In this document: positions 1 to 54,391 of the stretch, piece by piece
How the letters are laid out: each line of letters opens with the position of its first letter
Numbering within the stretch: the first letter of the stretch is position 1
Source: a virus
IMG/VR virus record: IMGVR_UViG_3300009636_000007
Coordinates: 1 to 54,391 of that record
DNA: 54,391 nt
Reading direction: 5' to 3' (one strand)
Position numbers and translations under genes: made by a program
The notes under the pieces: model-generated
The model's input: only the letters and a program-made list of their open reading frames with translations
Databases searched by the model: none
Told to the model about the DNA's origin: nothing

Positions 1-26
1 AATCTGCACGCTGTTCTCCCATCTTT

Positions 27-55
27 ATAGTACCAAACGGTGCAGGTTTTGTCAA
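27..55 (-). promoter_or_regulatory. sigma70-type promoter reading off the left edge
   Basis: On the minus strand a perfect TTGACA (50-55) is followed after 17 bases by TACTAT (27-32). The 3' part of the spacer plus the -10 (TTTGGTACTAT) is identical to that of the plus-strand promoter at 43287-43315. It should drive genes to the left of the window, after the last virion gene ending at 61. Confidence 0.7.
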
Positions 56-60
56 GCCTT

Positions 61-573
61 TTATTGCTCCCGTGTAGGCATCTCATTCGGCACCATTTCA
101 CCGCTTGGTGAAAGCATGTGCCGCTCGACATCAGGTGGCTGATTGAGGTCACCGGGAGTGTTCCCAGAGTTCATCTGGGGCTTGCCCACAGGGTTGCTGA
201 TGTTCATGTCTACGTACCCCGTAGAGCCCTCGCCCAGCTTCGGCGGCTGTGTCTTGTGCTCCGTATCGAGTTCGGGCTTGATACCACTTGTATTTGGTAT
301 AATCATGCCGCCCCAGTCGACGGGTGCACCGGCGGGCAGGGGCGCTTCCGTTTTGCCCTTCGCGCCCTTCGCCGGTTTTTGTTTTGCCTGCTTGTCCCTT
401 TCGAGGTCTTCGTGGGACGGATAGAATTTTTGGAAGCGTGCAGGAAGTTCCGCTTCCTCTTCAGGGGAAAGGTCTTTGCCCGACCCCAGCGTATTGAGGG
501 CCATGTAGTTTTCACGAGTGAGTGGCGTGCCGAGCATTTCCATCAGTGATTGAATTGGGTCCGGTTTCGGCAT
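61..573 (-). CDS. hypothetical protein, end of the virion operon
   Basis: A 170-residue hydrophilic protein that I do not recognise. The start at 573 (MPKPDPIQ) was chosen because its ATG overlaps the stop of the gene before it (TAATG), with GGAGG just upstream inside that gene's last codons; an upstream in-frame ATG at 642 has no such support. The middle is a lysine/alanine/proline-rich linker, and the C-terminal half is rich in G, N and P without membrane segments. Translational coupling to the preceding giant virion protein suggests a small virion or assembly protein, but this is inferred from position only. Confidence 0.65.
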   Translation of the reverse strand: MPKPDPIQSLMEMLGTPLTRENYMALNTLGSGKDLSPEEEAELPARFQKFYPSHEDLERDKQAKQKPAKGAKGKTEAPLPAGAPVDWGGMIIPNTSGIKPELDTEHKTQPPKLGEGSTGYVDMNISNPVGKPQMNSGNTPGDLNQPPDVERHMLSPSGEMVPNEMPTREQ

Positions 574-3500
574 TATTTGCCTCCAAAGTTGAAGCTCTCC
601 GCACGGCTTTCGTCGGCGTCCCACTCTTCCTGCGACATCCACTCAGGCTTCTTGAAACCACCTACTGCATTGATGATCTCTTGCCGTGCCTGTTCAGCAG
701 TCATTTTACCGTCACCGACCTGCCGCCAGATGTCATTGAGGGCCTGTACATGCGCTTGGGGTTTTTCACCAAGCAACGACCGTATGCCTTCCCAAAGCAC
801 AGACTGTGCTTGGTTTGGTCGTACACCCTTTTCTTTGGCAACGTTTCTATACGCTTCTTCGTGAATCGGGTACGTACCCTTAATGCCCACAGGCGCGTTA
901 GTAGGCGGCTGGGGCGTACCTTTTTTGCTGGTCCCGAAGTTGTGTGCAACCTCGACATCGTCGCCGCCGACCGCTTTGAGGTGCGCCGCCCGGACAGCAT
1001 GCGTATCTATGGTCAAATGGCCGTCTTCAGACCACGGATTGATGATGTTGTTGTAAAAGTTTCTAGTCTTATGTCCTCGCCCGATTGCCTCACCAATTGA
1101 TGCAGGTGAACCGTCGCCTTCAAGAATCTGAAGTGCCTTTGTCATAGAACCAATAGCGCCCCAGTTGTGTTGCGTGCTCGCCCGCACTTCACCCTCGGGA
1201 GAGTATACAGGAGTCTGGTCGGCCCCCTCTGTCTCGTCAACAAGTCTGAGCCACAATGCTTTGCCCGCTTGCACCGCTGCCGCTGCTTTCTCAGGGTCAC
1301 GCTTCATGAGACTATCGGTTGCCTTAATTTCATCATAACGCTTACCCCGTACAAAGTCAAGGGCTTTTTTGAATTCGGCAGGTTGCGGTACGCCAGCTCT
1401 TTTCAGGTTACGTAGCTCTGTCAGTTTGTCGTCCATGGCGTCTGTCCACGCATGCCCTCGACTGTCCTGATACCGCTGAATGAATCGCTCAGCGTTGCCA
1501 AGGTTGTTGCTCCACTCGTTCTGAGGCGAAAAGACGGAAACGACACCTGCCACCTTCTCATGTGGCACACCTGTCTTGCGGGAGATTTCGCTCGTCAACC
1601 CGTGGGCCGCTTCATACCACTTTTGTGATGTCCGCTTGATCGAATCAGGTATTGCGTCCCACAGTGCACTGAGGTTTCCAGTATAATGTTTGATGGTGTC
1701 ATCAATGACCTGAGGGGCGGTTTTGCCTTCGTGATTCAATCCTTCATTGGCGTACTTCGAAAGGGTGAGTCCCATCTTGTCCGTATAGCCGAGTTTGGTT
1801 TCACCGTTCTCACCAACTTTGCTAGGAGCGGCTTTGCCCGCTTCATCCATTGCTGTGCGGCCAAGCGTAGGAGCGGTCGCTCCTTCAGTGTACCGTGGAG
1901 AAATTTGCTTTGCTTGCAAACCTGCACGATACTCAGGGGTTGTTGCTGAGGCTTTCTCGTACGGCGTCTGTGCTGATGTCGTAGCCTCGGGCTGTTTGGT
2001 CCACTTTGAAATCTGTTCCTGTGTCGGCAACTTTCCTGCTTTGTCACCGCTCCAGTTGTCAGTCATCTCACCGTTTTCGATCTTGACGATGTGACTGTTC
2101 GATTTTGGATTCATCTTCAGATCGTGCATGTCGGCGTTGTTTGGCAGCGGTCTCCAGCCGTCTTGAGAGTCCATTTTGCGAGAGTCTACGTCGTAGTACT
2201 TTGCGCCCGCTTCTGCCGCGCGCCTTGATACGTCTTCGAGTGACGTTTTGTTGCCGCCCGAAGCATTATTCGCAAGCATCGGCTCTTCACCCGTGCCGCC
2301 CGTCTGTACTAACTCATGTGTCTTTAGGTGGAAGATGGACTTTTGGTTGGCCGCTGCACCTGCTGCTTTTGCCTCGTCGTCGTCCTTTATCAACTTCGTG
2401 ACATCAAGGATGTGGTTACCTTTTTCGTCCTTCCAAGAGCCTATCGCGTGGTCTGGTTGGGCGAGCAAGTCTGCGTTCTTATCCGCAAACTGCTGATAGC
2501 GATCTGGCGTTAAACTGCCGGGTGCTACATTCTCAGTGCGGTCGGGATGTACTCCGACAGACCAAGCGTCTGTGCCATCAAGATTCTTACTGCCGTCTGC
2601 GCTAAATGTTGCCCCGCCGTTCTTGAGGTGCTGTGCACGCATCTCGGCAAACGGGTGCGCTGCGGGCTCTTCGCCTTTGATCGGCACAAGACCGCGCATT
2701 GTTTTTTCTAAATCAGTCCCGGCCTTACCATACTCTATGTTGGCAGTCTTGCCGCTAGGCGTCTCGATGTACACCTTTCCCGAGCCCATTTGCGGAGCCA
2801 TGCGGTTGAGATGTTCCAACTGTTCGGTGGTCACACCACTGTCCGGTATGGACATATTGAACGAGCGGTCACCATACACGCCGTAAGGACGCATGCGAAT
2901 TCCGCCGCCATTGACAAACACCTCGCGAGGGGCAGGCACGTCCGTCGTCTTACCACCTAGCATTTCATCGTGTATTGCTCCGGGCGGCATTGCAACACCA
3001 GTGCCATCAGGTAGGATGGCTGCTGTATGCGCTGGGTCGCCATCCGACTCTCCATACTTTTCCAACAACTTCGGACCTACGACATCGGGATGGTACTTGT
3101 CTTCGGGCTTGCCTCCACCCAATCCCTTGCGACCTTTTCCACTGCGGATGACGCCTTCCTCACCGCCTTCTTGAAACGGGCGATTCTTTATTGCACTCGA
3201 CACAGCGTCAACAGTTGTCGCGCCAACTTCGTTCTTCAGTATCTGCGAGCGAGGCATGGTCGGGCCTTCTGCGCCCTCAACAGGTGCCGCACCTCTTGCA
3301 AACTTCCCGCCTCCCTCTATGAGTTTGCCACCAACCGCCATTCCGCCCGATTGACCGATAGCCTCAGGAGCAACGTCCAGCATGTCACTCTGTTTTTGAA
3401 TTCGACTTTCAGGTGTCCCTGCTGCATAGTCGTAGTAGTACTTCGCTGCGGTCTTGATTGGCTCGGTGAGCATGCTGTGGATGAGTGGAATGTGCCCGCC

Positions 3501-3755
3501 CTTGACATCCTCAATCGCGCCCTGAGCAATGCCTTGTCCGACAGACACAGGATTGAGCATCGACCCCGCAGCGCCAACTTCGCGAGTCAATGTGTGGTAC
3601 ATTGCTGCGATGCTGTTGACGTTTTCTAGCGGCAGCGATTTGGGCAGAGCAATGGTGTTGCCGTCAGGCATTGCGATGACATGGTGCGTGCTTTGGTCAA
3701 TTGCCTGCGGCTGTGCGCCTTGGTCGGTTGGCTGAAGTCCGGATGACTCGCTCAT
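573..3755 (-). CDS. giant internal virion protein with HhH-glycosylase-like C-terminal region
   Basis: A 1060-residue protein. Residues 1-200 are alanine/glycine rich, 200-600 look like a mixed alpha/beta region of no recognised family, and residues of about 680-1000 carry a pattern of short phage proteins with a DNA-glycosylase-like helix-hairpin-helix fold: VSVFSPQNEWSNNL, then GKALW, then NFYNNIINP, then TIDTHAVRAAHL. In such proteins the conserved D of TIDTHA would lie where the catalytic Asp of HhH-GPD glycosylases is found; this resemblance is from memory and is tentative. It is the last of three consecutive giant proteins, which in podoviruses are usually ejected with the DNA. RBS AAAGG before ATG at 3755. 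Confidence 0.6.
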   Translation of the reverse strand: MSESSGLQPTDQGAQPQAIDQSTHHVIAMPDGNTIALPKSLPLENVNSIAAMYHTLTREVGAAGSMLNPVSVGQGIAQGAIEDVKGGHIPLIHSMLTEPIKTAAKYYYDYAAGTPESRIQKQSDMLDVAPEAIGQSGGMAVGGKLIEGGGKFARGAAPVEGAEGPTMPRSQILKNEVGATTVDAVSSAIKNRPFQEGGEEGVIRSGKGRKGLGGGKPEDKYHPDVVGPKLLEKYGESDGDPAHTAAILPDGTGVAMPPGAIHDEMLGGKTTDVPAPREVFVNGGGIRMRPYGVYGDRSFNMSIPDSGVTTEQLEHLNRMAPQMGSGKVYIETPSGKTANIEYGKAGTDLEKTMRGLVPIKGEEPAAHPFAEMRAQHLKNGGATFSADGSKNLDGTDAWSVGVHPDRTENVAPGSLTPDRYQQFADKNADLLAQPDHAIGSWKDEKGNHILDVTKLIKDDDEAKAAGAAANQKSIFHLKTHELVQTGGTGEEPMLANNASGGNKTSLEDVSRRAAEAGAKYYDVDSRKMDSQDGWRPLPNNADMHDLKMNPKSNSHIVKIENGEMTDNWSGDKAGKLPTQEQISKWTKQPEATTSAQTPYEKASATTPEYRAGLQAKQISPRYTEGATAPTLGRTAMDEAGKAAPSKVGENGETKLGYTDKMGLTLSKYANEGLNHEGKTAPQVIDDTIKHYTGNLSALWDAIPDSIKRTSQKWYEAAHGLTSEISRKTGVPHEKVAGVVSVFSPQNEWSNNLGNAERFIQRYQDSRGHAWTDAMDDKLTELRNLKRAGVPQPAEFKKALDFVRGKRYDEIKATDSLMKRDPEKAAAAVQAGKALWLRLVDETEGADQTPVYSPEGEVRASTQHNWGAIGSMTKALQILEGDGSPASIGEAIGRGHKTRNFYNNIINPWSEDGHLTIDTHAVRAAHLKAVGGDDVEVAHNFGTSKKGTPQPPTNAPVGIKGTYPIHEEAYRNVAKEKGVRPNQAQSVLWEGIRSLLGEKPQAHVQALNDIWRQVGDGKMTAEQARQEIINAVGGFKKPEWMSQEEWDADESRAESFNFGGK

Positions 3756-3771
3756 TGTTTTAACCTTTCAA

Positions 3772-6159
3772 CTACTGTGCGCTCGCCAGCTGTGTCAATA
3801 CATGCTTCGCGTACGCCTTAGACTGCCCTGCATAATTATCAGAGTCTGGACTGTGCTTGGTATTTATGTAATCTTCCAGCGACAGATTCGCGTACTCAGG
3901 TCTGCTCTGGTCGAGCCGAATCTGCTGAACTGCCGCCTGTCTGCCCGTCTCGGGTGTAGCGAACTTTGCAAACACCTTGTTGCCGACCCTATAAGGAACA
4001 GCGTTAGACTGTCCTTTGTAGAGAAGGTTAATGGGGTTGTTCAGTCGCACGTTGAGATTGTTAGGATGCCCGCCCTCAAAAGATGCCATCGCTGGCACCA
4101 ACTTATCAGCAGGCAATTCTCCGAATGTTTGGTCGCTCATAGTTTGTGTGGGCTTTTCGGTGTGTATAGGTTCCCACTCTTGCGTGCCCGGTTGCGGCTG
4201 TGCTTGCACTGGTTCGGCCTGTTGCGATTGCGGGTTATAGATGTGACTTACAATACCGCCCTTGACCCCAGATGCGATCTTGCTGCGGACGCCCGCGGTT
4301 GCGGATGCTGTGTCCAGCCAGCTCGCGCCGTAACCAGATATTTTGCCGATGCCGCTAAGAACCTTCGGGTTAGTCATTGCGGCTTCAGCAAGCCCGCGTG
4401 AACCAAACCTGCCACCGAACGCAGCTCCCAGACCCGCCAGAAGTTCTGCTGTTGAAACAATTTTGCCGCCGGTGTTGGCTACACCACTGAGTCCCAATGC
4501 GCCTGCTGTTCCTAACGCCAGCCCGGTGCCCAGACTCACAAACTTCACCTGATTGGTCAAAGACTTCATGCCGCCAACCATTGTGTCGAGTCTTTTGCCC
4601 AGCTCTGGCGCGCTTTCAAAAAGAGCATCACGCGTCTGCTGGCTCATGCCCTGCCATCCCTTTACGACCTTATTCAAATCCAAATGGTTGGTTTCGTCGA
4701 GCGCACCCTTGACGATGTCCGCAAACTTGTTTACTCCGTACCCCGCCATCGTGTCATCACCTACGAGCCTCGACAAGACTTTGATCTTGTAGGGGGCGTT
4801 TGCGCCTGTCGTGATGTTCTGAAGGACATCAGAAGTCTTTTCATTGCGAATTGCTTTTATGAACGGCTCTTTCAAGTCGTTCACCGTTTGTTTGTACGCC
4901 GCGCGCGCGCTTGCATACTCACCGCTTGCGCCCGCGTTGAGACCATCCAACGTGTCGTCTATGCCATCCAGAAGGTGACCAATTGCCTGCTTATTTGCAG
5001 GATCGGCGGTTCGCAACGATCTGCTCAGACCTTGTCGTAGGTCAATGAGTGTGTCGCTGCTAAGACCTGCTTCAACACCTTTGGGGCCTGTGATGTACTC
5101 GACAAGTGCGTCCAATTGACTGGATGCGGGGGTCACTGCTTTCAACGCTCCCCGCAGTTCAGCAGGAAGGTTGGAATTGACACCCTTGAGGTCGAGTGCC
5201 GCCTGATAGAGCGGCGTGTCGCTGATAGCAACGGGCGCTGCACCCATCTTCTCTTTCAATCCCGACAATGCAGTATCAAACGATGTGTGCATCTTGCTCT
5301 CAACGCTGTCCAGTGTATTGTTTAGAGTGGCTGAGACTTCTTGGGGCGTACGTACGTTTTGTTCGGCAAGGGTTTTCGCGCGGGCCACTGTTTCACCATT
5401 GACCCCTAGCTTTCCTAAAGAACTGACCACCTTACCAGCAACAGCTTTTGTGACAGCACTCACGCCAGCGGTCGCGCCGCCGAATGCCGCCATCGTTGCG
5501 CCCGCTTCGCCTGCAGTCTTTACACGCTCACCCATTGGTGCCTGTGAGTTGCGCACGAAACTTTGTCCTGCTGCGATCATCGAATCCTTGGCGATGCTCA
5601 GCATCGTGGGATGACTCTCTAGATTCTTCGCCATCTGGGCGATTTTGCCCAACTTATCAGCACCCGACAACTCTCCCCAAGCCGCGCCGCCGAGTTCGGA
5701 TACCAGCATAAACTCTGCGACCTGCTCAGCGCCGACACCAACCAATTTGTCGGCAGTAGTGCCAACAAGGCTGTTGGATTGCGTCTTCATTGCTTCGATG
5801 CCTTGATCATTGGTGTTGGTGGGAACCATCGCTGCGGCCTGACTGCCACCTAGCAAATAAGCCGCGGCTTTGTCCATGCCTACAGCATGCCCCGCCTTAT
5901 TTGCAAGATCGGCGATGCCCGCGGATGTGTTCTCCGCAGACTTCAGGAAGTTCTCACCAATATTTCCAGCGTGTGAAACTACTGACTGGATTGCATCTTC
6001 AGACTTAGATAAATAGTCAGAAGCGGGCTTTTCACCAGCAACTTCCCATGTCGGCTGGGCAGGGGTCGGCTGGGCGGGATTCGCCTGTGCAGGTTGATTT
6101 GCTTGTGCGGGTTGTGATTGCGGTGCTGGTGTTTCGCTTTGAACCTGCCAATCGCTCAT
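3772..6159 (-). CDS. large internal virion protein with possible peptidoglycan-hydrolase C-terminus
   Basis: A 795-residue protein. Start at 6159 (MSDWQVQ) chosen because it follows AGGGG and overlaps the end of the preceding gene; the longer frame to 6201 lies inside that gene. The N-terminus is a Q/P/A-rich linker, followed by long amphipathic helices (about residues 60-600) and an alanine/glycine-rich stretch near 560-620 that could insert into membrane. The last 110 residues contain NNPINLLY, a segment with FAKFATPETGRQAA and a tail DNYAGQSKAYAKHV, resembling the NNPGNI-type cell-wall-hydrolase modules of phage structural proteins. A role in penetrating the envelope during DNA entry is inferred. 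Confidence 0.6.
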   Translation of the reverse strand: MSDWQVQSETPAPQSQPAQANQPAQANPAQPTPAQPTWEVAGEKPASDYLSKSEDAIQSVVSHAGNIGENFLKSAENTSAGIADLANKAGHAVGMDKAAAYLLGGSQAAAMVPTNTNDQGIEAMKTQSNSLVGTTADKLVGVGAEQVAEFMLVSELGGAAWGELSGADKLGKIAQMAKNLESHPTMLSIAKDSMIAAGQSFVRNSQAPMGERVKTAGEAGATMAAFGGATAGVSAVTKAVAGKVVSSLGKLGVNGETVARAKTLAEQNVRTPQEVSATLNNTLDSVESKMHTSFDTALSGLKEKMGAAPVAISDTPLYQAALDLKGVNSNLPAELRGALKAVTPASSQLDALVEYITGPKGVEAGLSSDTLIDLRQGLSRSLRTADPANKQAIGHLLDGIDDTLDGLNAGASGEYASARAAYKQTVNDLKEPFIKAIRNEKTSDVLQNITTGANAPYKIKVLSRLVGDDTMAGYGVNKFADIVKGALDETNHLDLNKVVKGWQGMSQQTRDALFESAPELGKRLDTMVGGMKSLTNQVKFVSLGTGLALGTAGALGLSGVANTGGKIVSTAELLAGLGAAFGGRFGSRGLAEAAMTNPKVLSGIGKISGYGASWLDTASATAGVRSKIASGVKGGIVSHIYNPQSQQAEPVQAQPQPGTQEWEPIHTEKPTQTMSDQTFGELPADKLVPAMASFEGGHPNNLNVRLNNPINLLYKGQSNAVPYRVGNKVFAKFATPETGRQAAVQQIRLDQSRPEYANLSLEDYINTKHSPDSDNYAGQSKAYAKHVLTQLASAQ

Positions 6160-6160
6160 A

Positions 6161-8503
6161 TTATTGCCCCTGTGTCTGTTGAATCTGGACGGGTTTACCA
6201 CCCTGCAATGACCACGTTTGTCCGTTCTTAAACGTAGTGTGCACGCCTTCTTTCAAAAGACCGATGGGCGGTGCTTGCGCGGGTTGTCCTTGTGCTGGCT
6301 GCTTGCCACCGGATGTCAGCCCTTGCGGAATTTGAATGCCCATTCTTTGAAGCGTTTGCACACCCTCTGGTGTAATGAGGTTCGGGTACGCAGTTCCAAT
6401 GGTGTTGCTGTACTTACGACCGAGATTGTTCAGTCGGATTGACGCACTATTGCCCAACTGTTTCAACGCTCTTTCAATCTGGGCAGGAGAGGAGTTGTCG
6501 TCAAGCACAACATTCATGACCTTCAAATCAGACTCATGCTCCGCACGGTTTTGGTTCAAGAACGTCATGAACTCCTTGCGCACGGGCTCAAGAGACGTAA
6601 CGAATGCTGTATAATCGGGATCGTTCGCTGCGTTCTTCTCGATCCAGTTCAACGGTTTGTTGAGCAACGGTGACGGTGCGCCCGCGAGCAACTTAGCTCG
6701 CATGGTAGAAGTCGTATCCATCGCATCACCTGCGTGACCGAGAAACGTATTGAAGTTCACGAGTTGATCAGCATCCTTACCGCTGGCGAAGGAGTCAATG
6801 ACTTTAGACTTTGCTACGAGGGCCGCTGGAGAGTAATCGTTCGGGTTCTTACCAGCCGCCACAGCAGCATCATGCAGAACGTCGAAGAATCGCGTTCGCT
6901 GGTTGCCTCGGAAGCTGACAATGTCACCTATCCTGCTGAAGTCACCACCGAGAACGTTTTGGGCGGCGGAATACAGGTCGGCGTCCGTTTTGTCTTGTGT
7001 GGCTTTTGCTGTTTTGTCTTTTACATCCTGCTTGGTCTGGGCTACGTTGCCTTCCTGCTTTGCGTTGACATCAAGCAGTGCTTGTGCTGCGGCTTTTCGT
7101 GCCGGGGGTTCGGTGGGAGAAGCAACAATTGTTTCAGCTTGTGCCACGGTCAGTGGCTTGCCTGCATTGACAGCGGCGGACTTCGCCGTAACATGCTTCA
7201 GTTCCTCGCCATTGAGGAATTCTCCAACTTCGTCGGGCGACTTGCCCAACAGTTTGAAAATTTCTCCCGCTTGTCCAGAGTTTTGTAACTGTGAAAGCGC
7301 GTGCTCGGTCGTGTGTGTGTGTGCATTAGCAAGCGCGGTCACAGCATCTACAGACTGGCGGGTCAATGCTGGGTTGTCCCTGAATTTCTTGTTGAAATCG
7401 TTTTGGCTAAGCTGGTCTTTTTCATCGACGCCCAAGCCAACTTGCATCTGATGGACAAACTCATACGCGATGGTGGCGGCGTGCGCCTCTTTCTCATACT
7501 GTATAAACTTCGTTGAGTCAAGCGGCAGTGAATCGCCTGAGGCGGTTCTGAGGTTCCCTTGTTCGTCAAAGAGTTGAGCAATAGCTGGGTTGGTCTTCGC
7601 CAACTGGGTCAATGCGTCTTTATTGACGTTGACATTGCCAGACTTGACAAGGCTGTAAGTCGGCAAATGGTATTGCTGCCCGTTGGGCGCGGTGCGTGTC
7701 TCCCAACCATCCTGAACTGGGGAGAGCCCCAACTTCACAAGATCGCCGCGCTGTTCCACAGACTCGTGGGACATCTTGCGGTCACCTGTAGCGACAAGTT
7801 GTTCGCCAGTATCTTTCTCAGTCTGTGCAAGGCTGTCGATTGCGGGCTGGTAGATGTCTTTGCTCTTAGTATAAAAGTCTTCCTTACCTGACCAATTATC
7901 CGCGTGCAGTTTGTCAATCGCTTGTTGGTTACGGTACTCGTCCAACGTATTCTTCGTCGCCGCATACTGCCGCATCATCTGTTGGTCAGCCTGTTTCTGA
8001 GGGGCATTACGGAATGCCTCTTGCTGCTGTCCCTCAGCCTTGAATGCGCCGCCTGCCGCAGCAGCGACCTGTCCTGACCGACTGCCGTACTGTCCTTGCG
8101 GAACAGCCGCACCAGCAGCCCAGCCTTCCATCATGGAACTGATCGCGCCTGCCAAAATGTGTCCTGTCAAACTGACACGAGACGACGCAGGAACATCACG
8201 AGTCACGCCGTCTGGACCTGTCACAGTCCTCGGCTTGTCTGACCCTGATGCCATGCGGTTGACAATCCTGTCGTACCAACTTGCTTTGGGCGCAGCGGGG
8301 GCACTCGGCTGACCTGACGGCTGTTGAGCAGTCGGGGCAGTCTTCGCGGGCATGCTGCTGGCGTCAGGAGCCTGCTGTACGGGCGTCTGGCCTGCGGGGC
8401 GCGCTGGCATATTCGCTGCTGTACTTGTGTCGGCGGGTGCTGCCGCTTGCGGCAAAGGCATCGCTGGCGTCGATTGATTGGGGTCTTGTGTAGGTTCTGA
8501 CAT
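6161..8503 (-). CDS. large internal virion protein
   Basis: A 780-residue protein with good RBS (TTTAGGAGC) before ATG at 8503. Residues 1-80 are A/P/Q rich with low complexity; the rest is mostly helical, with charged and glutamine-rich heptad-like segments around 170-260 and 400-500. No enzyme motif is visible. Size, composition and position between a gp14-like small protein and two other giant proteins match the internal core or ejection proteins of T7-like and N4-like phages. The function is inferred from this arrangement. Confidence 0.6.
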   Translation of the reverse strand: MSEPTQDPNQSTPAMPLPQAAAPADTSTAANMPARPAGQTPVQQAPDASSMPAKTAPTAQQPSGQPSAPAAPKASWYDRIVNRMASGSDKPRTVTGPDGVTRDVPASSRVSLTGHILAGAISSMMEGWAAGAAVPQGQYGSRSGQVAAAAGGAFKAEGQQQEAFRNAPQKQADQQMMRQYAATKNTLDEYRNQQAIDKLHADNWSGKEDFYTKSKDIYQPAIDSLAQTEKDTGEQLVATGDRKMSHESVEQRGDLVKLGLSPVQDGWETRTAPNGQQYHLPTYSLVKSGNVNVNKDALTQLAKTNPAIAQLFDEQGNLRTASGDSLPLDSTKFIQYEKEAHAATIAYEFVHQMQVGLGVDEKDQLSQNDFNKKFRDNPALTRQSVDAVTALANAHTHTTEHALSQLQNSGQAGEIFKLLGKSPDEVGEFLNGEELKHVTAKSAAVNAGKPLTVAQAETIVASPTEPPARKAAAQALLDVNAKQEGNVAQTKQDVKDKTAKATQDKTDADLYSAAQNVLGGDFSRIGDIVSFRGNQRTRFFDVLHDAAVAAGKNPNDYSPAALVAKSKVIDSFASGKDADQLVNFNTFLGHAGDAMDTTSTMRAKLLAGAPSPLLNKPLNWIEKNAANDPDYTAFVTSLEPVRKEFMTFLNQNRAEHESDLKVMNVVLDDNSSPAQIERALKQLGNSASIRLNNLGRKYSNTIGTAYPNLITPEGVQTLQRMGIQIPQGLTSGGKQPAQGQPAQAPPIGLLKEGVHTTFKNGQTWSLQGGKPVQIQQTQGQ

Positions 8504-8534
8504 ATAGCTCCTAAATTTAGCTTACCTTATTTCT

Positions 8535-9131
8535 TTATGCTCCGAGTGAACCAGCAGCGCTAATTCCAGCCGCAAGCAATGGTTGCCACCAATTTGCTTG
8601 TGAATCAATCATTTGTTGCGATGATACGGCTTCCTTGTTTGCATCGTTCGCAGAATTTGTAGCGTTTGCCGCCGCGTTAAACATGTTAGGTGCTGCTTCC
8701 TCGCCGGTGATGGCACCAAAGTAATTCTGATTGCCCTGTTGGAAGTCGGCAACAGTGGCCTGTTCTTCTTGCTGGCTTTTCGTTGCCTCGACTGCTTGAT
8801 TTGTTTGCAGGTTGACGGCTGTCGCAAGTCCAGATGGACTGACTGTGTTGCCGCCGCCAATAGCACTGACAGCATTGCCGACAGCGGACTTCTCGTTACG
8901 CGCGCTAGTTGCCGCATTGTTCACGATTTGTGAGTCGACAGCACTTGTTTCTGCCGCCCCCCAGCCCTGCTGTCCCGGCCCCGCAGCCACAATTTTACCC
9001 AAAGAGGCGGTGACTGAGTTAAACAGTCCGCTTACATCTCCAAAAACTTGCTTGGCCTGAGATTCCACTGTGCTGGCGAAACTCTGGATGTTACTGTTGA
9101 GTGCTTTTTCCGCAGACGAAGGTCCACACAT
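8535..9131 (-). CDS. small internal virion protein, T7 gp14-like in layout
   Basis: A 198-residue protein starting MCGPS, a start seen in many short internal virion proteins next to giant ejection proteins. The body is A/N/S/Q rich and helical, and the last 25 residues (WWQPLLAAGISAAGSLGA) form a hydrophobic, glycine-rich end that could enter membrane. RBS AAGG at suitable distance. Placed directly before the large internal virion proteins, it probably belongs to the same ejected complex; no catalytic residues can be seen. Confidence 0.6.
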   Translation of the reverse strand: MCGPSSAEKALNSNIQSFASTVESQAKQVFGDVSGLFNSVTASLGKIVAAGPGQQGWGAAETSAVDSQIVNNAATSARNEKSAVGNAVSAIGGGNTVSPSGLATAVNLQTNQAVEATKSQQEEQATVADFQQGNQNYFGAITGEEAAPNMFNAAANATNSANDANKEAVSSQQMIDSQANWWQPLLAAGISAAGSLGA

Positions 9132-9133
9132 AG

Positions 9134-9532
9134 TTACCTGCCTTCCAAATCTAAAACGTACTCATCATTGCCGATGGCCCGAAATTTCAAAACCTTCGTA
9201 CAAAAATTAGACAATCTGTCGTGAGTAGTAGAAAATATCAACTGTTTAAATCCGACAGCAGCCGCCCTATCCGCGGCGCTGTGTGCTATGAGTACTAAGG
9301 CACGGGCGTTACGATGAATCTCGTATGGCGTTACCCACATAGTCGAGACTCGCAGCCTCGCATCAGGCTCAGGACCGTAATGCACGAAGACGATTATGCC
9401 GTGGGAGTCTTCGAACAATTCGCTTGTTCCCCGAAAGTCCTCTACCTTCCACTCGCCCGGATGGAACTTGTCAGCCTCGATGGCCGCTTTTAATACGGGC
9501 AGGTCATCGGTATAAATCGGTCTGTTGGTCAT
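9134..9532 (-). CDS. GNAT-fold-like virion-operon protein
   Basis: A 132-residue protein whose ATG overlaps the TGA of the preceding gene. The order of elements (an N-terminal helix, a strand VFVHYG, a strand with RVSTMWV, then ALVLIAHSAADRAAAVGFKQLIF and a final LKFRAIGNDEYVLDL) resembles the acetyltransferase (GNAT) fold, where the middle helix follows the acetyl-CoA loop. The classical Q/RxxGxG/A loop is not evident, so enzyme activity is doubtful. Similar small proteins occur in podovirus tail or core operons. Confidence 0.5.
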   Translation of the reverse strand: MTNRPIYTDDLPVLKAAIEADKFHPGEWKVEDFRGTSELFEDSHGIIVFVHYGPEPDARLRVSTMWVTPYEIHRNARALVLIAHSAADRAAAVGFKQLIFSTTHDRLSNFCTKVLKFRAIGNDEYVLDLEGR

Positions 9533-10245
9533 TCTGACTCCAATGGTAGCAGAACCAACGTCAATGTCGGTTGGACGGACGTTTCGGCACTCAGATTGAT
9601 GACCGTCATGTACAGGTTGGTGCTTTGAGGTGTATCACTGTTCGCGCCCACCCTGTTCTGCCAGTTCCACTTCAGTGGTGATGTATCAAGTACAATGTCA
9701 CTGATTAAATTGTTGCCCAACTCGGCGGGTAGCGGGGCGTCCGTCGCCCGCGCGCTATCCGCGACTTGTGCAGCAGCACTCCCGTACAGCCGCACCTCGC
9801 AGGGCGCGGTCGACGTGCAGGAGATCAGTTGAAATGATTTTGCCGAAAGGGTAAGTGATTTTAACACCTGTCCACCTACCGACAGCAAGGGTGCCACGTA
9901 AGAAACGCTCGTAGCCACCAACGCGCCAGAACTTCCGCCAGCACTCGTGCCGCTCGCCGCCTGCTGTACGATTGTCGTGTTGGTTGTTGTGGTGCCGCCA
10001 CCGATACCTGTGTTAGCAGGAAGCGGAAGAACTCTGCGATGGGGTACGTCAGAATTCTCGTTGAACTGTCGCAGCGTGTCCGGTCCCGCGTTAATTGGCG
10101 GGAGCGGACATCGCAAGTAGGGGTTAATCTTCGCCTGTCCTGACTGATTCGTTTGAGCTACAGGTGCAGGAAGCGCTATTTTTGGGGGTGCAGGTGCGTA
10201 CCCCTCTGGGCTAGTGCTTCTCAGTGTGTCAGAAAGTGACGGCAT
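9529..10245 (-). CDS. hypothetical structural protein
   Basis: A 238-residue protein, RBS AGGAG before ATG at 10245. The N-terminal 95 residues are proline-rich and probably disordered; residues 95-235 are rich in T, S, V and L in alternating patterns typical of beta-sandwich virion domains (KSLTLSAKSFQLISC, LYMTVINLSAETSVQPTLTLVLLPL). No family recognised. It overlaps the following gene by four bases and follows the 1378-residue tail protein, so it is probably a tail or fibre-associated component. Confidence 0.55.
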   Translation of the reverse strand: MPSLSDTLRSTSPEGYAPAPPKIALPAPVAQTNQSGQAKINPYLRCPLPPINAGPDTLRQFNENSDVPHRRVLPLPANTGIGGGTTTTNTTIVQQAASGTSAGGSSGALVATSVSYVAPLLSVGGQVLKSLTLSAKSFQLISCTSTAPCEVRLYGSAAAQVADSARATDAPLPAELGNNLISDIVLDTSPLKWNWQNRVGANSDTPQSTNLYMTVINLSAETSVQPTLTLVLLPLESE

Positions 10246-10253
10246 GTTTACTC

Positions 10254-13200
10254 CTATTGCTCGACCTCATACGCTCCCCAAACGGAGAACGTCTGTAATT
10301 CGTTCTGGGCGTTTTCGGCGGGCCACTGAACCATGATCTGCATGTCGGAGCAGTACGCTGCTTCGTCAGGATCATCCGAAAGGTAGAATCGTTGTTTGAA
10401 GAACGACTTACTCTCAGGTAATCCGGGAGGGTCGGTCACCCACTTCTTTATCATATTGAACGAGCCCTTGTAATAAGGCAAGGCTTCGTCAATCAACAAG
10501 CCGATGATAAGTGGTGAACCTGTACGTACGGAGGTAGTTGTGATGAACGCAATCTTTGCCACCTGTCCGGGGAGTGCGAAGACGTACGAACCAAACACCA
10601 CGTATGCAGGGTATGGGTTTCCGTTTGCGCCTGTCGTGCCCCCGTCAGTTGTTGCGTCCAAGTCTCGTGCGAGAATGGGGCCGGTACCTAGTGGCCCGAT
10701 AAGTAGTGAGTGCACACCCGGCGATGTTTGAACCGACTGCATTGCCGAAATGCCGCCCGCGACTGTAGCGAACGGGCTCCAACAGTTACCAATTTCGGGA
10801 GACGGTGTTGCGATCAGTTTGTACCAACCAAACTGGCCGTCGCCTACAAACCAACCTTGATCTTCACCGAAGGTGTACCATGTTACATACACGTCCGCGG
10901 TGTTCCAAGACTGGCCGGGCTTTCCATTATTCAACCGGAACTGGTCGCCGATGGGGCTACCCGCGTAACTCAAACCTGCACTTGGATCGAATATCAGGAA
11001 TTGCTTGTCAGTCGTGAAGAACCCAATGATCGACCCGTTTATGTCCAATGCGTTGTAATTCGCGAGGCCCACACCTGTGAGGTACGGGATGGCGGGAAGG
11101 ATAGGGTTGTTTGCCGTTCCATTGCCTGCAATGATGTAGATGTCCGAGATCGTAAACACCAACATGCCAATTGCGGTAGGCACGAGGCGCACAACGCGCG
11201 AGGGCAGTACATCAAAGTTGAGCGGACTGGTTCCGTTGCCGTTTCCGGACGGAGCGTTCGCACCTGAGGTGTAATAGACGATGGTGCCGACACTGTACCA
11301 CAGTCTGCCGAGGTGATAAGAGACGTTGACTGCGCCGGGTGTTGGCGGGGTATTTTCTCCCGCATCTGCACCCTGAATCAGTTCATCCAAATCTACGTCA
11401 GCGGTCGAGTCAGTAAATCCATCTTGCAAATAGGTTGTCAGTGGCAGCGTCCAGTACGAGTTCCCAAGGCCCGAAACGAGCAGTGGAGTAGCGCCGCCAT
11501 CCGTTGTACGGAATATGGCGACATAGTCCACCTGAGGGTCAAGCGTACTTAGGTTGATGCCTGAACCCGGCAGAATGACAGGGTTTCCATTGACCGGACC
11601 TGTGCCTAGACTTACAGGACTGAGGTTGGAAACCGTGTTGTCCAATGTGTTGACCAATGCGATCCAGTACAGCCAACCCTGATCGGTGGTCGCTAGAATT
11701 GCACCAGCCACGGGCGTAATCGGTGGAAGCGGCCCTTCATTGATCCAATTCAGCGGTTGCACGTCAGGTGTGATGGAGTAAAGTCCACTCTGCCATGTCG
11801 GTGCGGTCAGTCCCGAAATTCCGCTTTCATATGCGAAATACTCGTCCGTAAGTTCAACTACAGCCGTTTCGGCGGTTGTGACGTTGATGCCCGCCTCCCA
11901 TGCAAATGAGGTGACCGGACCAAGATTCGCCCATATCAACTCTGTGCCTTGGAATGCGCCATTGCTGAAGTTTAGGAAACTGCCTACCGCATTGTTCGTG
12001 ATCTCAGGCGCGATAGGGAAGTTGTTGGTTGCCGCAGGTGCTGTAGTGAATCCTGTAGATGCAAATGCAGGACTGGTTGATGCGCTCTCAAACCACGGCT
12101 GTGCTGTAGCGGCTTCGGGAACGATCAGCGCGCCGTTCGCACCGACCATGAAAGATACATGGTCGAAACTTCCGCCACCAGAGTTCTTACCATAGCAGAA
12201 CTCTATGCCGAAAACTCCAGCAGTAGGAAACGCAATGGTGATCTGCATTATTTGGTCGTTGTTCGCGCCATTCCAGCCACCGAGGATCGGATAGCCGTTC
12301 CACGGGGTGACCGTTTGCGTGCCCCAACCAACACCAGTCGGGGGAGGAGCAGTGCTTGCAGGAACGCTTTCATCTGTGCCGGTCGTGCCTGCAGTGTATG
12401 TCGCGCCTGCGGCTGTTTCGACGCCAAACCATGCGGCATCGCTAGCCTTGATAGTAAAGACAACGGATATGCCGCCCACGGGGATTCTGATCTTTCCCCA
12501 TTGTAGAAATTCGAAATTCGGACCACTTGGTGTAAACGGTGTGCTGTCCGCGCTCGCACTCATTTCGCCTGCGGTCGACACATTGTACAACTGCATCGGA
12601 CTTGATTCGCTGCCGTAATAGTTCCACATCAACGAAGTCAAACCATGTGCAACAGCATCAGGAGCGACAGCGGTGTGCGATGTTTTGTCAACAGGATTGC
12701 CGACTGAGCCGCCATATACCACGTCAATGAAGTTGCCGGTCGCGCCTGAATTGTATCCACAGTGATCGAAAAATGCTGCCGACCATCCGATGTATGGGGT
12801 CGTGAGGTCTGCTCCTGAGAAGTACGGAGCAGTTTGTCCGCTCAGTGCTCCACCGAAAGTTGCGGAGATAGGAATGCTAGTCGGTCCAGATAATTGCCCG
12901 ATGTTTCGTTGGGCTTGGAATACGCAGGGCACGCCCCCAGCGTTCGCAATGACGAGTGAATCTGGCGCATAGTCGTAATTGTTCGGAATGAACGTACCGA
13001 CTTGGTACACAACGTCGTTGATGGTGACAGTGCCGGGAGTCCACGGGTAAGCGCCCGCGTATTCGCCGTCATTGTAGAGCGTGTGTGCTGCCCATGTTCC
13101 GGGCTGTGTTGTCAGTGCCGTAAATGTAGCAGTGCCTGTGCCGAAGGTCGCCCCAGTTGTTCCGGGCGTCGTGACCTGATACCATGTGCCAGCGTTCTGA

Positions 13201-14390
13201 ATGAGTCCAGAGATGGCATAGTATGTGTTAGGTTGCCACTTGGTGAAGGTAGAATTAGCCTCCGTCGTAGTCACCGCGGTTGTGGGCGCAGCGATGGCCC
13301 AATTCTCTACAGTAGAACCACGATTGACCCAGATGACGTTTCCGTCAAGAATGATGTTGCCTGTCGGCGAGGTCGCGCCCCAGTTATTGCTCGTATTCGG
13401 GACGTACGCAGCCCACGCGGGCACAGTCGCGCCTGTCTTTGCGATGACAGGTGTCGATCCGATCTGGGTCAAATATCCTGTGTCGACGGTTGCCGCATAG
13501 GTCATATGCGCGGTAGGTACCTCAATGTTCGCAGTGACGGTAAAGCTTGTGTCGCTGAGCGTGATTGCTTCCAACGCTGTAATGACAACCCCGTTTAACC
13601 ACGTCGCCGTGTCAAGCCCCCACAGTTGGAACGAAGCGCCGATGGCGTTCGCATCAAGCGGGTAGGATATGCCTGTGGTGTTGGGCAGTCCTGTGCTGTT
13701 ACATGTCAGTGTCAGTAAGCCATCAGCGACCGTGACCTCTGTGATGTTGGCGGCGGCGATGGCAATGAGCTGTTGAATATTCTGGGTATTTGTAGTCGCG
13801 GAAATCGCACCCGTCAGCATGTACGTGCTGAAGAACGGGTATGCGCCCGAGCTGCCGTCCACTCCTTGAAATTCAAAACTTGGAGCCCACGAGATCAAAG
13901 ATTGGAGCCATTTCTTGTTGTCCGTTCCGTTAGAAAAATACAACTCATTGCCGACGGCCTGCATGTATGTCTGGCCTGTCGCTGCGGCGTCACCGAACAC
14001 GAACTGCTTGACACCTGCGAGAGTCGCATACAGGGAGCCGGGCTCCGCAATCATCGTGAAAATTTCTTCGAGAGTCGTTCCGAACGCGTCAGCTGTGGCT
14101 TTGTTGACAATGAAATCGTCGAACGCAAGGACATCTGTCCAACTGTTGGTGTCGAACGTAGGACTACCCGGACGCCGAATGAGCGTCAGCCGGTTGGAGA
14201 CCTCGACGTTGGAGCCTGCTATCATTACGTCGCCGTAACTGAGTTTGTAGAATTGTTCATACAAACTGTTCAGCGTGCCACGAAGCGGCGAACGGTTGGT
14301 GACCAGTCCGTTGAAGATTCTCCCGGTGTAAATAGGGGCGTACTTCGGGCTTTTTTGCGGTTGACCACCTGCGCCTTGAATCTGTGACAT
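10254..14390 (-). CDS. giant tail protein (beta-rich)
   Basis: The largest gene of the window, 1378 residues, with AGGAG before ATG at 14390. The first 130 residues look like a tail or collar assembly domain; most of the remainder is threonine, alanine, glycine and tyrosine rich with many short aromatic beta-strand patterns, and contains several repeats of a WxxxxxYxxG-like type around residues 330-520, as in fibre or carbohydrate-facing modules. Residues about 850-1250 look like a propeller-type structure (for example WLYWIALVN and DVYVTWYTFG). I infer a tail-tube, hub or fibre protein; no exact family is recognised. Confidence 0.55.
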   Translation of the reverse strand: MSQIQGAGGQPQKSPKYAPIYTGRIFNGLVTNRSPLRGTLNSLYEQFYKLSYGDVMIAGSNVEVSNRLTLIRRPGSPTFDTNSWTDVLAFDDFIVNKATADAFGTTLEEIFTMIAEPGSLYATLAGVKQFVFGDAAATGQTYMQAVGNELYFSNGTDNKKWLQSLISWAPSFEFQGVDGSSGAYPFFSTYMLTGAISATTNTQNIQQLIAIAAANITEVTVADGLLTLTCNSTGLPNTTGISYPLDANAIGASFQLWGLDTATWLNGVVITALEAITLSDTSFTVTANIEVPTAHMTYAATVDTGYLTQIGSTPVIAKTGATVPAWAAYVPNTSNNWGATSPTGNIILDGNVIWVNRGSTVENWAIAAPTTAVTTTEANSTFTKWQPNTYYAISGLIQNAGTWYQVTTPGTTGATFGTGTATFTALTTQPGTWAAHTLYNDGEYAGAYPWTPGTVTINDVVYQVGTFIPNNYDYAPDSLVIANAGGVPCVFQAQRNIGQLSGPTSIPISATFGGALSGQTAPYFSGADLTTPYIGWSAAFFDHCGYNSGATGNFIDVVYGGSVGNPVDKTSHTAVAPDAVAHGLTSLMWNYYGSESSPMQLYNVSTAGEMSASADSTPFTPSGPNFEFLQWGKIRIPVGGISVVFTIKASDAAWFGVETAAGATYTAGTTGTDESVPASTAPPPTGVGWGTQTVTPWNGYPILGGWNGANNDQIMQITIAFPTAGVFGIEFCYGKNSGGGSFDHVSFMVGANGALIVPEAATAQPWFESASTSPAFASTGFTTAPAATNNFPIAPEITNNAVGSFLNFSNGAFQGTELIWANLGPVTSFAWEAGINVTTAETAVVELTDEYFAYESGISGLTAPTWQSGLYSITPDVQPLNWINEGPLPPITPVAGAILATTDQGWLYWIALVNTLDNTVSNLSPVSLGTGPVNGNPVILPGSGINLSTLDPQVDYVAIFRTTDGGATPLLVSGLGNSYWTLPLTTYLQDGFTDSTADVDLDELIQGADAGENTPPTPGAVNVSYHLGRLWYSVGTIVYYTSGANAPSGNGNGTSPLNFDVLPSRVVRLVPTAIGMLVFTISDIYIIAGNGTANNPILPAIPYLTGVGLANYNALDINGSIIGFFTTDKQFLIFDPSAGLSYAGSPIGDQFRLNNGKPGQSWNTADVYVTWYTFGEDQGWFVGDGQFGWYKLIATPSPEIGNCWSPFATVAGGISAMQSVQTSPGVHSLLIGPLGTGPILARDLDATTDGGTTGANGNPYPAYVVFGSYVFALPGQVAKIAFITTTSVRTGSPLIIGLLIDEALPYYKGSFNMIKKWVTDPPGLPESKSFFKQRFYLSDDPDEAAYCSDMQIMVQWPAENAQNELQTFSVWGAYEVEQ

Positions 14391-14398
14391 AGAACTCC

Positions 14399-15505
14399 TT
14401 ACACACTCGCGTTATCGGCGTACATGTACTCTACTGCTGCGATTGTGGTTCCGCTACCACCAATCCACCAGTTCAATCCAAGCGGATGTATAGTCGGCAG
14501 GCTGGTGCTATGACAACACGCAGCCCCATTGATATACAGGGTTGCAACGCCGCCCGTCACCGTAATTTTTGCGTTGATACGAGCGCTAGTTGATGCATTT
14601 ACACCCGAATCAACCTCAGTAGACGAACCACCTATGGTCGTCATCAGCTGCCAGTTGGGTAGAGTCGGGTCATACGTCAGGTACACTCCATCACCAATAG
14701 CAGACGGGTCAGCCGTGCTATAATCACAAGTACTTACGCCCCAACAGGCTCGTTTATTGCCCGGAGTAACAAGTGTAGCACAGCATTTGAAATTGATTGT
14801 ACGAGTAGGCCAAATCCAGAACCACCCATAGTAATTACCACCCGTCATCTGGTAAGAAACACCCGCAATCGCAGAAGCGGGATTCGCCTGATAGGGGGTT
14901 CCTATATCACCGACGGTAACGGCGTCACCTATCTGAATCATGTAGTAATTGGCGGTCAACGATGCTTCCCACATCGCGAATCGTGCCGCATCAGGTTGAG
15001 GAAGACAATTCGGGGTAGGAGCAGAAGCGGTAGCCTCAATCACACCTGCGCCCGCATCGGTGAAAGTCACGGTGCTCGTGTTTTCAAAATTTGCCACAGA
15101 CGGCGAACTAAGCGCAGTGCCATTGACCTGTACAGCAGTTCCTGCCTGCACCGACGGTACCCAACTGATGACCTGATTAGGAATCCATGATCCGAGATCG
15201 AACGTGCCAGTACCTACTATTTGTTGATTGTTCGGCCCCCAAGCAGGCTGGCCTTGTGCGGTGTATCCCGTCACGGTGTAGTAACTGTTGATAGGGAGAA
15301 GAACATCGTTGCCCCAAACGTATTGACCTGCGACCGCGTTACCGCTGGCGTCAAGGTTTATGGTAATCTCAACTCCAGAAGCGATCATGGAGTCATTGAC
15401 CTCTGAATCTTGACTTAGCCGCATCTTGAGGTATCCAAGGGCAAGTACATTACCTTCGGCATCTTGAAAATTGCCACCTGTTAGTTCGACCTTTGCTACT
15501 GCCAT
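14399..15505 (-). CDS. fibre-like protein with N-terminal domain shared with the next gene
   Basis: A 368-residue protein. Residues 1-110 (LTGGNFQDAEGNVLA, then SYYTVTGYTAQGQPAWG) are clearly homologous to the whole 100-residue product of the gene before it (15507-15809), so that domain is probably the virion-attachment module. Residues of about 150-368 form a separate beta-rich domain (ATLYINGAACCHSTS, LGLNWWIGGSGTT) that resembles concanavalin/laminin-G-type lectin sandwiches. A receptor-binding fibre is the most likely role. RBS is AAGAGG. Confidence 0.55.
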   Translation of the reverse strand: MAVAKVELTGGNFQDAEGNVLALGYLKMRLSQDSEVNDSMIASGVEITINLDASGNAVAGQYVWGNDVLLPINSYYTVTGYTAQGQPAWGPNNQQIVGTGTFDLGSWIPNQVISWVPSVQAGTAVQVNGTALSSPSVANFENTSTVTFTDAGAGVIEATASAPTPNCLPQPDAARFAMWEASLTANYYMIQIGDAVTVGDIGTPYQANPASAIAGVSYQMTGGNYYGWFWIWPTRTINFKCCATLVTPGNKRACWGVSTCDYSTADPSAIGDGVYLTYDPTLPNWQLMTTIGGSSTEVDSGVNASTSARINAKITVTGGVATLYINGAACCHSTSLPTIHPLGLNWWIGGSGTTIAAVEYMYADNASV

Positions 15506-15506
15506 T

Positions 15507-15809
15507 TTATACCTCTTCGACTGTCCAACTCGGGGCCGTGATGTAGAATTGTGATTCCCAAACCAACTGGCCGAGCGCCGTATAGCACTTGGCTATATAG
15601 ACGGTATCAGGAGTCATCTGGTCGTTCGACCAGATATACCCAGACAAGTCTCCATTATCATCCAAGTCGAACGAAACTATCCTGTTCGCGGAGAGTTGAC
15701 AATCGCCCGCGGTCGCATCGGTGTTGAGCTTAAAGGTCACTTTGCCGCCCGCTATAGGCTTACCCGCTGCGTCCTGAAAGTTGCCACCTGTGATGAGTAT
15801 CTTAGCCAT
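15507..15809 (-). CDS. short fibre-domain protein, paralogue of the next gene's N-terminus
   Basis: A 100-residue protein beginning MAKILITGGNFQDAAGKPIA, with the pattern (GGxVTFxL, then DxxGxxxGYIWxND, then YTALGQLVWESQF) shared with residues 1-110 of the downstream fibre-like protein. It looks like an isolated copy of a virion-anchoring beta domain. Its ATG overlaps the stop of the gene before it and it has a strong AGGAGG. It may be an adaptor subunit, or a remnant of a duplicated fibre gene. Confidence 0.6.
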   Translation of the reverse strand: MAKILITGGNFQDAAGKPIAGGKVTFKLNTDATAGDCQLSANRIVSFDLDDNGDLSGYIWSNDQMTPDTVYIAKCYTALGQLVWESQFYITAPSWTVEEV

Positions 15810-16756
15810 TATTGGCCTCTTGCTTGTTTGCCTTGCTGCATGTCCATGTTCTGGCCTGATGTCAGGTTGTTCCAGTTGTTGAGAAACACGTTACGATCTT
15901 CTTCACTGATGCCCTCAGCGCGCGCGAGCAATCCCGCAAGGAACTTCTGGTTGGCGACTTGAAATCGCGGGTCATCCGCAAACGCCCATATGAGCGCGAG
16001 AAAGCCCCAATTGACGACGTACTGCATGAAGTCCGGGATGGGTGCCCACGTTTGGTTCATGCTCGTGATTCGCGGGGCCGCTTTCTGGACGTGAATGCTT
16101 ACGGGGTATGCCGCATCGGGGGCGGGCATGACGCGGAACGTCATGTTGCCGTTACCATCCTCTGTGTGAGGGTTGAGGAAGCGGGGCCGGTCAGTTTTGG
16201 AATCAAGCGACAAATTGTTCTTGACTTCCATCTCCATCCAGATCGGTGTGGACGGGTTTATATCAAGTACAGAACAATGCTCAATGTGCGAGAACTCAGG
16301 AGCAGCCAGTGTGTAATCCTGTGTCGTTGTGACACTTGCTGTGCCCGTGTCCGCTGCCGACGCGTACGTAGCAAAGTTGGTTTGGGCTGTGAAGCCCGTC
16401 GGACTGTAGGTCTGTACGACGACGAGCTGTCCGTTCAAATTCGTCGCGGTCGTAAGCCCCTTGAGCAATACAGGATTGCCGTAGAAGAACGTGTTGTTGG
16501 CGGTCACCGTCAGCACGCCGTTGGCGTCGATAGCGATGTTCGTAATCGTCGACGATGCAGGTGTCGGGTTGCACGTAAACGATAGCTCTTCGTTATTCCA
16601 CCACCAAGAAAAGGGCGGGCCGAGCACGGTCTGCAGAACCATGTTGGCATTCGAAAGTGCGGGCTCAAGGCTGTTGCCAATGACGGGGTTTCTGTCGAAG
16701 CTCAGTCGTTTGCACCAGTTGATGGTATCCAAAATTTTGACGGTTGAAAGTGCCAT
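15809..16756 (-). CDS. structural protein, possible head-tail connector
   Basis: A 315-residue protein (MALSTVKILDTINWCKRLSF) with AAGG before the ATG. It contains aromatic beta-rich segments in the first half (for example VLTVTANNTFFYGNP) and an alpha-helical C-terminal third (WGFLALIWAFADDPRFQVA, FLAGLLARAEGISEEDRNVF). It shares layout with the product of 17273-18352, which also ends with a helical segment containing F, W and acidic residues. Both lie between capsid and tail genes, fitting tail-tubular or adaptor proteins; this is inference from position. Confidence 0.5.
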   Translation of the reverse strand: MALSTVKILDTINWCKRLSFDRNPVIGNSLEPALSNANMVLQTVLGPPFSWWWNNEELSFTCNPTPASSTITNIAIDANGVLTVTANNTFFYGNPVLLKGLTTATNLNGQLVVVQTYSPTGFTAQTNFATYASAADTGTASVTTTQDYTLAAPEFSHIEHCSVLDINPSTPIWMEMEVKNNLSLDSKTDRPRFLNPHTEDGNGNMTFRVMPAPDAAYPVSIHVQKAAPRITSMNQTWAPIPDFMQYVVNWGFLALIWAFADDPRFQVANQKFLAGLLARAEGISEEDRNVFLNNWNNLTSGQNMDMQQGKQARGQ

Positions 16757-16765
16757 AAGGTTCCT

Positions 16766-17197
16766 TTACTCGGATTCTTTTTCTTCGGTCAATTTGCGAA
16801 TGACCAGAGCGCCCCAAATGAAGGGTGCGAAGGTGTTAAACCACTCACCCATCATGATAGCGAAATCGCCGATGCTGTAGATGCTGCCAAGGTCGAACAC
16901 ATCTGCAAGAAAGTTTAGGTGCGTCTCATCGGTCATCACACAGTGCACATTGTCAATCATGCCGTCCGGCAACGCTACTTTGGGTGCGGGTGACACAAAC
17001 GGGGGTGTGGGGATTGCAAGCGGTTCGGATTGCCCAAGCATGTCGCCTAACTTCACGGCGTTCAACATCACGGGGAAACGGTCATGATTCGCAATAAGCA
17101 CGGCCTGATTTGACGCGATGCCAGTGCCGAGAATTGCCCACGGTGCGAGCAGAACGTATAAGAATGTTTTGCTAAGAAACTGTCGAATCTTGTTCAT
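16766..17197 (-). CDS. DUF5317-like membrane protein
   Basis: A 143-residue protein starting at 17197 (MNKIRQFL, RBS AAAGGA); the in-frame ATG 24 bases upstream lacks an RBS. An N-terminal hydrophobic segment (TFLYVLLAPWAILGTGIAS) and the conserved-looking stretch ASNQAVLIANHDRFPVMLN, then IDNVHCVMTDETHLNFLADVF and YSIGDFAIMMGEWFN, recall the DUF5317 family of small membrane proteins of unknown function. That it sits between two virion structural genes is odd for such a protein. Confidence 0.55.
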   Translation of the reverse strand: MNKIRQFLSKTFLYVLLAPWAILGTGIASNQAVLIANHDRFPVMLNAVKLGDMLGQSEPLAIPTPPFVSPAPKVALPDGMIDNVHCVMTDETHLNFLADVFDLGSIYSIGDFAIMMGEWFNTFAPFIWGALVIRKLTEEKESE

Positions 17198-17272
17198 GGG
17201 GTTCCTTTCCAGACAGAGCATTCATTTTCGTCGCTTTCGGCACTTGCTGAAACCCTCTGTTCGACGTAATTA

Positions 17273-18352
17273 TCAATAGCCCCAGCCCCCGAACGGGTAA
17301 GCTGGGTTGACGGGGTTAATGCCGTATCCTGTATCCATGACGCCCGCCGCTGTCGGGTAGAATCCCCAGTCGTCTTGCTCGCGGGAGCCCTGACGGACAG
17401 CATTATCGCAGGACTTCAACCATATCGCCCATTCATCTTTGAACTTCGCTCGCACCTTTGCATCAGGCGAACGACGGAAGCATTGTGCGAAAAACCCTTG
17501 CTTGAAATACGAGTAGTAGTCGTCGGGCACAGGGTCGATATATTGCGACATCTTCGTAAAGAGAGGAACGCGCGCCTGTCCTACTGGCAGAATTCTCCAC
17601 ATTGGCCCCGTCTGTGCTGGCGCGGGGTTGATACGGAAGCCTTGCCCCTTGGGATTGATTGCGGTCCACACGACAGTGCCGTCAGTGGCAGTCGTCGCCA
17701 CAATAGTCTGGTTGGCAAGTGTTGGGAACACAGGGTTTAGGTTTGTGAGAAATGGGTTAGTCGATCCGCATACCCCGTATGTCGTGACAACCCACAAATT
17801 GCCGAAGGCGTCCGTGATGCAGGTGATGGGGTTTCTCGGGGTAGTTGTAAGTCCGGATGGGCTCGTATAGACAACGCCGGGACCGGGGTTCGGACACCCA
17901 GTCAGGCCGTCGATCTGACTTTGCCCCCACATGCCACACTGCATCGTGTCATTCTGCATCCAGCTTATTTTACAAACTCTGCTGGTGCTCATTTGCGTGC
18001 TGACTTCCAAAACGTCTCGCTTGACTTCGATGGGAACGATGATCTTGGGGAATGTGGTGATGTTCTGATAGACCGCGGTGCAGCTTTCAAGCCAGCCGAG
18101 GTTCAGAAGTCCGGGGATGAAATAGTCTTGCTGGTAACTGTTGATATAAAATGGCGGAACCAGAATGCGGTTCCACTTCCAGTTGAACGGTTCCCCGTCG
18201 GGTGTGCCTGCTAACATTGCCGTCATGGTGTCATTTGTGATCGACAGCGCGGGCTGGTCGGAGTACCCACCGTTGGGCAGTACTGGCGCAATCTCTGCGA
18301 ATGTAAGTGCATCGTCCACAAGTGCGCGAATTTGAATCGAACTGTTCCCCAT
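17273..18352 (-). CDS. structural protein
   Basis: A 359-residue protein; start at 18352 (MGNSSIQIR) follows AGGAGA, while the longer frame to 18412 has no RBS. It begins with a helix-rich segment, has a central glycine/threonine/proline-rich beta region (residues 150-270, with VTTYGVCGSTNPFLTNLNP), and ends with FFAQCFRRSPDAKVRAKFKDEWAIWL and a glycine/tyrosine tail. It resembles the neighbour at 15809-16756 in architecture, suggesting ancient duplication of a connector or tail component. No named family recognised. Confidence 0.5.
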   Translation of the reverse strand: MGNSSIQIRALVDDALTFAEIAPVLPNGGYSDQPALSITNDTMTAMLAGTPDGEPFNWKWNRILVPPFYINSYQQDYFIPGLLNLGWLESCTAVYQNITTFPKIIVPIEVKRDVLEVSTQMSTSRVCKISWMQNDTMQCGMWGQSQIDGLTGCPNPGPGVVYTSPSGLTTTPRNPITCITDAFGNLWVVTTYGVCGSTNPFLTNLNPVFPTLANQTIVATTATDGTVVWTAINPKGQGFRINPAPAQTGPMWRILPVGQARVPLFTKMSQYIDPVPDDYYSYFKQGFFAQCFRRSPDAKVRAKFKDEWAIWLKSCDNAVRQGSREQDDWGFYPTAAGVMDTGYGINPVNPAYPFGGWGY

Positions 18353-18424
18353 AGGTCTCCTAAATAGAAAATGAAGCGGCATTGCTCTTGAGAGCCAAGC
18401 CCCGCGCCGCAACGGTTGATAGAT

Positions 18425-19114
18425 TTACCTCAGGTTAGTCGAAGCAATTCGCTCCCGGTAAATGTCGGCAGCGTCCACCATCTTGCCCGACGCTACGTCG
18501 AACGTAGAGAAGCGACATTGGACTGAGCCTGACATCGAGTTGTTTGTTTCGAAGTTACACGCACGAAGGTATTCCACTCGCGCCGCTTCGAACTTTTCCT
18601 TGTCGAACTTTCCATCCTTCACGGAGACGTTCTTGCCGTCGCGGAAGTAGAAGTTCTTTTCGACCGGAGGTGCCCACGTCTTAGCGCAGCGAAGGCAGCG
18701 TACCCAGATGTCGCCGTTAATCATTTGGTGCTTGATGACCGAATACTGGTTACCGTTGCCACCTGTCGAGATGACGCGCATGTCGCGCTGGCTTGCCGTT
18801 CCACCCTTTTTATGGGTGCAAATGGTCCAACGATACAGGTCAGTCGCGTCCGCCTGTGCAAATGCCTTACCCTGAGACTCACGGTCGTACTGGAGTTGTT
18901 TGGACGCCAGTGCTTCCTTTTCGAGTTCAATCTTCAATTTCCTGATGTCGAGATTCCGACGCTCGCGCTCAGCCGCCTTGGCTTCCAACTCTTCTCGCAA
19001 GTTCTGCTGTTCCAACAGAACGTTCTCAAGTTGAATGCGCTTGATCTGTTCGTTCGTCGTTTCCGGCACTGTGGTCGTAATGGCGGTTACTGCAGTGTTT
19101 CCTTCGATACTCAT
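18425..19114 (-). CDS. coiled-coil protein with zinc-knuckle-like cysteines
   Basis: A 229-residue protein. Residues 20-85 are a long coiled coil (LENVLLEQQNLREELEAKAA). Residues 95-150 hold WTICTHKKGG and, 40 residues later, WVRCLRCAKTW, a spacing that could bind zinc. The C-terminal part is charged. RBS GGAGG at 19114. Lying downstream of the capsid and decoration genes, it may be a structural or assembly protein; the zinc-knuckle suggests contact with nucleic acid or protein. Confidence 0.55.
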   Translation of the reverse strand: MSIEGNTAVTAITTTVPETTNEQIKRIQLENVLLEQQNLREELEAKAAERERRNLDIRKLKIELEKEALASKQLQYDRESQGKAFAQADATDLYRWTICTHKKGGTASQRDMRVISTGGNGNQYSVIKHQMINGDIWVRCLRCAKTWAPPVEKNFYFRDGKNVSVKDGKFDKEKFEAARVEYLRACNFETNNSMSGSVQCRFSTFDVASGKMVDAADIYRERIASTNLR

Positions 19115-19123
19115 GACTCCTCC

Positions 19124-19378
19124 TTAGTTTTCTTTCAAAGCTACGGGACTTTCTCCCGACAAAAAATCAACGTACGACTGACATGATTTTGGATCAGTCG
19201 GCGGAAAGAAATGTTGTAATGCACGCTGACGGGTGACTTCCGCGTTTTTGTATGCCCGACTCGCGCTAGTTTCAAAAGTAAATGTCCAACACCATGTGTA
19301 AAAACACAAGGAAACATCTACATAAAATTTTTGCTTGTTTACAAACACACCGAATGAGACCTGATTTCTAGTCTGCAT
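19124..19378 (-). CDS. hypothetical protein
   Basis: An 84-residue protein with GGAGG before ATG at 19378. It shows an amphipathic beta-rich first half (VSFGVFVNKQKFYVDVSLCFY, shortened) and a helical second half (AEVTRQRALQHFF). Three cysteines are present but in no zinc-like pattern. No family recognised. It is closely flanked by operon members on both sides (9 bases on either side), supporting a real gene. Confidence 0.55.
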   Translation of the reverse strand: MQTRNQVSFGVFVNKQKFYVDVSLCFYTWCWTFTFETSASRAYKNAEVTRQRALQHFFPPTDPKSCQSYVDFLSGESPVALKEN

Positions 19379-19386
19379 GAGTCCTC

Positions 19387-20061
19387 CTATATTCTCCCAC
19401 CTGCGCGTCGGAACTGATACAGCGTTTCGTTGTACCGACTGAAGGCTGGTGTTTGTTTCGGCTTACCAAAAACTTCGTCCGCCTGTGCTTCTGTCAATGC
19501 GGACTTCAAAATCAACTGCAAGAGACACGTTCTCCAGCCGCGGTATTTCTCCGCAAGTGGTACTCCGTGCTCGTCGAACGACATGACACTCAACTCGGGC
19601 ATAAAGCCCAACTGCACCCAGCAACCTACCTCAGACGGCAGGCTATCGCGCTGAATGATCAGTGTCACCATCCTCGGCATTGGATGGGGTTTATACCAAC
19701 ACTTGACGCCTGCTTTGCGCAGCTTGCCAATGAACTCCGAAGAGTGCATTATGGTTCCGACTCTTGCGCCCGCATCCGCGTACTCGCCCGGCTCGACCCA
19801 TTGATATTCTTTGGCAAGCGCTGCGTTTTGTTCCTGCCAGCGTGCCAACTCCTCTTTGTTCAAATTGCTCGTGCTGTCATGGACACGCGTTGCGTAGTCG
19901 TCAATCTCGGCCTGAAGTTCAGAGGTGACATTTTCACCATCCAACGACTCGTTCCACGTCTTTTTCGACCGCACCGGCTGTGCTATCGTTGGGACGGGTG
20001 TGGGTGCTGAATTTTCCCACCGTTCAAAATAATCCTGATTGCTCACAAACCCTGTGCTCAT
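19387..20061 (-). CDS. hypothetical protein of the head operon
   Basis: A 224-residue protein; start at 20061 (MSTGFVSNQ) has a perfect GGAGG, the upstream alternative at 20127 does not. The N-terminal 60 residues are probably disordered, residues 65-110 are helical (ELQAEIDDYATRVHD), and the rest is a compact alpha/beta domain with many aromatic residues (CWYKPHPMPRMVTLII, CWVQLGFMPELSV). Similar proteins of about this size are common as hypothetical members of metagenomic phage head operons; function unknown. Confidence 0.5.
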   Translation of the reverse strand: MSTGFVSNQDYFERWENSAPTPVPTIAQPVRSKKTWNESLDGENVTSELQAEIDDYATRVHDSTSNLNKEELARWQEQNAALAKEYQWVEPGEYADAGARVGTIMHSSEFIGKLRKAGVKCWYKPHPMPRMVTLIIQRDSLPSEVGCWVQLGFMPELSVMSFDEHGVPLAEKYRGWRTCLLQLILKSALTEAQADEVFGKPKQTPAFSRYNETLYQFRRAGGRI

Positions 20062-20202
20062 GACTCCTCCGGTTTCCACTGACTCCGCTGGCCGAGGGCG
20101 AAGGACCGCTTCCGCCGAGGGAGTCATTGCACATCATGATGCTGTATATCGGTCGCTCGTGCGGGGATCAGCCGCAGTCACTTCCGACGCTTCGTCGCTG
20201 TG

Positions 20203-20481
20203 TTAACCCAGCGCTTCCACCTCGTGCGATGCTTTGGGTAATCCACCCGGTGTTGCATCGCCACTGACCGTGGCATCAAATTTCCCTTCACATAAATCTT
20301 TGAACATCTCGTCGTTCTGCTGAGCGACCTCGACCGTGCGCCTCAGGCTTTCGTTGGCTGTTCGCAAAGCGCGAACAACCGTTCTCAAAATTCGGTTCGA
20401 ATTACGAACCTTCGTGACCTCATGCTGCAGGATGTCGTTGGACTCAATGAGCCCTGCGATGACCAAATCCTTGTCCTCCAT
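20203..20481 (-). CDS. small coiled-coil protein
   Basis: A 92-residue protein with an extended heptad-rich helix from residue 10 to 65 (IESNDILQHEVTKVRNSN, RTVVRALRTANESLRRTVE) and a flexible C-terminal tail. The start is fixed by AGAGGAGGCTAT before the ATG; the same 22-base leader precedes the gene at 20500-20940. Likely an oligomeric accessory protein; no function can be named. About 140 bases without a gene separate it from 19387-20061, holding only a short CGACG/CGTCG hairpin. Confidence 0.55.
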   Translation of the reverse strand: MEDKDLVIAGLIESNDILQHEVTKVRNSNRILRTVVRALRTANESLRRTVEVAQQNDEMFKDLCEGKFDATVSGDATPGGLPKASHEVEALG

Positions 20482-20499
20482 ATAGCCTCCTCTGACTAT

Positions 20500-20940
20500 T
20501 TACCGTACGGCGCTCGCCGCTGCAAACTTGAATCTGTAAGCCGCCCAACCCGACGCTATGCATTCTGGGTCGGCAACACTTGGCGTGTCATAGTACAAAA
20601 CGTGGGCCTTGATGTTATTCTCAAAGAGATCAACTATGTGTACACCAACACCGTACTTACGCATGGCATTCCCGACCAGCGCATTATACGTCGAAGCGCA
20701 CATGTGTCCCAATCGCTCAGCAACGACCGTAATTACGTCTGTGGGTTGTGTGTTAAACCAGTCGCAATACTCCTCAAGGGATACGTACTTGGTGTTGTCA
20801 ATGACGCCTAACTGAATGACATGACATGGTGCGTCGGTCTTAGACAACTTCAACCAATCAATCTGGCCTTTGTCGTAGAATCGCATGTCCTGACGGACAG
20901 TTTGTTCGAATGCCTGTTGGAACTCCTCCTCTTTGTTCAT
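20500..20940 (-). CDS. hypothetical protein
   Basis: A 146-residue protein starting MNKEEEFQQ at 20940 behind AGAGGAGGCTAT; the longer reading frame to 21072 overlaps the membrane micro-gene 20955-21083 in another frame and is rejected. The sequence is mixed alpha/beta (WLKLSKTDAPCHVIQLGVI, DVITVVAERLGHMCAST) and ends with a helix YRFKFAAASAVR. No motif recognised. It may be a cytosolic accessory protein inserted in the head operon. Confidence 0.5.
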   Translation of the reverse strand: MNKEEEFQQAFEQTVRQDMRFYDKGQIDWLKLSKTDAPCHVIQLGVIDNTKYVSLEEYCDWFNTQPTDVITVVAERLGHMCASTYNALVGNAMRKYGVGVHIVDLFENNIKAHVLYYDTPSVADPECIASGWAAYRFKFAAASAVR

Positions 20941-20954
20941 ATAGCCTCCTCTGA

Positions 20955-21083
20955 CTATTTGTGTAGCAACAAAATATGGTTGTAATGCACGAGCAACAAG
21001 ATGCCCGTTACCTGAATTACGACGGAGATGACCGCTGCGACGGTACGAACAAACGCCCATCGACTTTCCCATTTACTCAGCAT
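20955..21083 (-). CDS. 42-residue single-span membrane protein
   Basis: The frame MLSKWESRWAFVRTVAAV and on has a charged N-terminus and one long hydrophobic helix (VRTVAAVISVVIQVTGILLLV), ending HILLLHK. GGAGGGAGAT lies directly before the ATG. Its end is 14 bases from the next gene's start. Size and topology would fit a small holin or a membrane-anchored modulator, but nothing in the sequence proves it. Confidence 0.5.
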   Translation of the reverse strand: MLSKWESRWAFVRTVAAVISVVIQVTGILLLVHYNHILLLHK

Positions 21084-21151
21084 ATCTCCCTCCGAAAGAT
21101 TAGGGGCAGGATGCGCGATACTCTGCTTGCAGGTCGCCTGCCCTCTGTTTC

Positions 21152-21301
21152 TTAGCCTATACTTGTGCCACCTGTCACGGTGACAAGCAGTGTGGATTTG
21201 CCGCGCGTGCCCGCGACTGTGGGAGAAATGAGGTGGACGCCAGTGCCTGTCAATACGACTGCGGCTGCAACGCCGAGCCCTGTAGTAGGATTATCTGACA
21301 T
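21152..21301 (-). CDS. 49-residue hypothetical protein downstream of the decoration-like gene
   Basis: Frame MSDNPTTGLGVAAAVVLTG ending VTVTGGTSIG, with GAAAGGA before the ATG at 21301. It is glycine, threonine and valine rich with beta-type alternation and shares the style of head-decoration or fibre-tip fragments. It sits 50 bases after the Ig-like gene, on the same strand, so is plausibly translated with it. No family recognised. Confidence 0.5.
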   Translation of the reverse strand: MSDNPTTGLGVAAAVVLTGTGVHLISPTVAGTRGKSTLLVTVTGGTSIG

Positions 21302-21351
21302 ATGTTTTTCCTTTCAGAGTGGGGCGGTAAATAACCGCCCCTGTACTCGGG

Positions 21352-21936
21352 TTACGCTACAACCGTGACAACAATCTGTGCATAAATCATCTGCACAGGA
21401 TCGCCAGATGCCTGCGAGGGCTCCGGGTCTGCCGCAGCACTTGCGAAATCGAAAGTCAGGAACTGCACTTCGATAACCGCTTGGCCGAGAGCCAGACCAG
21501 TGATGAGGCCTGTGGAACTGACCGATGCTACGCTGCCGTTATAGCCAGCGAATGCCGACGGTCGGTACCATGCGGGAGCGCCCGCTGCGGGGTCGTTGTA
21601 CGACTTGTAGACAGGCGAGCCAACCGGAGTATAGGTCGTGTTAGCCACGTCCTTCAGGACAGTGGTCAATTGGCAAGTGTCAGCGTAAACGGTTCCGCCG
21701 TAAGTCGCGCCCGACAAACTCAGTGTCAGAGCATATTGTGCGACAGGGTGATTGGTCGATGCGACCGCGCCGTAGCCTTCGCCGTTCAGACCACGAGTGT
21801 CATTAGGCGTTGCTTCGGTAGCGACGGTCAGTCCGCCATTGGCGGGGTTGGTGATGTTAGTGCCGGTCACTTGGACGTAAGCCGCTACGTTCAGGCCATC
21901 AGTCGGATTGTGCTGTGGATTCGGATTTCCGGACAT
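21352..21936 (-). CDS. Ig-like (Big2-type) head decoration protein candidate
   Basis: A 194-residue protein. Residues of about 60-190 show immunoglobulin-like strands, and VASVSSTGLITGLALGQAVI is the typical BIG2 signature in which a state 'x is y' strand is followed by a glycine turn and an alanine-rich strand. Ig-like domains of this sort decorate phage capsids and tails and bind weakly to surfaces. Its location just after the capsid gene (with the HNH gene inserted between) supports a capsid decoration role. The RBS AAGGGAAATA is near the ATG at 21936. Confidence 0.6.
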   Translation of the reverse strand: MSGNPNPQHNPTDGLNVAAYVQVTGTNITNPANGGLTVATEATPNDTRGLNGEGYGAVASTNHPVAQYALTLSLSGATYGGTVYADTCQLTTVLKDVANTTYTPVGSPVYKSYNDPAAGAPAWYRPSAFAGYNGSVASVSSTGLITGLALGQAVIEVQFLTFDFASAAADPEPSQASGDPVQMIYAQIVVTVVA

Positions 21937-21939
21937 AGA

Positions 21940-22560
21940 TTATTTCCCTTCTGCGAGGGCCTTAGCCCTCGTCAACACTTCTGTGATTCTCATGTCCACA
22001 AGCAGAGACGGAATCTGGTGCCCGAAGTTCCTAGTCATAGCCATTTCCATCCAAGCCCGTAATGAAAACTTTGACTTGCTAGCTTGGCATGACAACATCG
22101 AACTCTCAGGATGTGAACTGCAACAAGGCACGAGGTTACCTTTTACATGTCCAAGAGATGAATCAATTCGATCCAACCCCCAAACTTTTCCTTTTTCAGG
22201 TAATCGACCACAATAAGTACAAGTTCGTGGATTTCCAGAATCGTCCAGATAGTAATGAATCACTTCTGTCGGATTAGAAAAACCAAATTCTCGTCCTGCT
22301 ACTTTGTCCGTCCAACGCATTCCATTATATCGTTTTCTGATAATCTTGTAATAGCCGTTAGACATCTTCTGTGCTCGTGCAGTGAATGCCGAGCCCGCTT
22401 GTATATATTCCACAAGCGTACCGTCTTTTCGCCATCCGGCAGCCCAATCCTGTATCGTATCAATACAAACACCTGTTCGGTTCGATATTTCCTGTTGGCT
22501 TCTCCGTAGACGCAACAACTCTAAAACTTTACTTTTCACTTCTTCTGGAAGTGCTTTCAT
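21940..22560 (-). CDS. free-standing HNH homing endonuclease with N-terminal HTH
   Basis: A 206-residue protein. Residues 15-45 form a helix-turn-helix (SQQEISNRTGVCIDTIQDW), and residues 112-160 form the HNH zinc/metal core: CTYCGRLPEKG, WGLDRIDSSLGHVKGNLVPCC, with the D-R-I-D and N positions of intron-associated HNH enzymes. It lies between the last capsid exon and the decoration gene, with AAGGAGGG before its ATG. Intron 2 of the capsid gene, 105 bases upstream, has no ORF, so this gene may supply the endonuclease that mobilises it. It breaks an otherwise continuous virion operon, as expected for a selfish insertion. Confidence 0.85.
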   Translation of the reverse strand: MKALPEEVKSKVLELLRLRRSQQEISNRTGVCIDTIQDWAAGWRKDGTLVEYIQAGSAFTARAQKMSNGYYKIIRKRYNGMRWTDKVAGREFGFSNPTEVIHYYLDDSGNPRTCTYCGRLPEKGKVWGLDRIDSSLGHVKGNLVPCCSSHPESSMLSCQASKSKFSLRAWMEMAMTRNFGHQIPSLLVDMRITEVLTRAKALAEGK

Positions 22561-22586
22561 GTTCCCTCCTTAATAGGGATGCCAAA

Positions 22587-22609
22587 GGCGGGTGATTAAG
22601 GCACCCGCC
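22587..22609 (-). terminator. strong hairpin after the capsid stop
   Basis: GGCGGGTG and CACCCGCC form a perfect 8-bp stem with a 7-base loop, 22 bases after the spliced capsid stop codon (22632). A short TTT follows, so it may be a weak or partial terminator, or an mRNA-stabilising hairpin at the end of the very abundant capsid message, placed before the HNH gene. Confidence 0.5.
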
Positions 22610-22631
22610 CACGGACTTGTGCAACCAGTGA

Positions 22632-24573
22632 TTAGCTGATTGCCGACGCTGCGTCGATCTGACGCATTCTGCAATGTTGTTACTCACCTTTCGGCGGGAT
22701 AGGTCATTTCTGCCTACCTCATACGGTTCAATTCCCGTATGTTCAGACTATCGCATCGCTTGTAACAAGCGTTCTCTCACTTAGTCGTTCAGGCTGCTTT
22801 CGCTTGCCCCTTGTTGGCTTCTCAGCGTTCAAGACAATCAGAGAGAATTTACCCACGACCAGTATGTTAATCGTGGTATCTGGTCCTAGCGAGGTCGTAA
22901 AATGAACTCGATAGGATGTCCCAACTAGCGACCGGCTACAGCAGCCATCGCTTTACCAGATGTAACCCGGACAGACTCAGTATATCCGGGGATCAACCCT
23001 TCAGGGTCTGCAACCGTCGGCTCAGCGTTCTGCACGATGTTGCACTTGATGTTGCGCCACTCGCCGTCTCCGTAAGTGGTGTCGCCCTGCGCTCCAAGGT
23101 TAATGGCGAAGATACCGTCCTTACCGAAGATGTAGGTGCGAAGGGCCGTCAGGCCAGTCACGCCACTGTAGTTGATGGTCTTGGTGACCAACGGAGACTG
23201 GAAGAAATGAACGCCCGTGGTCGGGATTTCAATGACTTCCGTCAGATCGACGCTGACCAGCTCTTCCATGCGGGCGAGACCCACAGGGGTGTGCTTCAGG
23301 ATGTCGATAGGCGAATCGTTGCTGTTGTCAGCCGTCACGTCGCCAAGGGCGAACGGATGGATGACGCCGACAAAGGACTTGGAAGCCTCGTCGAACGGAC
23401 GGATCGAACGGCCAGCCATAGACTGGACGCTGTTACGAATCTGAGACAGCGACAGAGTGGTGAAGCTCGCCGTGGTTGTCGCAGCCAGTTCCACCAACAC
23501 GCTGGCATCGATGCTGGATGCACCGTCAGCAGTTGCGCGAACCAATGCGCTCAGAGACTCGCCAAGACGATACGACATTTCTTTCGCAACGTTCTCGACG
23601 GTCTGGTCAATCGCGGTTGCGAGAGACAGGGACGAAAAGTTCGCGTAGTCAGCGTACTCGCCGATAGTGGCAGTCGTATTCAGGACGTTGACGGACAGGG
23701 ACGGGCCCACAGTTCCTTCGGTCGTCTGGTTGGTGTTAGCAGCCAGCGGCACGTACATGAACATTTCTAATGTGTTTTGGGTTTAAGACTCGAAAGTCCC
23801 TGATGTCACCATCAGGTCGCTCTGCATGTCACCATGCAGTTCAGACTCTATCATGACTCCCTGCGGAGTCTCTTGCGTATTAGTCGTTAGGGATACCCCA
23901 CGAGAATTCAAAATTCTTAACTGTTGCCAATAAACTCGACGCAATTCGTTGTTCGCTTCAGGAGCGAGTCTAACGAAATTCAGCAAGATTTTTGCTTGTT
24001 CCCGTTTCACAACTAGGTAAGGGAGCGTTGCTAATAGAAGAATCTCTATATCCTTCTTCTTTAGCACTCGCCACATGTAGGCTTCTTTCGTTTTCGCTGT
24101 CGCTTTCTTTGACAGGTATACGCTTCCGCCAAAATTACTTTGCAGCCAATCAATCAACTTCTTACTCGTGCTTTGTACCATCACGATTGAGTTGTAATTT
24201 ATGCAGGTCTCTTTTTGACCAGCACCGATTGTGATGCAACCTTCACCATCTAGAATGCCTGCGAGGTAGCCATACTTCGCTTTATCTGACATTTTGCCTC
24301 CTTTCGGATATTATGTAGGCATGGGGTCTTTCCTCGGTATTGTCTACTATTTACTATAGCAGGGGTCCACCGATTTAGCAAGATTTATTTTTACAACCAG
24401 TACAAAATGTTTTAGATATACTGGTTACCGCTCTTCATGGGCAGGTCAAGGCGCTCTGCGCATGCGACGAACGGGGTTTGCGCCTTCAGGTTCTCACGGA
24501 ACCGTTTATCATAATACTTCACCGTGGATTGAGGCAGGTTGGATTGCTGGTTTCCAGCAGGAGAGAAAGACAT
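22632..24573 (-). CDS. major capsid protein (N4-gp56-like), three exons split by two group I introns
   Basis: Exons: 24573-24418 (52 codons, MSFSPAG to KSGNQY), 23761-22931 (277 codons, FMYVPLAAN to AAVAG) and 22664-22632 (RQIDAASAIS, stop). Splicing keeps frame and gives 339 residues. The N-terminal exon supplies the expected residues before the PLAANTNQTTEG segment; IGEYADYANFSSLSLATAID is the N4-gp56-type signature in the HK97-like capsid fold. Start at 24573 has AAGGA. Unspliced mRNA would give a 53-residue peptide that stops in intron 1, so splicing is essential for the virion. The longest uninterrupted frame (22925-23764) starts and ends in intron sequence and is not the gene. Exon borders are inferred from P1 pairing and the terminal G rule. 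Confidence 0.8.
22665..22930 (-). ncRNA. group I intron 2 of the capsid gene (266 nt, no ORF)
   Basis: The core reads AACGACTAAGTGAGAG (22774-22789) and later GCGATAGTCTGAACATACGG (22736-22755), matching the paired P3/P7 segments of td-like group IA introns; CATACGG/CCGTATG forms a P9-type hairpin right after. 5' site after GGT: exon CCGGU can pair with GUUGG (22919-22923) ending in the required U-G pair. 3' site after AATG, as in td. The short length leaves no room for an endonuclease gene; the HNH gene downstream may act for it. Exact borders have moderate certainty; the core is clear. Confidence 0.8.
23762..24417 (-). ncRNA. group I intron 1 of the capsid gene (656 nt, with LAGLIDADG ORF)
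   Basis: P1 is excellent: exon AACCAGUAU pairs over nine positions with GUACUGGUU (24399-24407), ending in a U-G pair at the splice site. The core CCTAACGACTAATACG (23880-23895), GATAGAGTCTGAACTGCATG (near 23833-23852), and GNRA hairpins GCATGGTGACATGC and TGATGGTGACATCA closely match P7, P3 and P9 of phage T4 td. The intron ends AATG. The LAGLIDADG gene occupies 23783-24292 and reads through the core. This is a textbook IA-type intron placed at a conserved stretch of an essential structural gene. Confidence 0.9.
23783..24292 (-). CDS. LAGLIDADG homing endonuclease inside intron 1
   Basis: A 169-residue protein with one LAGLIDADG helix (YLAGILDGEGCITIG, residues 9-23), so it should act as a homodimer cutting an intronless capsid gene near the exon 1/2 joint. 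Beta-strand and helix order (MVQSTSKKLIDWLQSNFGG, then YMWRVLKKKDIEILL) fits the family. AAAGGAGGC precedes ATG at 24292. The last 40 residues or so (SRGVSLTTNTQETPQGV to TSGTFES) are encoded by the ribozyme core itself and are unlikely to be a domain of the enzyme; translation to the end would run over the catalytic RNA. Confidence 0.88.
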   Translation of the reverse strand: MSDKAKYGYLAGILDGEGCITIGAGQKETCINYNSIVMVQSTSKKLIDWLQSNFGGSVYLSKKATAKTKEAYMWRVLKKKDIEILLLATLPYLVVKREQAKILLNFVRLAPEANNELRRVYWQQLRILNSRGVSLTTNTQETPQGVMIESELHGDMQSDLMVTSGTFES

Positions 24574-24588
24574 AATCTATCCTTCAGG

Positions 24589-25725
24589 TTAAGCTGATAC
24601 TGGTGCACGCTTTCTGGCGTCCGCTGCACGTTGCAGGTCGTTCACCAACTTTGCAAAAGCCGGGTTTCTAAGTTTTTTCTTATACTCTTCGGAAGGCATG
24701 TTATCAATATCATCCAAAGTAATGTCAGTTGTCACACCACTTGTTGTGGAGTCTGAAGCATTGCTGCTATTCAGACCGGACGGGACTCTTACTTGGCGCT
24801 TTGTTTGCGGCTGCTCGACGGGAGTAATCCGACTCTCGGTTGCAACTGGAACCGGCGATACTTTTGGTTCCGTACTCGGCGCGGGTGCAGTCGGACCCAC
24901 TGTGGGTACAGACGGCACGGGCGCGGGAGTTACCTCACGCACGATAGGGCTGTCGAGGAGCAATCCGGCTCCCTTCAGCGTTGAAAAAGCTAAGTTGAAC
25001 ATCGCGACAGTAGGATTTAGCTTCTTCTTGAACATCCATGCTGTCAGTACTTGTTTGTTTTCAGCACACGGATAAAACTCCGGTGTCTGTTTCTCGAAAA
25101 TGTCGTAGTTCGACTTTGCCGTCAACTGCAACATGAGCAACTGTTGGTTGTTCAGTGTTTGACGCAGTACGTCAGGCTTCATGCCGACGCTGGCTTCGAA
25201 CATCGTGTCAATCGCTTCTAGCGACTTCGACGGATCGTTCAAGTCTTGCGAAAGATTGAACCGCTCTTCGGTGGACAACTCGCGCGGCTTAAACTCAACA
25301 AATGACTCAAAGCGCTGTGCGTCGTCGGGCAGTGGCGTATCGTCCACGATCCCCAGCGTTTGTTTGCGGGTGACCTCGCGCAACTTGCGCACGAGTTCGA
25401 CATTTTGAGCTGTGAGTTTTTGCGCCAACTCGTCCGGCGTATGATAGACGATGACTTGTTTTCCACCCAACTTCGCACCGGCAATATCTGTCGGCTGGTA
25501 CTCGTATCGAAGCTCTGGCAATGCATCCGTAGGCGCAACTACCTGATCGCTATGCGCAACTATGGGCTCGCTATGCGCAACTATGGGAGCAACCGCGGAC
25601 GTGATGCGCGGGTCACTCGGATCGTCAAGTGTGTTATCGCCGGGTGCGACGGGCGCAGCTGTGGGCGCGATCACTTCCGGCTCCATTCGACTAAGACGGT
25701 TACGAACTGAACTGTTCATTGGCAT
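24589..25725 (-). CDS. scaffold-like capsid assembly protein
   Basis: A 378-residue, acidic, proline-rich protein directly before the capsid gene and after the portal. It has no globular signature: residues 1-70 contain a repeated IVAHSEP/IVAHSDQ element, 85-240 are helical and charged (ELAQKLTAQNVELVRKLREV), 255-330 are P/T/V rich, and the tail is basic (ADARKRAP). Position, length and low-complexity helical character fit a scaffolding protein whose basic C-terminus binds coat protein. Start at 25725 has AGGAGGAG. Confidence 0.6.
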   Translation of the reverse strand: MPMNSSVRNRLSRMEPEVIAPTAAPVAPGDNTLDDPSDPRITSAVAPIVAHSEPIVAHSDQVVAPTDALPELRYEYQPTDIAGAKLGGKQVIVYHTPDELAQKLTAQNVELVRKLREVTRKQTLGIVDDTPLPDDAQRFESFVEFKPRELSTEERFNLSQDLNDPSKSLEAIDTMFEASVGMKPDVLRQTLNNQQLLMLQLTAKSNYDIFEKQTPEFYPCAENKQVLTAWMFKKKLNPTVAMFNLAFSTLKGAGLLLDSPIVREVTPAPVPSVPTVGPTAPAPSTEPKVSPVPVATESRITPVEQPQTKRQVRVPSGLNSSNASDSTTSGVTTDITLDDIDNMPSEEYKKKLRNPAFAKLVNDLQRAADARKRAPVSA

Positions 25726-25739
25726 AATCTCCTCCTAGA

Positions 25740-26093
25740 TTATTGAAACTCTGGTGAAACGTTCGGCATTTCCGGATTCTCGGGTGTGCCGAGTTTCGAA
25801 GCGTTATAGTGTGCAAGATCGAACTCTTCGACAATCCTCTGTATCAGCCCTGTGTAAAATTGGGCCGCGGCCTTTGCAACACAATGCAGTGCAACTACGG
25901 ACTCGGGCTGGTCGACGGGCGTATTCATGAGCGCCGTGTTGAAGTCCTTCACAACTTGGACCATCAACAGCTGCATGATGTCCCAACCTTCCTGCTGTAT
26001 GTATGCAGAAAGTATTTGCTTTTGACGGGCGTCAAGTTTGATGTCCATCTCCATGACGTTTGCCATCTCAAGTGACTTCACTGGATCGAGCAT
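25740..26093 (-). CDS. small helical protein between portal and scaffold
   Basis: A 117-residue protein starting MLDPVKSLEM at 26093, directly after GGAGGAGAC; the earlier in-frame ATG at 26123 is not supported. It is almost fully helical (DARQKQILSAYIQQEGWDIM, VALHCVAKAAAQFYTG). Its place matches small proteins found next to portal genes in podoviruses that act in head assembly or as minor head proteins, but no family is recognised. Confidence 0.55.
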   Translation of the reverse strand: MLDPVKSLEMANVMEMDIKLDARQKQILSAYIQQEGWDIMQLLMVQVVKDFNTALMNTPVDQPESVVALHCVAKAAAQFYTGLIQRIVEEFDLAHYNASKLGTPENPEMPNVSPEFQ

Positions 26094-26151
26094 GTCTCCT
26101 CCGAAATTTTGGGGGCAGTGCACAATAGGTTAAGTGTCTGCCCCGCTCATA

Positions 26152-28338
26152 TTACTCAACCGTAGGCTGTTGACCTTCAAGCCCCTGAGGGCTAGGCGTG
26201 CCTTCAACCGCTTCGCTCATACCGTTTGCCCTTGCGGACTCACGTATGATGTCGCGTTTGATTCGGTTGTCCGATTCTTGGTCGGCTAATTGTTGTTTTT
26301 GTTGGAACTTCTGTTGGTCGCCTTGTGCCTTAGCCTGTGTCTGCATCTGCATCTGTGCGGCCTTCGAACTGGCGGCACGCTTTTTCTTCATGGCGTCGGT
26401 CAGAGGCTTGATGATGTCCTGTCCGTTCTTCCATTCGGACGCTTCCATCCACATGTTGATAATTGGCTTGAAGTCAATGTACTCTTCGTTGATGTCCGCC
26501 AGACTTTCTTGTATCTGTGGGTTGTCCAGAATCTGAGTCAACATGACCATTGACTGGGCCATCGTACGCTTAGCTGCCAAGCTAGAACCTGCAAGAACCT
26601 CGTACTCGATTTGAGCATCGTGGAACTCTTGCATGTCAATGTGCTTCGCATACGCTTCCCCCCGCTCTTTTCCAAGAACGGCAAGTATGGCTTTGTCCGA
26701 CATTATGTTGAAGATCAACATGTCGAGGATGCTGAGGAACGGTTTGAACACCTGTTCGATGAAGTTGTCCAGCGGGCCATCGAGACGTGTTGCGCTCGCA
26801 CCCGCGAGAATGTTTGCACCGCCAGCCGTTCGCCCCATTGAGGAACGCGGACCTGCGGTAGACCCCTGCACTAACTGCTGATCTGCACCAGACGAGGACT
26901 CTGTAGCCTGCTCCGATTCCTTGAGTGCACTCCAAACATCTGACGGTACTTTCGGAGTTTCCATCAGACGATATGCTTTTTCGGTGTCCTTGACGGTGAG
27001 AATTTTTCCAATGCCCGACCGAATCATTTGTGTCGGGGCGTTGTCATCACGGTCGCGTAGGTACAACGGGTTGACGCCGAACGAAAGGATTTTCAGAATG
27101 GCATTGATGGTGCCTTGGTCGACACGTTGGTTTTGCCCAACGATCAGCCCGAGACCCATGCCATAGAATGCCTTTGGTCGGTTCCACCAGTTGGCGGAAA
27201 GAAACGGTACCTGTTTGAACTCGTTCTTGCCTGTAAAGATGACGGTCTTTTGATTGAGAACCATGATCTTTCGATCTTTGTCCCAATACTCCATGATCTC
27301 AAGCTTGCGGCGCAGCGGGTCAGGGCTTACTCTGATGTTGACCTTCTCCGCGTGGTGAACGACACCTTCGATGTAAGAGGCTTGTTCCGTCTCCAGTAGT
27401 TGGGCCTGTTCTTTTCCTGTGGCCCAGAATTTCTTTAGGTCTTCCTCCCCCGGAAAGCGCCAGCCTTTTATTGCTTCACCCTTTTCGCCATCAGCCAATG
27501 CCTGTACGACGGCATCGCGCAGTTCCTTCATTTGGTAGAAGTCCATGTAGCGAACGTCTATGACCCACGCGGCTTTGCGAATATCTGAGACGTTTAACTG
27601 GGGGTCAACTAGAACTTTGTCGAGCGGACGAAATTCGAATACGGGCAGCGGAACGATCTTCTCACGAACCTTGATATTGGGTGGTTCGTCGGTGACGACA
27701 CTGTCGTCTGGCGTGCCGTCGGTGCCCGGAAGATTTACGACCGAGGCTGTCCTAGTGTAGTACTGGATCGTCTTCCAGTCGTATCCCCACTTCCAAATAC
27801 CAGTTCCGAGATGCGCCATCTGCTCCAAGCCCCATTTAGTCTGGGTTTTGAATTCACAGTCGCGCAGGATGTATGAGAGCAGTGTAGTCTTTGCGTCCAC
27901 GATCTGTTGGGTCTTACCAGCTGCGACGGGGTCATTGCTGGTTCCACCTGTAGGTCGAAGAATCATTGGAGGATCGTCGTAAAAGAGACCCTTGTGGAGT
28001 TGAGGTACGACCGCGTTGCACACCTTCGCAACGGTAAAGCGCTGGACGTTGGGCTCAAGGACGTACGTGTTTTCGTACACGGTCATTGGGCGCGGCGATT
28101 GGTACAGAAGGTCAGCATCTCTCCAAAGCAATGTCCACTGTCTGTTTGAGATGTACGCCTTCGCAGCCACAGCGGATTGCACGACGAGTGCTAGGTCGCC
28201 GCCGATGGTCAGGATGTCGCCGTCTTTGTTAAAATCCTCGTTGGTCAAATCCCTGTTGGGATTACCTTCGGAGTTTTCCAGATCAGCGATTCCAAGTGTT
28301 TCGATCTTCGCGGGCGATGTTTCAACTGTGTCTGCCAT
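26152..28338 (-). CDS. portal protein
   Basis: A 728-residue protein, a size typical of podoviral portals. Features: N-terminal helical segment with WTLLWRDADLLYQSPRP; a core with PVFEFRPLDKVLVDPQL and WVIDVRYMDF; the sequence FLSANWWNRPKAFYGMGLGLIVGQNQRVDQGTIN, where the G-x-G loop and following helix match the stem/channel of many portals; then a long helical region with VLAGSSLAAKRTMAQS and a Q-rich C-terminus. Located between terminase and scaffold genes in canonical order. RBS CGGAGA at 28338. It would form the ring through which DNA enters and leaves. Confidence 0.8.
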   Translation of the reverse strand: MADTVETSPAKIETLGIADLENSEGNPNRDLTNEDFNKDGDILTIGGDLALVVQSAVAAKAYISNRQWTLLWRDADLLYQSPRPMTVYENTYVLEPNVQRFTVAKVCNAVVPQLHKGLFYDDPPMILRPTGGTSNDPVAAGKTQQIVDAKTTLLSYILRDCEFKTQTKWGLEQMAHLGTGIWKWGYDWKTIQYYTRTASVVNLPGTDGTPDDSVVTDEPPNIKVREKIVPLPVFEFRPLDKVLVDPQLNVSDIRKAAWVIDVRYMDFYQMKELRDAVVQALADGEKGEAIKGWRFPGEEDLKKFWATGKEQAQLLETEQASYIEGVVHHAEKVNIRVSPDPLRRKLEIMEYWDKDRKIMVLNQKTVIFTGKNEFKQVPFLSANWWNRPKAFYGMGLGLIVGQNQRVDQGTINAILKILSFGVNPLYLRDRDDNAPTQMIRSGIGKILTVKDTEKAYRLMETPKVPSDVWSALKESEQATESSSGADQQLVQGSTAGPRSSMGRTAGGANILAGASATRLDGPLDNFIEQVFKPFLSILDMLIFNIMSDKAILAVLGKERGEAYAKHIDMQEFHDAQIEYEVLAGSSLAAKRTMAQSMVMLTQILDNPQIQESLADINEEYIDFKPIINMWMEASEWKNGQDIIKPLTDAMKKKRAASSKAAQMQMQTQAKAQGDQQKFQQKQQLADQESDNRIKRDIIRESARANGMSEAVEGTPSPQGLEGQQPTVE

Positions 28339-28347
28339 ATCTCTCCG

Positions 28348-30351
28348 TTAAAACAAGTCTGCCAGTGGGTCGGTCGCTGACGGATCGTACGTGTCCTCTT
28401 TGACAGCGTTGATCGCCTCATAGAGACTCATGTCAGGATTTTCCTGAACCATCTGCTGTGCATTGAACTTTGCGTAAGCACCCAGCCCGTAGGTCTGTTC
28501 GTATTTAGCCTTGCCCAGCGGGTCAGGACAGTATGTGTCCTGCTGTGCAGTGATTTTTGCTTCCATCTCTGCGTACCCAGAAAACTGGTTGACGAGCAGC
28601 GCAAGAGCATCGACAATGTCGTCGTGCGTTGCCGCCGCGGTTCCGAACTTCGAAAGTTCGTCGTAAAGTTCTTCGAGCGAGGGACAGGAGTTGACGAACA
28701 GAAGGCGCTCGTCTCCGAGGTATCGTAGAACCGGCTTCGCCTTCATCATCTTCGAATTGGCTTTGTTGCCCAATCCCAAAGAGACGAATTCTATGCTGGC
28801 GCGCACCTTCAATTTGTCCATCTCGCGATAGACTTCTCTGCCGAGCCATTTGACGCCGACAGACTCCTCAATACAAACTCGCCTAGGCTTCCACTTCAGC
28901 ACATTAGCGGCGATGACTGCAGGTAACTCATACTCGTTGAATCTTCCGCGGTTCATATCGATAACGTAAAATCGACCGCCGTAAATAAGTGCCGTAATGA
29001 TGACCGTATAGTCTGCCCAACTCTTCGTCGAATAGGCTGTGTCGACGGTCGTAACTATCATGCCAGTTCCGGGCATGAGATTCGCTTGGATTGTGCGTCG
29101 TATCAAAAGTTCGCGTGGGAACTTGACGACGTGCATCTGTGTCGGATCGTTGAGGTACTTGATTGCGAAGTACTCGTCGGTCTTTTTCTTGGTGCGAAGG
29201 AACTGATAAGTCAGTGCGTGAGGATTGTTTTCCTCATTGAACCAGAGGCCGCAGTCAGATTCGACCATTTCCTCTTCAATTTTTCCTGCCTTAACAGCTG
29301 CTTCGTTGGCCCACCAAGCAGCACGGATGTAAATCTTCATCGGGAAGTCTTCGCCCTCTTCGGCGTACTTCTTCGAGTTCTTGATATCCTGTCCGTACGT
29401 ATCTTCTGAATCGTACCAAGTCCCAATCTTGTCGTAAAAACCGTAAGGATGCAGCATGGCTTGGTTGATGCTGACCTGCTTATTGACCTTCTTCAGTCGG
29501 TCAACTGTCAAACTGTTCTCGTTCGTGACAACGTCGTCCAACTTCATGATACAGACGTGCCAGCCTGCGAGGTTCTGTTCGATTGATGCCGCGAATACCG
29601 TGCACTCTTTCTCCAACTGGGAGACCGCGGGCGTCTGATATTCATAGCCCTTGCCGTCGTCCTTGGGGATGCAGTGTTCGGGGAAAACGATTTGAAAGAT
29701 GCTAGGATCGCCATCGCGCATCGTCTTCGCCTGCAGGGCTTTTTTGAGGGTGAAGAGGTTCATGCACGAACTGTCAGCGTCTTCGAGTACAAAATGTCCT
29801 TTGATCTCACTTACAAAATCTTCTGCGAGGTCGAGCACGCCTGTCAGAATGAGGATCGTCACTTCAGGGAAGCAGCATACCCACTGAACGCAATCCGCCA
29901 TATCCATGGTGCTCTTGAAGCCGCCGCGAGGCACGAGCAGAAGACGCTCTTTCTTTTCGATGTAGTTCTCTTTCGCCGCAAATGCTTTGAAGTTCGGCAA
30001 CGTCGGGTCTTTGCGAACGAAGAATTCGTTGCAAATTTCCTCATGCGTGTTATGTACCTTGCCGTCAGTCCAGACATACTCATGGTCTGTCATGGCATCG
30101 TAGCCAAGTAGTTTGCACAAAAAGAACAGATTGGTTTGCGCCATGAAACGAACGCGCATCGTCAACTTGTTGTCCTTAGGCATGCCGTACTTATCGCCGA
30201 CTTTGAGGACTTTCAACTGGTGAGCTGGAGAGAGTTTAGAAAAACTCTGCTGGGCCATTGCGTCGATCTCTTCCCAAGACTTGTCTCGATACTGGTAGTT
30301 CTTGTCTTGGAGATGTTTGTCCAGCATGGTTTGCAGGCTATCTATCTTCAC
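28348..30351 (-). CDS. terminase large subunit
   Basis: A 667-residue protein starting with GTG at 30351 (GGAGGAGCT ahead). ATPase domain: Walker A-type LLLVPRGGFKST (residues 138-149), Walker B-type VCIMKLDDV followed by TNEN. Nuclease domain of the RNase H fold: VTTVDTAYST (first Asp), VCIEESVG (central Glu), and HDDIVDALALLVNQF (last Asp pair). Packages DNA into the procapsid through the portal encoded next. No small terminase subunit could be identified; the small proteins upstream (30462-32659) are candidates. Confidence 0.85.
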   Translation of the reverse strand: MKIDSLQTMLDKHLQDKNYQYRDKSWEEIDAMAQQSFSKLSPAHQLKVLKVGDKYGMPKDNKLTMRVRFMAQTNLFFLCKLLGYDAMTDHEYVWTDGKVHNTHEEICNEFFVRKDPTLPNFKAFAAKENYIEKKERLLLVPRGGFKSTMDMADCVQWVCCFPEVTILILTGVLDLAEDFVSEIKGHFVLEDADSSCMNLFTLKKALQAKTMRDGDPSIFQIVFPEHCIPKDDGKGYEYQTPAVSQLEKECTVFAASIEQNLAGWHVCIMKLDDVVTNENSLTVDRLKKVNKQVSINQAMLHPYGFYDKIGTWYDSEDTYGQDIKNSKKYAEEGEDFPMKIYIRAAWWANEAAVKAGKIEEEMVESDCGLWFNEENNPHALTYQFLRTKKKTDEYFAIKYLNDPTQMHVVKFPRELLIRRTIQANLMPGTGMIVTTVDTAYSTKSWADYTVIITALIYGGRFYVIDMNRGRFNEYELPAVIAANVLKWKPRRVCIEESVGVKWLGREVYREMDKLKVRASIEFVSLGLGNKANSKMMKAKPVLRYLGDERLLFVNSCPSLEELYDELSKFGTAAATHDDIVDALALLVNQFSGYAEMEAKITAQQDTYCPDPLGKAKYEQTYGLGAYAKFNAQQMVQENPDMSLYEAINAVKEDTYDPSATDPLADLF

Positions 30352-30461
30352 AGCTCCTCCAAAAAATTAATGCCTCCGGACGATCAATCCGGTCTCGTGC
30401 GGCATACACGTCAGGCGACTTATTGTCAGGGGAGATACATCCCCTTATCGCGCCAAAATCA

Positions 30462-31112
30462 TTAAGCCTGTGCGGGGGGTGCGCCAGCGCCAACCGCGCC
30501 AGCCTGTGCCTGATCCGCGCCTTGCGGCCCACCGGGGGTCGGCATTGCGGGTGCGGTCTCGGACATATTGGGAGCCTGATCCGTCAGATGCTGCAACATT
30601 GACTTGTCGTCAGCAGACGTGTGCTCTTCCATCTTGTGATGTTCGGGATAGTGGTGATGATGTTCGTGGATGTACGTCCCACCCGCGGCTTTGCGCGTAT
30701 GGATGGATTTGATCTTCTTGGGCGGCTTCGCATCGCCTTCGGTAACCTTGTCGTAAATGTTTTTCATTGGATTGTCCTTTGCGGGTGTGACTTTCTCGCC
30801 CTTGTGCAGTATTGCTGGTCCCGTCTTAGGGACATAATCTGTGCCGCTCTTATACGACGGAAGACCCTTCGTCATATCACTGATGTCTTTATCGGATATG
30901 CGTTTCTCTCCCGGCTTAGTGCCATAAGGCGCGCCCTTGGGATTGGTCTTGTCGACTGCGGTACCCTTGGCGGCTGTCGAGCTTGCAGGTGTGCCCGCGG
31001 GCGTCGCTACAGAATTCAACACCGCGCTTGTTTCTCTGGCCCTGTCTTTGAGACCCGGACCTTCGTTCATGATGTCTTGGTCTGGCTTAGTGGGAGTAGG
31101 AGGAGCAGGCAT
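30462..31112 (-). CDS. disordered linker-rich protein before terminase
   Basis: A 216-residue protein with start at 31112 (MPAPPTPTK, RBS AAAGGAC). It is P/T/K/G rich, contains KRISDKDISDMTKGLPSYK, then YVPKTGPAILHKGEKVTPA, a motif found in small phage structural proteins ('it promises xx hkGEkVxpA'), then histidine-rich HEHHHHYPEHH. A similar GETVTPA segment occurs in the gene at 31722-32048, suggesting a shared short domain. Probably a virion or terminase accessory protein; not recognised further. Confidence 0.5.
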   Translation of the reverse strand: MPAPPTPTKPDQDIMNEGPGLKDRARETSAVLNSVATPAGTPASSTAAKGTAVDKTNPKGAPYGTKPGEKRISDKDISDMTKGLPSYKSGTDYVPKTGPAILHKGEKVTPAKDNPMKNIYDKVTEGDAKPPKKIKSIHTRKAAGGTYIHEHHHHYPEHHKMEEHTSADDKSMLQHLTDQAPNMSETAPAMPTPGGPQGADQAQAGAVGAGAPPAQA

Positions 31113-31113
31113 G

Positions 31114-31611
31114 TCATTGTCCTTTGAAGAAGTCGGGTAGCGACTTCCATCGCTCGCGCGCGTGCGCCCGCATTCCAACACCGGGATCGTACGGCGGATA
31201 GATGTATCTGAATTTCTTTTCTGCTGCGAGGAAACTATCAGGCATCTCGCCGACTGCCCTGAGGTACATGAGGGTAATTGTTGTCGACCGGCTGTGACCT
31301 GCGTTGCAGTGGACGAGTATTTTGCGGCCCGCGGACTGCATATCTTCTATGAAGTTTATCCCGAGATCAATGACCTCGTCAGGAATCATGGTCGGATCGT
31401 CGACATCAATGAGGTTCAGCGCCATGACATCGCCCTTGCGCACTGAAAGATAGTTCTTGCCCTTGGGTGCGCCGAGTGTCGTATAGCCTAACATCGAGCG
31501 GTGACTGTCAGGTCCGTCCTTACAACATGCTAGTCGTGCGTAGCCTCGCCCTTCAGCCTTCGCTACGTCCTTATCGGAGCCAACATATAGCCCACGTATG
31601 ATCTCCTCCAT
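31114..31611 (-). CDS. dual-specificity (tyrosine-type) protein phosphatase
   Basis: A 165-residue protein with VHCNAGHSRS (residues 99-108), the HCxxGxxRS active-site loop of cysteine-dependent phosphatases, and an upstream NLIDVDDP region whose Asp residues could act as general acid. Length fits the DSP family. It could act on phosphoproteins, nucleotides or phospholipids of the host. It is in the head operon between a micro membrane protein and a terminase-linked protein, with GGAGAC before its ATG; no kinase is visible nearby. Confidence 0.75.
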   Translation of the reverse strand: MEEIIRGLYVGSDKDVAKAEGRGYARLACCKDGPDSHRSMLGYTTLGAPKGKNYLSVRKGDVMALNLIDVDDPTMIPDEVIDLGINFIEDMQSAGRKILVHCNAGHSRSTTITLMYLRAVGEMPDSFLAAEKKFRYIYPPYDPGVGMRAHARERWKSLPDFFKGQ

Positions 31612-31620
31612 GTTGTCTCC

Positions 31621-31713
31621 TTACTGAGCCAAGCGGTCGTACAACAAGACGCCGTATACCAAAAGGATACAGAATCCTGTGAAGCCGAAAAACACCAATG
31701 CTGCTTCTATCAT
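31621..31713 (-). CDS. 30-residue single-span membrane peptide
   Basis: Frame MIEAALVFFGFTGFCILLVY to DRLAQ with AGGAGATTTT directly before the ATG. One helix with a short charged C-terminus. It is nine bases from the next gene's ATG, so it occupies an otherwise empty gap exactly. Too short to assign; similar tiny spans often modulate lysis timing or envelope processes. Confidence 0.5.
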   Translation of the reverse strand: MIEAALVFFGFTGFCILLVYGVLLYDRLAQ

Positions 31714-31721
31714 AAAATCTC

Positions 31722-32048
31722 CTACCCACAAATAAACTTTTTGCTCTTACCGTCAATCTCCCAATGGCCCGTATGGCCCTGTGCTGGAGTTACGGTCTCG
31801 CCTTTCTTTAGCGTGTAATTGCCGTCGGCAGGAACCACGCCGCCTGCGTGCATCTTACCCATCGAAGGAAATTTTGCATGAACCTTTGCCCGCACCGCTT
31901 TCTTTTCCGCGGGGGAGCCATTGCCGGACACGCGCGACAGTGCGTTGGCCGCATGGCTACGGTCGGGAATCGGGTAAGCTCTGCGCCCCGGAATTGCGAA
32001 CGTACTCGTCTTCAAACTATTGCGCTTTGCGCTGGTCAACTTTGCCAT
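31722..32048 (-). CDS. small basic phage protein with RAYPIPD motif
   Basis: A 108-residue protein. The segment FAIPGRRAYPIPDRSHAANA followed by LSRVSGNG and an A/K-rich helix (EKKAVRAKVHAKFP) is a frequently seen phage pattern of unknown function in structural regions. The last third (GNYTLKKGETVTPAQGHTGH) matches the GEKVTPA segment in the gene at 30462-31112. GGAGCCTT precedes the ATG at 32048. Probably a minor virion protein. Confidence 0.55.
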   Translation of the reverse strand: MAKLTSAKRNSLKTSTFAIPGRRAYPIPDRSHAANALSRVSGNGSPAEKKAVRAKVHAKFPSMGKMHAGGVVPADGNYTLKKGETVTPAQGHTGHWEIDGKSKKFICG

Positions 32049-32055
32049 AAGGCTC

Positions 32056-32376
32056 CTATGCTATAATCAAATTCTTTTGCGGGAGCGGTGTGCAGTCCTT
32101 AATCATCCCATTGTCTGCTGCGCGAACCGCTGCTGCTTCCGCCTGCATCTTCATGATGCGCTGTGCTTGCTCAATGACGAATGACTTCAGAACCATATTC
32201 GCAAAGTCTCGTGCAAATTCTTTGGATGTCTGGTCGAGCACCGCAAGGATGATGGCGTTCTTACGCCAAACCCGTGAGAATCCCTCAACCATTTTCAGGT
32301 CGCACTGGGGGATTTGTACTTGCATCTCCAGTGGTGCCGGTTGCGGCGCTGGTTGTGCCTGTGTTGGCTCGCTCAT
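32056..32376 (-). CDS. small helical protein
   Basis: A 106-residue protein; start MSEPTQAQPA at 32376 has GGAGGG and overlaps the next gene's 5' neighbour. After a P/Q-rich leader it is helical (EGFSRVWRKNAIILAVLDQT, DFANMVLKSFVIEQAQRIMKM, shortened). It could be a small terminase subunit or a minor structural protein by position, but no HTH motif is clear. Overlaps the gene at 32285-32659 by 92 bases in another frame, unusually long for this compact operon. Confidence 0.45.
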   Translation of the reverse strand: MSEPTQAQPAPQPAPLEMQVQIPQCDLKMVEGFSRVWRKNAIILAVLDQTSKEFARDFANMVLKSFVIEQAQRIMKMQAEAAAVRAADNGMIKDCTPLPQKNLIIA

Positions 32377-32659
32377 TGTGCCCTCCTCCGTAAGTTTGTT
32401 CTTGGAACTCTCGCAGCCGCGCGTAATCTTCAACGGGCGCAGGCGGCGGCTCGGGCGCGGGCGCAGCAGGTGGTTTTGTATCTGGTATACTTCCGTTCTT
32501 CTGAAACTGTGGGAGCGCCGATTCGGGTATTAGGCCGTCGAGAAATGCACCCCAGATGTTAGCGGCCAACTTAGTAGGCCCGCCAGCATTTTTGTCCCGT
32601 CCTAGTTTCATGAACTGGTAAATCCACTTCTGGCGATACTTTGGTATATATCTTGGCAT
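32285..32659 (-). CDS. hypothetical protein with proline-rich centre
   Basis: A 124-residue protein with GGGAGGAGGGAG before ATG at 32659 (MPRYIPKYRQ). Residues 1-55 form a basic helical domain (WIYQFMKLGRDKNAGGPTKLA); residues 60-80 are poly-proline/alanine; the C-terminus is glycine/threonine/asparagine rich. The 3' end overlaps the next gene's N-terminal coding region. No family recognised. Confidence 0.45.
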   Translation of the reverse strand: MPRYIPKYRQKWIYQFMKLGRDKNAGGPTKLAANIWGAFLDGLIPESALPQFQKNGSIPDTKPPAAPAPEPPPAPVEDYARLREFQEQTYGGGHNERANTGTTSAATGTTGDASTNPPVRPENG

Positions 32660-32746
32660 ACTCCCTCCTCCCAGAAGGTTACCGAATGGTGACATTCGTA
32701 AATGTCATCGAACGGTGACATTTGCAATTCGCGATTCGCGAATGTC
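32660..32746 (-). repeat. dyad-rich gap with repeated GTGACATT
   Basis: The gap between 32285-32659 and the protease gene holds two direct copies of a GGTGACATT element, a GACATT-CGTA-AATGTC hairpin, and a nearly perfect TTCGCGATTCGCGAA dyad. It could be a processing site, a terminator-like structure without T-run, or a protein-binding site that separates two translation units. Confidence 0.4.
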
Positions 32747-33079
32747 TTACCACAAATTCTTCAAAGCCCCCATCGCATAAATGCGGTTTTTCTCTTCTTG
32801 AAACGGTTTTCCGTGCTGGTGTTTTGGGTGCCGCTGCCAAACGGCAACATGGCACATTTCATGCAAAAGCACGATTCGCCACCAGCAAGGTTCGCCCTTC
32901 AGTGCTGGGTCAAGTTTGATTTCAAAACAACCATCTCGTACTTCAAACACAGGGCAAGTTACGCCGTCACACTTAGGTGTCGGTTCCCAAAAGAGAACGG
33001 TATCTGTTGGAAGGGTGTCACCCCAGTACTTTTTGTTGAACTTAGCATACCAAGTTCGTAACCGGCGGTCGGACTGCAT
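32747..33079 (-). CDS. SprT-like zinc metalloprotease
   Basis: A 110-residue protein with the zinc-protease motif LLHEMCHVAVW (HExxH, residues 73-77) and a third ligand candidate in KHQHGKPFQEE about ten residues later, the layout of SprT/Spartan domains. N-terminal RLRTWYAKFNKKYWGDTLP is the typical lead-in ('xxNxxyFxGxLp'). Such proteins appear in many phages; they may process virion or DNA-bound proteins. The RBS GGAGG overlaps good spacing before ATG at 33079. Confidence 0.8.
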   Translation of the reverse strand: MQSDRRLRTWYAKFNKKYWGDTLPTDTVLFWEPTPKCDGVTCPVFEVRDGCFEIKLDPALKGEPCWWRIVLLHEMCHVAVWQRHPKHQHGKPFQEEKNRIYAMGALKNLW

Positions 33080-33146
33080 AACCCCTCCAAGAAACTATGG
33101 GCACCTATTTTCAAGGTGCCCGCTGTACGAAACGTCCTTTTGTGCG

Positions 33147-33329
33147 CTACAGTTTCTTCAGTTCAGTCTTGGCATCAGCCTCGGCTGCTGTCAGGTCCGC
33201 CCGCAACTTCGTGACTTCCGCCTTGAAGTCCGCGACCACAGCCTTTAACTCACGCGAGATCAGTCCACGAAACCCGAAGCCCGCGCCGAACAGAATCACT
33301 GCCACTGCCAATGCAATAACCAAATCCAT
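33147..33329 (-). CDS. membrane-anchored coiled-coil protein, holin or spanin-like
   Basis: A 60-residue protein: an N-terminal hydrophobic helix (VIALAVAVILFGAGFGFRGL) followed by an alpha-helical coiled coil (VADFKAEVTKLRADLTAAEA). This is the topology of inner-membrane spanins and of some holin-associated proteins. GGAGG before ATG at 33329. No endolysin gene is adjacent, so the lysis assignment is weak. Confidence 0.5.
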   Translation of the reverse strand: MDLVIALAVAVILFGAGFGFRGLISRELKAVVADFKAEVTKLRADLTAAEADAKTELKKL

Positions 33330-33338
33330 GTTTCCTCC

Positions 33339-33692
33339 TTACTCATGTTCGGGGGATAGAGACAATCCCGCCGATGTCACCTGTGCTGCGTTGACCGCAG
33401 GCACGCCGCTCTGCACCACACCTGCGACAACTTTGCTGGCGGTGCTGGGCAACGTATTGCCCAACGGTGCGTTGTTACAAATAAGGTCAGTGGCATTTTG
33501 AACCGTGCCGTTGACCAACTTCAGTCCGGGCTTCCCCGGAGGAACTGTGCCGAGTATCGTGCCGGAATCGTACGGGCCGATTGCCGTGCCCGTCTGTGTT
33601 CCTGCCAACTGGTACTGTGCCACGATGCCATTCGGCTGTTCGCCCGATGCTGCGGCACCGCGTGCTACGAGTGTTGCTCCGTCATTCGCCAT
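33339..33692 (-). CDS. hypothetical glycine/valine-rich protein
   Basis: A 117-residue protein starting MANDGATLVARG at 33692, with AAGGAGATTT in front; the frame extends upstream into the glycosyltransferase gene but without a start signal. The sequence is rich in G, A, V, T with alternation (QLAGTQTGTAIGPYDSGTI, VVAGVVQSGVPAVNAAQV), suggesting a beta-rich virion surface protein such as a decoration or fibre part. Not recognised. Confidence 0.5.
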   Translation of the reverse strand: MANDGATLVARGAAASGEQPNGIVAQYQLAGTQTGTAIGPYDSGTILGTVPPGKPGLKLVNGTVQNATDLICNNAPLGNTLPSTASKVVAGVVQSGVPAVNAAQVTSAGLSLSPEHE

Positions 33693-33700
33693 AAATCTCC

Positions 33701-35167
33701 TTAAACTCTTTTGTGCGTACTCCACCAGTTGACAGCCATACCATCTGATGCGTATCTATACGGACTTCCTGCTATAGATTTAATAAATGTCGCTGGCGGG
33801 GCTGAAGCGTTGTTTGTGGGCTTTCCCCACTCGACACTTGAATCGCCCCATTTTGCTTTGTACAAATCTGCCGCATGTCCCTGAATCTGTCCCTGTTTCT
33901 TACCGAACTCTCTGGAATAAGACGAAGAGGCTGTGTTGGCACCGTGCCCGTGCTTCACCTTCACATTTTTAGTGACGGCGAATTGGTATCCTGCGTTGAA
34001 AACTCTACGACAATAATCTACATCGTCGTATCCGTACCCAGCATATCTCTCGTCCAGCATGCCAACTTTTTCTATGACCTCGCGGCGGATCAACACACAC
34101 ACAAAGGCAAGATAGAAACTGCACACGCCCTCTTTGGCACTCGATACATGTTGTAAATAATTCGAGACGCCGCCATCTATCTTCGGGGATAGTACACCGA
34201 CAGTAGGATTTTTTTTGAGATAGTCCTGCATCTGTTCGACTGTGTCCGCCTGTAGAAAACGAACATCGTCGTTGCACAGCAGAACATCACCAATGGATTG
34301 CTGTATGCCAAGGTTGATGTTTCGGCTGTATATGAAGGGCTTTATCCCAGAGACTGTTGTCCAGCCTTCGGGCTTGACGATCTCTTCTCCGTCCCGCACT
34401 AAAATCTTTCGTACGTTCGGGCAGAAGCGATTCACGCTGTCCCTACAGTCGTTGAAAATGTCTTTGAACTTGGACGGAACTACAACGGTGAACGAGTTCG
34501 GTCCATACAAATCTGGATGCAGTGCTTGGATTTTGTTCACTAACTCTTGATGTCGGGGCAGTGCCTGTGAGTAAAGTCCATGCTCGTCTGTAGGCTTCGA
34601 CCTGTAGTGAAACAGGGGCTCACTTAGCACCGCTAATTTTTTTCCGTGGCTGAGTAAGTCTATCCAGAGGTTCCAATCTTCATAGGCAAACAACTCTGTG
34701 TTGTACCCACCTACATCAACCAGCGCCTGCTTGCGAAACAACGCGCAGCAAGTCAACTTATTACCTGTCAACTCTTCAACCAACGTCGGAATAGTGATGT
34801 GCGTTCGACCTGTATGCTGGCCGAAATAATCAAAGTCAGTGCAAACCGCTGAAATGTCCGGCGTCATCAAAGACATTGTCCGAACAATATATTCTGGTGA
34901 AATGGTGTCATCGGCATCAAGCGTCACTATAAATTCGCCTGTGGCTTCGCGTATGCCTGTGTTGCGTGCAGCGGACGCACCCTTATTGTCTTGGCGTATC
35001 ACACGCACTGGGTACTTACTGATGACCTCCAAAGGATCATCTGTCGAACCGTCATCTACCACAATGACCTCGACGTTACTATACGTCTGGTTCAGTGCGG
35101 ACTCGATGGCCTGCGCCACATACCGCCTTGCGTTGTATAAAGGTATGATGACGCTGACTAATTTCAC
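33701..35167 (-). CDS. two-domain family 2 glycosyltransferase
   Basis: A 488-residue protein with two GT-A domains. Domain 1 (residues 1-220): VSVIIPLYNARRYVAQAIES, IVVDDGSTDDP, and the LDADDTISPEY metal-binding region. Domain 2 (about 225-450) lacks the classical N-terminus but has FTVVVPSKF, GDVLLCNDDVRFLQAD and DERYAGYGYDDVDYCRRVFN, the motif of processive GT2 enzymes. It would transfer activated sugars to a polymer, protein or DNA. Third of three glycosyltransferases in an overlapping chain; start overlaps the stop before it. Confidence 0.8.
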   Translation of the reverse strand: MKLVSVIIPLYNARRYVAQAIESALNQTYSNVEVIVVDDGSTDDPLEVISKYPVRVIRQDNKGASAARNTGIREATGEFIVTLDADDTISPEYIVRTMSLMTPDISAVCTDFDYFGQHTGRTHITIPTLVEELTGNKLTCCALFRKQALVDVGGYNTELFAYEDWNLWIDLLSHGKKLAVLSEPLFHYRSKPTDEHGLYSQALPRHQELVNKIQALHPDLYGPNSFTVVVPSKFKDIFNDCRDSVNRFCPNVRKILVRDGEEIVKPEGWTTVSGIKPFIYSRNINLGIQQSIGDVLLCNDDVRFLQADTVEQMQDYLKKNPTVGVLSPKIDGGVSNYLQHVSSAKEGVCSFYLAFVCVLIRREVIEKVGMLDERYAGYGYDDVDYCRRVFNAGYQFAVTKNVKVKHGHGANTASSSYSREFGKKQGQIQGHAADLYKAKWGDSSVEWGKPTNNASAPPATFIKSIAGSPYRYASDGMAVNWWSTHKRV

Positions 35168-35901
35168 AAATATCTCCTCTTCAATTGTTCGTAAAGGCAG
35201 TCAGCCGGATAGCTCGCAGTGCTGTCGAGTTTCTTTCCCGAGGGAAGAATACCCGCGGCGGCGTTCGGTCCATTGTCCCAGATACTGCCGCGAAGATGAA
35301 CTGCGTAGGATTTTGTCAAATCCCACTTTATTGTGGGGTTCACGATATCTTTGATTCGGTTCCAAGGGACTGGGTCGAACGCGGCTTTCGGCTGAAGGTA
35401 ACTTGTCATGCCGAATTTTAGGACTGAACTTTGTACCAACTTCGGCCCGACATCCTGATAGCCTTTGTTTACGCGGTCAGATACGCTCATGTCCGAAACT
35501 GTCTTGAAGCAGTGCTGCATTATGGGAGCGCCCTTCGGCGTCTTCATGAAGCAACCGCTGACATAAAACTCGTCAACGTTGTCCAACACGAAAGCGTACG
35601 GCGTACTTATGTCAAACGGTTTCAGACAGACAGAATCCATGTCTGCGTGCCAGCCGCCCTCCATCAGCAGCATGGCGTACCGAAAATAATCTGCGAACTG
35701 TTCTGGGTGGCGAAAGTTTTGTATTTCCGATTGCGGCAGAATCTCTCGCGCATCGTGGATCACCACGCCGTCTGGTATTCCCGTCACGTCGTTGTAGAGG
35801 TATAGGTGATAAGGAACACCGTGGTATAAGTACGAAGAGATGGACAACCTTTCCATCAGGTCGATTGTTTTTTCGGTCCACATACTACGCACTATGTTCA
35901 T
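35164..35901 (-). CDS. DXD-type (GT32-like) sugar transferase
   Basis: A 245-residue protein starting MNIVRSMWTEK at 35901 behind GGAGAG and overlapping the stop of the preceding gene by four bases. ADYFRYAMLLMEGGWHADMD carries the DXD metal-binding pair (DMD) after the FRYxxLxxxGGxYxD pattern of capsular or alpha-1,6-type GT32 enzymes. YLYNDVTGIPDG and VHLRGSIWDNG fit donor- and acceptor-binding parts. The longer upstream frame to 36099 lies within the neighbour and is rejected. Confidence 0.75.
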   Translation of the reverse strand: MNIVRSMWTEKTIDLMERLSISSYLYHGVPYHLYLYNDVTGIPDGVVIHDAREILPQSEIQNFRHPEQFADYFRYAMLLMEGGWHADMDSVCLKPFDISTPYAFVLDNVDEFYVSGCFMKTPKGAPIMQHCFKTVSDMSVSDRVNKGYQDVGPKLVQSSVLKFGMTSYLQPKAAFDPVPWNRIKDIVNPTIKWDLTKSYAVHLRGSIWDNGPNAAAGILPSGKKLDSTASYPADCLYEQLKRRYL

Positions 35902-36620
35902 TGGCTCTCCTTCCAATGACGCCGCATTTGATCTGGCGTAAGTGAGTGTATTACTAAGAAGTCGTTTGGTTTTGCTAACTCCGCGTCTGTGATGTACTGG
36001 TTCGTTCTCGTGCGCGGCGCGATGTAATAACGACCATCTATTTCGCCGTAAATCCCTTTGCGGTACAAAGACTCGCCCGCCCATCTGTCTTCCGCCCAAC
36101 AGCCGGGCGCACTTTCCGACAAAACTTTCAGGGCATGCTTACTCAACCAGTAAGCCATTCCCGAACAATAAGTAGTGGTGTTTGCTGTGCGGGACTTCCA
36201 CCACACAACTGCTGTGGGGTCGGGCACGGGCACTGGGCCTGTTGAACTGCCGACGTAGTCCGCGGTAGGCACGTTCTGCATGATGCGCTTCCAGTAGGCA
36301 TACACGTCGTCGTCAATCTTGAGGAGATAGTCGTAGTCCTTAGCCAGCGCGTATTTGATTACGCCTCGAAGCTTGTCCGCTGAGTGCAGGTAGTCGTCTG
36401 GCGCGTCTAAGAACACTTCGTCCGGCTGGGGTGACCGTCCACTCCCACGCCCGTAGAAGAACTTATAATCGACCGTGACATCCTTCAACCATGTGTCTCG
36501 AATCGCGGAGACGCGATCCACAACAGGCGGGCGGGTGAACCAATCTCGCGTATCGCTACCGGGCACAATGTATTGGTACTTGTGGCACGTGAATATACCC
36601 AGTAGAATTCGCGGCCCCAT
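35898..36620 (-). CDS. galactosyltransferase-like (GT31-type) glycosyltransferase
   Basis: A 240-residue protein; its ATG at 36620 overlaps the TGA of the gene before (TGATGG) with GGAGGGG ahead. RVSAIRDTWLKDV, DYDYLLKIDDDVYAYW (D-D-D metal site) and CSGMAYWLSKHALKVL then EDRWAGESL recall the beta-1,3-galactosyl/N-acetylglucosaminyl transferase pattern, including the 'ED' catalytic segment. Common in eukaryotes and giant viruses but also scattered in phages. First enzyme of the three-gene glycosyltransferase set. Confidence 0.75.
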   Translation of the reverse strand: MGPRILLGIFTCHKYQYIVPGSDTRDWFTRPPVVDRVSAIRDTWLKDVTVDYKFFYGRGSGRSPQPDEVFLDAPDDYLHSADKLRGVIKYALAKDYDYLLKIDDDVYAYWKRIMQNVPTADYVGSSTGPVPVPDPTAVVWWKSRTANTTTYCSGMAYWLSKHALKVLSESAPGCWAEDRWAGESLYRKGIYGEIDGRYYIAPRTRTNQYITDAELAKPNDFLVIHSLTPDQMRRHWKESQ

Positions 36621-36763
36621 CACCCCTCCTTCAACTTGTCTTTGATCCATTGTGGCAGCGGTCGACACACGCTGACATCGGGGTAGTTCGGAAAGATCAT
36701 CCGAAGCAGTTCACGGCTGGTGTCCAATGGCACCCATCCGTACGGGTTGCGTGTGAAGTCCAT
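36620..36763 (-). CDS. 47-residue protein leading the glycosyltransferase operon
   Basis: Start MDFTRNPYGWVPLDTSRELL at 36763, 20 codons inside a longer frame that would run through a terminator-like hairpin; a weak GGTGGT precedes it. Sequence is compact with conserved-looking aromatic and proline residues (NYPDVSVCRPLPQWIKDKLK). It overlaps the next start by one base, so translation is coupled. No function recognised. Confidence 0.45.
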   Translation of the reverse strand: MDFTRNPYGWVPLDTSRELLRMIFPNYPDVSVCRPLPQWIKDKLKEG

Positions 36764-37028
36764 AGCACCACCAGAAAAAACTATGGCCCAACAAGACTGG
36801 CATCCTGTTGGGCCTGATGTCACCGGCGCTCGCGGGGGTTACACGCGAGAGGAGGAGGAGGTCGCCGGTGGTTCTCGATTACCTCTGACTGGGGCTAAGG
36901 CCGCGGGCTGTTGGGCTTTGGCGCATATCCCTCAGCTTACTGGCAACTCCAATGCTTTGCCTTATCAAAGGTTGATGTAGCTCTGAAATGCCACGTTGCG
37001 GTAGTAATCCGACCCCGCTTCCCGTAGC
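36764..37028 (-). terminator. structured gap with a terminator-like hairpin
   Basis: No gene is seen in these 265 bases. On the minus strand GGCCCAACA pairs with TGTTGGGCC (36791-36819 region) and a TTTTTT run follows four bases later, as in an intrinsic terminator. Just upstream a long stem CACCGGCG/CGCCGGTG encloses a second stem CTCGCG/CGCGAG. The arrangement should end most transcripts from the sigma-like gene and may act as a leader controlling the glycosyltransferase operon. A second copy of GCCCAACAG about 100 bases upstream could offer an alternative pairing. Confidence 0.5.
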
Positions 37029-37211
37029 TTAATCCTTACGACAATCTCCATACGGATAGTGACGATATGATGCAAAGCCGTTTTGTTCGGATACTATAAC
37101 CGTGTCTCCTGCTACCAAAACCTCTCCGCAATGATTGCAAAGCTGATAGCCGTCGTCGCCCCTTGGATCGCCGGGCGTTTTGAGCACGATTTTGTTGGCT
37201 AGGTCATCCAC
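37029..37211 (-). CDS. small zinc-binding protein
   Basis: A 60-residue protein with CNHCGEVLVAGD, and later YRHYPYGDC, which together could bind one zinc (C-x2-C plus H/C). GGAGGGG precedes ATG at 37211. Such mini zinc-ribbon proteins are frequent in phages, sometimes as transcription modulators. Located in the short left-going unit after the sigma-like gene. Confidence 0.55.
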   Translation of the reverse strand: MDDLANKIVLKTPGDPRGDDGYQLCNHCGEVLVAGDTVIVSEQNGFASYRHYPYGDCRKD

Positions 37212-37373
37212 ATCCCCTCCGAGAAATTTGACGGTTTTGGTACGGGTTGCCGTCTCCCAGTTGACTGTCGTTTATTTCTTTCCCGCCCCCAATGGGGTAT
37301 GGGGTCGCCACAGTCTGCGACAAACTTTTTCGTCCACCTACAGTACTATAGCCGTTTGGTGACAAAAGTAACA

Positions 37374-37862
37374 CTATTTGTTGTATAATTTTTTCATATA
37401 TCGACTAAGTCGTTGAAACCTAACCCTTTGCGCAGGAGTATGTTTGCGATTTTGGGAACAATACCTAGCCAAAAACCGCCTATCCTTTTGTTCTAAATGG
37501 TTGAAAATGCGCTCCCTTTCTTCATCTTCAAGGTGTGACATCGCCCGCGCCTCGTGATCGTCCGCGAATACATGTGCGGTAACGTCCCACGGCATAAGTT
37601 CTTCAGAATCATCATCTTCCGCGGCGGCAACCTGTAGAACCATCTGAGAAACTGGTGTTAGTTTTTCTGTGCGAAGCCATGTTTTAGCGAGGGCTCGCGC
37701 GGCATTGTAGGCCAATTTCGTGTCAAATGTACCGCCCTCCAGCAGTTTTACCCAAACGCTTTGGTACAAGTCTTCTCGGATTCCAGTGCTTGCGGGCGCG
37801 CCGACGGGCAAAACCTTCCGTATGCCACGGGCTATTGCCCTGCCGGTCTCTTTCTCGTTCAC
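37374..37862 (-). CDS. sigma-factor-like (ECF-type) protein, start GTG
   Basis: A 162-residue protein starting with GTG at 37862 after GGAGGG. Residues 25-65 (IREDLYQSVWVKLLEGGTFD, YNAARALAKTWLRTEK) match the region 2 pattern of sigma70-family factors: DLxQxVWxKLLEG, A-R-N-L-A-x-T-W-L-R. Residues 95-160 are acidic then helical and basic (DDHEARAMSHLEDEERERIF, VRFQRLSRYMKKLYNK) and could be a divergent region 4. It is the first gene behind the leftward promoter that reads into the late (virion) block, fitting a late transcription activator. Confidence is limited since region 4 is weak. Confidence 0.5.
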   Translation of the reverse strand: MNEKETGRAIARGIRKVLPVGAPASTGIREDLYQSVWVKLLEGGTFDTKLAYNAARALAKTWLRTEKLTPVSQMVLQVAAAEDDDSEELMPWDVTAHVFADDHEARAMSHLEDEERERIFNHLEQKDRRFLARYCSQNRKHTPAQRVRFQRLSRYMKKLYNK

Positions 37863-37877
37863 ATTCCCTCCACTGTC

Positions 37878-37906
37878 AGAATAGCAGCCGTGCGCCTAAA
37901 AGTCAA
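37878..37906 (-). promoter_or_regulatory. leftward sigma70-type promoter
   Basis: Minus strand TTGACT (37901-37906), 17-base spacer, TATTCT (37878-37883), placed 16 bases before the GTG of the sigma-like gene. Back to back with the rightward promoter 29 bases away. Confidence 0.65.
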
Positions 37907-37934
37907 GCCTTTATTTTCGTGTAAAATTTTCCTA

Positions 37935-37963
37935 TTGACAGACCCCGCCCCAACTGCTACTAT
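37935..37963 (+). promoter_or_regulatory. rightward sigma70-type promoter for replication genes
   Basis: TTGACA (37935-37940), 17-base spacer, TACTAT (37958-37963). Same hexamers as the promoters at 27-55 and 43287-43315. It drives the SSB-like, primase-helicase and polymerase genes. The gap to the gene start at 38046 holds an untranslated leader of about 75 bases. Confidence 0.75.
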
Positions 37964-38045
37964 TGGAATGTGAGGAAACCGCGTGCCCCGCGTCTGTGGG
38001 GCGACACTCATTACCACACTACATGTGAAAAATAAGGAGACCCAA

Positions 38046-38525
38046 ATGGGCGTACAGATCACGAAGAAAGTGTTTGAAATTGCGGATGCAGGGTTACACA
38101 ACGCGAAGATTGTTCGCACTGAAGACCTCGGACCGCAGGAGGGCGGAAAGTGGGGCACAAAAGAGAAAGTTCTCATTGTGTTTGAATGCCTTGACCAGCA
38201 AGATGCCGAAGGCAAGAACGTTGAAGTCTGGGGGCGATTCACGCAGAGCATTGGCGAGAAGTCGATGCTTGGAAAATTGCTCGCAGCTTTGCACATCACC
38301 CCCGGTAATACATTCGATACGGACGACCTACTCGGTAACCGTGTCCAACTTGTTGTCGTCCACAGCGATGACGGAAAGTATGCCAACATTGAAACCTTCA
38401 TTCCCTTGAAGGCTGGTAAGACCCCGGCTCCCACCGCCAAGTCCACAACACCCGCAATACCTGTCCTCGCTAAGCCGACGCTCGCACCGACCGCGCCGGT
38501 CGAAGACGAAGACATTCCTTTCTAG
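38046..38525 (+). CDS. single-stranded DNA-binding-like protein
   Basis: A 159-residue protein starting MGVQITKKVFEIADAG at 38046 (AAGGAGA ahead); the upstream frame to 37983 lacks RBS. Residues 1-110 form a beta-rich OB-fold-like domain (KVLIVFECLDQQDAEGKNVE, VQLVVVHSDDGKYANIETFI) and residues 112-150 are a flexible P/A/T linker. The last residues VEDEDIPF closely copy the acidic tip of bacterial SSB (DDDIPF), which docks replication and repair proteins. It precedes the primase-helicase gene behind the same promoter. Confidence 0.75.
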   Translation: MGVQITKKVFEIADAGLHNAKIVRTEDLGPQEGGKWGTKEKVLIVFECLDQQDAEGKNVEVWGRFTQSIGEKSMLGKLLAALHITPGNTFDTDDLLGNRVQLVVVHSDDGKYANIETFIPLKAGKTPAPTAKSTTPAIPVLAKPTLAPTAPVEDEDIPF

Positions 38526-38542
38526 GAAACCCCTTTTGTAGC

Positions 38543-38577
38543 AAAGCCCGCGGGTCGCCAGACTCTGCGGGCTTTTT
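38543..38577 (+). terminator. rho-independent terminator after the SSB-like gene
   Basis: AAAGCCCGC pairs with GCGGGCTTT around a loop of about 15 bases, and a T-run follows directly. It lies 20 bases after the stop of the SSB-like gene and 16 bases before the primase-helicase start, so it would lower replication gene expression relative to SSB. Confidence 0.75.
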
Positions 38578-38592
38578 TAGAAAGGCTAAAAG

Positions 38593-40650
38593 ATGAGTTT
38601 GAACGAAGAGCTACTGAAGAGCGCCGAAGACGCTCTATCACGAGGGTTCGCAATATTGACTTGCCTCCCTCACGACAAAGCCCCATGGGCCAGCTACTCG
38701 CCTAACGCGTGTCACTCCGCGTCCCGAGTTCCTGAGATCGCCCTCAAGGCATGGCATGATGGCACTGAGGCCAACTACGGTGTGGGATGCGAGACCAGCG
38801 GAATCACGGTACTCGACGCCGACCACGGTCTGGCTAATTACGAAGAGTTTGTCGCGTGGCGGACGGAAAACAATCTTCCGCCAACATACACTGTACGTAC
38901 AGGACGCCGCAAGAACAAGACGACCGGCGAGCCTGAGTACGGCATTCAGATGTACTACTCCAAGGCAATTCCCACCACAGCATTCAGTATTGGAAACGTC
39001 ACTGGTGAGTTGAAGGGCAAGGGTGGGTATGTTTGCGGGGCCGGAAGTGTTCACCCCGACAGCGGTGAGAAATACGAAATTCTCGAAGACATTGACATTG
39101 CCCCGCTACCTGAAGGGCTTCTGATTTTTGAAAAGAAGAAACTGGAGTACACGCCGAAATCCGCGGGCGGCGAGCTGATCCCTGCGGGAAGCCGATGGAT
39201 ACACTGTCAAAGCATGGCGGGAAAACTCCGCAACATGGGGATGGACCGCGACGGCATTTATGCTGGTCTCAAGAACTTCCTCAAGAACAATTGCGAAGAC
39301 GGAGAGAACTACCCGGATGACAAGATTCAGAATCTCGCCGACGCCGCTGTCACGAAGTTCGACGCCGCAGAACTGACGCCCGTCATCACATTCGGCGGCA
39401 GCAACAAAAAGATTGACAACTCGATTGCCAACCTCCCCGACGAATTACTCGAAGGTGATTGGATTGGAGAGATGACACACGCTCTGGCTGATGGGACACA
39501 CATCCCGCCGTCATTCGTGCGCGCCACAATCAAAGCGGTGCTTGGTGCCTCACTTGATGGCATGGTTGGTTTCCCGCACCACCCCGACCTGCACATGCGC
39601 AATTACAGCTTCCTGATCGCCCCCGGCGACTCTGGTAAGGGTGAGTCTTGGAAGCGCGTCAGTAAATACGGAATGGCAAACTATATTGAGAAGGCTGGTA
39701 TCTTCATGGGTGACCCCGGATGGTATTCGTCCGGAGAGTTCCTTGTCAAGAAGTTCGTCGAGAACGGTCTGGAAGATCGTCGTGTCGTGACGCACTTCGA
39801 TGAGATGCGTTTGTTGTTCGAAAAGGGCGCAGGTCAAAACTCAACACTCAATACGAGAATGCTCAATTTGTACGATGGCGCAGAAATATCCGCGGGGAGT
39901 TGCACGAACGCAGGCGGGACTGTCAAGAACGTCAGCGTCACGATCACAGGCGGCTTCACCAAAGAGTCATTCACTCGCGCGCTGAGTGGCAAGGCGCTTG
40001 GTGACGACGGCTTCCTGTCACGATGCGTGCTGTCCTATGTCGAGAAGCCTGCAAAGGTTGGTGACTGGGATGACATGAACCCCGAGATTGTAAATCCGAT
40101 ACAGCAGAAAATGCTCGACCGCTGGACAAGTCTTTCTACGATGTTTGGGACGCCCGGCGCGGGACCACATATCCCGACCGAGACCGATGCGGCGAAGGAA
40201 CTGCGATTGGAATTCGACAAGTGGCTTCATGCGGAGATGGATGCGGATTCTGAATTCGGGCACCACTTTTGTGGCAGACTCGACTCGCATTTCAAGCGCG
40301 ATCTTCTACTCCGTACATTATTTTCTGAAGACCCGAATGTGATTACAGAGGCGCAGGTCAAGAAGGCTGCTGATTGGGCCGCGCACGAACTGATGCTGCG
40401 AAGAGAGATATGGCCCGCCGATCAGGTCAGCCCTGTATCTCAGATGTGCACACTAATTTCGAAGGCGTTCAAGAAAAAAGAGAACATCACCAAGATGCGT
40501 GTCATAGATTTTTGCAATGTGAACCGCGACGGCACTCATGATGAATTTGGGCGTGCTTGGAAGGCAATGCTGACAAACGGAACGGTGTATTTGGTTGGTA
40601 AGACACACAAAAAGACTGATATTTTTGCGATGAAGGGGGAAAATGATTGA
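38593..40650 (+). CDS. primase-helicase (AEP-like prim-pol fused to SF3/DUF3987-like helicase)
   Basis: A 685-residue protein. Residues 1-190 resemble the bifunctional primase-polymerase N-domain: RGFAILTCLPHDKAPW, NYGVGCETSGITVLDADHG (metal Asp pair), and GIQMYYSK. Residues 190-250 resemble a primase C-terminal helix bundle (RWIHCQSMAGKLRNMGMDRD). Helicase: Walker A APGDSGKGES (residues 343-352), Walker B VVTHFDEMRLL, and an SxSxxG-type sensor VSVTITGGFT. It should open the replication fork and prime DNA synthesis for the polymerase downstream. RBS is weak (AAAGGCT), consistent with lower expression. Confidence 0.75.
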   Translation: MSLNEELLKSAEDALSRGFAILTCLPHDKAPWASYSPNACHSASRVPEIALKAWHDGTEANYGVGCETSGITVLDADHGLANYEEFVAWRTENNLPPTYTVRTGRRKNKTTGEPEYGIQMYYSKAIPTTAFSIGNVTGELKGKGGYVCGAGSVHPDSGEKYEILEDIDIAPLPEGLLIFEKKKLEYTPKSAGGELIPAGSRWIHCQSMAGKLRNMGMDRDGIYAGLKNFLKNNCEDGENYPDDKIQNLADAAVTKFDAAELTPVITFGGSNKKIDNSIANLPDELLEGDWIGEMTHALADGTHIPPSFVRATIKAVLGASLDGMVGFPHHPDLHMRNYSFLIAPGDSGKGESWKRVSKYGMANYIEKAGIFMGDPGWYSSGEFLVKKFVENGLEDRRVVTHFDEMRLLFEKGAGQNSTLNTRMLNLYDGAEISAGSCTNAGGTVKNVSVTITGGFTKESFTRALSGKALGDDGFLSRCVLSYVEKPAKVGDWDDMNPEIVNPIQQKMLDRWTSLSTMFGTPGAGPHIPTETDAAKELRLEFDKWLHAEMDADSEFGHHFCGRLDSHFKRDLLLRTLFSEDPNVITEAQVKKAADWAAHELMLRREIWPADQVSPVSQMCTLISKAFKKKENITKMRVIDFCNVNRDGTHDEFGRAWKAMLTNGTVYLVGKTHKKTDIFAMKGEND

Positions 40651-40849
40651 ATCACAGTCACAGTCCTCTATTACACGGACCCCCTAACGTCGACCCAATT
40701 TTTTCAATACGTTAGAGTAGGGGTGTAAGAGAGAGATGACTGTGATTCAGCACCAAAGCACCATAAGTCATTGATTCTAAACAGAAAACGAATCACAGTC
40801 GCAATCACAGTCATTCACAGTCAATGAAAACAAAGGACTTAGGAGTAAA
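40651..40849 (+). repeat. TCACAGTC iteron cluster, possible replication origin
   Basis: The 199-base gap holds six copies of TCACAGTC: two overlapping at 40652-40665, one inverted at 40738-40745, and three at 40793-40822, the last group spaced 12 and 10 bases. Between them, CTAACGT and ACGTTAG enclose an AT-rich loop, flanked by CCCC/GGGG, a possible extruded hairpin. The position between the primase-helicase and polymerase genes suits an origin, but the last repeats also lie near the polymerase start where an operator would sit. Confidence 0.6.
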
Positions 40850-43282
40850 ATGAAGGTTCTCGATCCCAAACCGCTGCTCAATGTGACGGTGATTCATCCG
40901 GACACTGTTGCAGAACTCATCACTTGGCTGGCAAGTAAGCCTGTCTTCGGGTGGGATGTGGAAACGACCGTCACGAAGACGTTCTTCGACCGCAAAACCC
41001 GAACGATGCAGTTCGGATGGTCCGACCGCCAATTTTTTGTCGATCTCTTAGAATTTTGTGACGGGCGCTCTGACCTGCTGTCTGAGGTCCAAGGAAACTA
41101 CGGCCAGAATCTGTTCGCTGCCCCGAAGCTGAAGGCGTTTCTCGGAGCAATCAGCCCGTACCTGTGCTCCAACCAGCATCTAAAGGTGGGCGTCAACCTC
41201 GGGTTCGAATATACGTGCATGTATTGGGGCTTTGGAATCTCCCCCTATGGATTCTATGGATGCGACATTGTTGAGCGCGTCCGGACCGCTGGCGCGCACT
41301 CCCTCGAAGACTATCCCTACTTCTCCATGGAACAAATGATGGAGCGGTACTGCGATGCCGAGATTGACAAAACTCTACAGACTTCGTTTAACCTCACAGA
41401 CCCCATTACCGAAGCACAGATCGAGTACGCCGTCCTTGACACGCGGCTCCCTGTAGCAATCAGGTTCCGACAACTGAACGGGTACAATCGCCCGAACGGC
41501 AGTCATGTGCCGAGTATAGTTGAGGAGGGTCTGGCGCGAATCTGTCAGATCGAGAATGACTGCATTATGTCATTCGAGCAGTTTCACATCCACGGTGAAA
41601 AGATTGACCGCCCGAAATGGAAAGAGCGCGTCGACGGCCTGATGGTCAAGCGGTCGGGTGCGCTCTCCCAGCTCGATTCTATATTCGTCCCGCTCGTCGG
41701 CAGCAAGACGAACGATATCGTCACTGATGGGATGGTGCAGGAGGCAAATGATAAGTGGCGGGTCATCAAGAACACCAAAGACCCTCTGCGCATCGAATAC
41801 AAGGCTGTGGCGGGCGCGCTGGGCAAGAAGCGTACTTGGTGTAAGGAAATGCTGGAGAACGCGCAGGGCGAGGCTCTAATCAACTACGGCTCGCCATCTG
41901 TCATGCTGAAAGCGCTGCGGCAGTACTTCCCCGAACTCAGAACCCTGAAGACGACAAACGACGAGGACATGCAACCGTTCGGGTCGCAAGACGGCAACGG
42001 CAAGGTCGTGCGAGTCGGTCACCCGGCTATTGACGCCCTGAGGGATTATAGAGAATACGACAAACAGATCACGACGTATGGTGAAGAGTGGATCACGGAG
42101 TGGAGCACGCACCCCTGCAACGACGAGGGCTGGCTTAGCCCGTTCGATGGCAAGCTGCACTCGCGATACAACCAGCTCGCCGCCGAGACAGGCCGCTCCT
42201 CTTCGGACAACCCGAATGGACAGAACCTTCCGCGGGATAAGGAATGCCGCAAATGCTTCATTGCCGAAATAGGGTATGTCTACGTCACTTGCGATATGAG
42301 CGGAGCGGAGCTTCGCATCCTCGCAGAACTTTCGAATGCCGCCATCTGGATTGCAGCCTTCGTGCGCGGGGAGGATGTTCACTCCGTCTGCTGCGAAATT
42401 CTCTTCCCGGCTGAGTGGCTGGCGAACGCCGATCCCGATTGCACGTATTATGCACTCAGTGCCGAAGGAAAGCCGAAGCACCAAAAGTGCAAGTGCAAAA
42501 AGCACAACGCCCGACGTGATGTCACCAAGACGCTCAATTTCGGAATTGCGTATGGCATGGTTGCTGCGACACTTGCCCGCCGAGCCAACATTACGATTGA
42601 AGAAGCCGAACTGGTCATTGATGCTTGGATGAACCGCTTCGCAGATATCTGGAACTATCTTGAGCAGTCAGGACGCAATGCCAGAAAGTACATGAAGGCG
42701 TTCAGTATGTTTGGACGCCGACGAATCTTCCCGCAGCCGACGAAGGAAAAGGCGCGCGCGAAAATAGTCAAGTACTGGAAAGATTCTATTGCGTACAGCC
42801 CCGTGGTAGCGGAGGCGCGCATCAATGCGTGGATGGAGGAGAACAAGACCGAGGTCATCAACAAGAAGACCGGCGCGGTGACTTACAAGCTGAAGAAGCC
42901 CGTCGGTGAAGTCAAGTTCTGGTTGACGCACCGCGAACCGACCGAGGCCGAGATCACAAAGTCCATGCGGTCCATGATGTCTGGCATTGAGCGGCAAGGG
43001 AAGAACCTGCCGATGCAAGCGACGAACATAGACATTGCCAAGCTGGCGATGGGATGCGGTTATGACCCTCAGGGCAAGCCGTACCTCTTCCACATCTTGC
43101 CGAAATATAATGCACGGCTTATAAAGTTTGTTCACGACGAATTGGTCGCAACGTGCCCTGAGGAGCACGGTCAGGCGGTTGCTGCCGAGATCGCGGATGC
43201 TTTTAAGCGGGCCGCGTCTGAGGCGATGACGAAAGTAACCATGGAAGCGGAATTCAACGTCGCCCCGCATTGGGCAAAATAA
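40850..43282 (+). CDS. family A DNA polymerase with 3'-5' exonuclease
   Basis: An 810-residue enzyme. Exonuclease: FGWDVETTVTK (Exo I, DxE, residues about 34-40), VGVNLGFEYTCMYWG (Exo II region), and IEYAVLDTRLP (Exo III, YxxxD). Polymerase: motif A YVTCDMSGAELRILAEL, motif B RRDVTKTLNFGIAYGM, motif C KFVHDELVATC. Motif A has M-S-G-A where host PolI has Y-S-Q-I, unusual because the Q/I positions contact the incoming nucleotide; the catalytic Asp is kept. An insertion with KCKCKKHNARR lies between motifs A and B and may bind metal. RBS TTAGGAG. Main replicative enzyme. Confidence 0.9.
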   Translation: MKVLDPKPLLNVTVIHPDTVAELITWLASKPVFGWDVETTVTKTFFDRKTRTMQFGWSDRQFFVDLLEFCDGRSDLLSEVQGNYGQNLFAAPKLKAFLGAISPYLCSNQHLKVGVNLGFEYTCMYWGFGISPYGFYGCDIVERVRTAGAHSLEDYPYFSMEQMMERYCDAEIDKTLQTSFNLTDPITEAQIEYAVLDTRLPVAIRFRQLNGYNRPNGSHVPSIVEEGLARICQIENDCIMSFEQFHIHGEKIDRPKWKERVDGLMVKRSGALSQLDSIFVPLVGSKTNDIVTDGMVQEANDKWRVIKNTKDPLRIEYKAVAGALGKKRTWCKEMLENAQGEALINYGSPSVMLKALRQYFPELRTLKTTNDEDMQPFGSQDGNGKVVRVGHPAIDALRDYREYDKQITTYGEEWITEWSTHPCNDEGWLSPFDGKLHSRYNQLAAETGRSSSDNPNGQNLPRDKECRKCFIAEIGYVYVTCDMSGAELRILAELSNAAIWIAAFVRGEDVHSVCCEILFPAEWLANADPDCTYYALSAEGKPKHQKCKCKKHNARRDVTKTLNFGIAYGMVAATLARRANITIEEAELVIDAWMNRFADIWNYLEQSGRNARKYMKAFSMFGRRRIFPQPTKEKARAKIVKYWKDSIAYSPVVAEARINAWMEENKTEVINKKTGAVTYKLKKPVGEVKFWLTHREPTEAEITKSMRSMMSGIERQGKNLPMQATNIDIAKLAMGCGYDPQGKPYLFHILPKYNARLIKFVHDELVATCPEEHGQAVAAEIADAFKRAASEAMTKVTMEAEFNVAPHWAK

Positions 43283-43286
43283 ACAC

Positions 43287-43315
43287 TTGACAACCTTGTT
43301 TCCATTTGGTACTAT
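43287..43315 (+). promoter_or_regulatory. sigma70-type promoter for the accessory segment
   Basis: TTGACA (43287-43292), 17-base spacer ending CATTTGG, TACTAT (43310-43315). Near-copy of the minus-strand promoter at 27-55. The expected transcription start is at or within two bases of the ATG at 43321, giving a leaderless or nearly leaderless message. Confidence 0.75.
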
Positions 43316-43320
43316 TAATT

Positions 43321-43557
43321 ATGGAGAAAGAAACGCTGACGAGGACCGAACGACTTCTGGCCGAATACCTTGACAATGAAGGTCAGGCAGTCACGCTGGC
43401 ACCGTACGTCCACATTCCAGAGGCCATATATACCCCCGAAGACGGCGTGCGCAAGATGACATCTTTGGAAGAAAGAGAGTGCATAGCAAACGAATTAATC
43501 AAGCATCTGGTTGATGTGTTGATGCTGTATCTGCCGTATCGAGGAGCCACTCCCTGA
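43321..43557 (+). CDS. small early protein, frame continues past a TGA to 43695
   Basis: A 78-residue acidic helical protein (MEKETLTRTERLLAEYLDNE) without a usable RBS; its ATG falls at the predicted transcription start. After the TGA at 43555-43557 the same frame stays open for 45 more codons up to TAA at 43693-43695, with a composition like a real protein (VDWLVEGYGSTCVADLKND, then LRIWASRKRSRNIRAM). This may be a nonsense-broken gene, a readthrough product or chance. Other genes here use TGA as a normal stop, so a changed genetic code is unlikely. Function not recognised. Confidence 0.5.
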   Translation: MEKETLTRTERLLAEYLDNEGQAVTLAPYVHIPEAIYTPEDGVRKMTSLEERECIANELIKHLVDVLMLYLPYRGATP

Positions 43558-43768
43558 GTAGACTGGCTGGTGGAGGGCTATGGTTCCACTTGCGTGGCTG
43601 ACCTCAAGAACGATGTTCAATGCCAGAAACTGGCGCAAGGTGTGCTGCGAATCTGGGCTAGCAGGAAACGCAGCAGGAACATTCGGGCCATGTAAGTGGG
43701 ACCGTACGCCCCTATCGTAAGTTATTGCAGTATGAAGTCGCAGGCTTGGTTGTCGGACGGCGGTTACC

Positions 43769-44215
43769 ATGGAAGACTTGAACAGGAAAAGAAAACGTCA
43801 GCGTGAGTGGGTTGCTAAGCGACGAAAGAATTGGTTTGCCGCTAATGGCCCTTGCAGGGGGTGCGGCTCTTCGGAGAACCTAGAGATGCATCACATTGAC
43901 CGCACTGAGAAGGAAGAACACAGAATCTTTTCTTGGTCTAAAGCAAGGCGGGAAGTAGAGCTGGTGAAGTGTGTCGTGCTTTTCTGTGCTCAATGTAAGT
44001 GCCTGAATGACAGTCCCAACTCGATGTCGCGAGCCGCTTGGGGAATCCAGGTTGCACTCTATGATCGGTGCGGCATATGCGCTAAACTTGCAGATCATAG
44101 CTGCTGTGCTCCCGAGAAAGATCATGTTGACTGTTCGGACGTGAATCCATTTTGGCGATGGAACGCTGTCTCGGCGTGCGGCGGAAATCCATCTTATCGG
44201 TCAGCAAGTTACTGA
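43769..44215 (+). CDS. HNH endonuclease
   Basis: A 148-residue protein. A basic N-terminal helix (RKRKRQREWVAKRRKNWFAA) is followed by CRGCGSSENLEMHHIDRTEK, the C-x2-C plus H-H (HH metal pair) of the HNH fold, then KARREVELVKCVVLFCAQC which supplies the second cysteine pair. Further cysteines (CGICAKL, SCCAPEKDH) extend it. The gene starts the accessory segment between the early promoter and the AAA+ gene. No strong RBS is seen. Different from the capsid-linked HNH protein; they share only the zinc framework. Confidence 0.75.
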   Translation: MEDLNRKRKRQREWVAKRRKNWFAANGPCRGCGSSENLEMHHIDRTEKEEHRIFSWSKARREVELVKCVVLFCAQCKCLNDSPNSMSRAAWGIQVALYDRCGICAKLADHSCCAPEKDHVDCSDVNPFWRWNAVSACGGNPSYRSASY

Positions 44216-44219
44216 ATTT

Positions 44220-45347
44220 ATGAGTACAGCCCGCCACATCCTCGCGCTACTCAAGAGCCACCTGGAAGGTGACGACAAGGAATTCTTGTCTGTTGCCATG
44301 CAAGCGGCGGCTCATGAAGCACGCCTCGGCCATGCCAGCGTTGCACAGCAGCTGCGCGATTTGATTGATGAAGCCAAACGCCGCACCGCTGCCGCCCACA
44401 CCCGTGGGGGACAAATAATCGTTCTGGAGCCGCGGGGAGAACTAGCGAGCCTGCTTTCGGTCCAAACGCCTCGCATCCGCCTGAACGATATGGTCCTGTC
44501 CGCCGCTCTTGCCGAGCGTCTTAGGCGCGTCCTCGTCGAGCAGCGCCAACAGAAGAAGTTGCGCGAACACGCTCTACATCCGCGCCGAAAACTCCTATTT
44601 GTCGGCCCGCCCGGTTCCGGGAAAACAATGACCGCCTCCGCTCTTGCCGGAGAATTGCACCTGCCCCTTTTCACCATCATGCTAGAAGGGCTAATTACGA
44701 AATTCATGGGAGAGACTGCGGCGAAACTCCGGCTCGTCTTCGACGCGCTCCGTCAGACCCAGGGTATCTATCTGTTCGACGAATTTGACGCTCTCGGCGC
44801 TCATCGTAATCAAGCGAATGACGTTGGCGAAATCCGCCGAGTTCTCAATTCGTTCTTGCAATTCCTTGAGAAAGACACATCTAACAGTTTGATCGTCGCC
44901 GCCACAAACCACCCAGAGATGCTTGACCGAGCCCTGTTCAGACGTTTCGACGATGTGATCGAGTACATGCTTCCCGATCCGGAGCTTGCCAAGGAGATAC
45001 TTAGTCGCAAATTAGCGCCTTTCGAAACGGCAGATCTTGACTGGTCACGGCTTCTCTCGGAGGTCAACGGTCTGAGCCAGGCGGAACTGGCCCGAGCGAG
45101 CGAAGAGGCCGCAAAGCAGGCCGTATTGGGTGGCTCGACTGTGATCAGTTCCGATGCTCTCTTCATGGCTCTACAGGAACGAAAGGCAGCGTTTGTCATA
45201 GCTGCCACCGTAAAGAAACAAATAAGCAGGTTGGTACGCGGAGACCTGTTAATCACATTCATGGCACACAGACAGAATACCGTCGTGGATGCAGGTGCGA
45301 ACCCTGCCGTACTGCAAAGTACGAAGCCATCAAACATGAGCGTATGA
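44220..45347 (+). CDS. AAA+ ATPase, host-cassette-like
   Basis: A 375-residue protein. N-terminal helical domain (HILALLKSHLEGDDKEFLSV, AAHEARLGHASVAQQLRDLI) is the type found on bacterial AAA ATPases encoded beside subtilisin-like (S8) proteases; then Walker A FVGPPGSGKT (residues 126-135), Walker B YLFDEFDALG, sensor 1 IVAATNHPE, arginine fingers LFRRFDDV, and a C-terminal helical lid. No S8 protease gene follows here, so it is an orphan. No RBS worth naming. The 3' end abuts the tmRNA gene and its last 20 codons overlap two small hairpins. Confidence 0.8.
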   Translation: MSTARHILALLKSHLEGDDKEFLSVAMQAAAHEARLGHASVAQQLRDLIDEAKRRTAAAHTRGGQIIVLEPRGELASLLSVQTPRIRLNDMVLSAALAERLRRVLVEQRQQKKLREHALHPRRKLLFVGPPGSGKTMTASALAGELHLPLFTIMLEGLITKFMGETAAKLRLVFDALRQTQGIYLFDEFDALGAHRNQANDVGEIRRVLNSFLQFLEKDTSNSLIVAATNHPEMLDRALFRRFDDVIEYMLPDPELAKEILSRKLAPFETADLDWSRLLSEVNGLSQAELARASEEAAKQAVLGGSTVISSDALFMALQERKAAFVIAATVKKQISRLVRGDLLITFMAHRQNTVVDAGANPAVLQSTKPSNMSV

Positions 45348-45667
45348 AGAAACAGGCGACGGTTGCGGACTCGGGTTCGAATCCCGACATCTCCACTGAG
45401 GGCACTATCTCAGTGTCCTGAGTGGGGATGAAAGGCGTTCGACGCAGCTGGTTTGTTTGTTTTCGACGTTCCGCACTGACGTGGCTGGCGTAAAATAGAC
45501 ACGTAAACCAATAAATGCTACGACTGAAAAGCCGAAGGCATTTGCTGCTACTGCCGGAAGGTAGTGAGTAGCTGGGGCGGTCAGAAGCCTAGCAACAGAA
45601 TATCTGACCACGGGCCGGGAATTCAGTACCGTCAATATCCGGTTTCCTGATAGACCGGCCCGTACAA
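45345..45667 (+). ncRNA. ssrA: circularly permuted (two-piece) tmRNA gene
   Basis: Acceptor half comes first: T-arm TCGGG-TTCGAAT-CCCGA (45371-45387), then CATCTCC and discriminator A (45388-45395). Coding half follows: GGGGATG (45424-45430) pairs with CATCTCC, giving G3-U70, the alanine identity pair. The insert between them (45396-45423) folds as a hairpin that extends the acceptor stem (CACT/AGTG, then AGGGCAC/GTGTCCT). P2 can form (CGCAG with TTGCG). PK1 shows ACGTG/CACGT around GGCTGGCGTAAAA, a tmRNA hallmark. Candidate tag ATTEKPKAFAATAGR (45517-45561) ends in tandem stops TAG TGA. GGTCAGA/TCTGACC and GGGCCGG/CCGGCCC close the 3' part. CCA is not encoded. Confidence 0.85.
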
Positions 45668-45699
45668 ATTTAGGAGAGGTATGTTAGAGTGGAGGCACG

Positions 45700-45858
45700 A
45701 TGTTAAGATCACTGTCGTCCAGTCCGGCGAAGATCATGGCACTGCTCATGGCTTCGGAGAGTTTCATTGCAGCGATCTTATATCTCGTGCAAGGGGATGT
45801 AAGACACGCTTGCTATTGGGCCTCGTCGGCCTGTATCATCTTATCTGTGACGCTGTGA
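45700..45858 (+). CDS. 52-residue membrane protein
   Basis: Frame MLRSLSSSPAKIMALLMASE to ACIILSVTL with GGAGG seven bases before the ATG; chosen over the longer frame at 45681-45875, which is basic and unlike a protein. Two hydrophobic helices (IMALLMASESFIAAILYLVQ and YWASSACIILSVTL) are separated by GDVRHAC, the hairpin layout of a common family of tiny phage membrane proteins ('GDxRxAxYW'). Located between tmRNA and phosphoesterase. Confidence 0.65.
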   Translation: MLRSLSSSPAKIMALLMASESFIAAILYLVQGDVRHACYWASSACIILSVTL

Positions 45859-45871
45859 GGAGGAACATAGT

Positions 45872-46480
45872 ATGAATCTTTACTTCACCGCCGACGAGCA
45901 TTATGGACATGACAACCACAACGGCGGCATCATCAAGATGTGCAATCGTCCGTTCGCTGACCTCGACGACATGCGCGAGCAGCTAATTGCCCGTCACAAC
46001 TCGAAGGTGCCCGACTCGCCTGACAGCGTGACGGTCCACCTCGGCGACATGTTCTGGCGGAAGTTGAAGACTCTGGAGTGCGTGGCAATTGTTCTTCGTT
46101 TGAACGGGAGACACGTATACATCAACGGCAATCACGAGGAGGTCTTCAATCGGCCTGAGTCACACACCTTGCGCGTTATGTTCGACGACATCGCCGATGT
46201 CAAAATGCTGACGGTCGGCAAGAAGATGATCTGGCTGAGTCACTACGCCCATCGCTGCTGGCCGAAGTCGCATCAGGGTTCGTACCACGTCTTTGGGCAT
46301 ACGCACGGCGTCATGCCTGATTACCGTCGATCACATGATGTCGGCGTCGACGCAAACAATTTCTATCCGGTATCATTCGACGAGTTGGACGCGCGCATGG
46401 TCGCGAAGGGCAAGTTACCGCCTGACGAGGTCGAGCAGGACATGCTTGACCATCCGTGGCCCAAAGTGGAGGGGAAATGA
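45872..46480 (+). CDS. calcineurin-like metallophosphoesterase
   Basis: A 202-residue protein with all five family motifs: YFTADEHYGH (D-x-H), VHLGDMFW (GD), INGNHEE (GNH), WLSHYAH (H) and VFGHTHGVMP (GHxH). RBS GAGGAGG before ATG at 45872. Phage enzymes of this type act as nucleotide, RNA 2',3'-cyclic or phosphodiester hydrolases and may attack host second-messenger or repair functions. Starts the train of small overlapping genes. Confidence 0.85.
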   Translation: MNLYFTADEHYGHDNHNGGIIKMCNRPFADLDDMREQLIARHNSKVPDSPDSVTVHLGDMFWRKLKTLECVAIVLRLNGRHVYINGNHEEVFNRPESHTLRVMFDDIADVKMLTVGKKMIWLSHYAHRCWPKSHQGSYHVFGHTHGVMPDYRRSHDVGVDANNFYPVSFDELDARMVAKGKLPPDEVEQDMLDHPWPKVEGK

Positions 46481-46653
46481 ACGATTTCACTAAGATGATT
46501 GTCATGATGGTGACGTACCTGTCCGTCTTGATTTGTGCTGTATTTTTTGTGATGTCGTGCTTCGTCCATCAGCCCGTCGGAATGTTCTGGTATGGGCTTG
46601 GTCTCATTGGATTCGGCGCGGGGTTGCGGGCACAAGTCAAACTCTGGTTCTGA
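46477..46653 (+). CDS. 58-residue two-span membrane protein
   Basis: Start MNDFTKMIVMMVTYL at 46477 (ATGA overlap with the previous stop, GGAGGGG upstream). Two hydrophobic helices (MMVTYLSVLICAVFFVMSCF and FWYGLGLIGFGAGLRA) joined by VHQPVGM. Fits a small holin-like or membrane-modifying early protein; unproven. Confidence 0.6.
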   Translation: MNDFTKMIVMMVTYLSVLICAVFFVMSCFVHQPVGMFWYGLGLIGFGAGLRAQVKLWF

Positions 46654-46654
46654 T

Positions 46655-47071
46655 ATGGCATATAAGCGACCTTTTGCGGAAGCGCATGTCTTCGACATTT
46701 ATATAGATGGTTTGTCGAACAACAACGTCATCATAGATGAGGCTTTTGATGTCAGCGATCCGGTCCAGCGCTGGAGATTGTACTGCGAGAAGTGTGGTGC
46801 CACACTGACTTATAGTGATGTGTCCGTGGTTGAGATGGCGGAAAAGTACAGGTTTGGAGCAACTGTTGATGCGAAGGTCAGTGCGTTTTGCAAGGCGCAT
46901 TGCCATCAGGTCAAGCACGACACCGTCAAGATGTACGACGACTTGCCTAGTAAGAAGCCGCTGCCGATACAGATTGTAAAACTTGCGCCGATTCCAATCA
47001 CCAAAACATTGCCAGCGCCTGAGTACCCGACGCCGCTACCGCTGAAAAGGTCAGGAAGGAAAGTTCGATGA
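46655..47071 (+). CDS. zinc-finger-like small protein
   Basis: A 138-residue protein from MAYKRPFAEAH at 46655, overlapping the previous TGA. One CEKCG pair at about residues 47-51 and a second C..H-C cluster (FCKAHCHQVKH) give a candidate zinc site. C-terminal 40 residues are proline-rich (APIPITKTLPAPEYPTPLPL) and basic. No family recognised; likely an early host-interaction protein. Confidence 0.55.
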   Translation: MAYKRPFAEAHVFDIYIDGLSNNNVIIDEAFDVSDPVQRWRLYCEKCGATLTYSDVSVVEMAEKYRFGATVDAKVSAFCKAHCHQVKHDTVKMYDDLPSKKPLPIQIVKLAPIPITKTLPAPEYPTPLPLKRSGRKVR

Positions 47072-47511
47072 AACTATCTGATACAGAGAAAATGGAACAA
47101 GAGCCCCGCCTTTGGGAGATCACCGCGGCATGCTATACTGGGGTTCAACTTCCTGCTCGTCTGGATTTTGGTCGATTCTTGAAACACGGTGACGTGTTCG
47201 TGAGATATGAGATTTACAAGATTGCTGCTAGTTATGCGCTGGTGACCCCCGGTTGGGGAGATGATGCCACACCACTAATTCGCAGCATTGCGACAGAACC
47301 AAATTACCGTGCAAACGGACATGCGGGGTCGCTGCTCGACGAATTGGCTGGTTTCTACAAAGCACAGGACATCAGACAGATCATCCTGCACTGTAAGTCC
47401 GACAACCCAGCCCAGACGCTGTACTTCAAAGCGGGCTACCGAGTCACCGCAATTCTACGCAACTACTACAGGCCCGAAGGTGATGGGCTAGAAATGAGGA
47501 AAATATTATGA
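47068..47511 (+). CDS. GNAT-family acetyltransferase
   Basis: A 147-residue protein. RSIATEPNYRANGHAGSLLD supplies the V/I-x-P-x-x-R-x-x-G-x-G/A-type acetyl-CoA loop, followed by the beta-5 and helix ILHCKSDNPAQTLYFKAGYR (N-x-x-A-x-x-L/Y-x-K-x-GF/Y), both defining motifs. It should acetylate a small molecule, peptide or protein amine. RBS GGAAGGAAAG; ATGA overlaps with genes on both sides. Confidence 0.85.
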   Translation: MKLSDTEKMEQEPRLWEITAACYTGVQLPARLDFGRFLKHGDVFVRYEIYKIAASYALVTPGWGDDATPLIRSIATEPNYRANGHAGSLLDELAGFYKAQDIRQIILHCKSDNPAQTLYFKAGYRVTAILRNYYRPEGDGLEMRKIL

Positions 47512-47996
47512 ACACGGAAAACATGATGTATGATGCGCCTGTGGGGGATTACGAAGGCATGGAAGAGTCAGTGCCGTGCTGCCAGCGCCCAAGTTGTGTG
47601 CCCCGCGAGGCTGAGTGCACGGGCGAACCGGGCGAGACTGACCTACTTATTGCTGATCTTCAGCAACAGTTGGAAAAGGCGACGGCAAAGGCTGAGACAT
47701 ACATAGATATGTACAACGCCGCATATGCAGAGTGGAAACTCTCTGATGCCACACTTGCACGCGCTGTGGAGCGAGTGGACCAGCTGACGGCGAAGGCTGA
47801 TGCATACGAACGTGCGTACGTGGAGCGAAGGAACTACTGGAAAAACGAAATGCGCAAGCTGTACGACATCTCATTAGACCGATACAGGCAGATTCGTGTG
47901 CTTGAGCAGCGGCTGTCTGAGGGTTGGTGGACGAAGCTCACTCGTTGGGTCAAGAACGATTGGGAGTACAACATCTATGAAGACTACCAACGCTAA
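47508..47996 (+). CDS. coiled-coil protein
   Basis: A 162-residue protein. Residues 1-45 contain four cysteines (VPCCQRPSCVPREAEC), which may bind a metal. From 50 to 145 there is a continuous coiled coil (IADLQQQLEKATAKAETYID, ERVDQLTAKADAYERAYVE). Ends with an aromatic tail (WWTKLTRWVKNDWEYN). ATGA overlap with GNAT gene. Typical early phage accessory protein; no function recognised. Confidence 0.55.
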   Translation: MNTENMMYDAPVGDYEGMEESVPCCQRPSCVPREAECTGEPGETDLLIADLQQQLEKATAKAETYIDMYNAAYAEWKLSDATLARAVERVDQLTAKADAYERAYVERRNYWKNEMRKLYDISLDRYRQIRVLEQRLSEGWWTKLTRWVKNDWEYNIYEDYQR

Positions 47997-48020
47997 TTTC
48001 GCCCAAAAATTTGGAGGAGT

Positions 48021-48260
48021 ATGAAACAGCAGAAGTGGTTCATTACAGCATTTCTTTACGCGATTGACGAGTACGGGCTTCGGTGCGGTCGTTGCACCGT
48101 CGACGTCCCGGTTGACCTCAGCGGCTCAATCCCGACCGTACCATGCGTCGTCAGGTTGGGCAAGTTGACATTCGTGCGGACAAACACCTGCCCACTGATC
48201 TATGAATCCGTAGCCATTGCGACCATCAAGAAAGTAGTGAGGGATTGGAGGCCGCTATGA
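48021..48260 (+). CDS. hypothetical early protein
   Basis: A 79-residue beta-rich protein with GGAGGAGT before its ATG. CGRCTVDVP and PVDLSGSIPTVPCVVRLGKL suggest a small compact fold with one CxxC; ends with a basic amphipathic segment (IATIKKVVRDW). ATGA overlap with next gene. No family recognised. Confidence 0.55.
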   Translation: MKQQKWFITAFLYAIDEYGLRCGRCTVDVPVDLSGSIPTVPCVVRLGKLTFVRTNTCPLIYESVAIATIKKVVRDWRPL

Positions 48261-48472
48261 CCAAGCAGGAGATTGAGAACATTCGTGCCAAGATGCAGGA
48301 CGAACTCGACTCGTTGAAAGAGGCGACCGAGATGTGGCGCGCGGAAGCTCCCGGTCGGGACTTGCTGCATCCTTCGCACCCCGAGTTGACGGCGTACCTC
48401 TTGAAACAGTTAAAGATCGCCGACTCAAACTATGACCGTTTGTGTGAAGAGTTTGCAGAGGAGGAACTGTGA
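48257..48472 (+). CDS. small helical protein
   Basis: A 71-residue acidic, fully helical protein (MTKQEIENIRAKMQDEL, LTAYLLKQLKIADSNYDR). Start at 48257 chosen because it overlaps the previous stop and has GGAGG; the frame to 48245 is a few codons longer only. May bind a host protein as an acidic helical mimic; this is speculation. Confidence 0.55.
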   Translation: MTKQEIENIRAKMQDELDSLKEATEMWRAEAPGRDLLHPSHPELTAYLLKQLKIADSNYDRLCEEFAEEEL

Positions 48473-48651
48473 AAACACTTTTACTGCACGACTCTCTCAA
48501 CCCGGCCCGCATCGTCCCGATGGACCCCGCGGACTTCTCGATTGCTGTCCCGTACATGACAGGATCACTGGTGTACGCCAAGGGTAACGATCAACCTGTT
48601 ATGGTCCACGAGACCCCTGAAGATATTGCTATCATGCTGGAGGCGGAATGA
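48469..48651 (+). CDS. small hypothetical protein (GTG start)
   Basis: A 60-residue protein whose GTG overlaps the TGA of the gene before (GAGGAGGAACTGTGA). Sequence beta/alpha with DSLNPARIVPMDPADFSIAV and a C-terminal acidic helix (ETPEDIAIMLEAE). No family recognised. Confidence 0.55.
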   Translation: MKTLLLHDSLNPARIVPMDPADFSIAVPYMTGSLVYAKGNDQPVMVHETPEDIAIMLEAE

Positions 48652-48920
48652 ACGAGCGCATAAAGCTTGTTTTCTGGGGCTGGGGGGTTGAATTCGGTCG
48701 CTACTTCTGTGGCGGCGCGCCGGGAGTTCCTGTGATATATTACTGGGGTGTCGGCCTGCATTGGCGCACCTGCTGGGACAAAGAGATTGCGGGCAACTGG
48801 GTTTGGAGAGTCCGCTACTGGTACTCAGCATACCAACACGTCCCGATATTTGCTGAGGAGGTGCTGTACCGCGAGCGAGTGAATGTCATGAGAAAGAAAT
48901 TTGGATTGGAGGAGAAATGA
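48648..48920 (+). CDS. tryptophan-rich hypothetical protein
   Basis: A 90-residue protein unusually rich in W and Y (FWGWGVEFGRYF, YYWGVGLHWRTCWD, GNWVWRVRYWYSAYQHV), ATGA overlap, GGAGG ahead. Aromatic content suggests a membrane-interface or compact beta fold, but no clear membrane span. Unknown. Confidence 0.5.
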   Translation: MNERIKLVFWGWGVEFGRYFCGGAPGVPVIYYWGVGLHWRTCWDKEIAGNWVWRVRYWYSAYQHVPIFAEEVLYRERVNVMRKKFGLEEK

Positions 48921-49354
48921 ATCAAAATTTTGAAGGAAAACCGATCTTAGTAAATTTGCGAGAAATGCTTGACAAACCTGAGATGTTAGAATATCTGGAG
49001 AAAGGGGGGTACACGATTGACTGGACTGCTGTCTATAAGGTGATGCAGGGATTGGAGGGAGATATGTACACGCCTGTGCAGTTGAGGGCCGCGGCTAAGT
49101 TGCTCTGGAATGCTGTGAGGTATGTCAAAGACCGCGGGCTTGGCAAGGCCGAGGGCGACTACATCACAGGCTGGACTTCGCTCCCCCTGTATCAACCGGT
49201 TTACATCTCTGCCACCTGCATCCTGACTGATCTGGCTTTTCGAGCCAGTGATTTAGCTGAAGCCAAAGCGGGATTCGCGAGCAACGACACAGCCGACATT
49301 TTGTTTGATAAGAGCGCGAGAGTTCATTGCCGCGGAATTGCGGCTAAGGAGTAA
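48917..49354 (+). CDS. hypothetical protein
   Basis: A 145-residue protein, GGAGGAG before ATG, overlapping the previous stop. Mostly helical (ILVNLREMLDKPEMLEYLEK, VQLRAAAKLLWNAVRYVKD) with a glycine turn region in the middle. No motif recognised; part of the early gene train. Confidence 0.5.
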   Translation: MNQNFEGKPILVNLREMLDKPEMLEYLEKGGYTIDWTAVYKVMQGLEGDMYTPVQLRAAAKLLWNAVRYVKDRGLGKAEGDYITGWTSLPLYQPVYISATCILTDLAFRASDLAEAKAGFASNDTADILFDKSARVHCRGIAAKE

Positions 49355-49357
49355 GTC

Positions 49358-49744
49358 ATGGTAGAACTACCGAAGGGTGTTTACGCGTTTTACGGAAAGA
49401 AGTTTATAGAGGCTTACGAAGCCGCAGGCGGCGCACTGGACGATATTTCTACGTGCATACACGACAGACTTGAGCGTTTGGCGGCAGAGGCAGGGACCGC
49501 CGCCGCCCAACAGCAGAAAGCACCGCCGGTGCCTGAGCCGACGCCAAACAACAAATGCGGTGAGCAAAAGATGTGTAGATGTAATTACTCCGCAGAAGGT
49601 TTGTGGGGAAGTGCGATCTCGTTCAAGTGCCCTGTGCACGGCGATATCACGATTGACCGCCGCTGTCCTCCCATGTCAAGCATGAGCATAAGCCCAGCCC
49701 AGTATATTGGCCCGGACAGCTTCCGTTTGCCGGGCGGTCGATAA
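49358..49744 (+). CDS. protein with short zinc-ribbon-like segment
   Basis: A 128-residue protein. After a helical first 45 residues and an A/Q/P linker, residues 66-95 hold CGEQKMCRCNYS and FKCPVHGDI, a possible zinc-ribbon with C-x-C and C-x2-H. Ends SMSISPAQYIGPDSF. RBS AAGGAG. Unknown function. Confidence 0.5.
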   Translation: MVELPKGVYAFYGKKFIEAYEAAGGALDDISTCIHDRLERLAAEAGTAAAQQQKAPPVPEPTPNNKCGEQKMCRCNYSAEGLWGSAISFKCPVHGDITIDRRCPPMSSMSISPAQYIGPDSFRLPGGR

Positions 49745-49756
49745 GGAGAAGAGAGA

Positions 49757-49987
49757 TTGACGAAGAAAAAAGATAAGTTCCGTGACGGCAACTGTCCCGA
49801 CTGCGAACAGCCTGTCGGTGCGTCTGGTGTAGACGGCGGATCCTGCGCCCGAAGCTTGTGCCGCGACTGTGTACCCGACTTGCCCCGCACGTCTGTGCCA
49901 AGAACGGGCCCTGCAACGGATGGCCTAGTCAGATCATTCGGGCGAAAGGAAACCCATTCAAATGAGTTCATACGGAAAAGACCCTGA
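49757..49987 (+). CDS. small zinc-binding protein (TTG start)
   Basis: A 76-residue protein with a TTG start at 49757, supported by AAGGAGAAG upstream; no ATG or GTG fits better. NCPDCEQPVGASG and CARSLCRDC give two cysteine pairs for one zinc. Basic C-terminus. Similar mini zinc proteins in phages often bind RNA polymerase or nucleic acid. Confidence 0.5.
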   Translation: MTKKKDKFRDGNCPDCEQPVGASGVDGGSCARSLCRDCVPDLPRTSVPRTGPATDGLVRSFGRKETHSNEFIRKRP

Positions 49988-50267
49988 CGGCCCCTGCATT
50001 TGTCCATCCCCTAATTGCCTCGTGAAGCGGCATGTGCCCCTCGTGCCTGAAGTCTACAAAATCAAAGAGGTCACGCTAGGGGTCTACCATCAGAACCCCG
50101 AAATGCCGAGTGTAACTTTTACACACGAGGAGGTCGTTGTCCTGCGATATATCCTTCAGAACGCCCGCGGTGCCAACTGGCCGCTCGCATGGGACGGACC
50201 TCTGGTCAAGCGCGTCATAGAGAAAATCGGCCCTACGGGGCTGAACAGCACGGTGGAGGAACTATGA
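49962..50267 (+). CDS. hypothetical early protein
   Basis: A 101-residue protein with AAAGGAAA before ATG. Begins with CICPSPNC then mostly alpha/beta (VTFTHEEVVVLRYILQNARG, PLVKRVIEKIG). Overlaps the previous gene by 26 bases and the next by four. No family recognised. Confidence 0.5.
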   Translation: MSSYGKDPDGPCICPSPNCLVKRHVPLVPEVYKIKEVTLGVYHQNPEMPSVTFTHEEVVVLRYILQNARGANWPLAWDGPLVKRVIEKIGPTGLNSTVEEL

Positions 50268-50422
50268 AAAGACTGACAGCAGAGGTTCTGAGACGACGTA
50301 AGATGTGGGAGCGACTCTACTCACCTGAATATATTCGTCGTTTTTTCACGTTATTCGACGGCGAACTCGAAGCGCTGTTAGAAGACGTTGTGAAGCGCAA
50401 CACTCAACCAACGGACACGTAG
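50264..50422 (+). CDS. small basic helical protein, last of the early train
   Basis: A 52-residue protein (MKRLTAEVLRRRKMWERLYS) with GGAGGAAC before ATG at 50264, ATGA overlap with the preceding stop. Helical with a basic half and an acidic half (DGELEALLEDVVKRN). Ends the dense block; the following 0.9 kb has no gene. Confidence 0.55.
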   Translation: MKRLTAEVLRRRKMWERLYSPEYIRRFFTLFDGELEALLEDVVKRNTQPTDT

Positions 50423-51333
50423 TAACCAGATCATCAATACCCTCCGGCGGGCTCTCCCCGGCCCGCACCCCCCTTCCTTCTGGCTGACCCCATATAAAAC
50501 ATATATACTATAAATACCACCCTTTCTATGTCCGACCCCCCTTTTTGTAGAAAAATGCGGCATAAAAACGCCAGACACCCCTACCACCCTTTCAAGGAGT
50601 CTCTTTTTGATACAAGAACTGTCTCCATGCAGATATATCAAGATGAGACACGCACACCTGATATGCTTGACTATATGATGGTTACCCTGTATATAGTAAC
50701 CTCATGGGGTAACATGGCGGGGGTTGCAGGGGGTGGGGGAGGTAGGGGAGGTACGGGGTGACATAAGTGCCATCAGGACCGTCAGCCGGGCCACGCCGCA
50801 GGCGGGCGAAGGAACCGGGCGGACTCCCCACGGGGTGCCGTCGACCCTAAGTACTGACCCCCTTATTGCCTTTACTATCAGCGAGTTGCGAGCCTGTCGA
50901 CCCCTGTCCGCGGCAGTGCCATAATGCAGTCAGGCCCTTTGTTTGCAACAATGTACCACGATCTTCCCAAAGCTAGCCTAAATCTAGTGCAAGCAAAGGA
51001 CTTAGCGCATGGTAACAGAACGTTATATCGTTACTTGTCCCACCGCGAGGTCATCTCCGTTTGGCACAGGACGTGCCTAACCTGACGGACCTGATGGCAC
51101 TTCGCCATGTGTTCTATTGTACTGCAGTACAATTACCGCAGTAACCGGCTGACCTGATGGCCTACGTGGTTACTCCTGTTGTCGACATAGATAACAGGCT
51201 GGTTACTCTCGAAGGGTTTGGTGGTTACCTGAGAAGCATGATGGTTCTCATCCTGAGACTATTAGGATTCGGGTGTTGTGGGGGCCGATTCTATCGTTTA
51301 CAATCCTGACGCCAGCCTGACTGCATTATGGGC
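50423..51333 (+). other. gene-free region with strand-skewed tracts and repeated GGTTAC
   Basis: No frame here has an RBS plus codon pattern I trust. 50440-50530 is C-rich with several ATA repeats. 50705-50760 is a G-rich tract with eight or more runs of 3-5 G on the plus strand, a G-quadruplex candidate. GGTTAC/GTAACC occurs about seven times between 50678 and 51230, some as dyads (GGTTAC-x-GTAACC at 50679-50702). A perfect 18-base palindrome ATTGTACTGCAGTACAAT lies at 51116-51133. GACCTGATGGC is repeated twice around 51088 and 51152. The region may hold an origin, packaging or regulatory site. Confidence 0.5.
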
Positions 51334-51362
51334 TTGACAACTGTAACGCTGTAACGCATAAT
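51334..51362 (+). promoter_or_regulatory. sigma70-type promoter with direct repeats in the spacer
   Basis: TTGACA (51334-51339), 17-base spacer containing two copies of CTGTAACG, CATAAT (51357-51362). GCATTATGGG just before and GCATAATGGG at the -10 form another repeat pair. Drives the micro-gene at 51379. Confidence 0.65.
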
Positions 51363-51378
51363 GGGATTGGAGGGCGCT

Positions 51379-51474
51379 ATGGGCGAAAAGAATTTGAATG
51401 ATGATAAGGAATACTGGGAGTTTGTCGAACGGACGGCGCGCGAGGTGCGCGAAACACCCAAGTGGGCGCGATAG
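51379..51474 (+). CDS. 31-residue early phage micro-protein
   Basis: Frame MGEKNLNDDKEYWEFVERTA to ETPKWAR with GGAGGGCGCT directly before ATG and a promoter 17 bases upstream. The pattern YWEFVERTAREV followed by PxW is like a type of tiny phage protein often seen in early regions. Acidic N-terminal half, basic C-terminal half; function unknown. Confidence 0.55.
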   Translation: MGEKNLNDDKEYWEFVERTAREVRETPKWAR

Positions 51475-51610
51475 GGCGCGATCTATGCGCGAGGTGACGT
51501 GTGATAGGCTGCGACCTATCCGGCGGCGCTGTGGGGTCGCGAGTCTATTGTGTTGTGCGTTCATTAGTCTATTGCGCGCGCGCAAGGTTTCGCATGCACC
51601 AGCCTTTCCC

Positions 51611-51643
51611 GATTGAGAAAAAGTGGTATACTATTTCTCAATC
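51611..51643. promoter_or_regulatory. 10-bp inverted repeat over a promoter-like element
   Basis: GATTGAGAAA (51611-51620) and TTTCTCAATC (51634-51643) are perfect arms around a 13-base centre. TTGAGA in the left arm and TATACT in the centre resemble -35 and -10 boxes but are only about 10 bases apart, too close for a standard promoter. Looks like an operator for a dimeric repressor, just before the start at 51645. Confidence 0.5.
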
Positions 51644-51644
51644 A

Positions 51645-51710
51645 ATGACCGAAATTAGCGAACGCACACGGCGACAGCACAAGTTATCTTGGCTCGGATG
51701 GAGCCATTAG
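51645..51710 (+). CDS. 21-residue basic micro-ORF
   Basis: Frame MTEISERTRRQHKLSWLGWS, then H and stop. It begins two bases after the inverted repeat and has no RBS, so would need a leaderless start. Likelihood is modest; listed because of the precise position behind the operator-like dyad. Confidence 0.3.
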   Translation: MTEISERTRRQHKLSWLGWSH

Positions 51711-51735
51711 ATGCAAAGATAGGAGAACCAATTCC

Positions 51736-51840
51736 ATGTCTAGTCTAAAGAATCCCAGACTTCAGTCTGGGAGCATCAATTACCTTAGGGTTCTGACGGA
51801 TATTACAGCATGTCACCTGTTTGCCCAGTTATTTGCCTGA
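51736..51840 (+). CDS. 34-residue micro-ORF containing a dyad
   Basis: Frame MSSLKNPRLQSGSINYLRVL to HLFAQLFA with AGGAGA nine bases ahead. CCCAGACT-TC-AGTCTGGG forms a palindrome within it. Could be a leader peptide or a coincidental frame over a regulatory hairpin. Confidence 0.35.
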   Translation: MSSLKNPRLQSGSINYLRVLTDITACHLFAQLFA

Positions 51841-51879
51841 ATGCCCCTGAAATTGAACGAATGCCCAGCAATGCCCATC

Positions 51880-51902
51880 CGATGGGACACAATGTCCCAT
51901 CG
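51880..51902. promoter_or_regulatory. 10-bp inverted repeat CGATGGGACA/TGTCCCATCG
   Basis: Perfect arms with a CAA loop, preceded by several ATGCCC elements (51841-51879). No T-run follows, so a protein-binding dyad or transcript-end hairpin just before the strong promoter at 51964. Confidence 0.5.
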
Positions 51903-51963
51903 TGTAAGAACTACACACCACACCGCTGACCTAACATATTGATAACACATGTAAATTATTTCC

Positions 51964-51991
51964 TTGACATTGGTTCTTCGCTTGCTATAGT
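51964..51991 (+). promoter_or_regulatory. strong sigma70-type promoter
   Basis: TTGACA (51964-51969), 16-base spacer with TTGC before TATAGT (51986-51991). AT-rich upstream (TGTAAATTATTTCC) may act as an UP element. The predicted start is near 51998, at the head of the structured RNA region. Confidence 0.75.
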
Positions 51992-51997
51992 ATAGGT

Positions 51998-52420
51998 ACA
52001 GTAAGCGGAACGGGTCTTTGAAAAGAAAGCCAACAGGGAAAGCGCAAGCGGGTTTCGAGAGAAACTGTGTGGCGGAATAGAGCAAGCGGGCGGAACCGCA
52101 AGCCGACCTAGACGCAATGGCAATAAGTCGTCGACACAGCCGCAAGGACACGGGCAGGTGGGGTGAGTAGGCAGAGGTTTCGCAGAGTCCATCTGGTTCA
52201 TGCCGTATCGAACCGTCAGGACACGCAAGCTAAGGCGGGCAGACAATCACCGTCGAGTCTTTCACGGACATATAGAAGAGATTGGAACAATTCAAATTGG
52301 GGGCGGGTTCGAACAATCGAACCCTGCTCATAATGTGCTGTGTGGTTGCCACGGACCGCCCGCAAGATGGCAGAATGGCGAGCGCAGCACATTATGAGCA
52401 ACTCCAAAATCAAACACGAG
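51998..52420 (+). ncRNA. candidate large structured RNA
   Basis: About 400 bases with no convincing gene but unusually dense small hairpins: GGxCTTT-GAAAAG-AAAGCC, GC-GCAA-GC, GTTTC-GAGA-GAAAC, GGCGG-AA-CCGC then GCAA, CC-GCAA-GG, GGTTC/GAACC, CGAC/GTCG, then the perfect hairpin GGGTTCGA-ACAA-TCGAACCC (52305-52324) and the 16-bp stem at 52325-52400. At least five GNRA-type loops. No match to RNase P, 6S, tmRNA or a tRNA by eye. Purine-rich spacing with GAA/GAC motifs resembles ornate phage RNAs such as GOLLD or ROOL in style, though not in recognisable sequence. Confidence 0.5.
52325..52400 (+). repeat. 16-bp inverted repeat with 44-base loop
   Basis: TGCTCATAATGTGCTG (52325-52340) and CAGCACATTATGAGCA (52385-52400) are exact complements. 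Directly preceded by the GGGTTCGA hairpin. In RNA it would form a stable stem closing the 3' end of the candidate structured RNA; the right arm includes an ATG (52394), so it could also hide that start. Confidence 0.75.
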
Positions 52421-52426
52421 GTGATT

Positions 52427-52594
52427 ATGTACACGACGAAGAACTTCCGCACCAAAAAAGAACTGAAGGCCGCAGTCGATGCGTACAACGTTCAGGCTCC
52501 ATTGTATGAGAACACTGGCAAAGAGGACGGCGATTGCCAATACGTGGTATGCCTTTACTGCGGCTCGACGCACGTCGACATATTACGATTCTAG
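52427..52594 (+). CDS. 55-residue phage protein (YTTKNFRTKKELKAAV type)
   Basis: Start MYTTKNFRTKKELKAAVDAY at 52427 chosen for GAGGTG seven bases upstream; the in-frame ATG at 52394 lies in the inverted repeat. The N-terminal pattern is common in tiny phage proteins of unknown role. The C-terminal CQYVVCLYCGSTHVD carries three cysteines and a histidine that could bind zinc. Confidence 0.6.
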   Translation: MYTTKNFRTKKELKAAVDAYNVQAPLYENTGKEDGDCQYVVCLYCGSTHVDILRF

Positions 52595-52602
52595 GGGGCG
52601 CA

Positions 52603-52659
52603 ATGAACCGTATACTCATTACAATCTGCATCATTCTCACATCTGTTGTATGGGGGTGA
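52603..52659 (+). CDS. 18-residue hydrophobic micro-peptide
   Basis: Frame MNRILITICIILTSVVWG behind GGGGGCG. One short hydrophobic helix with an N-terminal Arg. It could be a toxin-like or lysis-modulating peptide, or a signal-peptide remnant. Listed on the strength of RBS and membrane character; weak. Confidence 0.35.
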   Translation: MNRILITICIILTSVVWG

Positions 52660-52666
52660 GCGTACA

Positions 52667-52705
52667 GGGCGAGCGATTCGCCCATCGAACTAAGGAGGAT
52701 ATATG
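52667..52705 (+). promoter_or_regulatory. hairpin plus Shine-Dalgarno cassette, copy 1
   Basis: GGGCGA-GCGAT-TCGCCC hairpin then ATCGAACTAAGGAGGATAT and ATG (52703). Copies 2 and 3 are at 53354-53391 and 53619-53656. Confidence 0.7.
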
Positions 52706-52816
52706 GGTTTTTTCATTGGATTCGTGCTGGTTTTGTCGCTGAGCATTGTGTGCCCGCCGATTGCTATTGTTGCTTCGGTGGCCGTCATTATCTTTTCTGT
52801 TTGGAACATGGTTTAG
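52703..52816 (+). CDS. 37-residue membrane protein
   Basis: Frame MGFFIGFVLVLSLSIVCPPI to FSVWNMV, with a perfect AAGGAGG from the cassette. Two hydrophobic stretches separated by CPP, likely a helical hairpin or a single long span. The next gene starts nine bases after its stop, GGAGG overlapping the stop codon. Unknown role in membrane. Confidence 0.6.
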   Translation: MGFFIGFVLVLSLSIVCPPIAIVASVAVIIFSVWNMV

Positions 52817-52824
52817 GAGGCTTT

Positions 52825-53190
52825 ATGGAAAACAAACTTAGAAAACATCGGAAACAAATGAGCGCCACCGAGATTGAATTCGTCGAATCGCTTGTTCACG
52901 GTGTCAAGGGTTGGAAGACAGGAATAGCGCGCGGTCATGCTGCGAAGCGCGGGCGCGAATTCACTGAAACGATCATCCTGCACGCGATACAGTACGGAGA
53001 AGTAATCGAAGTCAATTCGCTAGGCCGCGTTCTGATGCGCGATGGTTATGGTATTTGCGTCCTAGTTTCAATCAAAGATCATGTTGCCTTCACAGTATGG
53101 GCGAATGATCCGGAAGACAATCACGACAGTCAGCATATGGGATATTACAACTGGCGTGTTGATGTTATCAAATACCTCAGGGGGCTATGA
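52825..53190 (+). CDS. hypothetical protein
   Basis: A 121-residue protein from ATG at 52825 (TAGGAGGCTTT ahead); the longer frame to 52750 overlaps the membrane gene and is rejected. Begins with a basic helix (MENKLRKHRKQMSATEIEFV) and contains RVLMRDGYGICVLVSIKDHV and FTVWANDPEDNHDSQ, a small beta-rich domain. Similar sequences occur as short phage early proteins; function unknown. Confidence 0.6.
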   Translation: MENKLRKHRKQMSATEIEFVESLVHGVKGWKTGIARGHAAKRGREFTETIILHAIQYGEVIEVNSLGRVLMRDGYGICVLVSIKDHVAFTVWANDPEDNHDSQHMGYYNWRVDVIKYLRGL

Positions 53191-53348
53191 TGAAACGAAT
53201 TCATGAAGCGGTCGCGGTGACACTGTATAACGCTCGCCTGCACGTCGCGCGGGGAGACACGCCCGCAACACAGAGCGGCTGTGATGCTGTTATGACCCTC
53301 TTCAATGCTGAATGCGCGGTGCGCTTGGAGTCTAGTCAAGACTATTAG
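53187..53348 (+). CDS. 53-residue small protein
   Basis: Frame MMKRIHEAVAVTLYNARLHV to LESSQDY; first ATG overlaps the previous stop (ATGATG). Helical with amphipathic character. No family recognised. RBS is within CAGGGGGC upstream. Confidence 0.5.
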   Translation: MMKRIHEAVAVTLYNARLHVARGDTPATQSGCDAVMTLFNAECAVRLESSQDY

Positions 53349-53353
53349 CAAGC

Positions 53354-53391
53354 GGGGCTCACAAGCCCCATCGAACTAAGGAGGCTTTATG
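53354..53391 (+). promoter_or_regulatory. hairpin plus Shine-Dalgarno cassette, copy 2
   Basis: GGGGCT-CACA-AGCCCC hairpin then ATCGAACTAAGGAGGCTTT and ATG (53389). The hairpin stem bases differ from copies 1 and 3 but pairing is kept, which is covariation evidence. Confidence 0.7.
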
Positions 53392-53610
53392 TACATGGGA
53401 AATGATTCGTTCGAAGATTCTGGGGGCGCGCCGTTTGGACTGAACCCGTTCAGCGTCGACGAACTTCGCCGTATGTTATCCGCGAATGATTACGGCGCGG
53501 TGGGTGTCGAACAACCATTTATGACTCGCGACGAATGCGAGCAGAAAAGTCGCGAGGTGAGCGCAGAGGACATTGCCTTCGCAGCGTCATGTGGCATTGA
53601 CCTGAAGTAA
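53389..53610 (+). CDS. 73-residue acidic protein
   Basis: Frame MYMGNDSFEDSGGAPFGLNP with strong AAGGAGG from the cassette. Acidic and glycine-rich at the start, helical in the C-terminal half (SREVSAEDIAFAASCGIDLK). Unknown function; may mimic an acidic partner surface. Confidence 0.55.
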   Translation: MYMGNDSFEDSGGAPFGLNPFSVDELRRMLSANDYGAVGVEQPFMTRDECEQKSREVSAEDIAFAASCGIDLK

Positions 53611-53618
53611 GCACAGGC

Positions 53619-53656
53619 GGGCGAGCAATCGCCCATCGAACTAAGGAGGATATATG
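53619..53656 (+). promoter_or_regulatory. hairpin plus Shine-Dalgarno cassette, copy 3
   Basis: GGGCGA-GCAA-TCGCCC hairpin (GNRA loop) then ATCGAACTAAGGAGGATAT and ATG (53654). Confidence 0.7.
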
Positions 53657-54391
53657 ACTACATTTTTGAAAGCGAAAGAACAACATCAACATAAAAACGG
53701 CGGCGGTTGGGTTGCTAACACGGCGTCTGTAGCAGATAGTGCTTACGTCGGCCCTGATGCTCGGGTGTCTGGGAATGCTCAGGTGTCTGGGTATGCTCGG
53801 GTGTTTGGGAATGCTCAGGTGTCTGGGGATGCTCGGGTGTCTGGGGATGCTCGGGTGTCTGGGGGTGCTCGGGTGCTTGGTGATGCTCGGGTGTCTGAGC
53901 TTGCTCGGGTGTTTGGGAATGCTCAGGTGTCTGGGGATGCTCGGGTGTTTGGGAATGCTCAGGTGTCTGGGGATGCTCAGGTGTCTGGTGATGCTCGGGT
54001 GTCTGAGCTTGCTCGGGTGTTTGGGGATGCTCGGGTGTCTGAGCTTGCTCGGGTGTTTGGATATGCTCGGGTGTTTGGATATGCTCGGGTGTCTGAGAAT
54101 GCTTGGGTGTCTGAGAATGCTTGGGTGTCTGGGGATGCTCAGGTGTCTGGGGATGCTCTGGTGTTTGGGGATGCTTGGGTGTCTGGGAATGCTCAGGTGT
54201 TTGGGAATGCTCGGGTGAATGCTCAGGTGTTTGGGTATGCTCAGGTGTCTGGGGATGCTCGGGTGTCTGAGAATGCTTGGGTGTCTGAGAATGCTCGGGT
54301 GTCTGGGAATGCTCTGGTGTCTGGATGTGCTCGGGTGTCTGAGAATGCTCGGGTGTCTGGGGATGCTTGGGTGTTTGAGAATGCTCGGGTG
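53654..54391 (+). CDS. hexapeptide-repeat (left-handed beta-helix) protein, cut by the window edge
   Basis: At least 246 codons with no stop before the edge. After MTTFLKAKEQHQHKNGGG and ADSAYVGPDARVSG, nearly every six residues follow [GDNY]-A-[RQW]-V-[SFL]-[GE], the hexapeptide signature of left-handed beta helices. At DNA level the repeat is 18 bases (GATGCTCGGGTGTCTGGG-like), about 36 units, with one unit shortened by six bases near 54210 that keeps frame. Such proteins may be surface-binding fibres, transferase-like scaffolds or anti-restriction mimics. The shadow frame 53739-54218 (MLGCLGMLRCLG) is not real. Confidence 0.75.
   Translation, partial: MTTFLKAKEQHQHKNGGGWVANTASVADSAYVGPDARVSGNAQVSGYARVFGNAQVSGDARVSGDARVSGGARVLGDARVSELARVFGNAQVSGDARVFGNAQVSGDAQVSGDARVSELARVFGDARVSELARVFGYARVFGYARVSENAWVSENAWVSGDAQVSGDALVFGDAWVSGNAQVFGNARVNAQVFGYAQVSGDARVSENAWVSENARVSGNALVSGCARVSENARVSGDAWVFENARV

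Follow-up and report, generated by a model that had tools for sequence, protein, structure and literature searches.

The window, a 54,391-nucleotide stretch of viral DNA (IMG/VR record IMGVR_UViG_3300009636_000007, positions 1 to 54,391), comes from a soil phage and encodes a tmRNA, the RNA by which stalled ribosomes are freed, in a conserved gene of two-piece (circularly permuted) form. This gene is the sole one that ARAGORN calls in the window (45306-45655; tag ATTEKPKAFAATAGR followed by two stop codons). A search of the complete Rfam with the full window yielded, at curated cut-offs, a single match in the entire 54 kb, to tmRNA_permuted (RF04321) at 45338-45558, with 71.9 bits against a cut-off of 47 and E = 6e-12, which places the gene in that family by score. 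The RF04321 model merges the three permuted types known from bacteria, alpha, beta and cyano (RF01849, RF01850 and RF01851) (PMC11915505). Of these older subtypes, beta_tmRNA fits best (45295-45634 at a permissive threshold), its 69 bits being below its own cut-off of 84, and alpha_tmRNA and cyano_tmRNA gave no match in the window at gathering threshold. An earlier note on this DNA, made from the sequence alone, had proposed a permuted tmRNA at 45345-45667, to be checked with the alpha, beta and cyano models: RF04321 is above its cut-off while none of these three models is, and the extent shifts, with the start lying further upstream (45338 by RF04321, 45295 by beta_tmRNA) and the conserved 3' hairpin ending near 45609.

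All parts of the gene lie on the plus strand, and the tRNA-like halves occur in the reverse order that had been read at these positions: the acceptor 3' half (45388-45394) is upstream of the 5' half (45424-45430), with a 29-base linker between them. In the RF04321 alignment, the distal 3' side of P2 (45338-45354) pairs through GAGCG (45338-45342) with CGTTC (45467-45471) and through AACA (45351-45354) with TGTT (45458-45461), and contains a GTATGAAG motif that occurs in many relatives. Downstream are the P2 3' strand GGTTGCG (45361-45367), aligned by the same model, which pairs with CGCAGCT (45443-45449) and covaries in 15 copies, the T-arm (45371-45387; stem TCGGG/CCCGA, loop TTCGAAT), and the acceptor 3' strand CATCTCC with A73 at 45395 and then CTG (45388-45398 in all). 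All seven acceptor pairs form with 45424-45430, including G3-U70, which with A73 makes the acceptor tRNA-Ala-like. At its 3' end the gene reads ACTG instead of ACCA; CCA is encoded in most relatives and is missing in L151 as well. The linker, or intervening sequence (45395-45423), forms a hairpin of GGGCACT (45400-45406) and AGTGTCC (45412-45418) that sits atop an extended CTCCAC/GTGGGG stem and prolongs the acceptor stem (fold z = -4.8), confirming the extended stem that the earlier note had described; by analogy, the linker would be absent from the mature RNA. The acceptor 5' strand GGGGATG (45424-45430) is where the coding piece is predicted to begin, from the RF04321 alignment and covariation. 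It is followed by a D-like region ending in TTCGA (45438-45442) and the P2 5' strand CGCAGCT (45443-45449), which together span 45431-45449 in the RF04321 alignment and are kept in relatives. A PK1-like stretch (45471-45509) with possible stems CGC/GCG and CGTG/CACG, recognized by eye from its position and sequence, is a putative pseudoknot. The tag reading frame called by ARAGORN (45517-45567) runs from resume codon GCT to the stops TAG TGA, and beyond it lies a 3' hairpin (45579-45609) with stem GGTCAGA/TCTGACC and a loop containing CCTAGCAACAGAA.

For covariation, the P2, T-arm, acceptor and linker segments of 15 diverged copies were cut at landmarks, joined and aligned. Over the acceptor, T-stem and P2, 93.3% of cells are paired and 17 of 21 pairs are changed on both sides, figures favoured by construction for the acceptor, whose pairing the landmarks demanded, and with which the T-stem and P2, free of such selection, agree. 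The covariation score is 0.718 for these stems, compared with 0.213 for shuffled and 0.06-0.19 for slid alignments. The T-stem is paired in every copy, with all five of its pairs changed on both sides, and G3-U70 is invariant (15/15), accompanied by A73 in the window and in all 15 copies. The window itself pairs at all acceptor, T-stem and P2 positions except the outermost P2 pairs. Including the linker stem gives a score of 0.660 versus 0.203; linker strands form 7.7 of 10 pairs within one sequence versus 4.5 of 10 between sequences, and a few copies (L150, for example) pair weakly there or not at all. The 3' hairpin has 4-8 pairs, differing stem sequences and an AACAGAA loop in 15/15 clade copies. 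Failure of covariation in related phages and the lack of a match to any tmRNA model had been named beforehand as evidence against the gene; the structure covaries across the 15 copies, and RF04321 matches above its cut-off.

Resume codons were picked by eye, and the tags were then translated by script. The window tag, ATTEKPKAFAATAGR with two stops, was compared with those of L148 (AETEKPRAFAAAAGR), L151 (ATPKRAFAAAAGR), L142 (AKTNVKAFAAHA), L143 (ATPKAKAFAAAA), L154 (AETKPLAFAAAA), L149 (ATTKPLAMAAAA), L152 (ANTNVLAMSAAAGA) and L155 (ANTNVKAMSASAGA), each with one stop. The frame is conserved as protein among the relatives, which argues for a translated tag, and its length varies from 12 residues in L153 to 27-35 residues in Tunturiibacter phage Tunturi_3 and four others. 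The window tag ends in AGR and not in a hydrophobic or Ala-Ala signal. AGR or AGA ends occur in part of the clade, AGR being shared by the window with L148 and L151 despite their divergence elsewhere; the tags of several relatives end in AAAA, LAA or LA. An Ala-Ala or hydrophobic end is usual in tmRNA tags, not obligatory, and tags vary between groups. Because the ClpX of E. coli recognises the terminal Ala-Ala of the tag, an AGR end may weaken degradation, and host proteases may differ.

A sister contig from another metagenome (IMGVR 3300037993_000105; L025) shares 99.9% identity with most of the window and has zero mismatches in the tmRNA across 700 bases compared, so the gene is not an assembly accident. 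The two contigs differ by a 1.2 kb segment (window 43983-45191), absent in the sister, which holds an AAA-ATPase gene and splits an HNH-endonuclease gene; near its position 8007, the sister has an unbroken HNH frame that extends into the tmRNA acceptor half. The tmRNA gene lies just downstream of this segment and is retained in the sister. The AAA-ATPase was rejected as a marker of related phages, because the sister has no such segment and tmRNA did not turn up with the other relatives of the ATPase. A second indel falls at window 48466-48485, where the sister is about 0.8 kb longer. The gene occupies a conserved genomic place: at 8 of 15 loci, a DNA polymerase gene is found upstream and a phosphoesterase gene downstream, at 6 more one of the two is found, and at L158 the sole shared neighbour found is an acetyltransferase gene, which in the window lies further downstream. 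No promoter-like site was found directly upstream of the tmRNA gene; one follows the DNA polymerase gene at 43287, in a window where such sites are no more numerous than expected by chance.

In the collection of annotated phages, the portal protein matches Tunturi_3 alone (60% identity over 97%), and Tunturi_3 is also the best match of the terminase (48%) and the DNA polymerase (38%). Tunturi_3 is a podovirus isolated on an acidobacterium, with a genome of 97.6 kb (Tunturi phage paper); given that length, the window is probably a fragment of a larger genome, and the kinship suggests a host in the Acidobacteriota. From IMG/VR, 80 portal relatives were fetched, and RF04321 was run on 45 records, mostly longer than 10 kb. 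It exceeded its cut-off in 18 of the 45, three of which (G049, G050 and G051) had been recruited by tmRNA pattern and not by portal. All nine portal-clade records above 80 kb, Tunturi_3 included, have a match; records lacking one are mostly short fragments, along with the 45 kb G013. In Tunturi_3, the match (88172-88396, minus strand) falls in a stretch with no annotated gene and is missed by ARAGORN. Tunturi_4 and Tunturi_5, of another morphotype, have unannotated matches of 79 and 86 bits, and Tunturi_1 and Tunturi_2, from the same host genus, have no RF04321 match. One-piece tmRNA (RF00023) matches in the Tunturi phages only below cut-off. A DNA similarity search against annotated phages gave no match for the window tmRNA and a match of only 32 bases for copy L139. 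The word tmRNA is absent from the text of the Tunturi phage paper, and our literature search found no papers on two-piece tmRNA in Acidobacteria.

Several related loci were seen alongside. The unannotated permuted tmRNAs of Tunturi_5 (L176, 157899-158195) and Tunturi_4 (L177, 43532-43941) have long tags (AKNSPVVRGTAKVLSFARKFVPAVSSTRAFAMAA and ANTVTSTIRNVASVRTGFFRSAEPITNRYAVAA). Tunturi_4 (PP885687 43946-44293, L183) and Tunturi_3 (PP885686 82469-82807) encode short RF-1 domain proteins containing GGQ, with only weak NCBIfam matches (RF1, PrfH and RF2), which are possibly a second ribosome-rescue factor; the Tunturi_4 gene lies directly upstream of the permuted tmRNA. Two larger phages (IMG/VR contigs L135 and L136, 197 and 131 kb) have a permuted tmRNA with a 29-residue tag ending in SFAV, and copy L141 from these phages scores 89.1 bits, above the beta_tmRNA cut-off. 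Viral contigs L028, L029, L038 and L043 have one-piece tmRNAs by ARAGORN, some with odd tags, e.g. GNSHRNIISLYNERKAA and AKNVIAYDFTPEGVEAEYAVA. A relative of this phage, tmRNA included, was binned in a MAG named Bacteroidetes (L054, PSRA01000113.1), which has SmpB and no standard tmRNA match above cut-off; we rejected this bin as unreliable host evidence, the Tunturi authors having dropped a similar link between a viral contig and a MAG.

We consider it very probable that the circularly permuted ssrA gene which the phage carries is functional, most likely giving a working two-piece tmRNA that relies on host SmpB, which is implied because neither the window nor any of the phage records searched yielded a phage SmpB. 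The transcript would fold like a tRNA into a precursor in which the acceptor stem runs on into the linker hairpin, and host tRNA-processing enzymes would excise the linker to leave two RNAs. The acceptor RNA would comprise the P2 3' strand, T-arm, acceptor 3' strand and A73, with CCA added afterwards, as it must be because the window encodes ACTG; the coding RNA would comprise 5' GGGG, the D-like loop, PK1, the tag and the 3' hairpin. Held together by the acceptor stem and P2, the pieces would be charged with alanine by AlaRS through G3-U70 and, with host SmpB, enter stalled ribosomes and put the tag frame in place of the broken mRNA. Release at the tandem stops would keep ribosomes available during infection, and the phage would thus have a ribosome rescue RNA of its own. 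Counted against a functional gene were the ACTG end, the AGR tag end, the missing promoter-like site directly upstream, the beta_tmRNA score below cut-off and the lack of the gene in Tunturi_1 and Tunturi_2.

The RNA might instead act on host trans-translation as a decoy or modifier, competing for SmpB and AlaRS and so inhibiting the host tmRNA, tagging being secondary. A precedent is mycobacteriophage DS6A, whose tmRNA retains only the tRNA-like domain, and tmRNA is strongly inhibited by a molecule of that sort (PMC4131195, PMC11915505); that the phages lack SmpB of their own also fits. DS6A has lost its tag, whereas the strongly diverged copies here preserve the tag frame, the resume region and the 3' hairpin, and because a pure decoy would need none of these, we regard it as improbable. 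ACTG in place of ACCA, together with the AGR end, could also mark the window copy as a decaying relic of the clade tmRNA that has lost its encoded CCA and whose tag end has drifted. We think this very improbable: in acceptor, T-stem and P2 only the outermost P2 pairs fail to form, the open tag closes with two stop codons, a second contig carries the identical gene, the otherwise diverged L148 and L151 share the AGR end, and L151 likewise encodes no CCA. T-arms are common to tRNA and the tRNA-like half is short on its own, features that a rearranged tRNA gene with no tmRNA function, or a chance resemblance, would share; the conserved tag speaks against both, chance is excluded by the RF04321 E-value, the independent ARAGORN call and the covariation in 15 homologues, and we give this explanation next to no weight.

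A functional permuted tmRNA gene has close counterparts. The window gene has the permuted order of bacterial permuted tmRNA and, like it, an acceptor stem with G3-U70, a T-arm, a TTCGAC D-like loop, P2, a resume region and a tag; it differs in lying on a phage and in the AGR or AGA tag end in part of its clade; beta_tmRNA is the best subtype, yet the window and other portal-clade copies score below its cut-off, and only L153 and L154 pass that of alpha_tmRNA. Methylophage Melnitz has a phage-borne two-piece tmRNA, one of a kind that makes up 53 of 133 unique phage tmRNAs (PMC9004378). Melnitz and the pelagimyophages likewise carry a complete permuted ssrA on a phage, with no evidence of lysogeny needed and host SmpB implied (PMC9004378). 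Melnitz and its relatives are T4-like myophages of marine origin whose gene is alpha-type, and 17 of 47 clustered contigs had it (PMC9004378), whereas the window clade is from soil and kin to an Acidobacteriota podovirus, with the gene in 9 of 9 records above 80 kb. Mycobacteriophage tmRNAs (Bxz1, Wildcat and others; tRNA-like domain only in DS6A) are also phage-borne ssrA, of phages of Actinobacteria, and are not listed as two-piece (PMC4131195).

Phage-borne permuted tmRNA is thus already known, mainly from aquatic phages (PMC9004378); new here are the phage lineage, the near-constancy of the gene in its clade, the unannotated copies in Tunturi_3, Tunturi_4 and Tunturi_5, and the AGR or AGA tag ends in part of the clade. 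As a speculative and rather unlikely extension, Acidobacteriota phages may keep a two-piece tmRNA lineage of their own, possibly foreign to the host in form, in which tags ending in AGR or AGA instead of AA would allow ribosome rescue without the usual degradation, the tagged proteins escaping the usual protease or reaching a different one. The altered tag ends pose the question of whether tagging by the phage still leads to degradation, and Tunturi_3, Tunturi_4 and Tunturi_5, growing on a cultured host, make it possible to study in the laboratory why phages retain a ribosome-rescue RNA.
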